Shown: in pieces, positions 1 through 64,000 of the stretch
Numbering within the stretch: the stretch's first letter is position 1
How the letters are laid out: each line of letters opens with the position of its first letter
Source: a filamentous cyanobacterium ESFC-1
GTDB taxonomy: Bacteria; Cyanobacteriota; Cyanobacteriia; Cyanobacteriales; Spirulinaceae
NCBI GenBank assembly: GCA_000380225.1
Contig: KB904821.1
Span: forward strand, 3,977,795 to 4,041,794
Direction of reading: 5' to 3'
Length of the DNA: 64,000 bases
Notes under the pieces: model-generated
Told to the model about the DNA's origin: nothing
Databases searched by the model: none
Seen by the model: only the letters and a program-made list of their open reading frames with translations
Program-made: the position numbers and the translations under genes

Positions 1-1018
1 CGGGAACAATCAGCCAATCGTTAGCCGGGGTTGCTTGGGGCAGAAAAGGCGCATTAAGCAAGCAACTGTGAATTTCCTCGATATTGAGGGCAAAGCCGAC
101 TCCAGGGGCGCTTTGACCGTTGAGGTCGTATAACCCCAAAAGTTGGTCGTAGCGACCGCCTTTACCGATAACGCGGGTATCGTTAACGACTTCAAAGGTA
201 ATGCCCGTATAGTAATCAATGGTTTCGATTAAGCTCAAGTCCAGAATTAGCGGTAAAGGTTCGGGACTACTGTTTTCGATCAGGTCGATCAAAGCTTTGA
301 GATTGTTGACTTTAGCTTGTGCGTCTGCGTCGAGGTCGAGTTGGCTGACTTTAGCGATCACATCGCGGGGATTGCCGCGTAAATCAAAAAAGAGTTGGGC
401 GCGATCGCGCTCTTCATCAGACAAGGGGATTGCTTGTAAACCAATCCAATCGAGATTAGCCAAACAATAGCGGACGCGATCGCGCAGGTTTTCGGGAAAA
501 GAAGCCAACAGCGATCGCGTCAATCCCGCTTCCCCAACAATCACACTCCAAGACTTCAAATCAAGCGCTTGCAAGCTTTCATAGAGCAACAGCAGCATTT
601 CCGCATCGGCGAGAACACCGCCAACCCGCAGCAATTCCACTCCAGCTTGATAAAATTCAATTTGCTGAGAGCGATCGCCCTTCGACGGACGGCGAAACAC
701 ATTGGCGCTGTAATATAACCGTTGCGGCCCCGTTTGACCGGCCATGCGCGTCACCGCCGTTCTCGCAATCGAGGCGGTTAATTCTGGACGCAGGCCCAAA
801 GTTCCTTGAGAACTACCTTCAAGTTGAATAACCGTCGAGCGCTCAATCGCACCGCCAGCCGTGAGGGTATCGAGCCATTCGAGGGTTGAGGTAATAATCC
901 GTTGGTAGCCCCAGCGCTGAAACACTTCTTGGAGGCGATCGGAAATCCAACGTTTTTGAGCAACTTCTAAGGGAAGTAAATCCCTCGCTCCGGCGGGAGG
1001 TTGGTGAATCGTGGACAT
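1..1018 (-). CDS. hisZ: ATP phosphoribosyltransferase regulatory subunit HisZ (3' part outside window)
   Basis: Reading the minus strand from the ATG at 1018-1016 gives an open frame of about 339 residues that runs off the window without a stop. It begins MSTIHQPPAGARDLLPLEVA and continues with the histidyl-tRNA-synthetase-like catalytic fold typical of HisZ, including segments such as LGLRPELTASIART, RLYYSANVFRRPSKGDRSQQ and a late GKGGRYDQLLGLYD. HisZ is the non-catalytic partner of short-form HisG and regulates the first step of histidine synthesis. The cyanobacterial protein is usually near 400 residues, so roughly the last 60 are missing. HisS is the main alternative, but the start and the missing tRNA-binding tail region fit HisZ better. 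Confidence 0.85.
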   Translation of the reverse strand, partial: MSTIHQPPAGARDLLPLEVAQKRWISDRLQEVFQRWGYQRIITSTLEWLDTLTAGGAIERSTVIQLEGSSQGTLGLRPELTASIARTAVTRMAGQTGPQRLYYSANVFRRPSKGDRSQQIEFYQAGVELLRVGGVLADAEMLLLLYESLQALDLKSWSVIVGEAGLTRSLLASFPENLRDRVRYCLANLDWIGLQAIPLSDEERDRAQLFFDLRGNPRDVIAKVSQLDLDADAQAKVNNLKALIDLIENSSPEPLPLILDLSLIETIDYYTGITFEVVNDTRVIGKGGRYDQLLGLYDLNGQSAPGVGFALNIEEIHSCLLNAPFLPQATPANDWLIVP

Positions 1019-1180
1019 TCAACAAATACGTTTTACAAGTTTGGATACTTTTTACAAGCATACGCTGTTGACTGTACGGCGATCTCATAATTTGTTCTCG
1101 ATGAACAATTTTTGACCCCAAAATTTTGACCCACTGATCGCCCAAACCCCCAATCGGTCAATTGTGACAGCATTTTAAGT

Positions 1181-2116
1181 TTATTTTTTCTTGCCGCCAA
1201 ACATCCCAAACAAACCGCCACCACTGGACTTTTTGTTGTTCGGTTTGTTGTTATTTTCCGTAGGCTTGCTGCTGCTCGAACCCCCGGTTACTCTTTCTAG
1301 GGTTTTCTTGGCTTTAATGGCCATGGGGTCTTGGGGATTAGCCGCGATCGCTTTGTTAATATGCACCCGCGCCATACTGACTTGTTTTTGTTGTAAATAA
1401 GCCAAACCCAAATAACTGTGACAAGTGCTGTGATTGGGGTCGAGTTTTAGGGCATCCCGCAATTCTAATGTCGCTTTGGCGTAGTTTTTCTTCGTAATAT
1501 ACTCTTGAGCGCGACGTAGGTACTGATCGACCGGAGAAGCTTTTTCGGGGGGCTTTTCTTCGCCTTTAGGCTTCTGAGGGGGCTTGCCAACGGGCGGTTT
1601 TTTCGGTGTTACAGTTCCCCCAGATTTCACGCCGCGGCCTTCTTTGAGCATCAAGTACACCATATTCAATTCGCTAATTTGACCAATGGTGCTGATAATA
1701 TTCTCAAAAGTCGCGTATTGTTGAGCTGCTAATTGTTTTACCGCACTTTGATACATCGGGTCAGCATTTGCTCCCGCTTGCGCCAGTTTTTTGGCCGCGC
1801 TACTCTCAATATTCACCTTTCCGGCTTCGACGGCCAAGCGCTTTCCGGTTTGGGCTAAAACTAACTTATATTCAGCTTGGGCTGCACTTTTTGAAAGTTG
1901 TTCGTAAGCCGGATTTACAAGCTTCGATAAAATTTCGCTGGCTTGCTGACGCTCTTCATCGTTGTTGACCTTCACGGTATCTGGATGCAAGCTACGAGCA
2001 ATTTTTAAATATTGCTTCCGCACTTGTTTTGTATCTGCGCTTAAAGGAATACCCAGTACTGCATGATGGTCAATGAGGTCATAGCGAAACAATCCACGTT
2101 TAATTTTAAAAGACAT
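1181..2116 (-). CDS. J-domain protein with C-terminal TPR repeats
   Basis: The product is 311 residues. An N-terminal J domain carries the HPD motif at residues 44-46, within LKIARSLHPDTV, which in this family stimulates the ATPase of DnaK. A helical middle part and a Lys/Pro-rich linker follow. Near the C terminus are two tetratricopeptide-like repeats (AQEYITKKNYAKATLELRDA and the segment after it), and the tail is Gly/Lys-rich (GGGLFGMFGGKKK). I chose the ATG at 2116, directly before SFKIKRGLF, over an in-frame ATG at 2182, because the longer form would read through a repeat-derived leader. The zinc-finger and substrate-binding domains of DnaJ are absent, so this is a class C J protein. 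Its client is not predictable from sequence. Confidence 0.85.
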   Translation of the reverse strand: MSFKIKRGLFRYDLIDHHAVLGIPLSADTKQVRKQYLKIARSLHPDTVKVNNDEERQQASEILSKLVNPAYEQLSKSAAQAEYKLVLAQTGKRLAVEAGKVNIESSAAKKLAQAGANADPMYQSAVKQLAAQQYATFENIISTIGQISELNMVYLMLKEGRGVKSGGTVTPKKPPVGKPPQKPKGEEKPPEKASPVDQYLRRAQEYITKKNYAKATLELRDALKLDPNHSTCHSYLGLAYLQQKQVSMARVHINKAIAANPQDPMAIKAKKTLERVTGGSSSSKPTENNNKPNNKKSSGGGLFGMFGGKKK

Positions 2117-2175
2117 AGGATACTGTAAGAGGACGAAGGAATTAACTCTAGTATGTCTCAGATTTAGATCGAATT

Positions 2176-2577
2176 TTGACAACTCCCCGCGACTTTAGTC
2201 CCAGAGATTCTCGCGACCTTAAGATAAACTCCTCTTTTCCATTGACAACTCCCCGCCGTGAACGGTCGGGGATTCTCGCTTCACCGGGAGAGTCTAGCTG
2301 ATACCGAAGTATCAACCCCGATCTCTTTACCCGAGCGCGAGCATTTTTCCCGTCTGCAAGGGCGGTACTCTAGTTAAAAATTTAGCACAAAGCCGTCCTA
2401 TAAGCGCTCCCGTCCCCGCGCCGCCGAAAGGCGCACCTTGTAGCTCGGCAAGACAGGACGGGGCTAATAACCCATGATTTTTGGTAAACAAGACTGAAAA
2501 TATTGAGGAATGAACCCCAAGCTGCATCAAGACAGGCTTTCCCCAAGACCGCCTAGGGGCCGGTTCAAATCTTCCGC
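2176..2577 (-). mobile_element. IS200/IS605-type right-end remnant with structured RNA-like segment
   Basis: The gap between the J-protein and the phosphatase gene is about 490 bases. On the minus strand it ends in two successive copies of a hairpin signature of the form CGAGAATCCCCG...CGGGGAGTTGTCAA (2242-2280, and a more diverged copy at 2176-2214). This looks like the right end of cyanobacterial IS200/IS605 elements. Upstream on the same strand the sequence is GC-rich and foldable, including the UUCG-type hairpin TGATACTTCGGTATCA. In this family tnpB-associated guide RNAs occupy that position. A 67-codon open frame here resembles no protein I recognise. No tnpA or tnpB is present, so I read this as a solo end or decayed element; the guide-RNA idea is inference. 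Confidence 0.45.
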
Positions 2578-2606
2578 AAATCGGCGATCGCGTCTTAAAT
2601 CATTCT

Positions 2607-3440
2607 TTAAAATGAAGTTTTAAGCGGCCACTGAGACAATGGCGGTGTATTTTGCAAAGTTTGACTTAAGGATTTGTGAACTGCTCCATTGGTAGCTAGA
2701 ATGCGACCGGATTTTAAATCAAGGGGACTGCCATCATAAGCGGTCACTTTTCCCCCGGCTTCTTCAACAATAATAATTCCGGCGACAACATCCCAAGGCT
2801 TAATACCTCGTTCCCAATAGCCATCATAACGACCACAAGCCACCGCCGCTAAATCCAACGCCGCCGCCCCGGCCCTTCGCACTCCTTGGGTTTGATGGGT
2901 CAGGTAACAAAATTCAGCATAGTTATTATCGGGGGTTTCCCGGCGGTCATAAGCAAAGCCCGTGGCTAATAAGCTTTGAGAGAGTTGCGCCGTTTGCGAT
3001 ACCTGAATCGGACGCTGATTAAGAGTTGCGCCTCGGCCTTTGGCGGCTTGATACAGTTCTTGGTAAAAAGGATTGTAAATTACGCCGACTTCGGGCTTGC
3101 CGTGAATCAACAGCCCCACGGATACACAAGCAACCGGAAAACCGTGGGCGTAATTAGTCGTGCCGTCGAGGGGGTCAATGGCCCACAAATAAGGATTACT
3201 CTCATCGGGATTGATTTGCCCTGATTCTTCAGCGAGAATGGCGTGATCGGGCAAATGGCGCTGCAAGACTTCTAATAAAACCGCTTCTGAAGCTTTATCG
3301 ACTTCGGTTACCAAGTCTCCCCCGCTTCCTTTTTCTTGGATGTCGGTAATATTGCCCCAATGTTTTTCTAAAACTGCCCCGGCGGTGAGGGCGGCTGTCG
3401 TGGCAATATCAAGGAAGGTTTGGGGGTTGGGCTGAATCAT
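2607..3440 (-). CDS. suhB: Inositol monophosphatase family protein
   Basis: The 277-residue product is typical in length for the Mg-dependent inositol monophosphatase family. The metal and phosphate site is clear: LAEESG near residue 70, WAIDPLDGTTNYAHG at 86-100 (metal-binding D89 and D92), and GIKPWDVVAG near 212-221 (D217). Enzymes of this family hydrolyse inositol-1-phosphate; related members act on fructose-1,6-bisphosphate, histidinol phosphate or PAP. Histidinol phosphatase is worth considering because hisZ lies 1.6 kb away on the same strand, but that link is only suggestive. The gene starts at the ATG at 3440 and ends just before an IS-remnant region. Confidence 0.88.
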   Translation of the reverse strand: MIQPNPQTFLDIATTAALTAGAVLEKHWGNITDIQEKGSGGDLVTEVDKASEAVLLEVLQRHLPDHAILAEESGQINPDESNPYLWAIDPLDGTTNYAHGFPVACVSVGLLIHGKPEVGVIYNPFYQELYQAAKGRGATLNQRPIQVSQTAQLSQSLLATGFAYDRRETPDNNYAEFCYLTHQTQGVRRAGAAALDLAAVACGRYDGYWERGIKPWDVVAGIIIVEEAGGKVTAYDGSPLDLKSGRILATNGAVHKSLSQTLQNTPPLSQWPLKTSF

Positions 3441-3475
3441 AATTTTTTGACCTTAAAAAGCTATTTTCTTCTCCC

Positions 3476-3547
3476 TTTTGGGCGGGGAAACCCCTCTTGG
3501 GCGGGGAAACCCCCCTTGGGCGGGGAAACCCCCCTTGGGCGGGGAAA
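3476..3547. repeat. Tandem GGGCGGGGAAACCCC repeats
   Basis: Four near-identical 19-base units (GGGCGGGGAAACCCCCCTT, the first with one change) lie head to tail between the phosphatase start and the nuclease stop. The core resembles a short palindrome, GGGCGGGGTTTCCCCGCCC, that recurs singly elsewhere in the window (about 46508, 59953, 63298). It encodes nothing credible. Confidence 0.8.
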
Positions 3548-3556
3548 AGAGCGCCC

Positions 3557-4105
3557 CTACTGAGGGGCTTGAAAAGCGGCGGGAGTTTGGCGCAGGGGAT
3601 TTTGAGGATTCCAGATGCCATGACCCAGAATGCGGGCATAAGCTTGGGCGCGATCGAAGCGGGTTTGATAAGGAGAGGGGGAGGTATTCGTCGCCACAGC
3701 CCAACCTTGTTGCAAGATGGTTTCGTTGATCAGTTCGTCATCTAGCCAAATATAACCCCATAAACGGTTATAGCGATCGCGGCTTTCTGCTTTGATTTCT
3801 ACAATTACTGGAGTTTGTGGGGGCAAACGGTTAGCCAGATAATCTTTCGCAGCTTCTCCCCAAGGCGCTTGTTGTCGTCGCGGTGCATCTAAGCCGATTA
3901 AGCGCAGGGTTTGGGCTTGGGGGGGAGTTTCTTCGGAAATCAGTACTTCGAGGCTGTTGGCGCTAATTACTCGGCGAATGGTGGCACTTTTCCCGGTGGG
4001 TGCGGGGGCTTGACATCCCAGGAGGAAAAGCGACAGGGCGATCGCGATTAACCCCCGCCGATAATGCCACCGGACAAACCCACTGAGGCGATCGCTAATC
4101 TTCAT
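3557..4105 (-). CDS. Lipoprotein with staphylococcal-nuclease (TNase) fold
   Basis: The product is 182 residues from the ATG at 4105. A positively charged N terminus and hydrophobic stretch lead to LFLLGC, a lipobox with C31 as the lipidated cysteine, so the protein is predicted to be membrane-anchored outside the cytoplasm. The rest is an SNase-like domain with RLIGLDAPRRQQAPWGEAA, then ESRDRYNRLWGYIWLDDELI and NETILQQGWA, matching the OB-fold nuclease pattern. The start overlaps the end of the upstream ferredoxin gene by 11 bases, so the two are probably co-translated. A longer frame from 4174 is open but lies inside the ferredoxin gene. Nuclease activity is inferred from the fold. Confidence 0.8.
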   Translation of the reverse strand: MKISDRLSGFVRWHYRRGLIAIALSLFLLGCQAPAPTGKSATIRRVISANSLEVLISEETPPQAQTLRLIGLDAPRRQQAPWGEAAKDYLANRLPPQTPVIVEIKAESRDRYNRLWGYIWLDDELINETILQQGWAVATNTSPSPYQTRFDRAQAYARILGHGIWNPQNPLRQTPAAFQAPQ

Positions 4106-4463
4106 CCAAAGGCAAGCCAAAACGGACTTTCCCTCTGCCAAAATAGCGCCCAAACTGAAGTTCGTACACTTCATCCTCGTCTTGGGTTTCTACAACTAAA
4201 TCCGATTGAGCATAGGAAACACACAACAAAGCATAACCCTGCTTTTGCAATTCTAGGGATAATCCCATCGCTTCGGGTTGGGCTAAATCTCCCGATTTCA
4301 CACGCACAGCACAAGTTGTACAAGCGCCATTGCGACAAGAAAAAGGCAGTTTTTTGCCCTGTTTTTCGATACTTTGCAAAATATATTCGTCATCGGGGAC
4401 GTTAAATTCGTAAGTGCGATCGAGGGCGCGATCGCAAACGGTAATCTTGTAAAACTGTGTCAT
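4095..4463 (-). CDS. Plant-type 2Fe-2S ferredoxin with C-terminal extension
   Basis: The 122-residue protein has cysteines at 43, 48, 51 and 81 in a C-x4-C-x2-C-x29-C arrangement (CRNGACTTC ... YALLC), the 2Fe-2S ligand set of plant-type ferredoxins. It is about 25 residues longer than photosynthetic PetF. Its acidic tail (VETQDEDEVYELQFG and beyond) resembles the FdC2/Fed2-type ferredoxins of plants and cyanobacteria, which are thought to have non-photosynthetic or regulatory roles. It is the first gene of a two-gene unit with the lipoprotein nuclease, sharing 11 bases. The electron-transfer partner cannot be deduced here. Confidence 0.88.
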   Translation of the reverse strand: MTQFYKITVCDRALDRTYEFNVPDDEYILQSIEKQGKKLPFSCRNGACTTCAVRVKSGDLAQPEAMGLSLELQKQGYALLCVSYAQSDLVVETQDEDEVYELQFGRYFGRGKVRFGLPLDED

Positions 4464-4605
4464 TGTCTTTGTTTTAGGCTAGTCCCAATCAACTTAAAAT
4501 CCAGGCTCAGGCTATATTGTCTCGCAATCTGCTTGAAAAAACTTAAAAGATTTCTGTTCCCAACGGGCCGAGGGGGTGTTATGATAATAAACCGCGATAC
4601 CTTTT

Positions 4606-4692
4606 GGAGAGGTGGCCGAGCGGTCGAAGGCGCAGCACTGGAAATGCTGTAATATCTTACGGTATTCGAGGGTTCGAATCCCTCCCTCTCCG
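4606..4692 (+). tRNA. tRNA-Ser (GGA)
   Basis: The 87-base cloverleaf has an acceptor stem GGAGAGG/CCTCTCC, a D arm (GCCGAGCGGTCGAAGGC), an anticodon arm GCACTGGAAATGC with anticodon GGA, a long class II variable arm (TAATATCTTACGGTATTC) and a T arm GAGGGTTCGAATCCCTC. The discriminator is G and CCA is not encoded. The long variable arm confirms a serine tRNA. Confidence 0.96.
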
Positions 4693-4776
4693 TTCTCAAG
4701 CTTGAGTTGATTTTTGGATAACTACGATTCTTTCCGGTTAAGCTGAAATAACAACAAACAACAAATAACCAAAGAA

Positions 4777-4799
4777 GGGGCTTGATGGCCCCTTTTTTT
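4777..4799 (+). terminator. Intrinsic terminator downstream of tRNA-Ser
   Basis: The stem GGGGC/GCCCC with a six-base loop is followed by seven T. It lies 85 bases after the tRNA and just before the convergent EamA gene. Confidence 0.75.
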
Positions 4800-4818
4800 A
4801 GGAAGGGTCAACTCAGTA

Positions 4819-6519
4819 TTAGCGATTTTTGGGCTGATTTTTGGGCTTTTTGAGCAATCTTTCAGCACTCACCGCCGCAACTCCCCCGGTAACAATCAAC
4901 ATTCCCAATATTTCTGGGAAACTCAAGGCTTCTCCCACAATGAGGAACGTAAGTAAAGCCGTGAACACCGGGCCCGTTGCGCCGAAAATCGAAGCCCGCG
5001 CCGCTCCGATTAAGCTAATACCAATATTATTCACCAAATAGCTAAATAAGCTAATTCCTCCCAACACCAAGCCACAGATCGCGATTTCTACCGTCATATC
5101 GGGATTAACATCTACTGTGCTTTGGGTAAATGGCATTAAAAAGCTCAAAATTGAAAAAATCAAAATTGTCGCGAAATTAATCACACTCAAGGGGATGGGA
5201 TGAATCGCTTTTGCCCCCGCTTGAATCAGCAACACATACAAGGCAAACGTTATCCCAGAAGCCGCCGCGATCGCAATCCCCGGAATCGAAATATCACCGA
5301 CTTGACTTCCCCCCCCGAACAACGCAATAATTGCGACTCCTAAGAAAACAATCCCAGTGGCTATAGCGCGAATCAAACTCGGTTTTTCACCAAACAGCAG
5401 CCACGACAGCAACACCGTCACAATCGGGAAAATAAAGAAAATCGTAATCGCAACGCCCGCCGGAAGCAACCCGAAAGCAATATAAATCAAAGCTTGGGAC
5501 AAAAACAAAAAGAAGCCACTCCCAATCACTTTGAGCCAAAGATTGGTATTTTTAGACTGAGCAAACTGTTTAATATCCGTCCAAGTGCGGGGATATAAAA
5601 AACCCGCCAGGACAAACATCACCAACACCACAAATACCATCCGCAGCATGAGTAACAACACCGCATTACCAAAACTCGGCGCAATATAACTCCCCAAACG
5701 CAAAACACCGCCCAAAATATCGGACGGTTCCGGCTTGACAATAACCCGCGTGACCACGTTTTGCAAAGACAAAGCCAGGGAATACAGCAAAATCATCGTA
5801 AAGCCCAGTTTGACCTGAGAGGGCTTCGGGCGCTTTTTCGGCGGTTTGGGGGGTGCAGGGGGTTCTGGCGGTGGTGGTGGTGGTTCTACGGCGACAGGGG
5901 GGGTATTTTGTACCGGACGGGGAGGCGGAGGAGACGGGCGCATGGCAGGGGGTCGAGGAGAAGCCACCGGGACAGACTCGGCCATTTTGGCTTCGAGTTC
6001 GGCTTTGAGTCGCGTTACCAACGTTTCTAAAATTGCTGTTCCCTGCTGTTCGAGACTATACATTTGCCCCAGTTGTTGAGAGAGGGAACTTTGATAGCTG
6101 CTGAGGTCTTGTTGTAGGGTTCTGAAGGTGGTTCTGAGGGTTGTATCCAAAGACGCGATCGCCCGATTCGCATTTTCGCTGTAATCGTTGATTTGTTCAA
6201 CGGGGTATGAGGTGGGATAAGGATAACCCGCACCTGTATTAAGTTGCTGTTGCAAAAGCTGATGTAACTGTTGCGCTAAAGCCGGGGCAATTTGTTGTAC
6301 TAAGTCTTGTTGCTGCTGCTGTTGTTGCTGGCGACGAAGTTCGAGTTGTTCGGTTTCTTGCAATAGGCGTTTTTTTCGCGTTTCGAGTTGATCGATATCT
6401 TGATTTAACTCCTGCAGGACATGGTTTCTGAGGTGTTCTAACTGGGCGTTAATGGCTTGCAAATTCTGATTTGCTGTTGGGGGATTCGTTCGATCGGGTT
6501 GATTTTCCTGGGGGCCCAT
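4819..6519 (-). CDS. EamA/DMT-superfamily permease with N-terminal coiled-coil and Pro-rich linker
   Basis: The 566-residue protein has three parts. Residues about 20-180 are soluble, Gln-rich and strongly coiled-coil (LETRKKRLLQETEQLELRRQ, followed by a long Gln run). Residues about 185-235 are a Pro-rich linker. From about residue 240 there are ten predicted membrane segments in two EamA repeats, for example FGLLPAGVAITIFFIFPIV and ALLTFLIVGEALSFPEILGM. EamA proteins are drug/metabolite exporters or importers of varied substrate. The common form is about 300 residues and lacks the cytoplasmic head, which may mediate oligomerisation. The substrate is unknown. The gene is convergent with tRNA-Ser. 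Confidence 0.82.
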   Translation of the reverse strand: MGPQENQPDRTNPPTANQNLQAINAQLEHLRNHVLQELNQDIDQLETRKKRLLQETEQLELRRQQQQQQQQDLVQQIAPALAQQLHQLLQQQLNTGAGYPYPTSYPVEQINDYSENANRAIASLDTTLRTTFRTLQQDLSSYQSSLSQQLGQMYSLEQQGTAILETLVTRLKAELEAKMAESVPVASPRPPAMRPSPPPPRPVQNTPPVAVEPPPPPPEPPAPPKPPKKRPKPSQVKLGFTMILLYSLALSLQNVVTRVIVKPEPSDILGGVLRLGSYIAPSFGNAVLLLMLRMVFVVLVMFVLAGFLYPRTWTDIKQFAQSKNTNLWLKVIGSGFFLFLSQALIYIAFGLLPAGVAITIFFIFPIVTVLLSWLLFGEKPSLIRAIATGIVFLGVAIIALFGGGSQVGDISIPGIAIAAASGITFALYVLLIQAGAKAIHPIPLSVINFATILIFSILSFLMPFTQSTVDVNPDMTVEIAICGLVLGGISLFSYLVNNIGISLIGAARASIFGATGPVFTALLTFLIVGEALSFPEILGMLIVTGGVAAVSAERLLKKPKNQPKNR

Positions 6520-6761
6520 AATCGCTTTTATTTCCTCTCTCCGTTTGACCGCGCTTGATGAAGTTTCTCGAAATCCTGCTTAACGAAGTTTAAGCGGGTT
6601 TGTCAACTTGTTTTTAAGAAAAGTGTATTTTTCTTTGGTTGTTGTTTGTTCTTGGTCATTCGTCATTCGTCATTGGTTGGTACAAATCACGAATAACGCG
6701 CCCATCCCTTTTGGAAAAAATAAATAACCAATAACCAGTACCTCATCGGCAAAACCTTTAT

Positions 6762-8012
6762 TTAAACTAAAAACTGCTGTAATATCCCAAAGGCGATCGC
6801 GCTAATCCCGGCAGCGATCGGTAAAGTGACCGCCCAAGCCAGAATAACAGACCGGAGGGTGCTAAAACGCACATTTTCGCGGTTTTGCAGTAAGCCAATC
6901 CCAACCACTGCACCGACTAAGGCGTGAGAAGTCGAAACAGGAAAGCCCAACCGAGATGCAATCAAAATCGTGGCCGCCGTTGCCAACTCCGCACAAAAGC
7001 CGCTACTGGGCTGTAAGGGAATGATATCCTCGCCAATGGTAGTAATGACGTTTTTGCCTTGAATCGCCAGTCCTAGCACTATTCCCACGCCGCCGACAAT
7101 CATAATCCACAGGGGGATGTCAAAGGGATGCAGGGGAACTTGGTTGGTACTGAGAATATATACCACGGCAGCTAGGGGCGCGATCGCGTTGCCGACATCG
7201 TTAGAACCGTGAGCAAAGGCCACGAAACAAGCGCTCAACACCTGAAAACGGGCTAATTGACCTTCTAAAACCGAAAAATGCTTTTTCTCTCCGGGAGAAT
7301 TGCTTTCGGGTTGCTGCACTTGTTGTAGGCGCTGCCAGCTTAATAAAGTTAAGCCCACTGCACCCCCACTACCGAGGGCGAGGGAGAAAGTGTGAGGCGG
7401 TAAAGTCAGATGGGGTAATTGGGTGACTAATTCCGGTAAAACAATCGCCCCGAATACCGTCAACAACAAAACACTCATCCAGGGAATCCACTCGCGCAGT
7501 TGCACCAAAGGCTGAGACTGTTGCAGAATCCAGCGTTGCACAACCCCATAAAATACGGCGGCGACTATGCCACTGATGAGGGGTGTGAGAATCCAGGCGA
7601 TCGCGATTTGACCGATTTTACCCCAGGCGATCGCGTCTACTCCCGCCGCTACACCACTAAACCCCGCGATCGCGCCGACTACGGCATGAGAGGAAGCCAC
7701 AGGTAAACCAAAGCGAGTGGCAATTTGCAGCCAAATTCCCGCCGCTAACAATACCGAAACCATACCGAGGAGTAGGGTTTGTGGGCGATCGATAAATAAC
7801 TCTGGATTGGTAATTTCAGTCGCCAGAGTTGCCGCCACTGCTTGCCCAAACAACACCGCCCCCAAAAACTCCAAAATCCCCGCTACGCCCAAAGCCTGGC
7901 GCAAACTCAGTGCTTTTGACCCCACGGAAGTTCCCATGGAGTTGGCTACATCATTTGCCCCTAAATTCCAAGCGACAAATAAGGCAAGGAGGGCGATCGC
8001 AATTAATATCAT
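6762..8012 (-). CDS. pit: PiT-family inorganic phosphate transporter
   Basis: The 416-residue integral membrane protein has two copies of the PiT signature: GANDVANSMGTSVGS from residue 18, and AHGSNDVGNAIAPLAAV in the second half. Each is followed by hydrophobic segments, and SSHAVVG and STSHALVGA are also family hallmarks. PiT proteins carry metal-phosphate with protons or sodium across the plasma membrane and usually serve as low-affinity phosphate uptake systems. The start ATG at 8012-8010 abuts a heptamer array without any intervening Shine-Dalgarno sequence; the ATG itself is one base away from a repeat unit (CCAATGA versus CCAATAA). Confidence 0.92.
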   Translation of the reverse strand: MILIAIALLALFVAWNLGANDVANSMGTSVGSKALSLRQALGVAGILEFLGAVLFGQAVAATLATEITNPELFIDRPQTLLLGMVSVLLAAGIWLQIATRFGLPVASSHAVVGAIAGFSGVAAGVDAIAWGKIGQIAIAWILTPLISGIVAAVFYGVVQRWILQQSQPLVQLREWIPWMSVLLLTVFGAIVLPELVTQLPHLTLPPHTFSLALGSGGAVGLTLLSWQRLQQVQQPESNSPGEKKHFSVLEGQLARFQVLSACFVAFAHGSNDVGNAIAPLAAVVYILSTNQVPLHPFDIPLWIMIVGGVGIVLGLAIQGKNVITTIGEDIIPLQPSSGFCAELATAATILIASRLGFPVSTSHALVGAVVGIGLLQNRENVRFSTLRSVILAWAVTLPIAAGISAIAFGILQQFLV

Positions 8013-8124
8013 TGGTTATTGGTTATTGGTTATTGGTTATTGGTTATTGGTTGTTGGTTATTGGTTATTGGTTGTTGGTTATTGGTTGTTGGTTATTGGT
8101 TGTTGGTTGTTGGTTGTTGGTTAT
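8012..8124. repeat. Heptamer STRR array (TTGGTTA/TTGGTTG on +)
   Basis: About sixteen units of the heptamer GGTTATT or GGTTGTT run head to tail directly upstream of pit. In the direction of pit they read CCAATAA/CCAACAA and contain no G. The period of seven leaves all three plus-strand frames open, which creates spurious Leu/Val/Gly/Trp-rich reading frames. Confidence 0.95.
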
Positions 8125-8267
8125 TTCCTCCCCCTCTCCCCAAAAAACTGATGAGACGCTGAAACCTTAGTATAGTCTAGTGTTGAGCCTTTTCTAGAGT
8201 CTGCCCTACAGGCCAAAGTTTCTGACCCCCTTTCTGGGGCAAAATCCCACCTCCCCCCCGACTGCCG

Positions 8268-8406
8268 AGGAGCCGATTGCCGATTGCCCCTTAGAAGCTG
8301 ATGACTGAAAAGCCCCCTCTCCCCACTCCTCCCACTCCCCCCACTCCTCCCACTCCCCCCACTCCTCCCACTCCTCCCGATTGCCGATTGCCGATTGCCG
8401 ATTGCC
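8268..8406. repeat. CCACTCCTC nonamer array flanked by GATTGCC heptamers
   Basis: The gap between pit and the gene at 8482 (about 470 bases) holds, after the heptamer array, a pyrimidine-rich array of CCACTCCTC/CCACTCCCC units (8321-8377). On either side are runs of CGATTGC (8268-8285 and 8379-8406). These are simple tandem repeats with no coding potential I trust. Confidence 0.85.
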
Positions 8407-8481
8407 TACTGCCCAAAAAACTGTTAACTGTTGAAAAATCGTGCCACAATCGCATACAGAAAAAATCGAACGCTGGTACTT

Positions 8482-8790
8482 GTGAAATACTTTTTTTTAT
8501 CTGAAGGTTGGGAAGTGGGTCGTGTTTGGGAATTTGGAGGATTGTGGAATGAGGTATCTTGGCGGCGCAAACCCCAGATCGAACGGCTGAATATTGCCAT
8601 TGTCGAACAAGGAGAAAGCTTATGGCTCTATCAAGTGGAAGATGCCGTGTTAATGGTAGAAGTCAAGCCCACCACCCAAGAAACTGGACTCACCATTGGC
8701 CAAGTCGTTCTCAAACGTTTAATTACGGCTGAAAAAGCAATGTTGCAATTGTCTGAAGCTGACGCGATCGCCAATAAATTGCCCCAATAG
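8482..8790 (+). CDS. Conserved hypothetical small protein
   Basis: I place the start at the GTG at 8482, giving 102 residues beginning MKYFFLSEGWEVGRVWEFGG. An upstream TTG at 8431 would add residues encoded by repeat-like sequence. The protein is soluble, Trp-rich at the N terminus (EFGGLWNEVSWRRKP) and has a helical Ala-rich C terminus. I recognise it as the kind of short conserved cyanobacterial protein without assigned function. It precedes psbB by 277 bases on the same strand, but the psbB leader separates them, so co-transcription is doubtful. Confidence 0.65.
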   Translation: MKYFFLSEGWEVGRVWEFGGLWNEVSWRRKPQIERLNIAIVEQGESLWLYQVEDAVLMVEVKPTTQETGLTIGQVVLKRLITAEKAMLQLSEADAIANKLPQ

Positions 8791-9067
8791 CCCCAATTTT
8801 GCCCCATTTTCAGGAATGATGTGTTCGTCGAAATGGTGATTTTTTCACAGGTTCAACGGCGATCGCCCTTGCATAGAACTCTCTCCATCGTTTACACTTC
8901 TTTAAATACTTCATTCATTTGATAGAAGACTTGGCATCCAGCTTGCACTTGTCATGGTTTGGCTACAATTATCGATAGCAATGGAGCCAGATTAGGGCGC
9001 AAGTGCCGAAAAAATAACAAACGTCCAAGTTTTAAAGAATAATTCTTGATTAGGAGGAGCGTAGTCG

Positions 9068-10594
9068 ATGGGACTACCTTGGTATCGAGTCCACACCGTC
9101 GTCCTGAATGACCCAGGTCGGCTTATATCCGTTCACTTAATGCACACCGCCCTCGTCGCGGGTTGGGCCGGTTCAATGGCGTTGTACGAACTCGCCATTT
9201 TCGATCCCAGCGATCCCACCTTAAACCCCATGTGGCGACAAGGGATGTTCGTCTTTCCCTTTATGGCTCGCTTAGGAGTCACCTCGTCTTGGGGCGGTTG
9301 GAACGTCACAGGAGAAGCTTACACCGATCCCGGTTTCTGGTCTTTTGAAGGTGTGGCGATCGCCCACATCGTTTTATCGGGCTTATTATTCCTCGCCGCT
9401 TGCTGGCATTGGGTTTTCTGGGACTTAGAACTGTTCAGAGACCCCCGCACCGGCGAACCTGCCTTAGACTTACCGAAAATGTTCGGGATTCACCTGTTCT
9501 TATCGGGTTTACTGTGCTTCGGTTTCGGAGCGTTCCACCTCACAGGTTTGTGGGGACCGGGAATGTGGGTATCTGACCCCTACGGGATAACGGGCCATGT
9601 CGAAGCCGTCGCCCCTGCTTGGGGGCCTGAAGGCTTTAACCCGTTCAATCCTGGCGGGATCGTGGCTCACCACATTGCGGCTGGCGTAGTGGGGATTATT
9701 GCCGGGTTATTCCACTTAACCGTTCGTCCCCCCGAACGCTTATACCGCGCTTTGCGGATGGGTAACATTGAAACCGTGTTGTCGAGCAGTATTGCTGCGG
9801 TGTTCTTTGCGGCTTTCGTGGTCGCCGGAACCATGTGGTACGGTAACGCCGCCACCCCGGTTGAATTGTTTGGCCCCACCCGCTATCAGTGGGATCAGGG
9901 TTACTACTCTCAAGAAATCGAACGCCGCGTTCAAGCCAATCTGGCTGATGGCGCGAGTTTGTCGGAAGCTTGGGAAGAAATCCCCGAAAAATTGGCTTTC
10001 TATGATTATGTGGGTAACAGCCCCGCCAAAGGTGGTTTATTCCGCGTTGGGCCGATGATTGATGGCGATGGCATTGCCATGGCTTGGCAAGGACACCCGG
10101 TTTTCAAAGATGCTGAAGGTCGCGAGTTAACCGTGCGCCGGATGCCGAACTTCTTTGAAACCTTCCCCGTGGTCTTGACTGACTCTGATGGTATTGTCCG
10201 CGCTGACATTCCTTTCCGTCGGGCTGAATCGAAATACAGCATCGAACAAACGGGCGTAACCGTGAGCTTGTACGGTGGTGCTTTAAGTGGTCAAACTTTC
10301 AGCGATGCACCAACAGTTAAACAGTTTGCTCGCAAGTCACAATTGGGCGAACCCTTTGAATTTGATGTGGCAACCACCGAAGCTGATGGGGTATTCCGCA
10401 CCAGTCCTCGCGGTTGGTTTACCTTTGCTCATGCCACCTTCGCTTTATTATTCTTCTTCGGTCATATCTGGCACGGTTCTCGGACACTGTTCCGCGACGT
10501 ATTCGCTGGAGTCGAAGCCGACTTAGAAGAACAAGTGGAATGGGGTATGTTCCAAAAAGTGGGTGATAAAAGCACCCGCGCCAAGAAAGCTTAA
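9068..10594 (+). CDS. psbB: Photosystem II CP47 chlorophyll-binding protein
   Basis: The 508-residue product starts [19 protein letters not shown] and is full length for CP47, the inner antenna of photosystem II. The six membrane spans carry paired His ligands for chlorophyll (for example [13 protein letters not shown] and [13 protein letters not shown]), and the large lumenal loop lies between spans five and six (about residues 260-450). It acts in the thylakoid membrane, passing excitation energy to the D1/D2 core. A strong Shine-Dalgarno AGGAGG lies at 9053-9058. The 277-base leader contains a TACAAT at 8964 that could be a -10 element, with an imperfect TTGCAC 15 bases before it. psbT follows as usual in cyanobacteria. 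Confidence 0.98.
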
Positions 10595-10623
10595 GCCCTT
10601 GAGGGTTTAACGCTACTCGATCC

Positions 10624-10676
10624 AAAGCATTTGGCGATCGCGATTTGACTTGATCCCCAAATGCTTTTGGGTTTTC
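10624..10676 (+). terminator. Hairpin after psbB
   Basis: An 11-bp perfect stem (AAAGCATTTGG / CCAAATGCTTT) with a 22-base loop is followed by TGGGTTTT. It lies between psbB and psbT and could act as a partial terminator or an mRNA 3' stabiliser. Confidence 0.55.
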
Positions 10677-10714
10677 CTGATAGACTGTTAGTAGAAAGCT
10701 TAGGAAAGAAAAAG

Positions 10715-10810
10715 ATGGAAAGTGTTGCTTATATTTTGGTGTTAGCTTGTGCCATTGGGGTTTTATTCTTTGCGATCGCGTTTCGCGAACCGCCTCGCAT
10801 CGAAAAGTAG
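10715..10810 (+). CDS. psbT: Photosystem II reaction-centre protein PsbT
   Basis: A 31-residue open frame begins MESVAYILVLACAIGVLFFA and ends REPPRIEK. This is the single-span PsbT of photosystem II, which sits at the monomer interface and helps dimer stability and repair of the acceptor side. The size, the lone membrane helix and the position downstream of psbB all match. A Shine-Dalgarno-like AGGAAAG lies about eight bases before the ATG. Confidence 0.96.
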   Translation: MESVAYILVLACAIGVLFFAIAFREPPRIEK

Positions 10811-10840
10811 GTCTAACTACGATTTAACCCCACAACGATT

Positions 10841-10911
10841 GAAGCCTGAGTCGTAATTTTTTGTAACCGTAAATTGCGGTTTGGAAAATCCACGACTCAA
10901 GCTTCGTTTTT
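10841..10911 (+). terminator. Branched terminator-like structure after psbT
   Basis: An outer stem of 14 positions with one mismatch (10841-10854 with 10892-10905, GAAGCCTGAGTCGT / ACGACTCAAGCTTC) encloses a small inner hairpin (AACCG...CGGTT) and is followed by GTTTTT. It probably ends the psbB-psbT transcript. Confidence 0.6.
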
Positions 10912-10977
10912 GAGTAATTGCTTCTATTGAATTTCTGCGGGGGGTTAGTCGATCAGCGTTTAGGGGACAATTTTGAT

Positions 10978-11505
10978 ATGCAATGCCCTTCGTGCCAACA
11001 CACTGAAAGTCGAGTTTTAGAATCCCGTTCAACTGAAGCCGGACAAAGTATTCGGCGACGACGGGAATGTTTGAATTGTAAGCACCGCTTCACCACCTAC
11101 GAACGAATCGAATTTGTACCGATTGTGGTGATTAAACGCAATGGACGGCGCGAATCTTTCGATCGGTCTAAAGTGTTGCGAGGACTCACCCGCGCTTGTG
11201 AAAAAACAGGTATCGACATTCAGCAACTCGAAAGTTGGGTGGATGAAATTGAAGCGCAACTGCATCATGAAGCCGGACGGGAAGTCAAGAGCGATCGCAT
11301 CGGAGAATTAGTGCTGCAACACCTCTGCCGCGAAAACCAAGAAGTCGCTTATGTGCGCTTTGCCTCGGTTTATCGCCAGTTTACCAGCATAGAAGATTTT
11401 ATAGAAACCTTACAACAACTCCAGTTAGAGCGAAACGCGGATTGGTATCCTGAAAATCAGGATAACCTTGATGAAGCTTGTTCGACCGCGATTACTTCTC
11501 CCTAA
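10978..11505 (+). CDS. nrdR: Transcriptional repressor NrdR
   Basis: The 175-residue protein starts at the ATG at 10978 with [17 protein letters not shown]. The N-terminal zinc ribbon uses C3, C6, C31 and C34 ([14 protein letters not shown]). An ATP-cone domain follows ([19 protein letters not shown] through to ASVYRQF). NrdR senses ATP/dATP and represses ribonucleotide reductase genes by binding paired NrdR boxes. Length and domain order match the family. It lies between the photosystem genes and rpsA, a neighbourhood I believe is seen in other cyanobacteria. A longer frame from 10918 is open, but the Met-Gln-Cys start is the conserved one. Confidence 0.95.
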
Positions 11506-11706
11506 CATTTTTTCTAAATATTTTGAGCTACCCTAATTTTTGCGACCGAAATTGAAGATATATTGTGTTAAGCTAACACCAATAGATTATCATAAGGGGT
11601 TGCTGCGCTTATTTGACTCAGCCCGAACTGAGAATCAAAAGCAAGCTGCCTTATTTATCAAAAACTTAGAGGGATTTTTTTAAGTTTAAAACCTTCTGAA
11701 AGAAAC

Positions 11707-11742
11707 GAGAATCCTCGACCGTTTACGGCGAGGAGTTGTCAA
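11707..11742 (+). mobile_element. Solo IS200/IS605-type right-end hairpin
   Basis: The 369-base gap between nrdR and rpsA holds CGAGAATCCTCG ... CGAGGAGTTGTCAA, with a base-paired core CCTCG/CGAGG around ACCGTTTACGG. It is the plus-strand counterpart of the right ends near 2176-2280, with compensated changes in the stem. No transposase is nearby. The rest of the gap is AT-rich and presumably carries the rpsA promoter; I cannot fix -10/-35 boxes with confidence. Confidence 0.5.
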
Positions 11743-11874
11743 CCCCTGAACAGTAACAACAGGGAAACTTACTCAAGTTGAGTGCAAGGCAAAACCCATG
11801 ACTTTCCTCGTAAATTCATCAAAAATTTGCCCAAACTTTACTACGGAGACAATTAATTAGGAAATCCAACACAC

Positions 11875-12963
11875 ATGGTCAGTCAGAACATTACCGCTAA
11901 CAATCGAGATATTGGCTTTACTCACGATGACTTCGCTGCACTGCTAGACAAATACGATTATCACTTCAGTCCTGGTGACATTGTGCCGGGAACGGTGTTT
12001 AGCATGGAACCGAGAGGCGCATTGATTGATATCGGCGCAAAAACCGCCGCTTATATTCCCATTCAGGAAATGTCAATCAACCGCGTTGACGACCCCAACG
12101 AGGTATTACAGGCCAACGAGACGCGGGAATTTTTCATTCTGACTGATGAGAATGAAGACGGACAACTCACTCTCTCGATTCGGCGGATTGAATACCTCCG
12201 GGCTTGGGAACGGGTACGTCAACTGCAAACCGAAGATGCCACCGTTCGCTCTAATGTTTTTGCCACCAACCGAGGTGGTGCATTAGTCCGCATCGAAGGC
12301 TTACGCGGCTTTATTCCCGGTTCTCACATCAGCACCCGTCAAGCCAAAGAAGACCTCGTGGGTCAAGATTTACCTCTCAAATTCTTAGAAGTAGACGAAG
12401 ACCGCAATCGCCTCGTCCTCAGCCATCGTCGGGCGTTAGTCGAACGCAAGATGAACGGCTTACAAGTGGGCGAAGTCGTAACCGGGATGGTACGCGGTAT
12501 CAAGCCTTATGGGGCGTTTATCGATATTGGTGGTGTCAGTGGCTTGCTGCACATCTCCGAAATTTCCCACGACCACATCGACACCCCTCACAGTGTCTTT
12601 AGTGTCAATGACGAACTGAAAGTGATGATCATTGACTTGGATGCCGAACGGGGTCGTATTTCCTTGTCCACGAAGCAACTCGAACCCGAACCGGGGGATA
12701 TGCTCCGCAGTAAGGATTTAGTGTTCGAGAAAGCCGAAGAAATGGCCGAGCGCTATCGTCAGAAGATGCTGCAAGAACAACAAGGCATCGAACCCACTGA
12801 AGAAGTGGTTGTCGAAGAAGAAGTGGTAGAAGAAGTCGAAGAAGTCGTTGATACAGTAGAAGAACCCACTGAAGAAGTGGTAGAAGAAACGACTGAAGAA
12901 GTGGTAGAAGAACCCACCGCAGAAGTGGTAGAAGAAACGACTGAAGAAACTGAAGAAGCATAA
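11875..12963 (+). CDS. rpsA: 30S ribosomal protein S1
   Basis: The 362-residue protein has three S1 RNA-binding repeats. The first is around residues 33-100 (GDIVPGTVFSMEPRGALIDI), the second around 118-183 (GGALVRIEGLRGFIPGSHIS) and the third around 200-270 (GEVVTGMVRGIKPYGAFIDI, then GGVSGLLHISEISHD). Residues from about 300 form a repetitive acidic tail of Glu-Glu-Val-Val and Glu-Glu-Thr units. Cyanobacterial and chloroplast S1 proteins have three repeats rather than six, so the length is normal. S1 helps mRNA binding by the small subunit. The tail is encoded by imperfect tandem repeats, so its length may vary between strains. Confidence 0.95.
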   Translation: MVSQNITANNRDIGFTHDDFAALLDKYDYHFSPGDIVPGTVFSMEPRGALIDIGAKTAAYIPIQEMSINRVDDPNEVLQANETREFFILTDENEDGQLTLSIRRIEYLRAWERVRQLQTEDATVRSNVFATNRGGALVRIEGLRGFIPGSHISTRQAKEDLVGQDLPLKFLEVDEDRNRLVLSHRRALVERKMNGLQVGEVVTGMVRGIKPYGAFIDIGGVSGLLHISEISHDHIDTPHSVFSVNDELKVMIIDLDAERGRISLSTKQLEPEPGDMLRSKDLVFEKAEEMAERYRQKMLQEQQGIEPTEEVVVEEEVVEEVEEVVDTVEEPTEEVVEETTEEVVEEPTAEVVEETTEETEEA

Positions 12964-12991
12964 AGTTTGTTCTTAACTTTACTTTATGCCA

Positions 12992-13022
12992 AACCCTTCT
13001 CCTGTGGGAGAGGGGTTTTTTG
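12992..13022 (+). terminator. Intrinsic terminator after rpsA
   Basis: A long stem AACCCTTCTCC / GGAGAGGGGTT with a four-base loop and six T follows the rpsA stop by about 28 bases. The stem resembles the dispersed CCCCTCTCCC repeat near 16353 and 34390. Confidence 0.85.
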
Positions 13023-13046
13023 CCTGTGGGTTTATTTTTATCCGGT

Positions 13047-13177
13047 TATAGTCATTCTAAATAAAAACCGACAGCCCGCCCGCAGATTAAAATCTGGGGA
13101 ACCAACACGGCAAAGTCCGCTTTTACGGACTCAGAAAATTAAGCATGAATGTACGGAACTTAATTGGAATGACTATA
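13047..13177. mobile_element. MITE family 1, copy A (131 bp)
   Basis: The ends are inverted repeats TATAGTCATTCTAA and TTGGAATGACTATA. Inside are two short palindromes, CAGATTAAAATCTG and AGTCCGCTTTTACGGACT. A second copy in the opposite orientation lies at 55260-55389 and matches along nearly its full length. No open frame fits a transposase. The size, the terminal inverted repeats and the TA at the ends suggest a non-autonomous element mobilised by a Tc1/IS630-type transposase (inference). Confidence 0.8.
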
Positions 13178-13222
13178 TAACCAATAAGCAACAAACTATC
13201 AAAAACATATTACTTTGACAAT

Positions 13223-13966
13223 ATGATGCAAATTCGTTGCGGTACAGTTACATTTAACGAGATTGAAGCGATTATTTTTGATAAAGATGGAACGCTGGAA
13301 AATTCGTTTAATTTCTTGCGAGAACTAGCCCAGAAGCGATCGCGCCTTGTGGATGCTCAAATACCGGGAATTGGCGAACCCTTGCTGATGGCTTTTGGTT
13401 TACTCGATGCTGACCTCGATCCGAAGGGGTTAATGGCAGTGGGGAGTCGTCGGGAAAATATCATTGCGACGGCAGCGTATATTGCCGAAACGGGACGCAG
13501 TTGGGCAGAATCGTTAGAAATTGCAGAAAAGGCGTTTAGCGAGGCGGATCGCTATCTACACCGTACTCCAGATACTGCCCCTCTTTTCCCCGGTACAAGA
13601 GAACTGTTACAACAGTTAAAAACGGCGGGGGTTAAACTGGGGATTTTGTCGGCGGATTCTACCCCAGGAGTGGAGAAATTTGTCGGACGCTTTGAGTTAG
13701 GAGAGTATTTCGATCTAGTAATGGGAATTGACCCTGGTGACCCCTTTAAGCCCGATCCTGCCTTGTTTGAGAGGATGTGCGATCGCCTGGGGGTCAAACC
13801 GCAATCGGCTTTGATGATTGGGGATTCGGCGCTAGATATGGAAATGGGACGCAAAGCTGGATCGGCGGGAACTGTGGCCATGATGTGGCAACAAACTGGC
13901 AGTTTTGACCAAGCCGATGTCGCGATCGCGAGTTGGGAAGAAATGCGCGTAGTGTTCACAACCTAA
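13223..13966 (+). CDS. HAD-superfamily phosphatase (subfamily IA)
   Basis: The 247-residue protein has haloacid-dehalogenase motif I FDKDGT with D20 as nucleophile and D22 as acid/base, motif II LGILSADST, and motifs III/IV FKPDPALF and ALMIGDSALDMEMGRKAG. A helical cap lies between motifs I and II. The family dephosphorylates small phosphorylated metabolites such as phosphoglycolate; this protein is more diverged and its substrate is unknown. The gene is 65 bases upstream of aroE on the same strand. MITE copy A lies in its upstream region and may affect expression. Confidence 0.85.
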   Translation: MMQIRCGTVTFNEIEAIIFDKDGTLENSFNFLRELAQKRSRLVDAQIPGIGEPLLMAFGLLDADLDPKGLMAVGSRRENIIATAAYIAETGRSWAESLEIAEKAFSEADRYLHRTPDTAPLFPGTRELLQQLKTAGVKLGILSADSTPGVEKFVGRFELGEYFDLVMGIDPGDPFKPDPALFERMCDRLGVKPQSALMIGDSALDMEMGRKAGSAGTVAMMWQQTGSFDQADVAIASWEEMRVVFTT

Positions 13967-14031
13967 TTCCAATGGTTCCATCGGACTTGCTTCAATGTCA
14001 AGATATTCTTGCAACCTATTATCCATCAAAA

Positions 14032-14892
14032 ATGACTGAAATTACCGGAAAAACCCAACTCCTCGGCATTATTGGCCATCCCGTCGAACATTCCCTGTCT
14101 CCCGTGATGCAAAATGCCGCGATCGCCTCCTTGGAAGTTGATGCCATTTATGTTCCCTTTCCCGTGAATCCTCAGCAATTAAAAGACGCGATCGCAGGCT
14201 TTGAAGCCATCGGCGTTTTAGGCTTTAACGCCACCATTCCCCACAAACAAGCCATTATCGAATTTCTCAGCGATATAGACCCCGCCGCCGCCGCTATTGG
14301 AGCCGTTAACACCGTTTTACGCATTCCTTCTGGCTGGTATGGCACAAATACTGATGTGATGGGCTTTATCGCCCCCCTACGAAAACTACAAAGAGATTGG
14401 TCGCAAATCGTTCCTGTTGTCCTGGGGAATGGCGGGGCTGCGAGGGCGGTTGTGGCGGGCTGCGTACAACTGGGCTGTCCTCAGATCGCCATTGTAGGGC
14501 GCAATGAGAATAAATTGACCCAATTCAAACAAAGCTGGCAAAATACCCCCTTTGCTGAGGCAATAAACCTACATTCCTGGGACAAATTACCTGCACTCCT
14601 CCCCACCACTCAACTTTTAGTCAATACCACCCCTATCGGGATGTCACCCCACGACACCGCGACCCCGGTAGAATCAACACTGCTGGCGACCCTTCCCGAC
14701 GACGCGATCGCCTACGACCTCATTTACACCCCCAGACCCACCCAATTCCTCCACCTCGCCCAACAACAAGGCAAAACCATCATCGACGGCACAGAAATGC
14801 TTGTCCAACAAGGGGCGGCGGCGTTGCAACTCTGGCTACAGCAGCCCGTCCCCGATAAAATTATGCGCCAAGCCTTATTAAATGCGTTGTAA
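14032..14892 (+). CDS. aroE: Shikimate dehydrogenase (NADP+)
   Basis: The 286-residue product starts MTEITGKTQLLGIIGHPVEH. The shikimate site shows SLSP at 21-24, NATIPHK with catalytic K72, GAVNT and NTDVMGF. The NADP-binding loop is GNGGAARAVV, and the late motif DLIYTPRPTQFL is also typical. It reduces 3-dehydroshikimate in the aromatic amino-acid pathway. In-frame ATGs upstream exist (13972), but the Met-Thr-Glu start aligns with the usual N terminus. It is followed by a toxin-antitoxin pair, which separates it from nanE. Confidence 0.95.
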   Translation: MTEITGKTQLLGIIGHPVEHSLSPVMQNAAIASLEVDAIYVPFPVNPQQLKDAIAGFEAIGVLGFNATIPHKQAIIEFLSDIDPAAAAIGAVNTVLRIPSGWYGTNTDVMGFIAPLRKLQRDWSQIVPVVLGNGGAARAVVAGCVQLGCPQIAIVGRNENKLTQFKQSWQNTPFAEAINLHSWDKLPALLPTTQLLVNTTPIGMSPHDTATPVESTLLATLPDDAIAYDLIYTPRPTQFLHLAQQQGKTIIDGTEMLVQQGAAALQLWLQQPVPDKIMRQALLNAL

Positions 14893-14976
14893 ACTACTTG
14901 TTTTAGACGGTACATCACTTTGTACTCATCTATGATGTAATTATAACGATAATTACTTGCTTACAATCCTTTGACA

Positions 14977-15252
14977 ATGTACATTAAACTCCACAAAATC
15001 GGCAATTCTTTGGGGGCAACTTTTCCTAAAGAAGTATTGGAACAATTAAACTTACAAGAAGGCGACGCTTTAACATTAGTAATCCTTGAAGACGGATTTA
15101 AGTTAATATTTGACCGTGAAAAGCGGTCGCTCGCCAGCCCTGGCTTTCAAAGCCGGGGAACGAGCGATCCAGAATTTGACCGCATGATAGCAGCTTATCA
15201 ACAAGGGGCTTCTCAATACCGCAATGCCATGAAAGAGTTAGCTGATGGCTGA
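14977..15252 (+). CDS. AbrB/MazE-type antitoxin
   Basis: The 91-residue protein begins MYIKLHKIGNSLGATFPKEV, a swapped-hairpin AbrB fold (the LNLQEGDALTLVILEDGFKL segment completes it) that binds DNA as a dimer. The C-terminal half (about residues 66-91) should wrap the toxin. Its stop lies inside the doc frame (8-base overlap), so the two are translationally coupled. Residues about 50-65 are encoded by a palindromic repeat inserted in frame, which makes the protein longer than usual for the family. An in-frame TTG six bases upstream is the alternative start. Confidence 0.87.
   Translation: MYIKLHKIGNSLGATFPKEVLEQLNLQEGDALTLVILEDGFKLIFDREKRSLASPGFQSRGTSDPEFDRMIAAYQQGASQYRNAMKELADG
15125..15170. 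repeat. 46-bp palindromic element inside the antitoxin gene
   Basis: GGTCGCTCGCC and GAACGAGCGATCC form the outer arms, and CTGGCTTTCAAAGCCGG the inner near-perfect palindrome. It lies in frame in the antitoxin coding sequence and adds about 15 residues in the linker between the DNA-binding and toxin-binding halves. Confidence 0.75.
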
Positions 15253-15628
15253 CCCGATATGGATAACCGTTGCCGTCGCGCTAGTTATCCACAACGACCA
15301 AATTGCCTCTCATGGTGGTGTTGATGGATTGAGAGATTTGGGTTTACTTGAAAGTGCTTTGGCTCGCCCTCGCTATCAATTGGAATATGCCAAAGTTGAT
15401 ATTTGGCAAATGAGTGCTGCCTACGGTTACGGTATTACTAAAAATCATCCCTTTATTGATGGTAATAAACGGACTGGATTTCAGATTATGTACGTTTTTC
15501 TTAAAGTGAATGGTTACGATTTTCAAGCACCAGAACCAGAAGTCGTCCGAGTTATGCAAGCTTTAGCTGCGGGCAATTTTTCTGAAGTCCAGTTAGCGGC
15601 TTGGCTGGAGAAATATTCTATTTCATAA
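15245..15628 (+). CDS. doc: Death-on-curing (Doc) Fic-fold toxin
   Basis: The 127-residue protein has the Fic core motif HPFIDGNKRTG at 68-78, with H68, D72, N74, K75 and R76 present. N-terminal segments such as GGVDGLRDLGLLESALARPR are typical of Doc. Phage P1 Doc phosphorylates EF-Tu and halts translation; all visible catalytic residues are intact here. The gene overlaps its antitoxin by 8 bases. Here the antitoxin is AbrB/MazE-like rather than Phd, a pairing known from other Doc systems. Confidence 0.9.
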   Translation: MADPIWITVAVALVIHNDQIASHGGVDGLRDLGLLESALARPRYQLEYAKVDIWQMSAAYGYGITKNHPFIDGNKRTGFQIMYVFLKVNGYDFQAPEPEVVRVMQALAAGNFSEVQLAAWLEKYSIS

Positions 15629-15652
15629 ATAACCATTCACTCCCCAAAAAAG

Positions 15653-16336
15653 ATGTTCTCCTTACCCGCATTACAAAATAGCCTCATTGTTTCCTGTCAA
15701 GCCCCCGCCGATTCACCGCTTCACGACCCGGATATTATCGCGGCGATGGCTAAAGCGGCGGTATTGCGGGGGGCGAAAGGAGTCCGCATTGATACCCCCT
15801 CCCATGTCGCCGCGACTCGTCGCTTGCTGCCGGATACCCCGATTATCGGCTTGTGGAAGCAAATTCTCCCTGGTTATGAGGTTTACATTACTCCCCGCTT
15901 TGAAGATGCGGCGGCGATCGCCCAGGCGGGGGCTGATATTATTGCCATTGATGCCACAACACGATCTCGCCCCAACGCCGAAACCGTGGCTTCTCTCATC
16001 CCCCGCATCCATGATGAGTTAGGCAAACCCGTCATGGCGGATATCGACACCCTGGAAAACGCCCAACTCGCCCAAGCTGCCGGGGCTGATATTATCGGCA
16101 CAACTCTGTATGGCTACACCGAGGAAACCGCCGCTTACCCGCCCCCTGCTTGGGAGTTACTACCAGCCCTCGTTGCCCAAATGAGCGTCCCGGTTATCTG
16201 CGAAGGAGGAATCGCTTCCCCCGAAATGGCTGCGAGGGCGTTAAATCTGGGGGCAGACGCGATCGTTGTCGGTGGGGCGATTACTGGAGTCGATCTCAAG
16301 GTGCAAGCCTTTCTGGGGGCGTTGTCGGCTTTATAG
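15653..16336 (+). CDS. nanE: Putative N-acetylmannosamine-6-phosphate 2-epimerase
   Basis: The 227-residue TIM-barrel protein has the NanE pattern: SCQAPADSPLHDPD at the start, RGAKGVRIDTPSHV, GLWKQILPGYEVYITP, then VMADIDTLENAQLAQAAGAD, GTTLYGYTEE and VICEGGIASPE with ALGADAIVVGGAI-like phosphate-binding ends. It would convert ManNAc-6-P to GlcNAc-6-P in amino-sugar catabolism or cell-wall precursor supply. No other nan genes are visible. It follows doc by 24 bases and might share its transcript. A hairpin repeat lies downstream. Confidence 0.9.
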   Translation: MFSLPALQNSLIVSCQAPADSPLHDPDIIAAMAKAAVLRGAKGVRIDTPSHVAATRRLLPDTPIIGLWKQILPGYEVYITPRFEDAAAIAQAGADIIAIDATTRSRPNAETVASLIPRIHDELGKPVMADIDTLENAQLAQAAGADIIGTTLYGYTEETAAYPPPAWELLPALVAQMSVPVICEGGIASPEMAARALNLGADAIVVGGAITGVDLKVQAFLGALSAL

Positions 16337-16352
16337 TGGGCAATTCCTTAAT

Positions 16353-16391
16353 AAGCCCCTCGCCCGTGGGAGAGGGGTTTGGGGTGAGGGC
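16353..16391. repeat. Dispersed CCCCTC-CCC hairpin repeat
   Basis: AAGCCCCTCGCCCGTGGG followed by AGAGGGGTTTGGGGTGAGGG forms a stem of about ten base pairs between the convergent nanE and WYL genes. A nearly identical sequence in reverse orientation lies inside the MITE at 34339-34465. It could serve as a terminator but lacks a clear T tract. Confidence 0.7.
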
Positions 16392-16392
16392 A

Positions 16393-17244
16393 TCAACGAC
16401 TGTAGCGATCGCACACAGCCTGGGCATCTTCCCTAGCTTGCTGACGCAACGCTTCAGGAGAAATCACCTCGCAACCACTTCCATACCGTCGCACCTCCCG
16501 CAGCAGCCAAAACGTATTAAATACCCGACGAGTCACCCGACGCAATCCGTCTACCGTTTCATCCTCAATATCATTCTCCTTGGATTCATAGGATTTTATC
16601 AAACCGTTATAAAAGTGTAATTGCACTTCAACGGTATTTAACCCTTCCCTGCGCCATTCTCCCCCCGGTAGGGGAACGAGAGACTGAATGCGATCGAGTC
16701 GTAAACAACGAATATGGATGAGTTCTGGATATTTAGTATCTTTGATATCTTCAGTCTCATCGCACCAAATATCAAGATAATAGCGTTTTTCAAAAAAATC
16801 AATTTGAGCATAGCGGACGTTGTAAGTATAAATTTCTCCTTGGGGATTGCCATAATTTACGAGAAAAGGCTCTTGTTTCTGGATTTGCTGTTCGGCTTGG
16901 ACGCGCCAGGCAACTTGGGATTGGGTCATTTGCTGCATCATTTTTTGCCGCAGGGGAGGGTTGAGGTTGCCTCTTTCTAAGAGTAATTGCACTAGGGTTT
17001 GGGCTTGGGCGATCTTTCCTGTATCCACTAAAAGTCCTACGGCTCGGTCTAAAGCCTGGATTTGCTGATCATTGAGCTTGAAAGGTTCTCCTAGCTCGTA
17101 TTCTCCCTGCGCGATCGCGACCAACAGCCCAGATATACTGGGACTCTTGCCCCACATAATCTGGAGACGGAGCGCGATCGCTTCGAGTTGTTCTTTCGTC
17201 CCCGGCGGAATTGAAAGTGTGATCGTGTCTTTTTTTCTGGGCAT
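16393..17244 (-). CDS. WYL-domain regulator with N-terminal ribbon-helix-helix-like region
   Basis: The 283-residue protein begins MPRKKDTITLSIPPGTKEQL and continues SISGLLVAIAQGEY, which looks like a CopG-type ribbon-helix-helix DNA-binding unit. The C-terminal half (about residues 130-270) fits a WYL ligand-binding domain: an aromatic-rich strand (VRYAQIDFFEKRYYLDIWCD), then IRCLRLDRIQSLVPL and a WLLREVRRYGSGCEVISPEA ending. It is transcribed divergently from the type I-D cas operon with an 81-base gap. In Synechocystis a WYL protein beside the I-D locus (Sll7009) is reported to repress crRNA accumulation. By position this protein probably regulates the locus here. Confidence 0.85.
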   Translation of the reverse strand: MPRKKDTITLSIPPGTKEQLEAIALRLQIMWGKSPSISGLLVAIAQGEYELGEPFKLNDQQIQALDRAVGLLVDTGKIAQAQTLVQLLLERGNLNPPLRQKMMQQMTQSQVAWRVQAEQQIQKQEPFLVNYGNPQGEIYTYNVRYAQIDFFEKRYYLDIWCDETEDIKDTKYPELIHIRCLRLDRIQSLVPLPGGEWRREGLNTVEVQLHFYNGLIKSYESKENDIEDETVDGLRRVTRRVFNTFWLLREVRRYGSGCEVISPEALRQQAREDAQAVCDRYSR

Positions 17245-17267
17245 CTGCTCAATTTGTATTTACACTG

Positions 17268-17296
17268 TTGTCAAATTAGAATTTATCGGTTACAGT
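17268..17296 (+). promoter_or_regulatory. Putative cas operon promoter
   Basis: TTGTCA (17268) and TACAGT (17291) are separated by 17 bases in the 81-base divergent gap, 30 bases before the cas3 start. On the other strand the same bases include TTGACA, so the -35 regions of the regulator and the operon may overlap. Confidence 0.5.
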
Positions 17297-17325
17297 AACT
17301 ATATCGCAGCTACACAAGTAGGAAA

Positions 17326-19509
17326 ATGACCGCGATGAGCGAATATTACATTACATTAAAACCCGTTTATGCCTGTCCTGCCGAGACACCTCCAAATGTC
17401 CAGTTACCCTCCGGTTGGCAATTAGTTTGGCATCAGGTAGAGACATTAAAAGCCCTCCGCGACCCAGAAATTGATGTCATTATTAATGTGGCAATGACGG
17501 GAGATGGCAAAAGTTTAGCCGCGTATCTCGAAACCCTATCGACTGATTTTTGTGCCATTGGTTTATATCCTACCAATGAACTAGCCCGCGACCAAGAGCG
17601 ACAAATTCAGAGTTATATTTCTACGTTTCAGCCTCAATTTGAACCGCGAGTTAATCGTTTGAGTGGTGCAGATTTAGAGCTTTATGCCGAGCAGGAAAAT
17701 ATTAAAAAAGCTGCCGCGATCGCAACTCGTAGCAAACAATCAGAAGTGCTTTTAAGCAATCCTGACATTTTCCATTATTTACATCGTGGAGCATATCTCA
17801 CTCCCTTTGATAATCCCGATAAACTGTGGAATCGTATTGATAAAAACTTCGATGTTTTTATTTTCGATGAATTTCACGTTTTTGCTGCCCCCCAGATTGC
17901 CAGCGTCCTAAATACAATGCTTCTAATTCGGCGAACCAATCGCCAGAAAAAGTTTTTGTTTCTCTCCGCAACCCCAGATGAGCAGTTAATTGAAAAACTG
18001 GAAATTGCTGGCTTTAGTTACAAAATAATCGATCCGAATCAGTCTCAAAAATATAAATTTCCGACGACTTCTGAAGCCGAGAGCAATTTACAGCAGCAAA
18101 GCTGGCGGCAAGTCTCTAGAGCAATTACTTTAAACTTCATTTCTTTAGAATCAACCTTTTCAGCTTCAGAAACTTGGCTCAAAGTCAATCAAAACTTAAT
18201 CCTACAATATTTTCAAGAAAATCCGGGTAGTAGAGGTGCAGTTATTCTCAACTCAATTGCCGCCGTTAAACGCCTTGTCCCACAATTCCGCGAGTTTCTT
18301 ACCCCTCATGGCTTAACCGTGGGTGAAAATACAGGTTTATCCGGTCGTCAAACCAAGTTAGAATCCCTCGATTGCGACCTTGTTTTTGGGACAAGTACGA
18401 TTGATGTTGGGGTAGATTTTAAGATTAACTTGCTTATCTTTGAATCTGCCGATGCGGGTAACTTTATTCAGCGTTTGGGGCGTTTAGGTCGTCATGCAGA
18501 TTATATTAAAAATGGGGTGAAAGTTAAGTTCAATAGCTTTACAGCTTATGCCTTAATTCCTAAGTTTCTAGTAGAGCGATTATTTACTCAAGATAATGCC
18601 CCTTTTCAAACAGGAGAAAGTTACGATCGCGTTTTTCTCAACCAAGCTATTTATCACAATTTCCGTCAGATTAATAATTTCTCTGGTTATTACAGACGGT
18701 GGGGTGCAGTCCAGTCTTTTAATCTTTGGTATAGCTTAGGTAATGCCAAAATTCAGTCGAGTTACGCAGTCAGTCGCGAGAAATTCAAACAAGACTGCGA
18801 ACAAGTTTTTGATACCAACTTTAAACGAGTTGTTGGCTGCGTCAAAAAATGGTCACAGGAATGGCAAGCTAAAGCCCATAAAAAAGGCAATCCCATCTTT
18901 TCTGATGCGTCGAGTTTTCGCGGTTCAAGTCCGTTGCAATGTGGCTTATACGACCAAACCGAAATCAACGAAATTGACCGTTTTAAAACCTACGATTTAC
19001 CCGGTATTTTGAGTAACCTTGATATTGGGATTTGGACAGAAGCCGGATTTATGCGATCGCTCCGAGATACTGTTCATCGTACCGGAAACGCGATCGCAAA
19101 AGGACATTTTAAACACTGTATCGCTTTTATGACCTTGCGGGGGTATCGCGAGGAACGTCTCAACTGGAAATTTACCTACTCTGGCAATTTGCAAGACATC
19201 GCAGACGCTTGGAAAGTGCAAGTATTAGTCGGAATCGAAGTTTGGCAACCCGAAAACCGATGGATTAGCGGCATTAACCAGCGTCTCCGCAAACAGGGAA
19301 TCGTCAGTTACGTCCTCCCTCACCCCGTCGCAGAGATTCGTCAACGGCTACAACTCCCCATGCACTTCGCTCTCTATCCCATCAGCGACGCAACCAGCAT
19401 CCACGATGCCACACCTCCCTACTCGATTGCAATGGGTCAAGCGGCTTTGTTGTTGGATACTCTAGCTTATCGCTTTAAGAGTAAGGGGGGTGAGGTATGG
19501 ATTTGTTAA
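17326..19509 (+). CDS. cas3: Type I-D CRISPR-associated helicase Cas3' (no HD domain)
   Basis: The 727-residue superfamily 2 helicase has Walker A MTGDGKS at 57-63, a Walker B DEFH box at 181-184, LSATP (motif III), and motif V/VI sequences GTSTIDVGVDF and FIQRLGRLGRH. No HD nuclease is present, as expected for type I-D, where the HD domain is carried by Cas10d. It unwinds target DNA after Cascade binding. It is the first gene of the cas operon. The ATG at 17326 follows a weak AGG; an in-frame ATG at 17335 is the alternative. A MNT-fold gene follows after 100 bases. Confidence 0.95.
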   Translation: MTAMSEYYITLKPVYACPAETPPNVQLPSGWQLVWHQVETLKALRDPEIDVIINVAMTGDGKSLAAYLETLSTDFCAIGLYPTNELARDQERQIQSYISTFQPQFEPRVNRLSGADLELYAEQENIKKAAAIATRSKQSEVLLSNPDIFHYLHRGAYLTPFDNPDKLWNRIDKNFDVFIFDEFHVFAAPQIASVLNTMLLIRRTNRQKKFLFLSATPDEQLIEKLEIAGFSYKIIDPNQSQKYKFPTTSEAESNLQQQSWRQVSRAITLNFISLESTFSASETWLKVNQNLILQYFQENPGSRGAVILNSIAAVKRLVPQFREFLTPHGLTVGENTGLSGRQTKLESLDCDLVFGTSTIDVGVDFKINLLIFESADAGNFIQRLGRLGRHADYIKNGVKVKFNSFTAYALIPKFLVERLFTQDNAPFQTGESYDRVFLNQAIYHNFRQINNFSGYYRRWGAVQSFNLWYSLGNAKIQSSYAVSREKFKQDCEQVFDTNFKRVVGCVKKWSQEWQAKAHKKGNPIFSDASSFRGSSPLQCGLYDQTEINEIDRFKTYDLPGILSNLDIGIWTEAGFMRSLRDTVHRTGNAIAKGHFKHCIAFMTLRGYREERLNWKFTYSGNLQDIADAWKVQVLVGIEVWQPENRWISGINQRLRKQGIVSYVLPHPVAEIRQRLQLPMHFALYPISDATSIHDATPPYSIAMGQAALLLDTLAYRFKSKGGEVWIC

Positions 19510-19609
19510 TCTCGATCCCTCACAAAAACTTTAGAAATGAAGGCGATCGCTTAAGTTAAGATATCACTAAAATATCAGTTTATGAGCCAAAAATTAAATT
19601 TAATACAAT

Positions 19610-20038
19610 ATGTACAATTTTACCACTTGTCAATTAATCAACATAAAACTGCAATTAAGTCAAATTCCTTCCCTAAAAATGCTCATTCTTTTTGGATCGC
19701 AAGCCAGGGGAAATACTCATCCCAACAGCGATTATGACTTTGCTGTACTTTACCAAGAGTCTTATCGTCCTACGGGTTTTGAATACTTCCAAATATACGA
19801 ACAACTAGCTGATATTTTTAATATCTTAAGTGATGAAATTGACGTAGTTGACTTAAACTATTGTTCGGATTTGACGGCTCATAATATTGCTCGCGATGGT
19901 CAAGTTTTATATGAAGCCCAAGAGGGTTTATTTGACTCTTTTCGTCAGCAAGCTTTAATGAGTAATGCTGAATTAAAACAACTTCGTCAAGAATTACGTC
20001 AAGACATTAACGATTTTCTTACAAAATCTAGCCTGTAA
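19610..20038 (+). CDS. MNT-type nucleotidyltransferase-domain protein within the cas operon
   Basis: The 142-residue protein shows the minimal nucleotidyltransferase signature G-S-x10-D-x-D: GSQARGNTHPNSDYD with G29, S30, D41 and D43. A later strand IDVVDL supplies a possible third carboxylate. MNT proteins usually act as antitoxins for HEPN RNases (MntA/HepT) by adding AMP residues. No HEPN gene is adjacent; the next gene, cas10d, begins 17 bases after its stop. It is therefore either an orphan, a repurposed component of the CRISPR locus, or paired with a partner elsewhere. The C terminus is a charged helix (ELKQLRQELRQDINDFL). It is not a standard I-D gene. Confidence 0.82.
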   Translation: MYNFTTCQLINIKLQLSQIPSLKMLILFGSQARGNTHPNSDYDFAVLYQESYRPTGFEYFQIYEQLADIFNILSDEIDVVDLNYCSDLTAHNIARDGQVLYEAQEGLFDSFRQQALMSNAELKQLRQELRQDINDFLTKSSL

Positions 20039-20055
20039 ATTAAGGTAGTCAAACA

Positions 20056-23000
20056 ATGCCAAAACGAAAGAAAAAAACAGAAAATTCTCAACAACTAAGT
20101 TTGTTTGATAGTAGTAACGAAAACTCAGAAATTGAACCAATCGATGATTTTGAAGACATTGATTTAGATGCTCTATCCGACGAAAACTTAGGACTAGACG
20201 GAGATGAGAGCGATCGCACCGTCGAAACAGAGCAAGAATTACTCACCCTCAAACTCTTAAAAGAGGCAATTCAAAAGACTAATTCCGACGATTTGGTAAT
20301 GGCTGACTTTGCTGAATTAGTATTACCTCAACTTCTACATTATGCTATCGGTGTGACAGCGAAAGGTGGTAACTTTTTTGATGAAATCGATCGCCGTCGT
20401 GCTGAAAACGGAAAAGAAAGAGTACGACGAGATAATGCTGGCGATCAATCTTTAAATACTCACTTACTCAACGGCTTATTTCCAGCTAATTTAATCGAGA
20501 GGAAACTGTCGCAAGGCAATACAACAATTCGTCGAATCTCTAATGAATTAACGCGAAGAATGGCTGTAGCAGCATTTATTCTGCATGACTTTGAGAAATT
20601 CGATTATACACTTTTCCCAGATATGCCGGAAAAGTATGTTCAAATTAGTCAAGATTGGGAACAAGATATTCGTAAACTCACAATTAGCGAGCATCGAGAA
20701 ATTTTTGAAGTTTTCATTACAGCATTAAAACTCGATCGCTTTTTGTTTCCCGACAATCCGAATCAATGGCGAGATTATATCGACGATTTACTTTATATTG
20801 CCTATAACGCCCAGATTCGTAACGATACTAATCTCAATTTATCAGTTGATAGTTTACAGCCCCAAATGCGCGATCGCGTCCTTGATGCTTTAGCCGATTT
20901 AGCCTGTTTAGCAGACCGTTTTGCCTCGATTGTCAAACACCCCCAAGACGCACATCATAAAGCTTTAGGAGAGCTTATTCACTCCCTCAGCGACGGACAA
21001 CTCAAGCTAACTTATCACAGTATTTCTGAGAATCGCGGAGTATTAACTAATGTTGTGAATAACGCGGTGATGGAGGCTTATCAAGAATGTCAGTATGAGC
21101 CATTATTATATTTACCTACTGGGGTTATTTATTTGTGCGATCGCGATGTAATTCCCATCTCCTCTGACTCTCTCCCAGATCGGGTGATTGACACAATTAA
21201 AAACCTCTGTCGCAGCGAATTACGTCGTCGTCAAACTGGATTTGGCCGCGATGGAAAGGGAATGAAATATGCTGATTATTACAGCCAGTTTTTCGACGAT
21301 CAGGGCTTAATGCAAGTTGCCTTGGATGCAACTCTCCGCATTCTCAAACCCACCAAGTCTTCTGTAGCAAAAAGCCGCAGCGATAACTTAATTTCATTTC
21401 AGCAAAAAGGCGTACTTTCTGCTGATTATGACTTTAGTTTTGAAGACGATATTCGCATCGATCAACTCGCAGAATTTGGCGATGTTGCGAGTCGGAAGAT
21501 TTGGGGAGACAGGTTGAGTAAGATCGCGGAATTATGTAAGCAAAACAAAAAACTAGAAAAACCTCCTCATCTAGACCTAATTATCGAAGTTGCTCAATTT
21601 TGGCAACTCGAAGAATACATCCCCCAAATTCGCGAAATCCAACGTATTAATGAATCTCTCAAAGAACTAAAACTCAAAGGTAATACAGGAGGAGTTCCCT
21701 ATGAATGGTATTACCTCGCGGCACAATATCTCAAACATAACCCCGGTATCGCACCCGAAGAAATAAAACCCATCGGTGAAGAAATTTGTACTTTTATCGC
21801 TCAGAAAATACAGCCAATTGTCTCACAATACGACTTACCTGACGGTTGGGACGATCTCAGGGAATGGTTGCGTCATGTTGTTATGCTTCCCCATCCAGAA
21901 ACAACAGCACAACCGGGAGAACAAGTACAGCCTTTCTTGAATGAATTAGCCAACTATAACAATGCTAAAAAACCCGGTCGCGGTCGTCAACTTATCTGCT
22001 CGGTTTCTCATTCTGCATACACTGTCAGCGAACAAATGGAATCGGCAGTTTTATTTACTCCCCAAGTTTATACCAACAAACAAATGCTGGGGGGTTCTAA
22101 TGCGAAACGTAATATTTCTAGTATTGCGGGAGTTGAAATGATGCTGCGACAGATTTTAATGAATCAAACGCAAGCAGTTGGGAAGCGATTTGAAGATGGG
22201 AAATATCGCTATCTTTACTTCTACCCGACTTATTATTTCACCCCAGAAACCAATCAATTTTTACAACAAGCTTATTCCAACATTGCCCAAACGCGATTTG
22301 ATACCAAGATTCGCAAACATTTTGTGAGTGCAGAGTTGCAGGCAAATTTTGAGCGATCGCGCTACCAAACCGTTGATACTTTTCTCATTGATGCAGAGTT
22401 ACAGGACAAGAAACTTTTACCAGATAATGACCCAAATCACAAAAAAGACCGAACATTCAAACTCTCTTATCCGGAAGATAAACCCCTCACTTTTTACTTT
22501 ATTGCTCTCCCCCCAGAAAAGCCCCCAGGAAAAAATCAAGAGAAAAAAATAACCGATACAGCATCATGGATTATGCCTGCATGGTTAGCCTTCGCTTTCC
22601 CCCTCATTCTTGACGTTAAAACCGTCGTTTCCGAGTCTCCCATTCCCCCTTATCGTGATGGTGCAGAATTCGAGGAAACCGTATTTCTCGACAGCGCACC
22701 GCAAGCATTACGGGTATTGACAAAACGCGATCGCTTCCGCCTAGATTCTATCTTATCAGGATGGGAAGATGGCGATCGCCAAAAATATCCTGCTCCTCTC
22801 AATGTTTTAACCGCAGCTTATTCGATTCATTTAGATGTCAATGCGAAACAAGGAAAATCAGGATATGACCCCAATTGGGGGAAATTAACCGAACTTGCAA
22901 CTCAACTAGAAACCAGTCCTCTTTATGTCTTTCATTACCTCAATAAATGGACGCGAGGGAAAGATACTGATATCCCAAGTCTCAGTCGTATTCGCTTATA

Positions 23001-23541
23001 CACTTATGACTTTTACCCCTGTTTTGACCCCTATGTACAATTCAATTCAACAATCAACAAATTGGATATTAAAATGCCAGAAAAATCACCTTTGAATCAT
23101 CCCCAAAAACTAACCGAACTTTATCGCAATTTTTATCGAGCAAATAAACGCTATAACCCCAAAGCGAATGCTGTTTTGAAACCGATTGATATTGCTTCTG
23201 AAACAATTTTGAAAGCAGAATCTAGCGTTTTTCAAGGAGAAACTTTAGTTGCAGCAGTAGCCGCAGAAGTTTGTAAACTAATGGATCGCGTTCATGCTTC
23301 TACCGCAGAAGGACGTTGGCAAATGAGCGATCGCGAAAAGGAAAGACAAGCCGTTTTAGAATTTGCTAAATACTTTGTAATCGAAGTTTTTGAAAAGTCA
23401 TTCAAAGGCGATCGCGCTCGTTTAGCAGGACGACAAATCAACCTGATCCGCGATACTTGCGAGTTTCTTTACCGTTTAGAACAAGATAAAGAAAATCAAA
23501 ACGAGCAAGCTCAACGAGAAGCTTCAGAAAGCGCAGAATAA
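20056..23541 (+). CDS. cas10d: Type I-D large subunit Cas10d (Csc3) with N-terminal HD nuclease
   Basis: The 1161-residue protein has an acidic, low-complexity first 70 residues. An HD-type region follows with H136 (NTHLLNGLF) and HD at 177-178 (FILHDFEKFDY), the site thought to cleave DNA in type I-D. The remaining palm-like and helical regions are diverged. No GGDD cyclase motif is visible, consistent with Cas10d. In the effector it takes the place of Cas8 and contributes to PAM recognition. It lies between the MNT gene and csc2, and its stop is 44 bases before csc2. Confidence 0.93.
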   Translation: MPKRKKKTENSQQLSLFDSSNENSEIEPIDDFEDIDLDALSDENLGLDGDESDRTVETEQELLTLKLLKEAIQKTNSDDLVMADFAELVLPQLLHYAIGVTAKGGNFFDEIDRRRAENGKERVRRDNAGDQSLNTHLLNGLFPANLIERKLSQGNTTIRRISNELTRRMAVAAFILHDFEKFDYTLFPDMPEKYVQISQDWEQDIRKLTISEHREIFEVFITALKLDRFLFPDNPNQWRDYIDDLLYIAYNAQIRNDTNLNLSVDSLQPQMRDRVLDALADLACLADRFASIVKHPQDAHHKALGELIHSLSDGQLKLTYHSISENRGVLTNVVNNAVMEAYQECQYEPLLYLPTGVIYLCDRDVIPISSDSLPDRVIDTIKNLCRSELRRRQTGFGRDGKGMKYADYYSQFFDDQGLMQVALDATLRILKPTKSSVAKSRSDNLISFQQKGVLSADYDFSFEDDIRIDQLAEFGDVASRKIWGDRLSKIAELCKQNKKLEKPPHLDLIIEVAQFWQLEEYIPQIREIQRINESLKELKLKGNTGGVPYEWYYLAAQYLKHNPGIAPEEIKPIGEEICTFIAQKIQPIVSQYDLPDGWDDLREWLRHVVMLPHPETTAQPGEQVQPFLNELANYNNAKKPGRGRQLICSVSHSAYTVSEQMESAVLFTPQVYTNKQMLGGSNAKRNISSIAGVEMMLRQILMNQTQAVGKRFEDGKYRYLYFYPTYYFTPETNQFLQQAYSNIAQTRFDTKIRKHFVSAELQANFERSRYQTVDTFLIDAELQDKKLLPDNDPNHKKDRTFKLSYPEDKPLTFYFIALPPEKPPGKNQEKKITDTASWIMPAWLAFAFPLILDVKTVVSESPIPPYRDGAEFEETVFLDSAPQALRVLTKRDRFRLDSILSGWEDGDRQKYPAPLNVLTAAYSIHLDVNAKQGKSGYDPNWGKLTELATQLETSPLYVFHYLNKWTRGKDTDIPSLSRIRLYTYDFYPCFDPYVQFNSTINKLDIKMPEKSPLNHPQKLTELYRNFYRANKRYNPKANAVLKPIDIASETILKAESSVFQGETLVAAVAAEVCKLMDRVHASTAEGRWQMSDREKERQAVLEFAKYFVIEVFEKSFKGDRARLAGRQINLIRDTCEFLYRLEQDKENQNEQAQREASESAE

Positions 23542-23585
23542 TTCACAAAATCAACCTTTTACTCATTACTCAAGGAGAAAATATT

Positions 23586-24590
23586 ATGGCATTACTCAAC
23601 AGCATCGACAGCAAATTCTTTCATTCAGAAATTCCCTACAAACCTATGGGAAAATATGTCCACTTTCTCACCGTCCGCGTTACCGAATCTTACCCTCTAT
23701 TTCAAACAGACGGCGAACTTAATAAAGCCCGTGTTCGTGCAGGAATTAATAACCGCCAAACTCTCAGCCGTCTAACCATGTTCAAGCGTAAACAATCGAC
23801 TCCAGAACGTTTAGCAGGACGGGAACTCTTACGGAAATATGAGTTTGTGAAACCGGAAGAATGCGAATATAATGTTGCATTTGGAATGGACAATCCTGAC
23901 TGTATTATTTACGGCTTTGCTATTGGTGATTCTGGTTCAGAAAAATCCAAAGTAGTCGTCGATACTGCATTTTCTATTACCTCTTTTGATGAGTCTCACG
24001 AAACCTTTACTCTCAACGCACCTTTTGAAAGCGGGACAATGGCTTCCAAAGGTGAAGGCACAACAAAGCCAGGAGAAGTCACCAGTCGCATTAATCAACA
24101 AGATCACATTCGTCCCCAGGTCTTTTTCCCTAGCATTGTGACGCTCAAAGACCCCACTGAAGCCAGCTTTTTGTATGTTTTGAATAATATACTGCGAACG
24201 CGGCATTATGGCGCACAAACCACCCGCACAGGACGAGTCCGTAACGAGTTGCTGGGGGTTGTTTTTGCGGATGGAGAAATCGTCAGCAATTTGCGTTGGA
24301 CACAAGCGATTTATGACCGTCTTCCTGAAGATATCCTGCAATCTATCGATCCTTTAGATGAAAACCTTGTCATGGAAATAGCAACCGCAGCGATTCAAGA
24401 CTTAATGCAAGATGAATTTATCGTACATACTGACTTCATTGGTGAAAGCTTCCGGCCAATTTTACAGGATATCAAAGCTTTAACTGCAAGCGAAGAAGGG
24501 ATAATTTCAATCCTGAATCAAGCAAACGAAGAAGCAAAAAAATATGCAGAAGCTCACATTGGCAAAAAGAAAAAAGCTAAAGCCAAATAA
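23586..24590 (+). CDS. csc2: Type I-D Cascade backbone Csc2 (Cas7d)
   Basis: The 334-residue protein starts MALLNSIDSKFFHSEIPYKP and has the Csc2 features AGINNRQTLSRLTMFKRKQS, FGMDNPDCIIYGFAIGDSG and the central NQQDHIRPQVFFPSIVTLKD. Csc2 forms the helical backbone that binds crRNA along its spacer. A strong Shine-Dalgarno AAGGAGA lies about nine bases before the ATG, in keeping with the many copies of this subunit per complex. The C terminus is a Lys-rich tail. A 15-bp inverted repeat follows before csc1. Confidence 0.95.
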   Translation: MALLNSIDSKFFHSEIPYKPMGKYVHFLTVRVTESYPLFQTDGELNKARVRAGINNRQTLSRLTMFKRKQSTPERLAGRELLRKYEFVKPEECEYNVAFGMDNPDCIIYGFAIGDSGSEKSKVVVDTAFSITSFDESHETFTLNAPFESGTMASKGEGTTKPGEVTSRINQQDHIRPQVFFPSIVTLKDPTEASFLYVLNNILRTRHYGAQTTRTGRVRNELLGVVFADGEIVSNLRWTQAIYDRLPEDILQSIDPLDENLVMEIATAAIQDLMQDEFIVHTDFIGESFRPILQDIKALTASEEGIISILNQANEEAKKYAEAHIGKKKKAKAK

Positions 24591-24623
24591 CTGACGTTAA
24601 ATCTGCTTAATTAGTGAGGATTC

Positions 24624-24688
24624 AGAACCCCGGTTTCTGGGGGAAAATTCAGAATTTATCGATTAAATACATAAGAAACCGGGGTTCT
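24624..24688 (+). repeat. Perfect 15-bp inverted repeat between csc2 and csc1
   Basis: AGAACCCCGGTTTCT (24624-24638) and AGAAACCGGGGTTCT (24674-24688) are exact reverse complements with a 35-base loop. In RNA this would be a stable hairpin inside the operon, without a T tract. It may set relative levels of csc2 and csc1, or be a dispersed repeat that landed there. A looser relative (AGAAACCCGCTTTCT) occurs near 54853. Confidence 0.85.
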
Positions 24689-24714
24689 ACAATATTGTTT
24701 TTCTCGAACTTAGT

Positions 24715-25422
24715 ATGACTATCATTTCTCGTTATCGTCTTGAACTTCACGACAGCCTTTATTTCGCAACCCGCGAACTCGGTAGACTGTATGAAACTGA
24801 ACCCATTATTCATAACTACGCTTTGTGTTATGCGCTGGGATTGGTAGATAGCGATCGCTATAATACTCGCGTTGAAAACGAAGCAGAATATCGCTATTTT
24901 TGTGCGACGCAAATACCTTTATACGAAGCCCATTTGACTCGTCTTAATGAAGCAGGAATATATGTTACTCCCGCACGAAGTATCACTTATGCAGCAACCC
25001 TCAATACCTGGAAATATGCCAATAATAACTATCATGTGGAAATGCAGAAAACTCAAAAAAATATTCCTAGCTTTGGCAGGACTAAGGAAATTGCAGTCGA
25101 GAGTGAATTTGAATTCTTTTTAATAAGCCAACAACAACTAAATTTGCCTCGTTGGATTCGCTTGGGAAAATGGGCAAGTAAAGCAGAAATTAGCAAAATT
25201 GAGGACTATTCAAATCCTCAAAGAAGATCGGGAAGTTTTACTTTTTCTTACCCCCTCAACCCTCTTGATGTCATGTTTTCTTATCGCGTAATGAGTTACG
25301 ACACGATTAATATGCCTCCAGTCAGCTTGATTCGGAATGTTAGTTTATCTGGGGAGTATTATCAGTTACCCAATAAGCAAAGTCTTAAAATTCCAGCTAA
25401 CCTTTCTTACTGCTTTAGTTAA
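24715..25422 (+). CDS. csc1: Type I-D Cascade subunit Csc1 (Cas5d)
   Basis: The 235-residue protein begins MTIISRYRLELHDSLYFATR, the RAMP-fold start of Csc1. It has the family features REIGRLYETE-like (here RELGRLYETEPIIHNYALCY), a central KNIPSFGRTKEIAVESEFEF and a VSLSGEYYQLP end. Csc1 caps the 5' handle of crRNA in the I-D effector. The gene follows csc2 after a gap containing a hairpin and precedes an unknown 84-residue gene by 12 bases. Confidence 0.92.
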   Translation: MTIISRYRLELHDSLYFATRELGRLYETEPIIHNYALCYALGLVDSDRYNTRVENEAEYRYFCATQIPLYEAHLTRLNEAGIYVTPARSITYAATLNTWKYANNNYHVEMQKTQKNIPSFGRTKEIAVESEFEFFLISQQQLNLPRWIRLGKWASKAEISKIEDYSNPQRRSGSFTFSYPLNPLDVMFSYRVMSYDTINMPPVSLIRNVSLSGEYYQLPNKQSLKIPANLSYCFS

Positions 25423-25434
25423 CTCATAAAACCC

Positions 25435-25689
25435 ATGATCATTGCCGAACTAATCGAACAACTAAAACGCTACGATCCCAACTGGTTAGTTGTGGTTGCG
25501 GGCTACCATCACGGCTACAACCATGTTAGTAAAATAAACGCGATCGCGCTGCAACTCAATACTAACCAAACCTGGGATAGCGGCGCTCATTCTCTGGCAA
25601 ACTTGAATCATTGCGAAGCCACACCAGCCCTATTTTTAGGGGGCTACAACGACAATATTCCCTACAACCCAGACGATTATGCCTCATAG
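25435..25689 (+). CDS. Unknown 84-residue protein in the cas operon
   Basis: The product begins MIIAELIEQLKRYDPNWLVV and continues GYHHGYNHVSKINAIALQLN, with an acidic end (NDNIPYNPDDYAS). I do not recognise a named family. The first 45 residues resemble small cyanobacterial proteins of a generic ELI-x2-L-x4-P-x4-V pattern. It is soluble and has no membrane span. It lies 12 bases after csc1 and overlaps the cas6 start by 11 bases, so it is almost surely co-translated with cas genes. That makes an accessory role in the I-D system plausible, though its function is unknown. Confidence 0.75.
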   Translation: MIIAELIEQLKRYDPNWLVVVAGYHHGYNHVSKINAIALQLNTNQTWDSGAHSLANLNHCEATPALFLGGYNDNIPYNPDDYAS

Positions 25690-26497
25690 TTTAGTTCTCA
25701 ACTTATTACCCTTATCTCCCATTTACCCGAACTATCTCACCGGGAGACATTTTCATGCTTTGTTTTTGACTTTAGTGAGTTCTGTTGACCCAGAATTGGG
25801 GGCAATGTTGCACAATTCTACGATGAATAAAGCCTTTACATTGTCGCCATTACAAATACAAAAACAAGGGATAGTAAAACAAACCTTGCAATGGGAATAT
25901 ACGCGGGAGATTAAGCCAGGTGTGCCTTGTTGGTGGCGGATTTCGTTGTTAGATGATGAGTTGTTTGGCCGTTTAACGAAACTGTGGTTAAATCTCAATC
26001 CGGAACAGCCTTGGCATTTGGGGTCAGCCGATTTAAAAATCACCAGTATCCTCGGTACAAAGCAATCAATACAGCCTTGGGCAAATGCTTGTTCTTATGA
26101 GCAATTATACGAAGAAGCGAGCGAAACGGAACGAGCGATTAATTTAGTTTTTTCGTCTCCAACGGCGTTTCGTCAGGGCAAGTATGACACGGCTTTACCC
26201 ACGCAGGAAACTGTTTTTAATAGTTTGTTAAGTCGTTGGCGCAAGTATAGTGGGATTGAGTTTGAGGAGATTAATTTTGACCCGGTTTTTCCCAGTTATT
26301 TTGATATTAAAACGGCGATTACAAAGGATTCTCGGAGTAAGTTTATCGGCTGTGTGGGGGCGATGGGGTATCGTATTTTAGGCGATCTTGAACCTATCCA
26401 AATTAAACAGTTGAATGCGTTAGCGGATTTTGCTTTGTATTGCGGTGTGGGGCGTAAAACGACGATGGGAATGGGAATGGTAAGGCGTGTCAGTTGA
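25679..26497 (+). CDS. cas6: CRISPR pre-crRNA endoribonuclease Cas6
   Basis: The 272-residue RAMP protein has an N-terminal TGRHFHALFLTLV segment with His residues that may be catalytic. A glycine-rich loop GVGRKTTMGMGMVRRV closes the C terminus, the hallmark of Cas6. It cleaves the repeat RNA, most likely leaving an 8-base ATTGAAAC handle on each crRNA. The start overlaps the preceding small gene by 11 bases. A 275-base gap with repeats separates it from cas4, so the effector and adaptation modules may have separate transcripts. Confidence 0.93.
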   Translation: MPHSLVLNLLPLSPIYPNYLTGRHFHALFLTLVSSVDPELGAMLHNSTMNKAFTLSPLQIQKQGIVKQTLQWEYTREIKPGVPCWWRISLLDDELFGRLTKLWLNLNPEQPWHLGSADLKITSILGTKQSIQPWANACSYEQLYEEASETERAINLVFSSPTAFRQGKYDTALPTQETVFNSLLSRWRKYSGIEFEEINFDPVFPSYFDIKTAITKDSRSKFIGCVGAMGYRILGDLEPIQIKQLNALADFALYCGVGRKTTMGMGMVRRVS

Positions 26498-26652
26498 CAG
26501 TTATCAGCCATCAGGTATCGCTCGAAGCTAGAAAAGTTGGGGCGAAAACTGTATAGGGCGGGCATTATAAACCATAATCAAAACAGGTTTTAATACCGAG
26601 ACAAAGCCTCTATGAGAGCATTTTTAGGTAGAACCTAGAAACGAGAATTAAA

Positions 26653-26738
26653 TGGTGGGTTACGGCGGATTCATAGATTGCAGTGAATAGCATAATAAAG
26701 TATTTCGGTGCGTTACGCTTCGCTAACGACACCCTACT
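26653..26738. repeat. Dispersed repeat pieces between cas6 and cas4
   Basis: The 275-base gap carries GGTGGGTTACGGCGGA at 26654 and GTGCGTTACGCTTCGC then TAACGACACCCTAC at 26708-26737. Both motifs recur in the repeat-rich gap at 50850-51000. No gene is visible here. The AT-rich end just before cas4 could hold a promoter for the adaptation genes. Confidence 0.7.
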
Positions 26739-26772
26739 TAATCTTTGAGATTTATTACTACTAGAAAATACC

Positions 26773-27366
26773 ATGAATGAATCAGAATATATCCCCATTG
26801 CGGCGTTGAATCAATATGCTTATTGTCCCCATCGGTGTTGGCGGATGTTTTGTGCGGGGGAGTTTACGGAGAATGAGTACACCATCGAGGGGACGAGTTT
26901 GCACGATCGCGTCCACAGTTTGAGCCAAGAAAAACAAGGCGAGGATTGGCAGATTCGGGCGATTTGGTTGAAATCTCGGCAATACGGTTTAATTGGTAAA
27001 TCTGACCTGATTGAAGCCAGTAATGGTGAGATTTTTCCGGTGGAATATAAACGAGGTCGCAAGGGAGAGTGGGATAACGACGAGTTGCAGGTGGGCGCAC
27101 AAGCGTTGTGTTTGGAGGAAATGACGGGAAAATCAATCAAAATTGGCTATGTTTACTACGCTCACTCTCACCACCGCCAGGAAGTGGAGATTTCTGAAGA
27201 TTTGCGCGATCGCGTCCGTCAAACCATTACCGACATTCAAAGGCTATTTACCGACAATATCGTGCCGCAAGCGGTATATTCGCCTCGATGTCGCGGTTGT
27301 AGTCTCAAAAGCCGTTGTTTGCCCCAAGCTACGGCAAAAGTCGCTCGTTATCAAGAAATTTCGTAA
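26773..27366 (+). CDS. cas4: CRISPR-associated exonuclease Cas4
   Basis: The 197-residue protein has the PD-(D/E)xK core GKSDLIEA and FPVEYKRGRKG. It also has an iron-sulfur cluster ligand set of C18 (YAYCPHRC) with C173, C176 and C182 (PRCRGCSLKSRC). Cas4 trims prespacers and helps choose the PAM end before integration by Cas1-Cas2. It heads the cas4-cas1-cas2 set; cas1 starts 16 bases after its stop. Length and motifs are standard. Confidence 0.93.
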   Translation: MNESEYIPIAALNQYAYCPHRCWRMFCAGEFTENEYTIEGTSLHDRVHSLSQEKQGEDWQIRAIWLKSRQYGLIGKSDLIEASNGEIFPVEYKRGRKGEWDNDELQVGAQALCLEEMTGKSIKIGYVYYAHSHHRQEVEISEDLRDRVRQTITDIQRLFTDNIVPQAVYSPRCRGCSLKSRCLPQATAKVARYQEIS

Positions 27367-27382
27367 AGTTAAGGAGAACAAA

Positions 27383-28387
27383 ATGGGAACAGTTTATGTG
27401 TTGGAAGAAGATGCCTTTATCGGAAAGGTAGACGAACGGTTAACGGTGAAAGCGGATAAAAAACGGCTGTTGGATGTACCGTTGATTAAGGTGGAAGGCT
27501 TGGTAATTCTGGGACGAGCGACGCTTTCCCCGGCGGTAGTGATAGAATTGCTAGAACGTCACATTTCCGTGAGTTATCTAACCCGGACGGGGCGTTATCT
27601 GGGGCGATTAGAACCAGAAGCGACGAAAAATATCTTTGTGCGAAAGGCGCAGTGGTTGGCTATCGGAGAATCAAAACAAGCGATTCATGCGGCGGGTGGC
27701 TTTATCCGAGGGAAGCTGAAAAACTACCGCAACGCCTTATTGCGTCGTCAACGGAAAAACCCAGAACTTGACTTACAACAACCGTTAAAGCGCTTAGAGA
27801 ATGCGATCGCGCCCTTGGATGAAAAATCTAGCATCAACTCATTGCGGGGGCTAGAAGGGGCGGGAAGTGCTGCGTATTTCGGCAGTTTCGACAATCTGAT
27901 TCAGAATAAAAGCTTTCAGTTTCGAGATCGCAACCGCCGTCCCCCTACTGACCCCGTTAACGCTATGCTCAGTTTAGGGTACGCTCTCTTACGTCACGAT
28001 GTCCAGAGTGCGGTAAATCTGGTCGGCTTTGACCCCTATCTCGGTTATCTCCACGTTGAGCGTTATGGTCGTCCCTCCCTAGCCCTCGATCTCATGGAGG
28101 AGTTTCGTCCTTTGGTGGTGGATGCGGTGGTGTTGAATGCCATCAACAAAAATCACCTCTCTCCTGATGATTTTAGCAGCGAACCCCTCAGCAAAGCCGT
28201 CTCCCTGACTCCTGACGGTCTCAAAATCTTTCTGCGGTTGTACGAACAAAAGAAACAAACCCAATTCAAGCATCCCGTCTTCAAGCGTCAGTGTACTTAC
28301 CAGGAGGCTTTTGAATGGCAAGCCCGTTTACTCGCGAAGTATCTCATGGCAGAAACAGATAAATATCCCCCTTTAATCCTGAAATAA
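27383..28387 (+). CDS. cas1: CRISPR integrase Cas1
   Basis: I set the start at the ATG at 27383, six bases after AAGGAGA, giving 334 residues from MGTVYVLEEDAFIGKVDERL. A longer in-frame reading from 27143 would run through cas4 and is rejected. The metal site is intact: E158 in RGLEGAGSAAYFG, H224 in GYLHVERYGRPS, and D236/E239 in LALDLMEEFRP. Cas1 integrates new spacers at the leader end of the array together with Cas2. It is 12 bases upstream of cas2. Confidence 0.95.
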   Translation: MGTVYVLEEDAFIGKVDERLTVKADKKRLLDVPLIKVEGLVILGRATLSPAVVIELLERHISVSYLTRTGRYLGRLEPEATKNIFVRKAQWLAIGESKQAIHAAGGFIRGKLKNYRNALLRRQRKNPELDLQQPLKRLENAIAPLDEKSSINSLRGLEGAGSAAYFGSFDNLIQNKSFQFRDRNRRPPTDPVNAMLSLGYALLRHDVQSAVNLVGFDPYLGYLHVERYGRPSLALDLMEEFRPLVVDAVVLNAINKNHLSPDDFSSEPLSKAVSLTPDGLKIFLRLYEQKKQTQFKHPVFKRQCTYQEAFEWQARLLAKYLMAETDKYPPLILK

Positions 28388-28399
28388 CTTATTGACCTT

Positions 28400-28687
28400 A
28401 TGTTTGTCACGATTAGTTACGATATCTCCGACGATCGCCGCCGCACGAAGATTCACAAAATTCTGAAATCCTACGGTCAATGGATGCAGTACAGTATATT
28501 TGAATGCGAATTGACCCCAACTCAGTATGCCAAGTTGCGATCGCGTCTCAACAAACTCATCAAATCTGAAACCGACAGCATCCGTTTTTATTTCCTCTGT
28601 GCTTGCTGTCAGGGTAAAATCGAACGCATTGGCGGTGAAATGCCCAGGGATGACACGATTTTCTTTGCAGAATGCGCCGATGGGTAG
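28400..28687 (+). CDS. cas2: CRISPR-associated Cas2
   Basis: The 95-residue ferredoxin-fold protein starts MFVTISYDISDDRRRTKIHK with the conserved Asp at position 8. It also has the VQYSVFEC-like strand (here MQYSIFECELTPTQ) and DSIRFYFLC. Cas2 dimerises and bridges two Cas1 dimers in the adaptation complex. It is the last cas gene, 214 bases before the first repeat. Confidence 0.95.
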   Translation: MFVTISYDISDDRRRTKIHKILKSYGQWMQYSIFECELTPTQYAKLRSRLNKLIKSETDSIRFYFLCACCQGKIERIGGEMPRDDTIFFAECADG

Positions 28688-28901
28688 GTGTGGATTTTCC
28701 GTTTTGGGTGCGACGGGGGTCAAAGCTAGACGGGGTAAGGGTTTGACCCGCCTCGGCTTCGCAACCCACGGGCGCACCTTATTTCATGGGGGTTTCAGCG
28801 ATTTTGGGGTTGTGTTCTGGGGGCAGTGGTGCTACACTAAGGTATGTCCGGCGCAACTGCACCTTGAAAAGTACATATTCTCTGGGTTTCAAAGGCCTGC
28901 G
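28688..28901 (+). promoter_or_regulatory. CRISPR leader with putative promoter
   Basis: This 214-base segment separates cas2 from the first repeat. TTGTGT (28810) and TACACT (28833) are spaced by 17 bases and would start the pre-crRNA about 60 bases before repeat 1. The orientation fits repeats ending in GAAAC and the leader end being next to the adaptation genes. The leader is G-rich on the plus strand. There is a GTTTCAAAG just before the first repeat. Confidence 0.6.
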
Positions 28902-31900
28902 GTCGCAATTCCTAATAATCCCTATGAGGGATTGAAACAGTCGCGATCGCCTTTCCTCCCCCACCACCAGGCAGTCGCAATTCCTAATAATCCCTATGAG
29001 GGATTGAAACGGTATAAGTCCACATTTCCCGCCCCCTTTCAAAAAGTCGCAATTCCTAATAATCCCTATGAGGGATTGAAACGTAGCCGAATTGATTTAT
29101 CAATCGATGATTACTCGAAAGTCGCAATTCCTAATAATCCCTATGAGGGATTGAAACAACTCATCAATGACCGACTGCTGAATAAAGTCTTGTCGCAATT
29201 CCTAATAATCCCTATGAGGGATTGAAACAAAGGAAATGCCATTATTATTCCTGTTATTAATAGTCGCAATTCCTAATAATCCCTATGAGGGATTGAAACT
29301 CAAAGTAAAATCTAGCTTGGCGGCTAAAAACCGTCGCAATTCCTAATAATCCCTATGAGGGATTGAAACGGAAAAGCGATTTCTGAACCATTACCGATGC
29401 AAGTCGCAATTCCTAATAATCCCTATGAGGGATTGAAACTCTCTTTAATATTCATAAGATAAAGCCTCTTTAAAGTCGCAATTCCTAATAATCCCTATGA
29501 GGGATTGAAACGGGGAATTTTGTGGTAGGTGCTATCATGGAAAAAGTCGCAATTCCTAATAATCCCTATGAGGGATTGAAACGACCGGATATCTATGCGA
29601 ACGGGAACCTTAGCCGGGTTGTCGCAATTCCTAATAATCCCTATGAGGGATTGAAACCGTTTAGCCGCTTATGGCTCTTTTTCCCATGAACAGGTCGCAA
29701 TTCCTAATAATCCCTATGAGGGATTGAAACCGGTAAAGAGCATTTCAACGCCAATCGTCGCAAGAGTCGCAATTCCTAATAATCCCTATGAGGGATTGAA
29801 ACCGATAGTTATGTTCGCATATATGATTGCAACTATGTCGCAATTCCTAATAATCCCTATGAGGGATTGAAACCTTTAGAAATTTCAGCAGCCTCAATTT
29901 CTAAATCGTCGCAATTCCTAATAATCCCTATGAGGGATTGAAACGTTGATAGAAGAACCGCCCCCAGAACCGCCACCGTCGCAATTCCTAATAATCCCTA
30001 TGAGGGATTGAAACCTCCAGAGGCATGAAGTTTGCCAGTCGATTTAAAGCCCGTCGCAATTCCTAATAATCCCTATGAGGGATTGAAACTAACGGTTCAA
30101 TCGGCTTTAACGGTAGTTTCTCTGGTCGCAATTCCTAATAATCCCTATGAGGGATTGAAACTTACAAGAAATCCTTAGTAAATGAATGAGCAAATGTCGC
30201 AATTCCTAATAATCCCTATGAGGGATTGAAACCACTTATTCTGGCGGATATATAACCACCACAAGCGTCGCAATTCCTAATAATCCCTATGAGGGATTGA
30301 AACTTCAAGGTTAAATAGATGCCATAAAATAAATGAGAGTCGCAATTCCTAATAATCCCTATGAGGGATTGAAACATAGCGCTTGGCACTAAGTACATAT
30401 ACGCGTTCAGAGTCGCAATTCCTAATAATCCCTATGAGGGATTGAAACAAAAGACCGCTTGAATAGCTCATCAAGTGTCAAGACCAGTCGCAATTCCTAA
30501 TAATCCCTATGAGGGATTGAAACAAGACAGTTTCCGAGTTGTTGTCGTTGCGTTCTAACGTCGCAATTCCTAATAATCCCTATGAGGGATTGAAACAAAA
30601 GGATTAACGGCGATCGGATTGCGGTTAACTCGTCGCAATTCCTAATAATCCCTATGAGGGATTGAAACATAATTCTTTGGTAGCTTCGGGGTTTCAATCC
30701 CTGTCGCAATTCCTAATAATCCCTATGAGGGATTGAAACATACACACTCTGGGAAGTATGAGTAAGAGACAAATGTCGCAATTCCTAATAATCCCTATGA
30801 GGGATTGAAACAGAAAAAACGGTAGTTACAACGGTAAGCAACGGTGGGTCGCAATTCCTAATAATCCCTATGAGGGATTGAAACGCGGTATGGGGGCTTA
30901 AGCGACCGGGAAACCCAGAGTCGCAATTCCTAATAATCCCTATGAGGGATTGAAACCAAAAAGGGAAAAAGCGCGGTGAGCTAGTTTATGTCGCAATTCC
31001 TAATAATCCCTATGAGGGATTGAAACCGATTCATCCTGACAGATTGCATGATTGTTGTATGCAGTCGCAATTCCTAATAATCCCTATGAGGGATTGAAAC
31101 TAAGTTGCTTTGCAATCCATACTAATGATGAATCTGAGTCGCAATTCCTAATAATCCCTATGAGGGATTGAAACGTGGCATTGAATAATGCCATGCGTAC
31201 AGCGTACGTCGCAATTCCTAATAATCCCTATGAGGGATTGAAACTTTTTTAAGTCCGCAGCTTCTTCTGAATCAATCGTCGCAATTCCTAATAATCCCTA
31301 TGAGGGATTGAAACTTACAATCGGGCTTCTTTGGCAAGCCGTTACAAGGTCGCAATTCCTAATAATCCCTATGAGGGATTGAAACAGATTGACGCTGTTC
31401 GTACAGAGCTTACTTTTTAGTCGCAATTCCTAATAATCCCTATGAGGGATTGAAACCAGTTTTTTGAGGATGCTGCGGCTTGGGGAATGAGTCGCAATTC
31501 CTAATAATCCCTATGAGGGATTGAAACTTATATCCCATCCGGAATCGTTGGCAAAAACCGTCGCAATTCCTAATAATCCCTATGAGGGATTGAAACAGAA
31601 TATTAGCAAACAAAACTTGGAGTTCTCAAGGTCGCAATTCCTAATAATCCCTATGAGGGATTGAAACGGTTAATTGACCCGAACACTAATCAGTATCTTC
31701 AAGTCGCAATTCCTAATAATCCCTATGAGGGATTGAAACAACACTAAAAGGCATTCAACAGCAACAGGCAATAGCCATCTAGTCGCAATTCCTAATAATC
31801 CCTATGAGGGATTGAAACGCCGAGACGACACAGATGTCGCGATCGCGTCTCAGGTCGCAATTCCTAATAATCCCTATGAGGGATTGAAACAGCAAAATTG

Positions 31901-32111
31901 GGATGGTGAGCATATAACTCTAGAGTCGCAATTCCTAATAATCCCTATGAGGGATTGAAACTTTATCTTCGAGTTCGCAAGTTCTTTGGATAATATCTCT
32001 AGTCGCAATTCCTAATAATCCCTATGAGGGATTGAAACTAATAAAATCCCTAAATAGCCGTCCGGTAAGACTTCGTCGCAATTCCTAATAATCCCTATGA
32101 GGGATTGAAAC
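28902..32111 (+). CRISPR. Type I-D CRISPR array: 45 repeats, 44 spacers
   Basis: The repeat is 37 bases, starting GTCGCAATTCCTAATAATCC and ending CTATGAGGGATTGAAAC. It contains the hairpin AATCCC-TATGA-GGGATT and leaves ATTGAAAC as the likely 5' handle. I count 45 copies by their start positions, and all those I inspected are identical, including the last one (32075-32111). Spacers are mostly 33-38 bases, with a few longer (42 at 31740-31781). I saw no duplicate spacers. Two spacers contain the HIP1 octamer (near 28942 and 31840), and one (30669-30702) ends in the reverse complement of the repeat 3' end. Transcription is left to right, with the leader and newest spacers at the cas2 side. Confidence 0.99.
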
Positions 32112-32192
32112 GAAACCAATGGAGAAAAAAGGGCTAAAGCCCTTACTACAAACTGCCTAGAAAGACGGTTTAGTCAAAATATCAAGCTCAAA

Positions 32193-32264
<72 letters not shown>

Positions 32265-32318
32265 GAAACACCTTAACTAGAGTAACATAGTTACGCGAGT
32301 ATTAGCAACTATTTTGTA

Positions 32319-32897
32319 ATGCCTTCTGGAAAAACCCACGATCGCGTAACCTTGTGGAGTCTACCCTGGCTGGTGGGAATCAGCTTCGGCATTACTCGCA
32401 GTGGAGAATTGACCCTGATCCTCGCGGGGGGCTATTTATTTAGCGGCTTGATGTTTGGCCCGGATTTAGACATCTACTCCGTCCAATACAAACGCTGGGG
32501 CATTTTACGGCATATTTGGTTACCCTATCAAAAAACCCTGCGCCATCGCTCGAAATTGTCTCACGGGTTGATTGTGGGGACGGTGTTGCGGGTGGTGTAT
32601 TTGTTAACCCTGGTGGCATTAATTGGGGCGTTAGGAGTCGCGATCGCGCAGCTTGTGTTAGGATTTCCCTGGAACTGGCAAGATTTCGCCCAAAGCCTCA
32701 AAATGGGCTTAATACACTATCGCCTAGAAGCGATCGCCCTCTGGGTGGGGTTAGAATTAGGGGCAGTGAGTCATATCCTCACAGACACAATTGGATCGCG
32801 CTACAAACGCCTGCAACGTCGCCAAAGTAAGCCCAAAAAAGCTCAAACTCGCCGCAAAACCAAGAGAAAAACGAGCAGAAACTCGCGATCGCGTTAA
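32319..32897 (+). CDS. DUF2227-type putative metal-binding membrane protein
   Basis: The 192-residue protein begins MPSGKTHDRVTLWSLPWLVG, the usual start of this family. It has GPDLDIYSVQYKRWG and LRHRSKLSHGLIVGT, where conserved Asp and His could bind metal. There are three to four hydrophobic segments and a strongly basic Arg/Lys tail. A later GAVSHILTDTIGS adds another His/Asp pair. The family is widespread in cyanobacteria without known function. mazG follows after 32 bases on the same strand. Confidence 0.8.
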   Translation: MPSGKTHDRVTLWSLPWLVGISFGITRSGELTLILAGGYLFSGLMFGPDLDIYSVQYKRWGILRHIWLPYQKTLRHRSKLSHGLIVGTVLRVVYLLTLVALIGALGVAIAQLVLGFPWNWQDFAQSLKMGLIHYRLEAIALWVGLELGAVSHILTDTIGSRYKRLQRRQSKPKKAQTRRKTKRKTSRNSRSR

Positions 32898-32929
32898 CAA
32901 TAGAAAAAGTTTTGTGTAGGATTTTTTCT

Positions 32930-33796
32930 ATGTCTCTCTCCTCAGAAACCTCCCAAGCCATTTTAGCCGCATTGGATCGTTTAGTTGCCGTTGTCGCCCA
33001 GTTGCGATCGCCCCAGGGGGGATGTCCTTGGGATTTAGCCCAAACCGCCGAAAGCCTCATTCCCTACGTTATTGAGGAAGCCTACGAAGTGGTAGACGCA
33101 ATTCGCAGTGGAGATTCAGACCATCTCGCAGAAGAATTAGGAGACTTACTCCTCCAAGTCGTTTTGCAAGCCCAAGTTGCCACAGATAACAACCAGTTTA
33201 CCCTCAAAGAAGTTGCTGACGGCATAGCTGCTAAACTCATTCGCAGACATCCCCATGTCTTCGGAGATGTAGAAGTCCAAAACGTCGAAGAAGTCCACCT
33301 CAACTGGGAACAAATCAAAGCCCAAGAAAAGGGAGAAACCCTAGCCGAAACCCAACGTTTAAGCCGCAAACTAAAGCGATATGCCCGCAGTTTACCGCCC
33401 CTTTTAGCCAGCGAGAAAATATCCAAGAAAGCGGCAAAAGCTGGCTTTGAGTGGGAGAATTCCGAAGGAGTTTGGCAGAAATTCGATGAAGAATTAGCCG
33501 AGTTTAAAGAAGCCCTCGCTACCGAAGACAAAGCCCACCAAGAAGCCGAATTAGGCGATTTGTTCTTCACTTTAGTTAATATTGCCCGTTGGTACAATCT
33601 CGACCCGTCTGCGGCATTACAAGGCACAAACAAGCGCTTTATCCAGCGTTTAGAAGCAATGGAAATGGTGTGCGATCGCCCCCTAAATGATTACACTATC
33701 GAAGAATTAGAAGCAATGTGGCAACAAGCGAAAAAGAAACTCGCTCAAGAAGCCGCCTCAAGACAAGAAAAACTCATAAATCCCCAAACCAATTAA
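32930..33796 (+). CDS. mazG: Nucleoside triphosphate pyrophosphohydrolase MazG
   Basis: The 288-residue protein holds two MazG domains. The first has CPWDLAQTAESLIPYVIEEA followed by EELGDLLLQVV, and the second EAELGDLFFTLVNIARW; the E-E-x12-E-x2-D metal pattern is visible in the first. It hydrolyses non-canonical or excess NTPs to NMP and pyrophosphate. I start at the ATG at 32930 (MSLSSETSQ) rather than the in-frame TTG/GTG-type start six codons earlier. Its 3' end overlaps the convergent mntP gene by 39 bases. Confidence 0.92.
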   Translation: MSLSSETSQAILAALDRLVAVVAQLRSPQGGCPWDLAQTAESLIPYVIEEAYEVVDAIRSGDSDHLAEELGDLLLQVVLQAQVATDNNQFTLKEVADGIAAKLIRRHPHVFGDVEVQNVEEVHLNWEQIKAQEKGETLAETQRLSRKLKRYARSLPPLLASEKISKKAAKAGFEWENSEGVWQKFDEELAEFKEALATEDKAHQEAELGDLFFTLVNIARWYNLDPSAALQGTNKRFIQRLEAMEMVCDRPLNDYTIEELEAMWQQAKKKLAQEAASRQEKLINPQTN

Positions 33797-34330
33797 CAAC
33801 AATCCCGACAGAAACTCCAAACGACGACCGGAAAATTGCGTTGCAATCAAGTTACCCAAAAAGAAACCGCCCCCAATGGTCAGCAAACTCGATAAAAAGC
33901 TCAAAACGCTGGTCAAAATAACATTGAGTTGTGCCAACCCCGCACCAATTCCCGTCCCGAAGTTGGTAATAGTTAACGCCAAACCCAAGATTACAGCATC
34001 CGATAGCTTTAAATTCGCATTTTGTTGAATATAAAACTCGCGAGAATCTGCCGTTTTAAACTTGCGAATTAATAAGTTAACAACCGTCCCCAAACCAATC
34101 AAAATCAAAACAAAACTACCAATTTGCTGCGCCAAATCCCTAGACCAAAAAGCCGCCAACCAATCCCCAAACGTCATCGCCAAAAAGGTACTGACTCCCG
34201 ACAAAAGCGCGATCGCGCCATTGGCAATCCAACCAATTTTAACCTGTCGGACGCTATAAGCCACCCCCACCGCAAAGTTATCAATATTGGTCGAAAGGGC
34301 TAATAAAATCGAAGCAATAACTGTTTCCAT
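33758..34330 (-). CDS. mntP: MntP/YtaF-family putative manganese efflux protein
   Basis: The 190-residue protein has six predicted membrane segments and the repeated motif of the family: LLALSTNIDNFAVGVAYS near the N terminus and ALTITNFGTGIGAGLAQLN in the second half. The buried Asp (ID at about 16-17) and Asn residues are likely cation ligands. MntP exports Mn2+; the YtaF branch is less well studied, so the substrate is an inference. A 127-bp MITE ends 8 bases upstream of the ATG, so transcription and ribosome binding must use MITE sequence. The 3' end overlaps mazG. Confidence 0.82.
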   Translation of the reverse strand: METVIASILLALSTNIDNFAVGVAYSVRQVKIGWIANGAIALLSGVSTFLAMTFGDWLAAFWSRDLAQQIGSFVLILIGLGTVVNLLIRKFKTADSREFYIQQNANLKLSDAVILGLALTITNFGTGIGAGLAQLNVILTSVLSFLSSLLTIGGGFFLGNLIATQFSGRRLEFLSGLLLIGLGIYEFFLS

Positions 34331-34338
34331 TGGAATTA

Positions 34339-34465
34339 TATAGCAGTAAGCAAAGCGGTTAGGACGTTTTAGGGTTTGCCCTCACCCCAACCCCTCTCCC
34401 ACGGGAGGAGGGGCTGATTTTCTGAGGATGGATATGGTGTCTTAACCGCTTTGGCGGTTGCTATA
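34339..34465. mobile_element. MITE family 2 (127 bp) in the mntP leader
   Basis: The ends TATAGCAGTAAGCAAAGCGG and, reversed, TATAGCAACCGCCAAAGCGG form inverted repeats of about 27 positions with few mismatches. Inside is a copy of the CCCCTCTCCC hairpin repeat also found at 16353. No transposase is encoded. The element lies between the divergent mntP and Uma2 genes, close to the mntP start. Confidence 0.75.
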
Positions 34466-34549
34466 AATAATAAACTATGAATCATGCTGAAAATCAAAAA
34501 TACAGTACAATTAAATAATGAGTTGAGGGCAGCACAAGGAGATTAAGAA

Positions 34550-35191
34550 ATGTTGACGGTTGTTTCACCTCAAAAACTTTATCTTTCCGCCGGGACAGTC
34601 ATGCGATCGCCTGCAACCTGGCAAGAATATCAAAATTTGTGCGAACAAAGAGGAGATAATTCTATTCCTCGACTGAAATATCGTTCAGGAGAAATATTAC
34701 TCATATCTCCTGTGTTCAAACATAGTAAAAATGCTAGTCTAATTGCTGCTATTATCACAACCTTATTAGATTTTCACGAACAGGAATATGACGCATTTAC
34801 ACCCATAACTATGCAGCTACCCACCATAAGCGGCATTGAACCCGATTATTGCTTTTATATTGATAATTGGCCAGTAGTTGCAGGGAAAGAACGAATTAAT
34901 TGGGGCAACGATCCACCGCCCGATTTAGTTTTAGAAATTGATGTTACCAGCTATTCAGATGTTAAAGATTATCTTCCTTATCAAGTTCCTGAAATCTGGT
35001 TATTTCGCAATCAAGAATTGCTAATTTACCAACTCCAAGAAAATGAATATATCCTCCATTCCCACAGTCGGTATTTTCCCGATATGAATCTAGCCGAAAT
35101 AGTAACGCAATGTTTAAAAACTGCCTACCAACGCAATACAAGTGCAGCAATTCGGGTGTTACGGCAAAAGTTAGCAGGAAATAGTCTCTAA
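34550..35191 (+). CDS. Uma2 family (DUF820) restriction-endonuclease-like protein
   Basis: The 213-residue protein has the Uma2 pattern with a PD-(D/E)xK-like core: KYRSGEILLISPVFKHSKNA, then IEPDYCFYID, PPPDLVLEIDVTSYS and YQVPEIWLFRNQEL. These genes are multicopy in cyanobacteria and of uncertain role; nuclease activity has not been established for most. It starts at the ATG at 34550 after AAGGAG. It is followed by the 3 x 104 bp tandem repeat. Confidence 0.88.
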   Translation: MLTVVSPQKLYLSAGTVMRSPATWQEYQNLCEQRGDNSIPRLKYRSGEILLISPVFKHSKNASLIAAIITTLLDFHEQEYDAFTPITMQLPTISGIEPDYCFYIDNWPVVAGKERINWGNDPPPDLVLEIDVTSYSDVKDYLPYQVPEIWLFRNQELLIYQLQENEYILHSHSRYFPDMNLAEIVTQCLKTAYQRNTSAAIRVLRQKLAGNSL

Positions 35192-35226
35192 TTCTTAACT
35201 GACTAGAAAGAATTTGGTTAAAATCC

Positions 35227-35538
35227 GTAGGGGCTGGGTTTCCCGGCCCAATACACGCGTTAATATCTTATTGATTGCTTTTAGTTGAGATTGGATGAGG
35301 AGACTTCATCTTTACACAGATAATTTAATTGTAGGGGCTGGGTTTCCCGGCCCAATACACGCGTTAATATCTTATTGATTGCTTTTAGTTGAGATTGGAT
35401 GAGGAGACCTCATCCCTACACAGATAATTTAATTGTAGGGGCTGGGTTTCCCGGCCCAATACACGCGTTAATATCTTATTGATTGCTTTTAGTTGAGATT
35501 GGATGAGGAGACCTCATCCCTACACAGATAATTTAATT
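35227..35538. repeat. Tandem repeat, 3 copies of 104 bp
   Basis: Units begin GTAGGGGCTGGGTTTCCCGG at 35227, 35331 and 35435 and end TAATTTAATT. The first differs from the others at a few positions (CTTCATCTTT versus CCTCATCCCT). Each unit starts with the palindromic GGGTTTCCC-type motif seen elsewhere. It fills most of the 430-base gap after the Uma2 gene and has no open frame I would support. Confidence 0.95.
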
Positions 35539-35559
35539 GATATAAAGGTTTTGTGGCTT

Positions 35560-35620
35560 AACCAACAACCAATAACCAACAACCAACAACCAACAACCAA
35601 CAACCAATAACCAACAACAA
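35560..35620. repeat. Heptamer STRR array (CCAACAA/CCAATAA)
   Basis: About eight heptamers run directly into the start of the 52-residue gene at 35622. As read in the gene direction the array is C/A/T only, with no G. Confidence 0.93.
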
Positions 35621-35621
35621 A

Positions 35622-35780
35622 ATGGGACGACAAGCTAAACAGAAAAAACTCCGTAAAACTCAAACCGAGTCCACCGAATCGACTCAATTTGTGCGACAAT
35701 TGCAGCGCCAAGGTTATAACCTCAACCAAGGAGAACATTCCCCCGAAATCCCCGAAGAAAAGACCGATCCGCAAGTTTAA
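35622..35780 (+). CDS. Small conserved cyanobacterial protein (52 residues)
   Basis: The open frame begins MGRQAKQKKLRKTQTES and continues FVRQLQRQGYNLNQGEHSPE, ending EIPEEKTDPQV. The basic head and the short FV-x-L-x4-GY-x-L motif look like a conserved small protein I have seen in cyanobacteria, though I cannot name it. No Shine-Dalgarno is present; the heptamer array abuts AAAATG. It lies 254 bases upstream of groEL on the same strand, outside the CIRCE-controlled unit. Confidence 0.65.
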   Translation: MGRQAKQKKLRKTQTESTESTQFVRQLQRQGYNLNQGEHSPEIPEEKTDPQV

Positions 35781-35964
35781 GATTAAACGAAATTGACTCA
35801 AAAAGCGCGATCGCCCTTGAAAGCCGATTCGGTTATACCGCAAAAACCCGACCTGTTTAGGACTTGACAAAACAAGCTTTATATGCAGTCACAAAAAAGG
35901 CGATCGCAACAAACCCAATAACTACAACACTTTTCCCCATTTCTGTTTTAGAATAAACCCAGAT

Positions 35965-35991
35965 TTAGCACTCTCGCCTTAAGAGTGCTAA
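35965..35991 (+). promoter_or_regulatory. CIRCE operator upstream of groEL
   Basis: TTAGCACTC, nine bases, GAGTGCTAA: a perfect CIRCE inverted repeat, the binding site of the HrcA repressor. It ends 43 bases before the groEL ATG, so groEL should be derepressed by heat. Confidence 0.96.
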
Positions 35992-36010
35992 ATTTGCTAA
36001 TGGACAGTAA

Positions 36011-37720
<1,710 letters not shown>

Positions 37721-37760
37721 CCCCAGGCTGTTGCCAACCCTAACCCCTTAATCATCCCCA

Positions 37761-37792
37761 AGCAGTCTATCCGAGTTGATAGGCTGCTTTTT
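37761..37792 (+). terminator. Terminator between groEL and the PP2C gene
   Basis: AGCAGTCTATC / GATAGGCTGCT with a six-base loop and five T. Its right edge touches the stop codon of the convergent phosphatase gene. Confidence 0.85.
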
Positions 37793-40062
37793 CAAGGGCA
37801 AGATGCAGGAATTTCGCTGACGGTTAAAGGGGAACGGGAAGCGATCGCCGGATCGTCCGCTTGCGTCCAACCTCTTTGAATCTGGGGCGGTTCGACCGTT
37901 GTATCAAGTTCAGCCGCAATCTCCCCTTCATTCTCGGTTGCGCCAATACAGGCTTCCACTTCCAACCAAATCCCATTGTTATCGCGGCTGGCTTCTTGGC
38001 GACTAATAACGCGCACAATCGTATCGGGCGGTATAGGAAAGGAAGTGGCCTCAGTTTGAGGTTCGGTATAAAGTAGTAATTCTGCTTCGAGGGCGATCGC
38101 ATCCCCGACATTCAAAGGGGGAGGCGGCAACTCTGACGGGTCTACCGCAGGAGATGGCGTAACCGTAGGGGTTGGAGAAGCCACAGGAGAAGGTGTCGAA
38201 GTCGGAATGACCCGCGATCGCCATGCGGGGAAAAACCAAATCGAAACCGCCACCAAACCCACCGATAAGCCCAGAAAAATCGCCAAAGCCAGCAAAAACT
38301 GTACTGAATCCTTCCGGCGCTGGTGTGAAGCCGGAACCACCGTCACCGCTTCGGGAATCTGGGTGGTTGTAGGCGATCGCGTCGCCGCTGGAGTGGAAGG
38401 GGCAGAGTCGGGAATTGCCGTCCTCGGTTCGAGGGGGGCAGATTTAAGCTTAGATGGCCCCAAAACCGGCCAAGGGCGCTGAGTCCCCTTAACCTGACAA
38501 GCCATCAACGCGATCGTGACATTATCGTGGCCGTTTTGTGAGTTCGCCAATTCAATCAAGCGATTACCCACCGCCGCCAAGCTTTTATCCGCCGTCAAAA
38601 TCGGCAAAATTTCCGTTTCCCAATATTGCTCGACGCGATCGAAATCGCTCAACCCATCCGAACACAGTAAAAATAAACCATCCTCATCCACAACTTTACG
38701 GCTAATCGTCGGCCGCAAATGAGCCGATGACCCCATCCCCAACGCTTGCACCAACGCGCCCCCACTGGGGTATTGCAACGCCTCTCGATACAGGGCATAA
38801 CCCAAGCGCACCTCGCGAGAAGCCACATCATCATCCAGGGTCACTTGATAGCACCCCGATCGCGTCAGCCAATAAATGCGAGAATCCCCAACATGGGCAA
38901 AATACACCTCATGGCCGCGCCCCAACGCCATCACCAAGGTTGTTCCCATGCGCTGCCGTTCTTGCCGTTGTTCGGTGTCGTTGCGATCGCTAATGGCATC
39001 ATTAGCCGCACAGGTGCTTTGTTCGAGGGTTTCTTGGATTTGCGAGGGAGTCGCAGGCTTCACGCTATAAGAAAGCTGTGTGACCCCTTGCTGAATCGAC
39101 TCAATGGCAATCTGAGAGGCAATTTCGCCCCCTTCGTGACCGCCAATCCCATCACACACAATCGCCAGAACATTGCTACCCTGACCCGATTGACTATAAC
39201 TGCCATCTTCAGGAAAACAAGCATCCTCGTTGTGATGACGCTGAGGGCCCGTATCGGTACGGGTGTAAATTTGGTAAGTGCGTTCGGGGATGCGTCCTAA
39301 TTCTTCGAGGGCGCGGTCGAGGGTCGCAATCAAGCGATCGCACCGGGTTAACTGCCCTTGCTGTAATTGTTCGCACAACGGCTCTAAAAACGGCTTTAAA
39401 GCGGGTTGAGCTTCAGACAGCCAACTTTGCCAAAGCTGCCCCAACTGTGCCAAAGAGGGGGCATTCTCGGCATCTGGGCGCAGTTCTCGCACCAGTAGCA
39501 AGGTGTCATGCACTCGCAATAAAGCCGGATCGAGGAGGGTACTCGCCACCCCTTGTCCCTGTAAAGGTTGCCACAGTTGCGCGATTTGCCACAGCCAATT
39601 CAGTTGACGCAAAGGGGAAGCCTGCCCCCAAACGGCGGTCAAAGACGGGCAAAATTCTTGCTGCTGAATCCGCCCTAACGTACCTAGGGGAAAGTTACCA
39701 TATTCGAGCAACCAAATCGGCTCGGCATCGCTGAGTTGAGCCGGAATCACTTGGCCATAAACTTGGGGAATATGGGGGTGGTGGGTGACTAAACGCAGAT
39801 AAGGTTGAATTGGGGGGGGGACTTCTTCAGGTAATTGGGGAGTGAGGGCCGGTTGTGTATCGATCGCCCAATTTTCCCCAATACGACAGTAGCGATCGCC
39901 GATCAAACTCCCCAACTCATAGCGGTTGACTGCTGTTCCCACAGCCCACAGATAACGCCGCACTAAAGGGACACGACAATGTTGGCAAAAGTTCGCATCC
40001 GGGGGGTTGACTCCTTGGCAACTCGGATTGGAGCAGTGAAGTTTAACCGCAGGCTCGTACAT
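37792..40062 (-). CDS. PP2C-type Ser/Thr phosphatase with N-terminal zinc ribbon
   Basis: The 756-residue protein has, in order: a zinc ribbon with C10, C15, C26 and C29; a diverged region (about 40-255) that looks like a degenerate kinase-type scaffold; and a PP2C domain from about 265, with TDTGPQRHHNEDACF, IVCDGIGGHEGGEIAS, GTTLVMAL, HVGDSRIYW, LLCSDGLSDF and NGHDNVTIAL. After that come a Pro/Thr-rich linker, one membrane span (FLLALAIFLGLSVGLVAVSI) and a C-terminal extracytoplasmic SH3-like part. Metal-binding Asp residues are intact. It should dephosphorylate proteins in the cytosol while tethered to the membrane. Its partner kinase is not in the window. Confidence 0.88.
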   Translation of the reverse strand: MYEPAVKLHCSNPSCQGVNPPDANFCQHCRVPLVRRYLWAVGTAVNRYELGSLIGDRYCRIGENWAIDTQPALTPQLPEEVPPPIQPYLRLVTHHPHIPQVYGQVIPAQLSDAEPIWLLEYGNFPLGTLGRIQQQEFCPSLTAVWGQASPLRQLNWLWQIAQLWQPLQGQGVASTLLDPALLRVHDTLLLVRELRPDAENAPSLAQLGQLWQSWLSEAQPALKPFLEPLCEQLQQGQLTRCDRLIATLDRALEELGRIPERTYQIYTRTDTGPQRHHNEDACFPEDGSYSQSGQGSNVLAIVCDGIGGHEGGEIASQIAIESIQQGVTQLSYSVKPATPSQIQETLEQSTCAANDAISDRNDTEQRQERQRMGTTLVMALGRGHEVYFAHVGDSRIYWLTRSGCYQVTLDDDVASREVRLGYALYREALQYPSGGALVQALGMGSSAHLRPTISRKVVDEDGLFLLCSDGLSDFDRVEQYWETEILPILTADKSLAAVGNRLIELANSQNGHDNVTIALMACQVKGTQRPWPVLGPSKLKSAPLEPRTAIPDSAPSTPAATRSPTTTQIPEAVTVVPASHQRRKDSVQFLLALAIFLGLSVGLVAVSIWFFPAWRSRVIPTSTPSPVASPTPTVTPSPAVDPSELPPPPLNVGDAIALEAELLLYTEPQTEATSFPIPPDTIVRVISRQEASRDNNGIWLEVEACIGATENEGEIAAELDTTVEPPQIQRGWTQADDPAIASRSPLTVSEIPASCP

Positions 40063-40351
40063 AAAAGGTTATTATGACGCTTTGCGCCGCAAAAAACAGA
40101 ATATATCGAAACAGAAAATCTCAAACACTAGGGTCAACCAAGGCGATCGCCACCGTTAATGACGCTAAGGGGCTATAAGCTGCTATGGTAATCGCTCCTA
40201 CTTTAGTATGGCGATCTTCAACCAAATCGGTAAACCCATGAACGCGAGTTTCCCTTCATTTTTTTCAGCTTGAGCCGCCCTGCCTAAGCCCTAATGTCTG
40301 ATTTTTCCCAATCGTGACAGCCAGGGATGGGCTACAACCCCAGGAACCGCC

Positions 40352-40648
40352 TTATCCCTCTCGATTGTTCGCCTCAGCGCGATAATACGCCTTAAGCTGT
40401 CGCGGCCAGACCATCAAAAAATAACCCCACCACAAGCTAATCGGCACAGCCACCCCCGCCGTTAGCCAGGGATTGCGGGTTAATCCAGCCGGGAGAAAAA
40501 TCGCGATCGCCCCCGTCAGTAAAATCGACCAAGGCTGACACCACCAAGGCTTATAATGCCAAGGGCTAAAGGTATCGAGATCGAGCTTGGACTGCGGTTG
40601 CGCTGAATTATCCCTCATTTTCTCCCTCATTGATCGCTTTTTTACCAT
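40352..40648 (-). CDS. Small membrane protein (DUF6737-like)
   Basis: The 98-residue protein has a basic start, then [20 protein letters not shown] and two membrane spans (about residues 42-57 and 63-80), with [13 protein letters not shown] at the end. I recognise the Trp-rich pattern as a conserved cyanobacterial family of unknown function. Its ATG at 40648 overlaps the ndhM stop (ATGGTAA), so the two are coupled. In-frame ATGs at 40630 and 40618 are alternatives. The neighbourhood suggests a thylakoid or NDH-related role, but that is inference only. Confidence 0.75.
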
Positions 40649-40998
40649 TTACCTGCTGTTTCTGGACTGTCAACCCGTGGTAAACCCATACTGTAGTTTA
40701 AAACGCGATTTTCCAAGTTATAAGACAGTTGACCGTTTTCAAGCAAGTCGCGAATATAATGCTCTAACGACGAACCAATGCGTCTGAGGTTGTAATCAGA
40801 CAATTCTTGGTTACTACAGGATTCGACCAACTCATCAAAGCGACGATACACTTGTTGCAAGGTATCTTCTGTCCAAACAAATTCGTTGTCTGGATCGACA
40901 TCCAGAGTTAATACATTATCGCTGGGGGTAAATTCATTGTTCTCGACTTCAGCACTATAAATGCGGACATGACGAGTTGTTGATTTGATTAAAGGCAT
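40642..40998 (-). CDS. ndhM: NAD(P)H-quinone oxidoreductase subunit M
   Basis: The 118-residue protein starts [20 protein letters not shown] and has [20 protein letters not shown] and [20 protein letters not shown], which match NdhM. NdhM is an oxygenic-photosynthesis-specific subunit on the stromal side of NDH-1, needed for assembly of the complex that runs cyclic electron flow and respiration. Its stop overlaps the following small membrane protein. The 377-base gap upstream separates it from a divergent gene. Confidence 0.95.
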
Positions 40999-41375
40999 AA
41001 TTGAGCGTTCTCCAATCGAAACAGAAGGATACTGGTTTTTATTGTAAATGACTGTAAAGCTGGCCTGCCTGCGAAGTCAATTGTCTTGAGAAAGAGACCC
41101 ACCTTTGAACCAGTTTGGCCAATATTTCTAGCATTCGGTAAGATTGGGGTTACTTTAAATTTTTAGTTCACTTTAAAATCTCGGCTAGGAGCGATCGCAG
41201 CTTGACGGTAGTCTGTTTCTAACTTTGCCGATCGATACTTTGGTCAATCAGTCCGACTGATTGAGACTGCTAGAGTTTCACCCAGACGCTTTTCCCCTTT
41301 TGTTGTCCCCCTTGGTTTTGTAACCCTTTTGTTGCCCAACTCAATTGAACAATACGAGAATTTTTAAATCCAGCA
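40999..41375. other. Divergent intergenic region, no gene seen
   Basis: These 377 bases lie between ndhM (minus) and the gene at 41376 (plus) and should carry both promoters. I see one imperfect palindrome (CAGTCCGACTGATTGAGACTG near 41249) and no open frame or RNA I would support. Confidence 0.5.
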
Positions 41376-42293
41376 ATGGTAGATCGAATTCAAGAAATCG
41401 CTCAACAAGCTCGTCAAGGCAGTATGGCTGCTCTTATACAATACCTAAACGAGCGTTTATCCCCCATTGGCGTAAGAACACGGGCTGTTTTTGCCGAGGG
41501 CGTTTTACAACTGTTGTGTGAGGCAGCCACAGTCGAACAACTCGAACAAGCCCACTTAGTCGAACGGATTAAAGCCGTTCTCGAAGAGCTTTCCCCCCGG
41601 AATTTACGCCGGGTGAACTTACACGCTCGCGTGGCTCGCGAACAACAACTATTATGGCTCGAAGAAATCAGTCGCGATCCTGAAAATCAACTGCTTTGGT
41701 CAGAAGAAATCACCCTTGTTCCGCCCAGTTTTTTACAGCAGTTGCGGCAGCAAATGCAAGCCGAGGAAAATGCCCCCGGCCAGAAAAAAGATATTGCCGC
41801 AGATTTGGCGCGATCGCACGCCTTGGGGAAAAAACACCCTAAATCCTATTGGCAAGGCTGGATCGGGGGGATTATCTTTAGCATCTTTGCCTTGGGCGGT
41901 ATTGGCGCTTGGTATTTATGGTACAGTCGTACCAATATAGCCGAAGCAGACAACAACAACGTCGAAGCCATCATACCCGCCGCTTCAGTGGCATCTCCTT
42001 CCCCCTCAATCTCAGTGTCAGCAGAATCTCCGGTTGCTGCGGTTCCCCCACCGGCCCCCGAAGTGGATGCCTTCGCTGAAGCGGTGCGTTTAGCCGAATC
42101 TGCGGCTCAACTGGGTCAAACCGCCACCCGGCCAGCAGAATGGTTAAACCTGGCGGCTCAATGGCAAGAAGCCGCCGATTTTATGGCTGAAGTTCCCCCA
42201 GACGACCCCCGTCATGCCACCGCCCAAGAGCGGATTCAACAATATCGCCAAAATAGCGAAATCGCCCAACAGCAAGCGCGTCAAGCTCTTTAA
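41376..42293 (+). CDS. Hypothetical protein with one membrane span
   Basis: The 305-residue protein has a helical N-terminal domain (RIQEIAQQARQGSMAALIQY, ERLSPIGVRTRAVFAEGVLQ), a single membrane segment (IGGIIFSIFALGGIGAWYLW, about 165-184), a Ser/Pro/Ala-rich linker and a short helical C-terminal part (PAEWLNLAAQWQEAADFMAE) that resembles one TPR-like hairpin. I do not recognise the family beyond seeing it as typical of cyanobacterial membrane-anchored proteins. It would expose the N terminus to the cytosol. Neighbours give no clear functional hint. Confidence 0.7.
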   Translation: MVDRIQEIAQQARQGSMAALIQYLNERLSPIGVRTRAVFAEGVLQLLCEAATVEQLEQAHLVERIKAVLEELSPRNLRRVNLHARVAREQQLLWLEEISRDPENQLLWSEEITLVPPSFLQQLRQQMQAEENAPGQKKDIAADLARSHALGKKHPKSYWQGWIGGIIFSIFALGGIGAWYLWYSRTNIAEADNNNVEAIIPAASVASPSPSISVSAESPVAAVPPPAPEVDAFAEAVRLAESAAQLGQTATRPAEWLNLAAQWQEAADFMAEVPPDDPRHATAQERIQQYRQNSEIAQQQARQAL

Positions 42294-42543
42294 CCTTGAT
42301 GCTAACCCCGTCGGTTGCGATCGCGATCGCAATTCACACCCCCTTGAGATCGCCAACCCAAAGCGAGATAGGATCGACAGATAGAGGGATCAGATCGCAG
42401 CGCGATCCGGGTTAAGTATGAGAACCTTAAGATTGCTCTATGAGGTCATCTAGATTCTGCGCTCAATCCAGTCATCAATGCTCGAACTCTCGCAGATGGC
42501 AGTACCAGAAACCTCGTTGTCGGCCTTTGTCCCTTTTTGACCC

Positions 42544-44502
42544 ATGATCGATTTCTCAAGTCTGCCTCATAATACCGCTTTAACCTATTCTATTTTCCCT
42601 GGCATGGATCGCGCCGAAACACCAGAATTGCTCAAACAGAGCCTGATTGAATTAATGCTTACTGACGGAGATGCCCGCGCCCTCTTGTCGGCTCTGGCTG
42701 AACTGTTGAGTCAAGCTTTCGCTGCGGACGCGAGTTGGGCGATCGCTCAACCTCAGAATCCAGATGGCGCTTTGGCCGCGATCGGGGCCGCCGCAGACCT
42801 AGACCCCCTGACCCCAGAAGGTAAGCTTTGGCCTTGGCAGCAAGACCTCATAGCCCGCACCCAAGACACCGAACAACTCTTAGCCGTAGACGACGTACAA
42901 ACTACCTTACCTGAGCTTCAGTTTCCCCCCACTCTGCCCGCGCGATCGCTGTTATGTTTGCCCACCTACCGCCAAGGTCAAATCAATGGCATGGTCGCGA
43001 TCGCCCATTTCCAACCCCATCAATGGAGTCCCCAAGAAAAATCTAGCCTTACCGCCGCGGCCCATGCCCTCACCCTCGCGTTCGATCGCATCTCTCAACA
43101 GCAAGAAGTCGCCGTTTACCGCCGTCATCAAGGTTTACTCAATCGCCTCAGTGAAGCCATCAGCAACACCAGTGACCTAGATAGCCTGCTGAACCTAGCC
43201 TTAGCCGAAATCGGTCAAGCCCTGACCATCCATCGCGCCTGGCTACTAGAGCTAAAATACGATAACCCTTTGTTTGTGCAGCGCCATCCCCAGGAAATTC
43301 CCGCCGCGACGGCCACCACCATCGCCGATTGGTCGCCAGAAGATACCCCGTCCTATGTCGGTCGCTCGTTTCGCTTGCGGCAATGCTGGTTTAGCGCTCA
43401 AGCTTGGGAAACCTTACCCCAACCTTGGATCGTGAGCGATCGCACCGCAATTCCCCTCAAAAAGCCTTTGCGCTCTCCACCCTGGCTCGACCCCTCAGAA
43501 CAACAAGCCTTGTTAATCTTACCTTTATTGGGACGCTCTAGCAGTCACAATAACCAGGCTCGCATTCTCGGCTTTTTGATTTTGCAACACCATCAGCCCC
43601 GCTACTGGACCGAAGCCGAAGTCGAGTTAGCCACTTGGGTCAGCACCCAAATCAGCACCGCCACCCTCAACCATCAAGCCCTACAACAAGTGCGGGATTT
43701 AGTCGAGGAGCGCACCGCCCAACTGAAATGGAGTTTGGACGTACAAGCCAAACTCTCTGAGAAAATGCGCCAGCAAATCGACCAACTGCAACAACTCAAT
43801 CAACTCAAAGACGATTTTCTCGACACCATCCAGCACGAATTAAAAACCCCCCTGGCCACGATGAAAATGGCCATACGGATGTTGCGTCAGCCCGGCTTAA
43901 ATCCAGAGCGTCAAGAGAAATATTTAGACATTCTCGAACAAGAATGGCAACGGGAAGACCACTTAATTGAAGACTTGTTAGCCTTGCAAAAACTTGAATC
44001 CAATCAAGTCTCACTGCAACCGCAACGCCTTGAACTCAAAAGCTTTATCGGCGAGATTACCGAGCCATTTTTAGCCAAATGGCAGAAAAAACGCTTAACC
44101 CTCAAAACAACTTATGTACCCGACAAAGACGCGATCGCCGCTTATGTAGACCCCGACAGCTTAGAGCGCATTCTGGCTGAACTACTCACCAACGCCGGAA
44201 AATACGCCACGGCTCAGACGGCGATTCAACTGCACCTCGAACAACAAGCCGAAAACGAGGGCGATCGCTTGATTGTCAGCGTCACCAACACCGGGCCCGG
44301 TATCGAAGCCGACGACTTAGACAACATTTTCGAGAAGTTTCATCGCGGCAAAGGTGTGACCGCCCAAGCCATTCAAGGCACAGGATTGGGGTTAGCTTTG
44401 GTTAAATCTTTAGTGAATCACCTTGACGGTGAAATCACCGTGAGTAGTCGTCCCGGCGAAACCTGTTTTACCGTTTTGATTCCCCAATCTCAGGACTTTT
44501 AA
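42544..44502 (+). CDS. GAF-domain sensor histidine kinase
   Basis: The 652-residue soluble kinase has two GAF-like domains (about 50-185 and 205-380), a short coiled coil (VRDLVEERTAQLKWSLDVQ), and a HisKA domain with H431 in the H box (DTIQHELKTPLATMKM). The catalytic domain has an N box ELLTNAGKYA, a G1 box NTGPGIEADDLDNIFEKF and a G2 box GTGLGLALVKSLV. It should autophosphorylate and pass phosphate to a response regulator, which is not encoded nearby. No Cys typical of bilin attachment stands out in the GAF regions, so the signal is unknown. The ATG at 42544 has no clear Shine-Dalgarno sequence. Confidence 0.9.
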   Translation: MIDFSSLPHNTALTYSIFPGMDRAETPELLKQSLIELMLTDGDARALLSALAELLSQAFAADASWAIAQPQNPDGALAAIGAAADLDPLTPEGKLWPWQQDLIARTQDTEQLLAVDDVQTTLPELQFPPTLPARSLLCLPTYRQGQINGMVAIAHFQPHQWSPQEKSSLTAAAHALTLAFDRISQQQEVAVYRRHQGLLNRLSEAISNTSDLDSLLNLALAEIGQALTIHRAWLLELKYDNPLFVQRHPQEIPAATATTIADWSPEDTPSYVGRSFRLRQCWFSAQAWETLPQPWIVSDRTAIPLKKPLRSPPWLDPSEQQALLILPLLGRSSSHNNQARILGFLILQHHQPRYWTEAEVELATWVSTQISTATLNHQALQQVRDLVEERTAQLKWSLDVQAKLSEKMRQQIDQLQQLNQLKDDFLDTIQHELKTPLATMKMAIRMLRQPGLNPERQEKYLDILEQEWQREDHLIEDLLALQKLESNQVSLQPQRLELKSFIGEITEPFLAKWQKKRLTLKTTYVPDKDAIAAYVDPDSLERILAELLTNAGKYATAQTAIQLHLEQQAENEGDRLIVSVTNTGPGIEADDLDNIFEKFHRGKGVTAQAIQGTGLGLALVKSLVNHLDGEITVSSRPGETCFTVLIPQSQDF

Positions 44503-44605
44503 ACCAGCGAAAGCGAGATTATTCTTGGGGCTTTGGTCAAAATCCCTCCCCAAACAAGGCATCATTAACAAATAGTGTGATGTATCCTGAAACCTTAACG
44601 CCTTT

Positions 44606-46282
44606 ATGCTCAAGCCTGCTGAACCTAAACTTCCCCGTTGGCAGCGATCGCGCTATTCCCCTTTAGCTCGCCAGTTTGATATCTTTCGTTCGGCAGCTTG
44701 GTTGTTTATTTTGTTGACTTGGGACAAAGTGCGCGGTTTGGACAATCCCCGTCAACGCCGCCGTCGCGCTCGTTGGGCGATCAATCGTGTTTTGGATTTG
44801 GGGCCGACCTTTATCAAAATCGGTCAATCTCTTTCCACCCGACCGGATTTAATTCCGCTAGAGTATATCGAGGCTTTAGGACAGTTACAAGATCGCGTCC
44901 CGCCTTTTCCGGGAGAAGTGGCCATGGTGGCGATCGAAGCCGAATTAGGCCAGCCTATTCATACTTTATTTCAAAAATTTGAAGTGCGTCCCCTTGCTTC
45001 GGCGAGTCTGGGTCAAGTTCACTGTGCCACCCTGTACACCGGGGAAGAAGTGGTAGTCAAAGTTCAACGTCCGAGGGTCAAAGAATTATTTGACCTGGAT
45101 TTTAAAGTGTTGGGGCGCTTGTTGGTGTTGCTCAATCGCTTTTTGCCCTGGCTGCGAAAATACAAACTAGAGGAGATTTATCGCGAGTTTTTCGCCATTC
45201 TTTACCAAGAAATCGATTATCTGCATGAAGGGGCCAATGCTGACCGCTTTCGAGAGAATTTCAACCAATATGCCCGCGTCCAGGTTCCCTTAGTGCATTG
45301 GCGCTATACCACCGCAAAAGTCTTGACCCTCGAATATCTCCCCGGTATCAAGGTAGACGATCGCGCCTCGTTAGAAGCTTGTGGTATTAATGTCGATGAG
45401 ATTATTCAGTTGGGGATTTGTTCTTATCTCAAACAACTCCTCGAAGACGGCTTTTTTCAATCTGACCCCCATCCGGGTAATATGGCGGTGAGTCAAGACG
45501 GGGTGCTGATTTTTTATGATTTTGGCACGATGACCGAGGTTAAGGCGATCGCGAAAGACCAAATGATCAAAACCTTTTTCGCGGTATTACGCAAGGATAC
45601 CGATGAAGTCGTCAGCACCTTGACTTATATGGGGTTAATTGAACCCATGTCGAATATGTCCCCGGTCAAGCGCATGGTCGCCTTTCTCTTAGAGCGTTTT
45701 CGCGAAAGACCCGTTGATGTGCGCGAATTTGACCAAATCCGCGAAGAAATCGCCCTCATGTTCGAGCAGCAACCCTTTCGTCTGCCGCCCCAAATGACCT
45801 TTATCATCAAAGCCCTAACCACCCTCGACGGCATTGCTCGCGCCCTCGACCCCCAATATAACCTTTTAGCTGCGTCTCAGCCCTTTGTGAAAAGTATCGC
45901 CGCCTCTGGGAAAACCCAAGGCAGTATTTTAGGGGAATTAGCGCGACAAGCCAAGTTTTTCATCAATCAACGCTTTAATCAACCCAATCGCCTTGAAGTT
46001 TATTTACACCAACTCGAAGATCGCATCGAACAAGGAGAACTGCAAGTCCGCATTCGCGCCACCGAAAGCGATCGCCTACTACGCCGCATCAATCTTGCTC
46101 TCAAGTGCCTAATTTATGCCTGTATGACGGGCTTTAGCCTCATTGCCGGGGTGTTACTCCTCGAAGTCTATTCCGGGGGCGCGATCGCCCTTTTCTGTTT
46201 CTCTGGGCTATGGTTTATTTTCTTCCTCCGGGCGGTGATTCGTCTGCGGTTGCGAGAGCGCTTGGATCGGTTGGTTAGTTAA
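44606..46282 (+). CDS. ABC1/UbiB-family atypical kinase (AarF-like)
   Basis: The 558-residue protein has the UbiB family features: GPTFIKIGQSLSTRPDLIPL (the KxGQ motif), LASASLGQVHCATLYTGEEV, VVKVQRP with the catalytic Lys, DGFFQSDPHPGNMAVSQDG and IFYDFGTM. Two C-terminal membrane spans follow (about 490-540). Members support prenylquinone synthesis; in cyanobacteria and plastids they affect plastoquinone and tocopherol metabolism. The 3' end runs into a long heptamer array that begins at the stop codon. Confidence 0.92.
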   Translation: MLKPAEPKLPRWQRSRYSPLARQFDIFRSAAWLFILLTWDKVRGLDNPRQRRRRARWAINRVLDLGPTFIKIGQSLSTRPDLIPLEYIEALGQLQDRVPPFPGEVAMVAIEAELGQPIHTLFQKFEVRPLASASLGQVHCATLYTGEEVVVKVQRPRVKELFDLDFKVLGRLLVLLNRFLPWLRKYKLEEIYREFFAILYQEIDYLHEGANADRFRENFNQYARVQVPLVHWRYTTAKVLTLEYLPGIKVDDRASLEACGINVDEIIQLGICSYLKQLLEDGFFQSDPHPGNMAVSQDGVLIFYDFGTMTEVKAIAKDQMIKTFFAVLRKDTDEVVSTLTYMGLIEPMSNMSPVKRMVAFLLERFRERPVDVREFDQIREEIALMFEQQPFRLPPQMTFIIKALTTLDGIARALDPQYNLLAASQPFVKSIAASGKTQGSILGELARQAKFFINQRFNQPNRLEVYLHQLEDRIEQGELQVRIRATESDRLLRRINLALKCLIYACMTGFSLIAGVLLLEVYSGGAIALFCFSGLWFIFFLRAVIRLRLRERLDRLVS

Positions 46283-46496
46283 TGGTTGTTGGTTGTTGGT
46301 TGTTGGTTATTGGTTGTTGGTTGTTGGTTATTGGTTGTTGGTTGTTGGTTATTGGTTGTTGGTTGTTGGTTATTGGTTGTTGGTTGTTGGTTATTGGTTA
46401 TTGGTTGTTGGTTATTGGTTGTTGGTTGTTGGTTGTTGGTTGTTGGTTGTTGGTTGTTGGTTGTTGGTTATTGGTTATTGGTTGTTGGTTATTGGT
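46270..46496. repeat. Long heptamer STRR array (about 30 units)
   Basis: GGTTGTT and GGTTATT units start at the stop of the ABC1 gene and run for about 215 bases. This is the longest such array in the window. All plus frames stay open across it, so three long Leu/Val/Trp/Gly open frames here are artefacts. Confidence 0.97.
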
Positions 46497-46566
46497 CAAA
46501 TTGCTTGTAGGGGCGGGGTTTCCCCGTCCAAGTTTACGTTAATCCGGGTCGATTTTGAGTTCGGTT

Positions 46567-46672
46567 ACAAAGGACAAAGAACCAAGGACAAAGGACAAAG
46601 AACCAAGAACAAAGAACAAAGGACAAAGGACAAAGAACAAAGAACAAAGGACAAAGGACAAAGAACAAAAAA
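46567..46672. repeat. Second heptamer family, AAAGGAC/AAAGAAC (about 15 units)
   Basis: Units of AAAGGAC or AAAGAAC (a few CAAGGAC) stop four bases before the TGA of the convergent M50 gene. Fragments of this family recur at 63125 and 63356. Confidence 0.93.
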
Positions 46673-46676
46673 CATT

Positions 46677-48323
46677 TCAGCCGAAAAAAGTCGATGACTG
46701 GGTATTCAGCCAAACTGAGAGCGCGATCGCGCCAAAACCGCCAACCAAACAGCAAAAGTATAATACCAACAAACCCAAACGAGTTCCCCAACTGGCATGA
46801 GGCTCTTGATAGCGTTGGGCGATTTCTTTGACCAGGCGATATTTTTGAGCAAAGGGAAGGGTATCGTAGCCGCAGGTTTTGAGGGTTTGAAATAAATGCT
46901 GAAGTAACTTGTCATCACTCAATCCCCCTGGCGCATTTTGGTGAAGCCGTTTGAGGATGGTGCGACTGCGAAAGTTATTCGGTAAACTCAAAGCCATCAC
47001 CACGGTTAAAAAGAGCAAAATGGGGTCTTGGAAACTCCACCCCGCGATCGCGAGGGCGGTCACGGTAAAGAGTTTAAACAGAATCTCTGCGTCGGGATGA
47101 CGAGAAAACAGCAGTAAATTTAAAACCCTGCCGCCATCTAGGGGCAAAACAGGTAAAAGGTTTAAAAAATTCAATAAAACCAGCCATAAAGTTAAAAGAG
47201 TCCAGGCCGTGGCGCGATCGCCCTGAAAAATAACCGCCAAAAGCACCCCCAAAATCAAGCCCGGCATCGGCCCGGCTAACAAAACCACTACTTTTTCGGT
47301 TAACGTGGCATTATCTTTGCGTCCCGAAGCCGCAGCCCCCAACAACGGCAAAAAGAAAATCGATGTATCTTGATAGCCAAACCAGCGCATGGCGCTAAAG
47401 TGACCGAGTTCGTGTAAAAATAAAACCCCAATCAAAATCGCGACGGTGACAAAATCGAAGAAAAAAGAGCCGAGGAATACAAATCCGGCCAAACTCAGGA
47501 TTAAGATGCCCCCTTTCCAATAAGGACGGGGTTGGCGTGTTTCCCAAAGATCGAGATAATAATAAGCCTCAACTTCGGCTTCAACGGGAATGGTAATGTC
47601 TGGGGGAGAGACTTGGGGGCGTTGACGGGTAAGGGGGGCTTCTTTTTGGGTGCCATTCCCGATTTGAATCGCGGCGGTAGCAGCAGTAGCGAGGGTGAGG
47701 GTGAAGTGGTCGGAGTCTTGGGGGCTGAGTTTTTTCTGGGAAAGGGCGTGGGAGAGGGTCGCACTTTCATGGGATGCGAGTAGTTCTAAAAATGAGTCGG
47801 GAGATAAAAGTCTGGGGGGATTTTGGGGGGCAAGGGCTTCGACTTTTTGGGCGTGAAGCTGCCATTGTTGCTCTAGGTGGGGGGCGTAGTCATCTTGAAT
47901 GAGGGTGGCAGGCATGGGCAGAATAATATAGTGCGATCGCCCGTTAATCGTGAGTAGTAACGTCCCATCGGCCAAAAAGGTCTCAAAATCCACATTAACG
48001 GCCTGAGTTGGACTGGGGAGGGCGGGAATACTCAACCAAGCAAAGGTTTGATGGCGATCGCAATACCACAGTTGTTGCCAGCGTTTTTCCCCTACAATCA
48101 TTAAATCCACGCGAGCATAACAACAAGGCTCAAAGCCCCAATCCTGTAACTGTTTCCCCGTCCCTGCAAAAAGCTGTTTGACAAACTCTGGGACTTCCGT
48201 CTCAGCTTTGACGCAATAATGGGGATATTGCAACACCGCCCGCCCCAAACGCTGGAAAATCAGGAGGTAGCGCACTCCCACCCATAAAATCAAAAACAAT
48301 AAAGTATAAATCAGGTATTGCAT
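46677..48323 (-). CDS. M50 family (site-2 protease type) membrane metallopeptidase
   Basis: The 548-residue protein has HELGH at 304-308 (FLHELGHFSAMRWFGYQ) and the second-metal motif LPVLPLDGGRVLNLL, the two zinc-site motifs of S2P proteases. The first 270 residues form a soluble domain after one N-terminal span, and several spans surround the active site. Such enzymes cut membrane-bound regulators within the bilayer; in plants and cyanobacteria the EGY-type members act in chloroplast development. The substrate is unknown. The stop codon is four bases from a heptamer array. Confidence 0.9.
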   Translation of the reverse strand: MQYLIYTLLFLILWVGVRYLLIFQRLGRAVLQYPHYCVKAETEVPEFVKQLFAGTGKQLQDWGFEPCCYARVDLMIVGEKRWQQLWYCDRHQTFAWLSIPALPSPTQAVNVDFETFLADGTLLLTINGRSHYIILPMPATLIQDDYAPHLEQQWQLHAQKVEALAPQNPPRLLSPDSFLELLASHESATLSHALSQKKLSPQDSDHFTLTLATAATAAIQIGNGTQKEAPLTRQRPQVSPPDITIPVEAEVEAYYYLDLWETRQPRPYWKGGILILSLAGFVFLGSFFFDFVTVAILIGVLFLHELGHFSAMRWFGYQDTSIFFLPLLGAAASGRKDNATLTEKVVVLLAGPMPGLILGVLLAVIFQGDRATAWTLLTLWLVLLNFLNLLPVLPLDGGRVLNLLLFSRHPDAEILFKLFTVTALAIAGWSFQDPILLFLTVVMALSLPNNFRSRTILKRLHQNAPGGLSDDKLLQHLFQTLKTCGYDTLPFAQKYRLVKEIAQRYQEPHASWGTRLGLLVLYFCCLVGGFGAIALSVWLNTQSSTFFG

Positions 48324-48382
48324 CTTTCGGGCGATCGCCCCAGGACGGACGAGGATGAGAATTAAATTTTACAAATTTTGAG

Positions 48383-49132
48383 TTAAGATTTTTGGGAAGT
48401 TTGCTCGAACAAGCGTGATTGCTTCGGGGGTAGCGGTAATCCCAAGCGGTCGTGAAAATCTTTTTGTACCTTGTAAGTCAGGCGCGGCGAGACTTGACGC
48501 ACGATTTGAGCCAACAAGCGATCGCCCGTACTTTGGATTAACTTATGGGGCAGTTTATAGATAAACCGGGGAAACTGTACCTTCACCTTAAGATCGAGAT
48601 GCCATTCAATATCCGTTAGGGTGGGCGGTAAATCCAACTTTTTCATTTGTTTTCCCCCCCAAGTCACTTCCTGAGTCGGAATATCGCTTAACTGCATCCG
48701 AGCGTGATAATCCACATCATAGCCAGGCGGCGTGTAATCGGGAACAGGAATGCTGTGCATATAATATACCCGGTCTTCGGGCGGCAATAACACCACGCCA
48801 ATTTTCGGCTCGACTTCATAACCAAAAGAGCCAAAACGCCCAATGGTTAGGGTGTAGCCATTATTCCCCAAAGATTCTGCTGTCATGGGTTGAGCGCAAC
48901 GTACAAACCAGCCCTCATGGGCATCTAAATAATCTGAAACCGCTTGAAATTCGCCATACATCCCCATTGTGCCGCGAAAATGAGTTTCAAACTCATACAT
49001 CCGTTTATCTTCGCTTTCTGGGTCTTCTGAGGTCGCTGCTTCTCGATCCAAAGCCGCGATATCCACTTCTGACTCATCGAGCCAATCGGCGGTTAAATCT
49101 TCGGGTTGGCGATCGCGGGATTCGGACGACAT
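48383..49132 (-). CDS. DUF1997 protein
   Basis: From the ATG at 49132 the protein is 249 residues and begins MSSESRDRQPEDLTADWLDE. After an acidic head of about 45 residues, a DUF1997 domain follows: FETHFRGTMGMYGEFQAVSD, MTAESLGNNGYTLTIGRFGS and FPRFIYKLPHKLI. The family is found in oxygenic phototrophs and has no assigned role that I can give. A START-like fold is possible. An ATG five codons upstream (49147) is the alternative start. It is transcribed away from the SDR gene. Confidence 0.82.
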   Translation of the reverse strand: MSSESRDRQPEDLTADWLDESEVDIAALDREAATSEDPESEDKRMYEFETHFRGTMGMYGEFQAVSDYLDAHEGWFVRCAQPMTAESLGNNGYTLTIGRFGSFGYEVEPKIGVVLLPPEDRVYYMHSIPVPDYTPPGYDVDYHARMQLSDIPTQEVTWGGKQMKKLDLPPTLTDIEWHLDLKVKVQFPRFIYKLPHKLIQSTGDRLLAQIVRQVSPRLTYKVQKDFHDRLGLPLPPKQSRLFEQTSQKS

Positions 49133-49322
49133 AAAACACCCCTGCACTGTATAAACTGACTCAAAAGGTTAGCCAAAAAGAGGGCATAACATCCCATTCA
49201 GTGAATTGCTGAGAATAAACTGAATACAATAAGTACAGTCCTTATGAAATGGCTAACCCTTACTTTAATAACCATAACTTAAGTTTTTTGACTCATTCAA
49301 ATTTCAATCAGGAGATATCAAC

Positions 49323-49982
49323 ATGAAAGCTTTAGTCGCAGGTGCAACCGGACAAACCGGACAACGGATTGTTAAGCAATTGGTCGCTAAAAATATCGCC
49401 ACGATCGCCTTAGTGCGGGATTTAGAAAAAGGCAAATCCTTACTTCCCGAAGCCGCCGAATTAGTGGTGGGGGATGTCCTCAAACCCGAAACCCTCGACA
49501 GCGCGATCGCGGATGCGACAGTCATTATCTGTGCGACGGGGGCCAGTCCCTCCCTCGACCCCACCGGACCCTATAAAGTCGATTACGAAGGCACAAAAAA
49601 CTTAATCGAGGCAGCGAAAGCCAAGTCCATTGAACATTTTGTTATGGTGTCTTCTTTGTGTACTTCGCAATTCTTCCATCCCCTCAACCTCTTTTGGTTG
49701 GTGTTGTATTGGAAGAAAAAAGCCGAAGAATATCTACAAGCCAGCGGCCTGACTTATACCATTGTGCGGCCTGGGGGCTTGAAAAACGAAGACAACGATA
49801 ACCCTGTGGTCATGTCTTCGGCGGATACCCTTTCGGAAGGGAATATTCCCCGGAGTAAAGTGGCGCAAACCTGTATCGAGTCCCTATTCCAACTGCAAGC
49901 AAAAAATAAAATTGTCGAAATTGTCGCCAAACCCGAAGCGCCCGAAAAACCTTGGCCCGATTTATTCGCGAATGTCGCTTAA
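49323..49982 (+). CDS. Atypical SDR-family NAD(P)-binding protein
   Basis: The 219-residue protein has the Rossmann motif GATGQTG at 7-13 and lacks the YxxxK active site of classical SDRs. It fits the atypical SDR group related to Tic62 and Ycf39 (KSIEHFVMVSSLCTSQFFHP, LTYTIVRPGGLKNED). Such proteins often act as redox-sensing scaffolds or reductases in photosynthetic membranes. The start lies after CAGGAGA. Its stop overlaps the next gene by 11 bases if that gene starts at 49972. Confidence 0.88.
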   Translation: MKALVAGATGQTGQRIVKQLVAKNIATIALVRDLEKGKSLLPEAAELVVGDVLKPETLDSAIADATVIICATGASPSLDPTGPYKVDYEGTKNLIEAAKAKSIEHFVMVSSLCTSQFFHPLNLFWLVLYWKKKAEEYLQASGLTYTIVRPGGLKNEDNDNPVVMSSADTLSEGNIPRSKVAQTCIESLFQLQAKNKIVEIVAKPEAPEKPWPDLFANVA

Positions 49983-50631
49983 TTTGCTCTCAATGTTACG
50001 CTCTTTTCGTTCCTGGCGGCGTGGGTGGTTTTGGGGGTTGATTGTCCTCGTCGCGATCGCGATCGTGACTTTTTCGGGTCAGGGCGATCGCTTCTCTCCC
50101 CAAGGCCAAAACGGCACGCAACCCCTAGTTATGTCTGGGGGAGACCCCTATATTCGCGCCCTCATGCGGACGATTTCCGCCAGCGAAGCCAACGATCCGC
50201 AGCCCTACACCCTTCTTTATGGGGGCGATCGCTTTAGCGACCTCAGCCGCCATCCCCAACGCTGTGTTACCATTGTCGCCGGGCCAAATCGGGGCAACTG
50301 TACCACGGCGGCAGGGCGCTACCAATTCATCAACACCACTTGGTACGAACAAGCAGCCCGCTACCACCCCGAAGGCAAAACGGGCTTTTTGTGGTGGAAA
50401 ACCTACAGTTTTGAACCCCAATATCAAGACCGGGTCGTATATCTCTGGTTGCGTGACCCGACAGTGTGGGGGGCAGATATACCCCAACTCCTGCGAGACG
50501 GCGATCTCGAAACCGTATTGCGATTATTGTCTGAAACTTGGACGAGTCTGGGTTATGGCATTGAAACCAATGTGATGAGTTCCCAACTACCCCAAATCTA
50601 TCGCCGCTTGCTGCAAGAAGAATTAATGTAA
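49972..50631 (+). CDS. GH104-type lysozyme-like glycoside hydrolase, membrane-anchored
   Basis: The 219-residue protein has an N-terminal span (GWFWGLIVLVAIAIVTF) with a basic head, so it is secreted or anchored. The rest has the lambda-endolysin-like pattern: MRTISASEANDPQPYTLLYG with the likely catalytic Glu, FSDLSRHPQ, CTTAAGRYQFINTTW and YQDRVVYLWLRD. It probably cuts peptidoglycan strands. The ATG at 49993 (MLRSFRSWRRG) is a slightly shorter alternative that would avoid overlap with the SDR gene. A phage origin is possible, but no phage genes surround it. Confidence 0.8.
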   Translation: MSLNLLSMLRSFRSWRRGWFWGLIVLVAIAIVTFSGQGDRFSPQGQNGTQPLVMSGGDPYIRALMRTISASEANDPQPYTLLYGGDRFSDLSRHPQRCVTIVAGPNRGNCTTAAGRYQFINTTWYEQAARYHPEGKTGFLWWKTYSFEPQYQDRVVYLWLRDPTVWGADIPQLLRDGDLETVLRLLSETWTSLGYGIETNVMSSQLPQIYRRLLQEELM

Positions 50632-51215
50632 ACCCGGTCATCCGGGGGTTTTGGCGATGTTTACTTTTTCGGAGATTGAAACCAGTCCTTAATTTCCGAA
50701 ATAGCGAACCCCTTTGTAGTATTTATACTACACAAAGGCGAAATTATCGGAGGGTCATCGCCATGTTATTTATTCTCTAGAACGGCGAACCTTTATGTAG
50801 TCACGCCCGTAGGGTCGCGACACAGCTAAAATGAGGCTTTAACGTAGGGTGGGTTAGGCGGCTCAAACCCATGCTATGACTGTAATTTAGCTATCCGCCG
50901 TAACCCACCGCTTAAGCTGTGTCACGGCAGTAGGGTCGCGACACAGCTAAAATGAGGCTTTAGGTAGGGTGTCGTTAGCGCAGCGTAACGCACCGAAATG
51001 TAGGCTCTCAAAGCCCTATTTTGTCGTCATTGGCGCTCACATCATTACCACTTAATCACCAACTTGAAAGTTTTTTTCTTCCCCCTCTTCCCCCTCTTCC
51101 CCCTCTTCCCACTCTTCCCCCTCCTCCCCCTCCTCCCCCTCTCAAACGGTAAGACGGAGCGCCAAGTCTAGCACCTTGACTCCGGCTGGGTGGGTTATAC
51201 CAAATCCGAATAGAG
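50632..51215. repeat. Repeat-rich gap without genes
   Basis: These 584 bases hold several elements. One is a hairpin CCTTTGTAGTAT / ATACTACACAAAGG near 50711-50738, enclosed by TTGGCGATG...CATCGCCA. A 34-base direct repeat containing AGGGTCGCGACACAGC occurs twice (about 50811 and 50931). An inverted pair GGTGGGTTAGGCGG / CCGCCGTAACCCACC lies between them, and a GTGTCGTTAGCG...TAACGCACC palindrome follows. A pyrimidine array of CTTCCCCCT units is at 51072-51140. The palindromes are shared with the cas6-cas4 gap. I see no gene. Confidence 0.75.
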
Positions 51216-53504
51216 TTACGTGGGGTTAGCCGCATAAAAACTCTGACAAGCTTGCAACATGGGTAACATGGCGCTTTGTTGCTGAAGCAATAACTCTGCA
51301 TCCTGTTGGGTAAAGCCCCCCGAAGCAATTTGTTCGCTAGGGGCAAGATTTTCAGTGAGGGGCGATCCCGCAGGGATCCGCGTAGCGGCACGCAACTTGT
51401 TAATCAGACGCACGATGGCGATTACCTCTTGTTGAGCGTTGACAATCGGACACAAAAGAATGTGACGCGAGATCGCCAGTTGTTGAGTGGCAATTCCTGT
51501 GGTTAATAACTTATCTTCGAGATTATTGATTTTGTTATTAACTTTTATCGCTTTTTCTGCGATTACTTTTTGAGCCAAGCCGCGATTCGTCGGCAGACTA
51601 AAACGACGCACTCCCCGATGAGATGGGGGTAAGGTAAACAGCGTCAGTTGAGACTGAGCCGGATTCACCAAGAAAATATGGCTGTGTTGACTGTTCAGCA
51701 ACCGTTTTAGGGACAAATCCAGAAAATTCAGCATCGTGTAAATCGATTCCTGGGGTTGGGTTTGAGCAAAAGTATTGCTACAAATCTGGAGGGTTTGCTC
51801 AATTGCGGTTTGGGGAGTCGGACTGTCTTGTTGTTGCTTGAGAGATTGATGCTGCTGAATATATTGCAGGATCACCCCGACTCGCTCGTTAAATACCTGC
51901 ATCGATTGGCGGTCGTTGCGGTCGAAACTCGCTTTAAAATAATCGGGGACTTCGGGCCATATTGCCGGGTCGTAATCTGGATGTACGCCAGGTTTGCGCT
52001 TATTCACCAACTGAGTCACACCGAGTAAATTCCCTTCTGGACTAAAAACAGGCAAACAAAGCAAGCTACAGGTGCGGTAGTGGGTTTTTTCGTCAATTTT
52101 CTTCGCGTTTTCGGCGTTAGGATTGTCGTAGAGGTCGAAAGGAATAATTGTAGGTTTGCGAGTTTGGGCGACTTGTCCGGCAAAACCTGTGCCAATGTCG
52201 CAGCGAATTTCCCCTTGATTGGGGATTTCTGTCCAAAGGTCGCCTTTTTGAGCATCCACCACCCAGAGGGTACTGCGGTCAGCATTCATCAGCTTTTGGG
52301 CTGCGTCCATAATCCGTTGTAGGACGGCGGTAGAGTTGAGGTTAATGCGGTCGAGCGATCGCGTGGCTTCGGCTAAAGCGGCGGTGGCTCGTAGTTTTTT
52401 GGTTGCTTGATAACAAGATTGGCAAATCCCTAAAATGCGGCGAATCGGGACAACACATTTAGCCAGATATTCAATATCAAGGGCAGTAAAGCCTTTATGA
52501 GAATTGCCCGGTTGCTCGACTTTGTTCAGCAGTTGTATAACGGCGACTAATTCCCCATCGTCATCGAGAATGGGAAACGCCAGAATATTTTGGGTGTGGT
52601 AGTTGTATTTTTTATCAAATTCTTTGACCAGTTGCGATCGCGGGTCATTGTAGACATTATCGGGAATATGAATGATTTTCTTAGCTGCGGCCACTTGTCC
52701 GGCGATTCCGTCCCCGATTCGCACTTGGATGTCGAGAAACTCCTCCCCTCCCCCTTGCGCGACTAATGACCAAAGCTCGGTTTTTTCATCGTTGAGTAAA
52801 AAGATTGTAGTGCGATCGGCTTTGAGAATATTACTAACCGTAGCCGTCACTTCTCGCAGCACATCATATAAAGTTTGACCCGCTTCAGTATTTTCATTAC
52901 CTAACTCCGCTTGGGCCAAAATATCCACCTGGGACACCAACAGCTTGCGCTCTAACTCCGCAAACTTGTTGAGAAAATTATCATCCCCTTTGTCTTCCGT
53001 TTGGAGATAATTCAGGGTACGCTCAACCCAATCCCGGCTAAAAATCGCTTTGTGGAGACGACTGCGAACCGTTAATAACCCTTGTTGTTGACTGACTAAC
53101 CCCAACAAGCGCAACTCTTTTTGACTCGAACTGCGATCGGCTCGGACTTCGCCGCGATCGAGAATACGTTTATATTCTTTGAGTAACTCTACATGATGGG
53201 GTTTGCGCGTTACCAGGCGATCGCGAATTTGACGCAGAGGCTTTAATTCTTCGACTTTTTCCCAATTATTCAGCCAACGCTGCCGCACCACACGGTCTAC
53301 CCAAGCCACTTCATCCCCTTCGGCGGGCTTATCGGGAACCTCTGTAATCAGCTTAATCAGCATTTGTGTAAAATATGGCTCTTTGCCCGTCCAATACAAA
53401 ACGCCCGCGATGAGACGCTTGTAATTCGCTGATTTTTCGGTTAATTTTTTGGCAATTTCCGCGCCACTGTCTTGCTGGTGGGAGGAGGGAGCAGCAAACG
53501 TCAT
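51216..53504 (-). CDS. Multi-GAF protein with N-terminal AAA-like-associated region
   Basis: The 762-residue protein has an N-terminal helical part (YKRLIAGVLYWTGKEPYFTQ, then VDRVVRQRWLNNWEK) like the end of cyanobacterial AAA-like signalling proteins, but no Walker motifs. Three GAF domains follow (about 215-360, 390-520, 575-700), with ILKADRTTIFLLNDEKTELW, LMNADRSTLWVVDAQKGDLW and LNSQHSHIFLVNPAQSQL. There is no kinase, cyclase or DNA-binding output. A palindromic repeat is inserted in frame near residues 703-714. It probably works as a ligand sensor for a partner protein. Its function is unknown. Confidence 0.82.
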   Translation of the reverse strand: MTFAAPSSHQQDSGAEIAKKLTEKSANYKRLIAGVLYWTGKEPYFTQMLIKLITEVPDKPAEGDEVAWVDRVVRQRWLNNWEKVEELKPLRQIRDRLVTRKPHHVELLKEYKRILDRGEVRADRSSSQKELRLLGLVSQQQGLLTVRSRLHKAIFSRDWVERTLNYLQTEDKGDDNFLNKFAELERKLLVSQVDILAQAELGNENTEAGQTLYDVLREVTATVSNILKADRTTIFLLNDEKTELWSLVAQGGGEEFLDIQVRIGDGIAGQVAAAKKIIHIPDNVYNDPRSQLVKEFDKKYNYHTQNILAFPILDDDGELVAVIQLLNKVEQPGNSHKGFTALDIEYLAKCVVPIRRILGICQSCYQATKKLRATAALAEATRSLDRINLNSTAVLQRIMDAAQKLMNADRSTLWVVDAQKGDLWTEIPNQGEIRCDIGTGFAGQVAQTRKPTIIPFDLYDNPNAENAKKIDEKTHYRTCSLLCLPVFSPEGNLLGVTQLVNKRKPGVHPDYDPAIWPEVPDYFKASFDRNDRQSMQVFNERVGVILQYIQQHQSLKQQQDSPTPQTAIEQTLQICSNTFAQTQPQESIYTMLNFLDLSLKRLLNSQHSHIFLVNPAQSQLTLFTLPPSHRGVRRFSLPTNRGLAQKVIAEKAIKVNNKINNLEDKLLTTGIATQQLAISRHILLCPIVNAQQEVIAIVRLINKLRAATRIPAGSPLTENLAPSEQIASGGFTQQDAELLLQQQSAMLPMLQACQSFYAANPT
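51362..51393. repeat. Palindromic repeat inside the GAF gene
   Basis: GCGATCCCGCAGGGATC plus CGCGTAGCGGCACGC form two small hairpins. The motif is a familiar dispersed repeat in cyanobacterial genomes. It is in frame and encodes about 11 residues (RAATRIPAGSPL region) after the third GAF domain. Confidence 0.75.
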
Positions 53505-53747
53505 AGCACAACCCGGTTATGAATATCTGGTCAAAATTCAGCCTACCACAATCAAAAAATGGCAGGTGTGATTTTCGTCGGTCAAAGATTGTGAATTTCC
53601 TCGACTGAGATCAAATCTGATTACCCATAAACAGACGTTGCACTTCTGGAAATTTTGATGAGACTGGAGGTTGGTCGCTCCCCAAACCCCCATATTAGTT
53701 AAATTTAAAAAAAATAAACTACTGATATGAGGGGTGAAACAAAATTC

Positions 53748-54833
53748 ATGGAAATTGGTGTTCCCAAAGAAATTAAAGATCAAGAGTTTCGAGTCGGTTT
53801 AACACCTGTGAGCGTACAGGCTTTAGTGAACCGAAACCATCAAGTCGTCATTGAAACCCAAGGCGGAGTGGGAGCCGGTTTTACCGATGAAGATTATCTC
53901 AACGCCGGGGCCAAAATTGTCCAAACTGCCGCCGAAGCCTGGGATCGGGAAATGGTGGTCAAAGTCAAAGAACCCCTCCAAGCCGAGTATCAGTATTTGC
54001 AAAAAGAGCAACTGCTGTTTACTTATCTGCATTTAGCCGCCGATCGCCCACTGACCGAAGCCTTAATCCATTCTGGCGTAAACGCGATCGCCTACGAAAC
54101 CGTCGCCCTTCCCAATGGCCGCTTACCCTTGTTAGCCCCGATGAGCATTATCGCAGGCCGCCTTTCTGTCCAATTTGGGGCGCGTTACCTCGAAAAACAA
54201 CAAGGGGGTCGTGGGGTATTATTAGGGGGCATTCCAGGGGTTAGTCCGGGTCATGTGGTGATTTTAGGCGGCGGCGTGGTTGGCACAGAAGCGGCTCGCA
54301 TTGCTGTGGGTTTGGGCGCAAGGGTGCAGATGATTGACCTCAATGTTGAGCGCTTATCTTACCTCGAAACCCTATTCGGCTCGCGGGTGGAGTTACTTTA
54401 CAGTAGCTCGGCTCAAATCGAAGCCATTGTCCCCGAAGCAGATTTATTGATTGGGGCGGTGTTAGTGGCAGGAAAACGCGCTCCTAATCTAGTTTCGCGG
54501 CAATTGGTCGCCAAAATGAAGCCCGGAGCCGTAATTGTGGATGTGGCCGTGGATCAAGGGGGATGTATTGAAACCCTACGGCCTACTTCCCACAGTCAGC
54601 CGACTTATATCGAAGAAGGGGTGGTTCATGTGGGGATTCCCAATATGCCCGGAGCCGTTCCCTGGACAGCGACCCAGGCGTTGAATAACAGCACTTTACC
54701 CTATACCCTCAAACTGGCACAACAGGGCTTAGAGGGGCTAAAAATGGACCCAGTGTTGGCGGGCGGTTTGAATGTGCAGTATGGCCGCTTGATTCATCCG
54801 GCAGTTTGTGAAGTATTCCCGGATTTGGTTTGA
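53748..54833 (+). CDS. ald: Alanine dehydrogenase
   Basis: The 361-residue protein begins MEIGVPKEIKDQEFRVGLTP, the usual start, with the in-frame ATG at 53727 as a less likely alternative. It has the family residues in AYETVALPNGRLPLLAPMS, an NAD-binding GGGVVGTEAARIAVGLGA and ending motifs DVAVDQGGCIETLRPT and HVGIPNMPGAVPWTATQALN. It interconverts alanine and pyruvate with NAD and ammonia. In cyanobacteria it also takes part in nitrogen balance. It is divergent from the GAF-protein gene. Confidence 0.96.
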   Translation: MEIGVPKEIKDQEFRVGLTPVSVQALVNRNHQVVIETQGGVGAGFTDEDYLNAGAKIVQTAAEAWDREMVVKVKEPLQAEYQYLQKEQLLFTYLHLAADRPLTEALIHSGVNAIAYETVALPNGRLPLLAPMSIIAGRLSVQFGARYLEKQQGGRGVLLGGIPGVSPGHVVILGGGVVGTEAARIAVGLGARVQMIDLNVERLSYLETLFGSRVELLYSSSAQIEAIVPEADLLIGAVLVAGKRAPNLVSRQLVAKMKPGAVIVDVAVDQGGCIETLRPTSHSQPTYIEEGVVHVGIPNMPGAVPWTATQALNNSTLPYTLKLAQQGLEGLKMDPVLAGGLNVQYGRLIHPAVCEVFPDLV

Positions 54834-54865
54834 TCTTCGGGTCATCTCCAGCAGAAACCCGCTTT

Positions 54866-55153
54866 CTAGGACATTAAAAATTGAAAGCAGGTTTCTCCAC
54901 AGTGAATCAAATCGCCATTTTTAAGTTCTTGTTGTTTGACGCGAATCTCGTTAACAAAAATGCCGTTGTAGCTGTCGCGATCGCGCAACAGGACTTTTTC
55001 CCCTTCGACGATAATATGGGCATGATAGCGAGAAAAGTTTTCTTGAATCGCGACAATATCATTATCCGGCGCTCGACCGAGGGTATTACAGCCTGGGTGT
55101 AATTCGTAGGTGGTGGCGTTGGCCGTATCGGGAGCATAAATTAAGTAAGGCAT
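54866..55153 (-). CDS. FHA-domain protein
   Basis: The 95-residue protein (start ATG at 55153, MPYLIYAPDTANATTYELHP) is a bare forkhead-associated domain: NTLGRAPDNDIVAIQENFSR, YHAHIIVEGEKVLLRDRDS, YNGIFVNEIRVKQQELKNGD and LIHCGETCFQF. The Arg, Ser, His and Asn residues that bind phosphothreonine are present. It should read Ser/Thr phosphorylation as an adaptor. The stop lies inside an imperfect inverted repeat that it shares with the ald 3' region. The PP2C phosphatase in the window may belong to the same signalling world, but there is no direct link. Confidence 0.88.
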   Translation of the reverse strand: MPYLIYAPDTANATTYELHPGCNTLGRAPDNDIVAIQENFSRYHAHIIVEGEKVLLRDRDSYNGIFVNEIRVKQQELKNGDLIHCGETCFQFLMS

Positions 55154-55259
55154 AAACCGCAAGGAAATCACACAAACGCTGATTTCCTCCTACTGCGATT
55201 CGCGATCGCGATCTGGAATTTGTCTTTGGTCTTTTGTCATTCGTCCCTGGTCATTGGTA

Positions 55260-55389
55260 TATAGTCATGCCAATTAAGTTCCATACATTGACGCTTACTG
55301 CTTGAGTCCGTGAAAGCGGACTTTGTTACATTGGTTCCCCAGATTTTAATCTGCGGGCGGGCTGTTGGTTCTTATTTAGAATGACTATA
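55260..55389. mobile_element. MITE family 1, copy B (130 bp, inverted relative to copy A)
   Basis: The reverse complement of this copy matches 13047-13177 over nearly all its length, including the ends (TATAGTCATTCTAAATAA), the CAGATTAAAATCTG palindrome and the AGTCCGCTTTCACGGACT hairpin. It lies in the 394-base gap between the FHA gene and clpP. The rest of that gap is heptamer units and a GGGCTGAAGCCC palindrome. Confidence 0.85.
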
Positions 55390-55401
55390 TAAAAGCGATC
55401 G

Positions 55402-55438
55402 CCAACAACCAACAACCAATAACCAACAACCAATAACC
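55402..55438. repeat. Short heptamer STRR array
   Basis: About five CCAACAA/CCAATAA units follow MITE copy B. On the plus strand they do not lead into a gene; clpP ends on the other side of the terminator. Confidence 0.9.
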
Positions 55439-55486
55439 CATAATCAAGAAAGGGCTGAAGCCCTTACTACTAACAAATAACCAATA

Positions 55487-55526
55487 AAAAAAGACGCATT
55501 CCGGTAAAGGAAATTGCGTCTTTTTG
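55487..55526 (-). terminator. Bidirectional terminator of the clpR-clpP operon
   Basis: AAAAAGACGCA / TGCGTCTTTTT with a 15-base loop gives a strong stem with T tracts on both strands, about 20 bases beyond the clpP stop. Confidence 0.85.
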
Positions 55527-55547
55527 CTTCAGACGTTGGTTAAAAGC

Positions 55548-56150
55548 TTACGGAGCCACATTTTCGATAACTTTATCAATGAGGCCGTATTCTACAGCTT
55601 CTTCAGCCGACATAAAGTAATCGCGATCGGTATCTTTCTCAATTTTTTCAATGGCTTGGCCGGTTCGTTGAGCCATAATGCCATTCAATTGGTTTTTGAT
55701 CCGCAGGATTTCTTTGGCTTCGATTTCAATATCAGAAGCCTGACGGCGGCCTTGAATGCCACCCAAAGGTTGGTGAATCATAATGCGGGAGTGGGGCAAA
55801 GCCAAACGCTTGCCTTTTGTCCCCGCCCCTAATAAGAAAGCTCCCATCGAGGCGGCTAAACCCACACAGATAGTCACCACTTCTGATTTGATATGCTGCA
55901 TGGTGTCGTAAATCGCCATGCCAGCCGTCACAGAACCGCCCGGAGAGTTGATATAGAGGTAAATAGGCTTGCCGGGGTCTTCAGAGTCGAGATACAGCAT
56001 TACGGCGATAATTTGGTTCGCCAAGCCATCATTGATACCGCGACCGAGGAAAATAATGCGCTCGCGATACAAGCGATTATAAATGTCAATCCAGTCACTA
56101 TAGGGTTGACCGGGAAGGCGGTAGGGAACTTTGGGAACACCAATAGGCAT
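55548..56150 (-). CDS. clpP: ATP-dependent Clp protease proteolytic subunit (ClpP3-like)
   Basis: The 200-residue protein has the catalytic triad S101 ([11 protein letters not shown]), H126 ([10 protein letters not shown]) and D173 (EKDTDRDYF). Together with ClpR it forms the mixed ClpP3/R core used with ClpC in cyanobacteria. It is 57 bases downstream of clpR, on the same transcript. Start [20 protein letters not shown] is at the ATG at 56150. Confidence 0.94.
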
Positions 56151-56207
56151 AAAGCAATTGTGGGTGAAGGATTAAAAAATTGAAGAACAAAAAACGAGAA
56201 AGTTGGG

Positions 56208-56897
56208 TTAGGAAACCCCTGCGGTTGAGGGCAGTTCTTTGCTACTGTCTAACACACGGTCAATCAAACCGTATTCCAAGGCTTCTTGGGGAGAGAGGTA
56301 GCACATCCGGTCGGTATCTTTAGAGATTTGTTCGACGGTTTTGCTGGTATTTTGAGCAAAAATTTCGAGCATGGCGTGTTTATTGTGCAACACTTCTTTG
56401 GCTCGAATCTGAATGTCAGAGGCTTGACCTTGGGTGCCTTGACGGGGTTGATTGAGAATAATGGTGGCGTTGGGTAGACTAGCCCGACAACCTTTACTCC
56501 CCGCCGACAAAATCATCGCAGCAGTCCCCATGGCTTGACCAATACAGATGGTGTGGATGGGAGGTTTGATGTAGCTCATCGTATCGGAAATGGCAAAGGC
56601 TTCGGTTTCAAAGCCAATGGCTTCACCACCATACCAAGACGTTCCCGTAGAGTTGATGTACATATAAATCGGTTTTTCGGGATCGTCGAATTGTAGGTAC
56701 AGCAGTTGCGCGATGATTAATTCGGTGACATCAATCCCGATCTGGTCTTTGTATTCGTCGGGAGAAATCAAAGGCAGTCCGAGATAAACAATGCGCTCTT
56801 TTAACAACAGTGAAGGTAAGTCGGGTGGCGGAGTTCTATAGGAAGAATCTCCACGGTAGGGCGCTTGTACGGCTTGAATTGGTGCAGAATCCATCAT
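56208..56897 (-). CDS. clpR: Inactive Clp subunit ClpR
   Basis: The 229-residue ClpP paralogue has lost the catalytic triad: the Ser position is G124 (CIGQAMGTAAM) and the His position is N149 (IILNQPRQG). This is the ClpR signature of cyanobacteria and plastids. ClpR is a structural member of the ClpP3/R ring. It precedes clpP by 57 bases, the known gene order. Start ATG at 56897, with a second Met right after it. Confidence 0.95.
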   Translation of the reverse strand: MMDSAPIQAVQAPYRGDSSYRTPPPDLPSLLLKERIVYLGLPLISPDEYKDQIGIDVTELIIAQLLYLQFDDPEKPIYMYINSTGTSWYGGEAIGFETEAFAISDTMSYIKPPIHTICIGQAMGTAAMILSAGSKGCRASLPNATIILNQPRQGTQGQASDIQIRAKEVLHNKHAMLEIFAQNTSKTVEQISKDTDRMCYLSPQEALEYGLIDRVLDSSKELPSTAGVS

Positions 56898-57180
56898 CTA
56901 TACTTGAATTTTCTGGCGGTTTGCAGTATTAGGGCTTTTATTATGGCGGCGTTAAGTTTTTTTTGGCAGTACGGCTTGTGACTCTAGGTGCATCAAACCG
57001 CCCCAATCTTTACCGAGTCGCCGCTACAGCTTACTAGGATTTGCCGAAGAAGGGATTGAGCCTGAGCGTTTTAGACAGACTCGCGATCGCTTGATTTTGA
57101 TTGTAACGTATTCTGTTACATTGCTTCGTAGAACGGCTGAGGGGGGATATCCGCCCTCGGGTTATGGCTTTTCGGGGGGT

Positions 57181-58521
57181 TTAGCTGTCTTTGTCGCCAA
57201 AGTTGGGAATTTTGATGTTGTTGAGTTGATTCAGGGCCCACTTGGCGGTTTCTTGCACTTCTGGGTCGGGGTCGTCGATGGCGAGGTACAGTAGTTTACT
57301 CAGTTTGGCGATTAACTCGTACATCTGGGTAAGGTCGCGAATGGCGTTTTTACGAACTTGGGCGTTTTCGTCTTGTAAGGCGATGGTGAGGGCGCGGTTC
57401 ATGGGTTTGAGGGTGCGCGACCCAATTTGAGCGAGGGCTTCAAGGATTAAGCCCCGTTGTTGGGAGTCGGAGTCGATCAGCAGGCCGATGAGGGGTTGGA
57501 CGGCGCGAGAATCGGCGTGTTGCGCGAGTTCCCAGATGGCTTGGCGGCGTTGGTCGGGCTGCGGGGCTTGTAACTCTTTGATCAGTTCTTCGATCGGGTC
57601 GATTTTGGGCAGTGCTTTTTCAGCAGGTAACGCCAGAGAGGATGAAGCTGGCTGAGGGGCTGAAATAACAGAAATGTCTGTTTCGGGAGGTTCTGGGGGC
57701 TGGGGCGGCTCGATGTGATGATTTTCTGACGGGGATACCTGGGTAACGAGGGAGTTGCTGTTTTGATGATGAGCGGTTTCGGGTTCGGTGACAAATTGAG
57801 GGGGAAGTGGGGGATTTTCGGTAAACCAGGGTTCGGCTAGGTCTTCGTCGGGGTCGTCTTCGGGTTCGGGCAAAGAAGCGGTGGGAGATTCTGTGAGGGC
57901 GAGGGGTTCGGGTTCGGGGGGGTCTTCGCTTTCGGGGTCGTCTTCAGGCAGTTGGGGCGGTTGCATGGCTTTGCTGAACAGACTCAGCAGCACAATCAAG
58001 CCCAGACTGGCGAGGACAAAGGTGGCGATCGCGCCGCCGAGTAAGAGAAAGCGGCGGTTGTTCCCGGTGTCTTCGGGTTCGTCAGTTTCTTCGGATTCGT
58101 CAGTTTCTTCGCTTTCTGCGGTTTCGCTTTCTTCTTGTTGGGCGATCGCGTCGTCGAGTCGTCGGAGGGTAACGCTGCCTGCAATACCGTCCATGGATAA
58201 GTCTTGGCTGTTTTGAAATTTGGCCACGGCGGTTTCGGTTTTTACGCCATAGTCACCGTCGAGTTCTCCTTCAAAAAATCCGAGGGTTTGGAGTTTTTCT
58301 TGCAAAACGATAACCTCCTCGCCTTGGTCGCCAGGTCGCAGGGTTTGGGGGGTTTCAGGTTCCGTTTCGGTTTCGGTTTCCTCTGTGTCAGCTTGGGCGA
58401 TCGCACCAGGGGGCAAAAGGGCTTCACTGGGATTGGCGATGATTCCGACACAACATAAGGAAAATGCCAAGATGAGGGGTTGAAAGTAATCCAACTTAAG
58501 AAGGCAAAGCAGTGAGCGCAT
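57181..58521 (-). CDS. Membrane protein with peptidoglycan-binding and HEAT-repeat domains
   Basis: The 446-residue protein (start MRSLLCLLKLDYFQPLILAF) has a signal-like or anchor segment, then a peptidoglycan-binding domain around residues 60-125 (LRPGDQGEEVIVLQEKLQTL, GDYGVKTETAVAKFQNSQ). A Glu/Ser-rich linker and a clear span (FLLLGGAIATFVLASLGLIV, about 160-180) follow, then a long acidic Pro-rich stretch. The C-terminal HEAT-like repeats include DQRRQAIWELAQHADSRAVQ and PLIGLLIDSDSQQRGLILEA. The protein thus seems to link the cell wall to a cytosolic interaction domain. Codon use at the stops is ordinary. Its function is not known. Confidence 0.78.
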   Translation of the reverse strand: MRSLLCLLKLDYFQPLILAFSLCCVGIIANPSEALLPPGAIAQADTEETETETEPETPQTLRPGDQGEEVIVLQEKLQTLGFFEGELDGDYGVKTETAVAKFQNSQDLSMDGIAGSVTLRRLDDAIAQQEESETAESEETDESEETDEPEDTGNNRRFLLLGGAIATFVLASLGLIVLLSLFSKAMQPPQLPEDDPESEDPPEPEPLALTESPTASLPEPEDDPDEDLAEPWFTENPPLPPQFVTEPETAHHQNSNSLVTQVSPSENHHIEPPQPPEPPETDISVISAPQPASSSLALPAEKALPKIDPIEELIKELQAPQPDQRRQAIWELAQHADSRAVQPLIGLLIDSDSQQRGLILEALAQIGSRTLKPMNRALTIALQDENAQVRKNAIRDLTQMYELIAKLSKLLYLAIDDPDPEVQETAKWALNQLNNIKIPNFGDKDS

Positions 58522-58728
58522 TGTCAAATAAGGGCGTGAGCAAATGGCTGAGGGCAGTAGATACTCGAATGTTGATTTTTGAGTTCAATTCCCCTCGATC
58601 TTACTGCGATCTGGATCGCTATCAGCGCGATCGCGTTTCCGGTTCGCGATCGCGCTAAGGACAAAAGAAGCTCTGACCTCTTCGGGAACTTCGATCGTTT
58701 GATAACATTTCTGCGAGTTTACCAGCCC

Positions 58729-59745
58729 TTATTTTACTGTTCCCGATTCTTTAGGGTTCTGTAACGGCAATGTCCAAGTCCATTCACTCCAGTTGCGCCA
58801 AAACGCGCTAATGCGATCGCGTTGATTGATTAAAAAGATGCTGACTAGGGTTAAGCTTACCCCCAACCATTGCAATCCTGACAAGACTTCTGAAAGTAAC
58901 AGATGACTGAATAGTAAAGCGAAAACTGGGGTCAAAAAGGTTAAGGCAGTAAAGCTGGTGAGGTTTTCTTGGTTCGCAATGTAGAAGAAAATACCGTAGG
59001 CGATCGCGGTGCCGAAAATGGTGGCATAAGCTAAGGCTAACCCATCAGAAGCTGTCAGGCTTTGCCATTGTTGGGTTTCACCGACGACCGAAAAAGCCAG
59101 CAAGGGTAAACCGCCTAAAATCATGTGCCATCCAGTCGCGACGATGGGATCGACATGACGAGCGACATAGCGAATGCTCACGGTTCCGGTGGCCATCGCT
59201 AAAGCGGCTAACAGCATGAATCCCTGACCATTATTGAGTAAATGTTGCCAGTTGCCACTAATTTCGCTGGCATTACCTTGGAAAAAATTAACAATCCAGG
59301 CATCGGGTAATCCAATAAAACTAATGCCTAACACACCCACCAGCAAACCCAACCCACCCCATAAGCCGATCGCTTCTCCGAATAAAAAGCTACATAATAA
59401 GGCGATCGCGATCGGTTGCGAGTCGATCATCACCGATCCTAACCCGGCTCCGGTACGCTCTAGCCCCAAGGCTAAAAATCCTTGAAACATCAAGCCATCC
59501 AGCAGGGCGAATAAGCCAATCCACAGCCAGGCTTTCCCGGTTTTGGGCTGCGGTAGCTTCATGTACATCGCCACCAGGAGAACTAAGACTCCGGCGGGTA
59601 ATAAGCGGATACTGGCAAGAAAGAAGGGACTGGTGTGGGCGATCGCGCCTTTCATCGCGACCATCGCTGTTCCCCACAGGAAAAAGGGCGAAATTAAGAA
59701 AAGAGGAGTCAGCAGAAGGTTGAGTTTTGCGTTTTTAAGTGGCAT
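58729..59745 (-). CDS. EamA/DMT-superfamily permease
   Basis: The 338-residue protein has ten predicted membrane segments in two EamA halves, for example FFLWGTAMVAMKGAIAHTSP near the start and AIAYGIFFYIANQENLTSFT in the second half. Unlike the permease at 4819-6519 it lacks a soluble head and is of normal length. It would export or exchange small metabolites; the substrate is unknown. The ATG at 59745 gives the start MPLKNAKLNLLLTPLF. Confidence 0.88.
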   Translation of the reverse strand: MPLKNAKLNLLLTPLFLISPFFLWGTAMVAMKGAIAHTSPFFLASIRLLPAGVLVLLVAMYMKLPQPKTGKAWLWIGLFALLDGLMFQGFLALGLERTGAGLGSVMIDSQPIAIALLCSFLFGEAIGLWGGLGLLVGVLGISFIGLPDAWIVNFFQGNASEISGNWQHLLNNGQGFMLLAALAMATGTVSIRYVARHVDPIVATGWHMILGGLPLLAFSVVGETQQWQSLTASDGLALAYATIFGTAIAYGIFFYIANQENLTSFTALTFLTPVFALLFSHLLLSEVLSGLQWLGVSLTLVSIFLINQRDRISAFWRNWSEWTWTLPLQNPKESGTVK

Positions 59746-59836
59746 AAAGTTTTGTTAAACGCTGCTTTGATAATTGGATTTGTATATGTACTTTTGTTAA
59801 GCCCATTATAAACATCTTTGTTTCAGTGATCAGCAT

Positions 59837-60113
59837 CTAAGGGGCAGTGGGCAGTAGGGAGTGGGCAGTAGGGGAGGAGTGGGAGGAGTGGGAAGAAATT
59901 AGCAATTACCAATTTTTGGGCAGTAGGCAGTAGGCAATCGGCAATCGGTGTGTAGGGGCGGGGTTTCCCCGCCCAATAACCAACAACCAACAACCAACAA
60001 CCAATAACCAATAACCAACAACCAACAACCAACAACCAATAACCAACAACCAACAACCAACAACCAATAACCAACAACCAATAACCAACAACCAACAACC
60101 AACAACCAATAAC
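59837..60113. repeat. Composite repeat block ending in a heptamer STRR array
   Basis: The 371-base gap before the DUF1818 gene contains GGGCAGTAGGG-type units (59837-59890), GCAATCG heptamers (59932-59947), the palindrome GGGCGGGGTTTCCCCGCCC at 59957-59973 and about twenty CCAACAA/CCAATAA heptamers (59974-60113) that end four bases before the ATG. Confidence 0.93.
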
Positions 60114-60116
60114 GAA

Positions 60117-60488
60117 ATGACCAATAACAAATTACTCAAAACCGGAAAAGGTTGGCGGATGGGCTGGGATGCCGAGGCAGAGCTTTATCAAGGTTTGGTG
60201 GGGGGAGAGGATTGGGCGTTTGAATTGACGGGGGAGGAGTTGCAAGACTTTTGTCGGTTGTTACAGCAGTTAGCCGCAACGATGGAGGAAATGACCGCAG
60301 AATTAATGGACGAAGAACGGATTGCTTGTGAAGCTGAGAGTGACTTACTCTGGCTCGAAGTAGAGGGTTTTCCTACTGCTTATGAGTTGCGTTTGATTTT
60401 GCATTCGGGTCGTCGCTGTGAGGGGAATTGGCCGCCTTCTGTGGTGCCAGAATTGCTGGCTGCGGCGCGATCGCTCAAAGTTTTTTAA
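60117..60488 (+). CDS. DUF1818 protein
   Basis: The 123-residue protein begins MTNNKLLKTGKGWRMGWDAE and has the features of this cyanobacterial family: FELTGEELQDFCRLLQQL, ELMDEERIACEAESDLLWLE and LRLILHSGRRCEGNWPPS. The role is unknown. The leader is a heptamer array without a Shine-Dalgarno sequence (AACGAAATG). The first codons (ATGACCAATAACAAA) themselves look like a variant of the repeat, so the first residues may derive from it. Confidence 0.82.
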   Translation: MTNNKLLKTGKGWRMGWDAEAELYQGLVGGEDWAFELTGEELQDFCRLLQQLAATMEEMTAELMDEERIACEAESDLLWLEVEGFPTAYELRLILHSGRRCEGNWPPSVVPELLAAARSLKVF

Positions 60489-60535
60489 AAAGCTTGCCGT
60501 TTTAGAAAAAGCTGTGCTAAGATTAGAAATCGTTT

Positions 60536-60609
60536 CGGGGCGTAGCGCAGCTTGGTAGCGCACCACTTTGGGGTAGTGGGGGTCGTGGGTTCAAATCCCG
60601 CCGCTCCGA
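60536..60609 (+). tRNA. tRNA-Pro (GGG)
   Basis: The 74-base cloverleaf has acceptor CGGGGCG/CGCTCCG (one G-T pair), D arm GCGCAGCTTGGTAGCGC, anticodon arm CCACT-TTGGGGT-AGTGG with anticodon GGG, T arm GTGGG-TTCAAAT-CCCGC and discriminator A. CCA is not encoded. Confidence 0.96.
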
Positions 60610-60651
60610 TATCTAAAACTCCCTATACAGAAACTATAATTGCGAAAGCAT

Positions 60652-60683
60652 TTAACCCTAGAGATTTCGGTCTCTAGGGTTAA
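60652..60683. terminator. Hairpin between tRNA-Pro and the GH57 gene
   Basis: TTAACCCTAGAGA / TCTCTAGGGTTAA is a perfect 13-bp stem with a six-base loop between two convergent genes. T tracts are weak, so termination is likely but not certain. Confidence 0.65.
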
Positions 60684-60698
60684 TTATTGGGGAGAAGT

Positions 60699-62939
60699 CT
60701 AAGGAATTTGTACGCTCACAAAGCCGGATTCTGGCACATAGCTGCGGAAATTGCCCGCTTCAGCCAGAACCCCCATCAAGTGAATCGGGGAATCGGGTTC
60801 CATGCGTAAATCCCCCCAAGGAATGGCCACTTCTAAACATTGTTTAAAGGCCGCCTGGGCTTGGGTTTGACGGGAATGCCATTGCCACTCCTCCCCGGCT
60901 TCTTCGAGCCAAACGGATTCATTCACCAAGTTGATGCCAAGATGGTGATGATAAAGGTAGTTTAATGGCTCGACTTCGGGAAGTTCTGCCAAAGAAATAG
61001 GGCTGTTTCGCATGGGGCGATCGGGGTAGAACCAGAATAAATGCAGTTCTGAGGGTAAGTCTTTACCGGGGGTGAGTCCGGCTTTGACATCCAAGCGAAA
61101 ATAGAAATTGAGGTGATCGTAGCCGTAGAACAAGCGCTGAATGTCGCTGCTGCGGTGCATCGTGCCTCTTGCGCCGCCGATTTCGATGCGTCCGGCTTTG
61201 TCCCAATCTTGCTCGTCTCCAATGCCGTCGATATAGGGATGGATGAAGCTTTGGGGGGCGCGATCGCTCCGGTCTTGGTGAGATTCGAGGGGATAATCGA
61301 GATCTTCGGGAATCGGCTCGTCAAGGGCGCGATAGAGAGCGCGGACGTGTTCGCGGAATAACTGGTCAAACATGGCATCTTGGTTGGAGCTATGGCCTTC
61401 TCCAAACCACCAACACCAATCAGAACCTTCCGCCGCATAAAGGGCTTCCCAAGCTTCGGGGTTGCTGGCTTCGGTGGCTTCGGGGTGATTGGCTAAAACC
61501 TGACGGGCTTCGGTGAGAATATCCCAAGCGCGATTTTTCACCGGATCGCCAATCCAAGTGGTAAAGCTGCCGTCTACCCAGGAACCACTGTGTAGCTCTT
61601 GAGAGGGGATGTGAGCCGTGGGGGGGAACTGTTCGATGAATTCCGAGACGGTGACGAGTTTGATGTCTTCTCGGTGATTTAAACGACTGTAGAGGGATTC
61701 GAGAAAGGGTAATCCATCTTGGGGATAATATTCCCAACAGTTTTCGCCGTCGAGGGCGATTGTAACGAGCCAGGGTTGTTCGAGGCTTTCGCTGTTTTGC
61801 TGGCGTTGGAGCGATCGCGAAATCGATTCTAAGTGACCAATCAAATCCGTTGCGGCTTGTTTGGGTTCCATTGACCCATAGGTAAAGCCAATCAAATCTG
61901 ATAAGCGGTGATCCCGGAAAACAATGGCTAAGTCGCCGTGGGGAGTATCCAAGCGATAGGGACGATACATCAAGTCTGGGTTGCGGACGGTTCCGGTTTC
62001 GTCTCGGTGGAAAAAGTGCCGCAAACTCCACCCCAACACGGCTTCGTCGGAACATAACCACTGAAAGCCCTGTTCGGCTACATAAGGTAAAATCGCCGGA
62101 CTTACCGATTGTTCGGAAGGCCACAAGCCACGGGGTTCACAGCCCATTCGGTCTTGATAAAAGGCTCTGGCTTTGCCCAGATGTCGGGGGATATCTTCGG
62201 CAAAACTAAAACGATTTTGGGGAAGTGTCATCTGGGGAACCGCCACTTGTCCTGCATCCGTATCCGCCAGTAAGGGCAAAATTGGGTGAGTGTAAGGGGT
62301 GGTGGTCACTTCGATTTGTCCCTTTTCCTGCATTTGGCGGTGTTGGGGGATGATGCGACTCAGAATTTCCCGTTGTTTCTCATAAATGCGTTGGCGATCG
62401 CTCAAACTGAATCCCTGACCTTTTTCAAGCCATTTCGCAATTTCAGGATCGTCCCAAAACAACGGGTCAATCCAAGCTAAGTTATGCCAAGCGAGCAAAT
62501 CGCCGTAATCGTGGGATTGCCAGTTTTGCAAACACCAACCAATCCCTTTATCCTGTCGCTGCTGATATAACTCGTTGTAGCGGGGATGGGGGTCAATCAT
62601 CGTGTGATGATTGCAGTCAAAAAAGTGTTGGAGAACATATTGCTTTTCGTCTGGCGTGAGTTGGTCTTCTGCCGTTAACATCATGGCCAGATAAGGGTCC
62701 ATTGCTGTGCCGTTGATGTAATCTTCGAGTTGCAGAATCAGCGAAGGAACCAAGTTAAAGGTTTGATGGAGATTCGGATATTTTTCGAGGATTAACGCCA
62801 AATCCAGGTAGTCTTTTGTGCCGTGAAGTCGGGCCCAGGGTAAGCGATACTGTCCATACTGGGAGTTTGTCGCTTCGCGGGATTTGTAGAGGGGTTGGTG
62901 TTGATGCCAAATAAAGGCAACATATAACGGATGAGACAT
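60699..62939 (-). CDS. Glycoside hydrolase family 57 enzyme
   Basis: The 746-residue protein has the GH57 motifs HQHQP at 12-16, a nucleophile candidate E276 in GLWPSEQSVS and an acid/base candidate D397 in VTIALDGENCWEYY. A C-terminal region of about 250 residues is of a beta-rich type (SELHLFWFYPDRP, RSYVPESGFVSVQIP). GH57 enzymes are amylases, amylopullulanases, branching enzymes or glucanotransferases acting on alpha-glucans such as glycogen. The specificity is not decided by these motifs. The start is the ATG at 62939. Confidence 0.92.
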   Translation of the reverse strand: MSHPLYVAFIWHQHQPLYKSREATNSQYGQYRLPWARLHGTKDYLDLALILEKYPNLHQTFNLVPSLILQLEDYINGTAMDPYLAMMLTAEDQLTPDEKQYVLQHFFDCNHHTMIDPHPRYNELYQQRQDKGIGWCLQNWQSHDYGDLLAWHNLAWIDPLFWDDPEIAKWLEKGQGFSLSDRQRIYEKQREILSRIIPQHRQMQEKGQIEVTTTPYTHPILPLLADTDAGQVAVPQMTLPQNRFSFAEDIPRHLGKARAFYQDRMGCEPRGLWPSEQSVSPAILPYVAEQGFQWLCSDEAVLGWSLRHFFHRDETGTVRNPDLMYRPYRLDTPHGDLAIVFRDHRLSDLIGFTYGSMEPKQAATDLIGHLESISRSLQRQQNSESLEQPWLVTIALDGENCWEYYPQDGLPFLESLYSRLNHREDIKLVTVSEFIEQFPPTAHIPSQELHSGSWVDGSFTTWIGDPVKNRAWDILTEARQVLANHPEATEASNPEAWEALYAAEGSDWCWWFGEGHSSNQDAMFDQLFREHVRALYRALDEPIPEDLDYPLESHQDRSDRAPQSFIHPYIDGIGDEQDWDKAGRIEIGGARGTMHRSSDIQRLFYGYDHLNFYFRLDVKAGLTPGKDLPSELHLFWFYPDRPMRNSPISLAELPEVEPLNYLYHHHLGINLVNESVWLEEAGEEWQWHSRQTQAQAAFKQCLEVAIPWGDLRMEPDSPIHLMGVLAEAGNFRSYVPESGFVSVQIP

Positions 62940-63392
62940 ACAGTTGTCGAATGAGGTTTTCGGGAGTTGTTAGAGCGCCAAAGGCTCGAATTTACTGGAT
63001 TTTTGGTTTTCCTTGTTTTAATTTAAGCAAATTGTTTTTTGGCTGCTTGATTGAATTGGACAGAATTTATCGCCGCGAGAGGCAGTGGGATAACTTGACG
63101 ATCGAGCCAAAAGTTTAACTTGTCACCAAGGACAAAGGACAAATGACCAATGACTAATCGTGACAAGTTAAGCCTAAAGGCAAGATGTCAAAAAAAACTC
63201 AAACCCCCGTGTCGGGGAACAGGCCTCCTCGCGCAATCTCAACTTTCGGGAAATTACGATTTGGTACTGAAATCGTGTCGCTGAAACGTAAACTTGGGCC
63301 GGGTTTCCCCGCCCCTACGCAAGTCTTGACAAAATGGCGATCAGTTTAACTTGTCACCAAGGACAAAGGACAAATGACCAATGACTAACCAT
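62940..63392. repeat. Gene-free gap with a 45-bp direct repeat
   Basis: The gap between the GH57 start and the pflB end holds two identical 45-base stretches starting GTTTAACTTGTCACCAAGG (63113-63157 and 63344-63388). Each contains ACAAAGGACAAATGACCAAT units related to the second heptamer family. A GGGTTTCCCCGCCC motif is at 63300. The GH57 promoter must lie near 62950-63060; I cannot fix it. Confidence 0.75.
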
Positions 63393-63415
63393 AAAAAAGC
63401 CCGCAAAAAGCGGGC
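63393..63415 (-). terminator. Terminator of pflB
   Basis: On the minus strand GCCCGC-TTTTT-GCGGGC is followed by six T, about 35 bases beyond the pflB stop. Confidence 0.9.
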
Positions 63416-63450
63416 AATGTAAGGAGTTTATTTTGGCAAGATGTGAAAGA

Positions 63451-64000
63451 CTAAATCCGTTCGTGGAAGGTGCGGTTAATCACATCAAGTTGTTGTTCGC
63501 GGGTGAGTTTGACGAAGTTCACCGCATAACCGGAAACCCGAATGGTCAACTGAGGATATTCTTCGGGATGATCCATCGCATCGAGGAGGGTGTCGCGGTT
63601 GAGGACGTTAACGTTGATGTGATGTCCGGTGTCGTGGAAGTAACCGTCGAGTACGCCGACTAGGTTTTTGATCTTGGCATCTTCGGTTTTACCTAACGCA
63701 TTGGGGACGATGGAGAAGGTGTAGGAAATGCCGTCTTGGGCGTGTTCGTAAGGTAATTTTGCCACAGAAGCACAAGCCGCGATCGCGCCTTTGGTGTCCC
63801 GTCCGTGCATCGGGTTTGCGCCAGGGGCAAAGGGTTCGCCTGCTTTACGACCATCAGGGGTGCTGCCGGTTTTCTTACCGTACACCACATTTGAGGTGAT
63901 GGTGAGGATCGATTGCGTGGGAGTGGCATCCCGGTAGGTTTTGTTTTGGCGCACTTTGTCCATAAAGGACTTGACGAGATCGGCAGCAATGGTATCTACG
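63451..64000 (-). CDS. pflB: Formate C-acetyltransferase (pyruvate formate-lyase), C-terminal part
   Basis: The frame is open to the window edge and gives about 182 C-terminal residues. They include [38 protein letters not shown] and, near the end, [18 protein letters not shown] with the glycine radical site (G in SGY, codon 63529-63531). This is the C terminus of the anaerobic enzyme that makes acetyl-CoA and formate from pyruvate. PflB is found in only some cyanobacteria and implies a fermentative mode. The active-site Cys pair and the N-terminal part lie outside. An ATG at 63963 is internal, since the frame continues upstream ([11 protein letters not shown]). Confidence 0.93.

Follow-up and report, generated by a model that had tools for sequence, protein, structure and literature searches.

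A Type I-D CRISPR Spacer of the Cyanobacterium ESFC-1 That Ends in a Reversed Repeat Tail and Was Probably Captured at the Border of a Foreign Element Bearing a Repeat

Introduction

Where does a CRISPR spacer come from when one of its ends is a reversed copy of the end of the repeats that surround it? The question is raised by spacer 25 of 44 in an array of the filamentous cyanobacterium ESFC-1 (Spirulinaceae), found in the window analyzed here, a stretch of 64,000 nucleotides (assembly GCA_000380225.1, contig KB904821.1, positions 3,977,795 to 4,041,794 of the forward strand). The initial annotation of the window proposed that the spacer had been captured from a CRISPR array or a pre-crRNA with a related repeat, and that its crRNA may regulate or poison crRNA processing. 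We analyzed the anatomy of the spacer, looked for its source and for spacers of the same kind in other cyanobacteria, and weighed the competing explanations.

Results

The array (28902–32111, + strand) consists of 45 identical 37-nt repeats, GTCGCAATTCCTAATAATCCCTATGAGGGATTGAAAC, and 44 spacers. It adjoins a full set of type I-D genes, all on the + strand, and is assigned to this type: cas3' helicase (17326–19509; TIGR03158), cas10d/csc3 (20056–23541; TIGR03174), csc2, the cas7 gene (23586–24590; TIGR03157 and PF18320), csc1, the cas5 gene (24715–25422; TIGR03159), cas6 (25679–26497; TIGR01877 and PF10040), cas4 (26773–27366; TIGR00372), cas1 (27143–28387; TIGR04093) and cas2 (28400–28687; TIGR01573). 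The type I-D Cas1 match begins at residue 83, and the true start of cas1 is likely downstream of the listed TTG. Judging from the position of the cas genes, the leader side of the array is presumably at the cas2 end. The genome has seven arrays whose repeats, 128 in total, end in AGGGATTGAAAC.

Several irregularities were seen in and around these arrays. In the array with the same repeat at C1:656500–660700, two repeats are separated by a stretch of 179 nt, the first 35 nt of which are shared with two nearby spacers; the stretch holds an open frame starting ATGGATAAG (read by eye), and tblastn with 47 residues gave no phage match. The array at C1 ~1838004–1838980 contains duplicated spacers, one present three times and three others twice. 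In the window, at 35227–35621, a tandem unit of ~104 nt is repeated three times with ~97% identity and is followed by a ACCAACAACC-type repeat.

Spacer 25 occupies 30669–30702 (ATAATTCTTTGGTAGCTTCGGGGTTTCAATCCCT) between two intact 37-nt repeats, the upstream one at 30632–30668 (+ strand), ending in AGGGATTGAAAC, and the downstream one at 30703–30739 (+ strand). Its length of 34 nt is normal for an array in which spacers range from 32 to 42 nt. As the initial annotation had noted, its flush 3' end, GTTTCAATCCCT, is the exact reverse complement of the last 12 bases of the repeat, i.e., an antisense copy at 30691–30702 (− strand). The remaining 22 nt (30669–30690, + strand) are unique and would form the PAM-proximal seed side if the type I-D rules given in the available text of PMC10212523 hold. 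In the window, AGGGATTGAAAC was found 46 times, 45 times on the + strand as repeat ends and once on the − strand at 30691–30702. The genome as a whole (5,632,035 bases in three contigs) has 131 copies, 86 forward and 45 reverse: the 128 array repeats, the one antisense copy and two isolated copies, both without the repeat hairpin.

For all 121 spacers (116 distinct) of the seven arrays, we scored how many nucleotides the spacer ends share with the repeat, using four geometries. In the antisense-3'-end geometry, 91 spacers showed no overlap, 25 showed 1 nt, three showed 2 nt, one showed 3 nt and one showed 12 nt; in the remaining three geometries the overlap was 4 nt at most throughout. Given the base composition of the spacers of the window array, 6.9e-6 flush 12-mers would be expected in 121 spacers, and 3.3e-4 12-mers located anywhere on either strand. 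The reversed repeat tail is a real feature. The repeat piece stops exactly at the repeat boundary and reaches the spacer end, as would be expected of a spacer taken from a repeat-bearing element.

The source of the spacer was sought in the genome itself and in increasingly distant collections. The initial annotation was right that no spacer of this array begins with CCCGAAGCTACCAAAGAATTAT; the genome has no other such site at up to three mismatches, with one for the reversed control pattern. Still, that another array must be the source does not follow from this missing start and is unproven. Even with up to three mismatches allowed, the unique 22 bases recur nowhere else in the genome, and with this tolerance spacer 25 matches its own genome at the spacer itself only. 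It resembles the self-targeting spacers described in the available text of PMC6990116 in that a part of it matches host DNA, but it differs from them since the match is confined to the terminal 12 nt and neither the 22-mer nor the 34-mer finds a further one. Among 13 genomes of the family (ESFC-1 included), three other sites with three mismatches were detected, with 10 to 13 mismatches at best over the 34-mer. ESFC-1 was the sole match for the 34-mer (up to three mismatches) among 386 genomes of the phylum. A 21-mer with up to two mismatches gave one further site in 388 genomes of the order (ESFC-1 included), an array spacer of genome G656 that diverges further on and was taken as a chance match.

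The collections of contigs and mobile DNA gave similar answers. One exact 19-mer of spacer 25 had no match in the GTDB contigs and a 24-mer had none in IMG/VR. Shorter words were found in IMG/VR without extending any further, a 16-mer in 14 stretches (the best with 9 mismatches over 34 positions) and a 17-mer in two. Of the 11 viral matches to AGGGATTGAAACCCCG, ten had 11 to 16 mismatches over the 34 positions and the eleventh ran off the end of the available stretch, leaving only a part of the 34 comparable. The degenerate coding pattern for GIETPKLPKNY, a frame on the other strand of the spacer, had no match in the viral scan. Spacer 25 hit 26 phage records, none covering 80% of it among the 20 matches listed, and one plasmid record, with less than 80% covered. 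The whole array hit eight phage and eight plasmid records; the listed spans contain repeats, and a spacer match may hide inside them. A phage or plasmid protospacer matching all 34 bases, the find that would have spoken against the initial annotation, was not encountered in IMG/VR, phages or plasmids, nor was a protospacer with a GTN PAM within the reach of each search. Because the genomes sampled are subsets of larger groups and records close to ESFC-1 may be missing from the collections, the source may still lie in a sister strain.

Spacers of a similar nature were found in other cyanobacteria. The scan of genome contigs for GGGATTGAAACN{16,32}GTTTCAATCCC hit one stretch only, which belongs to Laspinema palackyanum D2a (the same sequence as genome G506). 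Its spacer, CTCAGACTCGATCAGGAGTTTCAATCCCTGGTAGG, reads on the other strand as CCTACCAGGGATTGAAAC followed by 17 nt, with the hairpin loop ACC, whereas the repeat of its own array, CCCTTTCAGGGATTGAAAC, has the loop TTC. In genome G575, the spacer GTAAGCCATACCCTACCAGGGATTGAAACTCCGTTT carries a repeat-like hairpin in the sense orientation, again with the loop ACC against ATC in the repeat of its array, and its 5' part is unlike the array repeats viewed. The exact ACC 18-mer occurs in six of the 388 genomes of the order: in arrays of G529, G426 and G206, in the spacers of G506 and G575, and as solitary copies in G575 and G647. By this 18-mer, no ACC array is present in G506, with the spacer only, or in G575, with the spacer and one solitary copy. 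The ACC loop was considered as a mark of phages alone and discarded, because ordinary ACC arrays exist in 3 of the 388 genomes; hence the Laspinema and G575 spacers could derive from an array of another bacterium. Neither spacer found more than weak, incomplete matches among phages and plasmids (E values of 0.08 or worse); for G575 these include repeat units of phages N1 and MaMV-DH01.

A wider census was taken among the 388 genomes. The antisense pattern was present in nine of them and its reversed control in seven. Seven of the nine matches lie in arrays: spacer 25, the Laspinema spacer, one spacer each in G309 and G588, and three internal 9-mers without extension, taken as chance (L057, L058 and L063); the matches L056 and L061 are outside arrays. 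In the G309 and G588 spacers the tail is flush with the 3' end and 8–9 nt long (8 or 9 depending on where the repeat boundary is placed), and it also fits the repeats of their own genomes, in which no sources of the two spacers were found at up to three mismatches. The sense pattern was present in 37 genomes and its control in 25, as counted by hand. The sense census listed 46 places, 16 of them without a locus; among the 30 loci screened, 12 with more than three tails were viewed in context and 18 were only counted. The G575 spacer was the one clear capture among the 12, the others being degenerate array ends, partial repeats, short internal matches or non-arrays. As raw numbers these counts show little; what carries the argument is where a match lies and which loop it has. 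Scoring of 513 spacers from 19 loci gave overlaps of 7, 8 and 8 nt in the antisense-3' geometry and of at most 5 nt in the other three, with the reservations that these loci were chosen because of their matches, that both 8-nt overlaps are the very matches that selected their loci, and that the repeat of L095 was derived as 13 nt. Altogether, two clear cases, Laspinema and G575, suggest at the sequence level a class of host spacers with non-self repeat pieces. The spacers of G309 and G588, like spacer 25, would fit this class, their repeat pieces being too short to tell self from foreign. In genome G409, an array terminus consists of AGGGATTGAAAC in three tandem copies.

Repeat units of this family are also carried by viral DNA. 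Nine stretches of viral contigs contain ATCCCTATNAGGGATTGAAAC, and in IMG/VR CCCTANNAGGGATTGAAAC was found in 41 stretches on 40 contigs. In 31 of the 41, the repeat was seen only once within 700 bases; since the available sequence breaks off less than 700 bases from the unit in 16 of these 31, so that some may be cut arrays, and one counted among them (L114) does have a second but degenerate copy, the true solitary units are fewer than 31. The 31 stretches represent 18 distinct 37-mers, and the 5' halves of many of these are unrelated. AA is kept at the next stem positions in 16 of the 18, though the pattern did not ask for it (the exceptions are L046 and L137); it is this stem conservation, together with the repeat-spaced pairs in L050, L052 and L116, that argues for an excess of the units over chance, in place of a measured control.

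Named phages belong here as well. Short arrays with repeats of this family occur in two Nostoc phages, N1 (four units by exact match) and YongM (two units); for cyanophage N-1, a CRISPR array of five units is reported in the available text of PMC4916379. MaMV-CH01 has two units, MaMV-DH01 one and Ma-LMM01 three ending in GAAAA. In the viral stretch L118, a virion structural family is encoded beside such units, as is a transposase.

Further observations concern the surroundings of the units. Nine IMG/VR stretches (L117, L118, L119, L120, L124, L125, L127, L134 and L144) and L160 of MaMV-DH01 share a repeat unit of one family, mostly visible inside a long inverted repeat, CACAACAGCTAA ... TTAGCTGTTGTG. 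The three repeats of Ma-LMM01 (~35763–35941) equal the MaMV-CH01 repeat except for the last base, and they overlap annotated 56 bp repeat units and hypothetical genes. In MaMV-CH01, the 39-nt stretch between two identical repeats resembles the reverse complement (35 of 39 positions) of what lies just before the first repeat on its upstream side. In one viral family (L115, L121, L133, L141 and L142), two differing repeat-like units stand 45 nt apart and an 8-nt gap replaces the spacer. Solitary ACC-loop units are present on bacterial contigs in G575 (L147:9503) and G647 (L148:3041), with inverted repeats close by; the G647 contig has a second, degenerate unit downstream. The solitary copy in G575 is flanked by an inverted repeat, and the one neighbor examined had no PHROG match.

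Discussion

The position of the tail, the scarcity of such overlaps and the analogous spacers make it highly probable that spacer 25 was captured from repeat-bearing DNA of some kind, an array of the own lineage included. The most likely reading is that spacer 25 is the captured edge of a foreign repeat-bearing element, and foreign mobile DNA is its probable carrier, though by no means a certain one. Spacer 25 would then be a type I-D spacer of the ordinary kind, its protospacer having straddled the boundary of a CRISPR-like repeat in foreign DNA. Its opposite strand reads AGGGATTGAAAC, the end of a DR5-type repeat, and then the 22 nt following it. The likeliest carrier would be a mobile element with a solitary Racr-like unit, a pair of units or a mini-array, since elements with this hairpin and handle occur in cyanophage sequences. 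Its fragment may have been taken up by the Cas1-Cas2-Cas4 adaptation module by the usual route. Besides the reservations noted above on the ACC loop, the census counts and the solitary units, two points weigh against this reading. Just 12 nt of the repeat were captured, without the loop and the 5' half that are diagnostic of self versus foreign, and the carrier sequence was not found in IMG/VR, phages, plasmids, the 386 and 388 genomes or GTDB (one 19-mer). As for the initial annotation, its related-repeat source is supported by the geometry and the two analogous spacers; an array or a pre-crRNA is only one candidate for that source, solitary phage repeats fitting equally well.

The orientation of the insert invites an explanation by the PAM. 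According to the available text of PMC10212523, the type I-D PAM is GTN on the 5' side and the type I seed comprises the first 8–10 nt. As read from the sequence, GT is missing from the sense strand of the hairpin half of the ESFC-1 repeat. A sense fragment that begins in this half would therefore have no GTN PAM, but for an antisense one the flank can provide it. This argument fits the antisense cases and is no rule, as the G575 spacer is in the sense orientation and starts upstream of the hairpin. The crRNA seed would lie in the unique 22 nt and the repeat tail would pair at the PAM-distal side only. As the own arrays match the last 12 nt alone, the host repeats should be spared.

An array of the own lineage, either one of ESFC-1 whose source spacer has since been lost or one of a related strain, is a credible but unlikely alternative source. 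The type I-D machinery would in this case have taken a fragment that spans a spacer and the repeat end and inserted it antisense. In favor of this are the seven arrays of the genome with their 128 repeats, and the spacers of G309 and G588, which share the geometry and carry pieces matching the repeats of their own genomes. However, at up to three mismatches the source spacer is missing from the ESFC-1 genome, as those of the latter two are from theirs, and both captures long enough to be judged, in Laspinema and G575, have a loop that is not of the host.

That the 12-mer merely happened to stand at the end of a spacer from an ordinary invader gene is improbable. The frame GIETPKLPKNY has no stop (read by eye), making a coding origin possible, and the 12-mer does occur twice outside arrays in 5.6 Mb. 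Against this stand the expectations calculated above for 121 spacers, the lack of a full protospacer in the IMG/VR, phage and plasmid collections, and the longer captures known from Laspinema and G575.

Even less probable is a role in which this part of the crRNA base-pairs with the ATTGAAAC handle, whether in cis or in trans, disturbs processing and is kept for that reason. In isolation, the 12-bp hairpin is stable, with −15.2 kcal/mol versus −6.7 kcal/mol for the isolated native repeat hairpin, but it is absent from the minimum-energy folds, and handle–spacer pairing does not dominate the predicted cis fold: its mean probability was 0.058 in the repeat-spacer-repeat RNA (mean of the 44 spacers 0.043, maximum 0.598) and the handle of the mature crRNA was paired at 0.129 (maximum among the array spacers 0.703). 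The element is present in one copy in an array of 44 spacers. Moreover, the available text of the review PMC10212523 gives 45 and 39 nt as the lengths to which type I-D crRNAs of Synechocystis are processed further, and this would probably trim the 3' side. The native upstream hairpin of the spacer 25 unit had a probability of 0.03 against a mean of 0.08, which is not exceptional; as the folding model disfavors this hairpin in most units, it is a weak guide either way. The poison or regulator role proposed in the initial annotation is not supported by cis folding. Capture of pre-crRNA through an RT-Cas1 was dismissed, since the four reverse transcriptase matches (PF00078) are near none of the four cas1 loci, the closest to the cas1 of the window being ~116 kb away, so RNA capture is left without visible machinery.

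Capture across the edge of a foreign repeat unit touches several known systems. The available text of PMC10651486 describes Racrs, RNA anti-CRISPRs made from single repeats on phages that imitate those of the host, and its search of IMG/VR3 counted 2,103 solitary repeat units in viral DNA, so such units are known as a class; by analogy, the cyanophage units described here, which keep the hairpin and the handle and vary elsewhere, could act likewise. Spacer 25 itself is a host spacer and no Racr; a Racr-like unit is its putative source. Spacers taken from Racrs are not discussed in the available text of that paper, and a search mostly of titles and opening lines of abstracts, in a literature mostly outside subscription journals, found among the papers listed no report of spacers derived from solitary repeats. 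Phage arrays and mini-arrays with DR5-type repeats in cyanophages are described for N-1 (PMC4916379) and in a review (PMC11656645), as far as their available texts go; a fragment crossing the edge of one of their units would resemble spacer 25, but among the matches listed no phage of the collection, N1 and YongM included, covers at least 80% of it. Some of the solitary units could instead be modules like the CreTA ectopic repeats, one or two degenerate repeats outside arrays (available text of PMC9458426); spacer 25 differs from these in sitting within a normal array.

More generally, it may be, and we say so tentatively, that the CRISPR memories of cyanobacteria include some directed at RNA anti-CRISPRs of phages, in the form of spacers acquired across solitary repeat units, with the flank as the seed and the repeat-like part kept PAM-distal. 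If the source of spacer 25 was a chromosomal array after all, the spacer would record array DNA entering the adaptation pathway. If such spacers do come from phage elements that mimic repeats, hosts can become immune to a decoy modeled on their own repeat, and host arrays become a route to Racr-carrying phages. The problem of self and non-self would then have a simple geometric answer, a seed placed outside the mimic, by which the immune system would recognize its own decoy and leave its own arrays unharmed.
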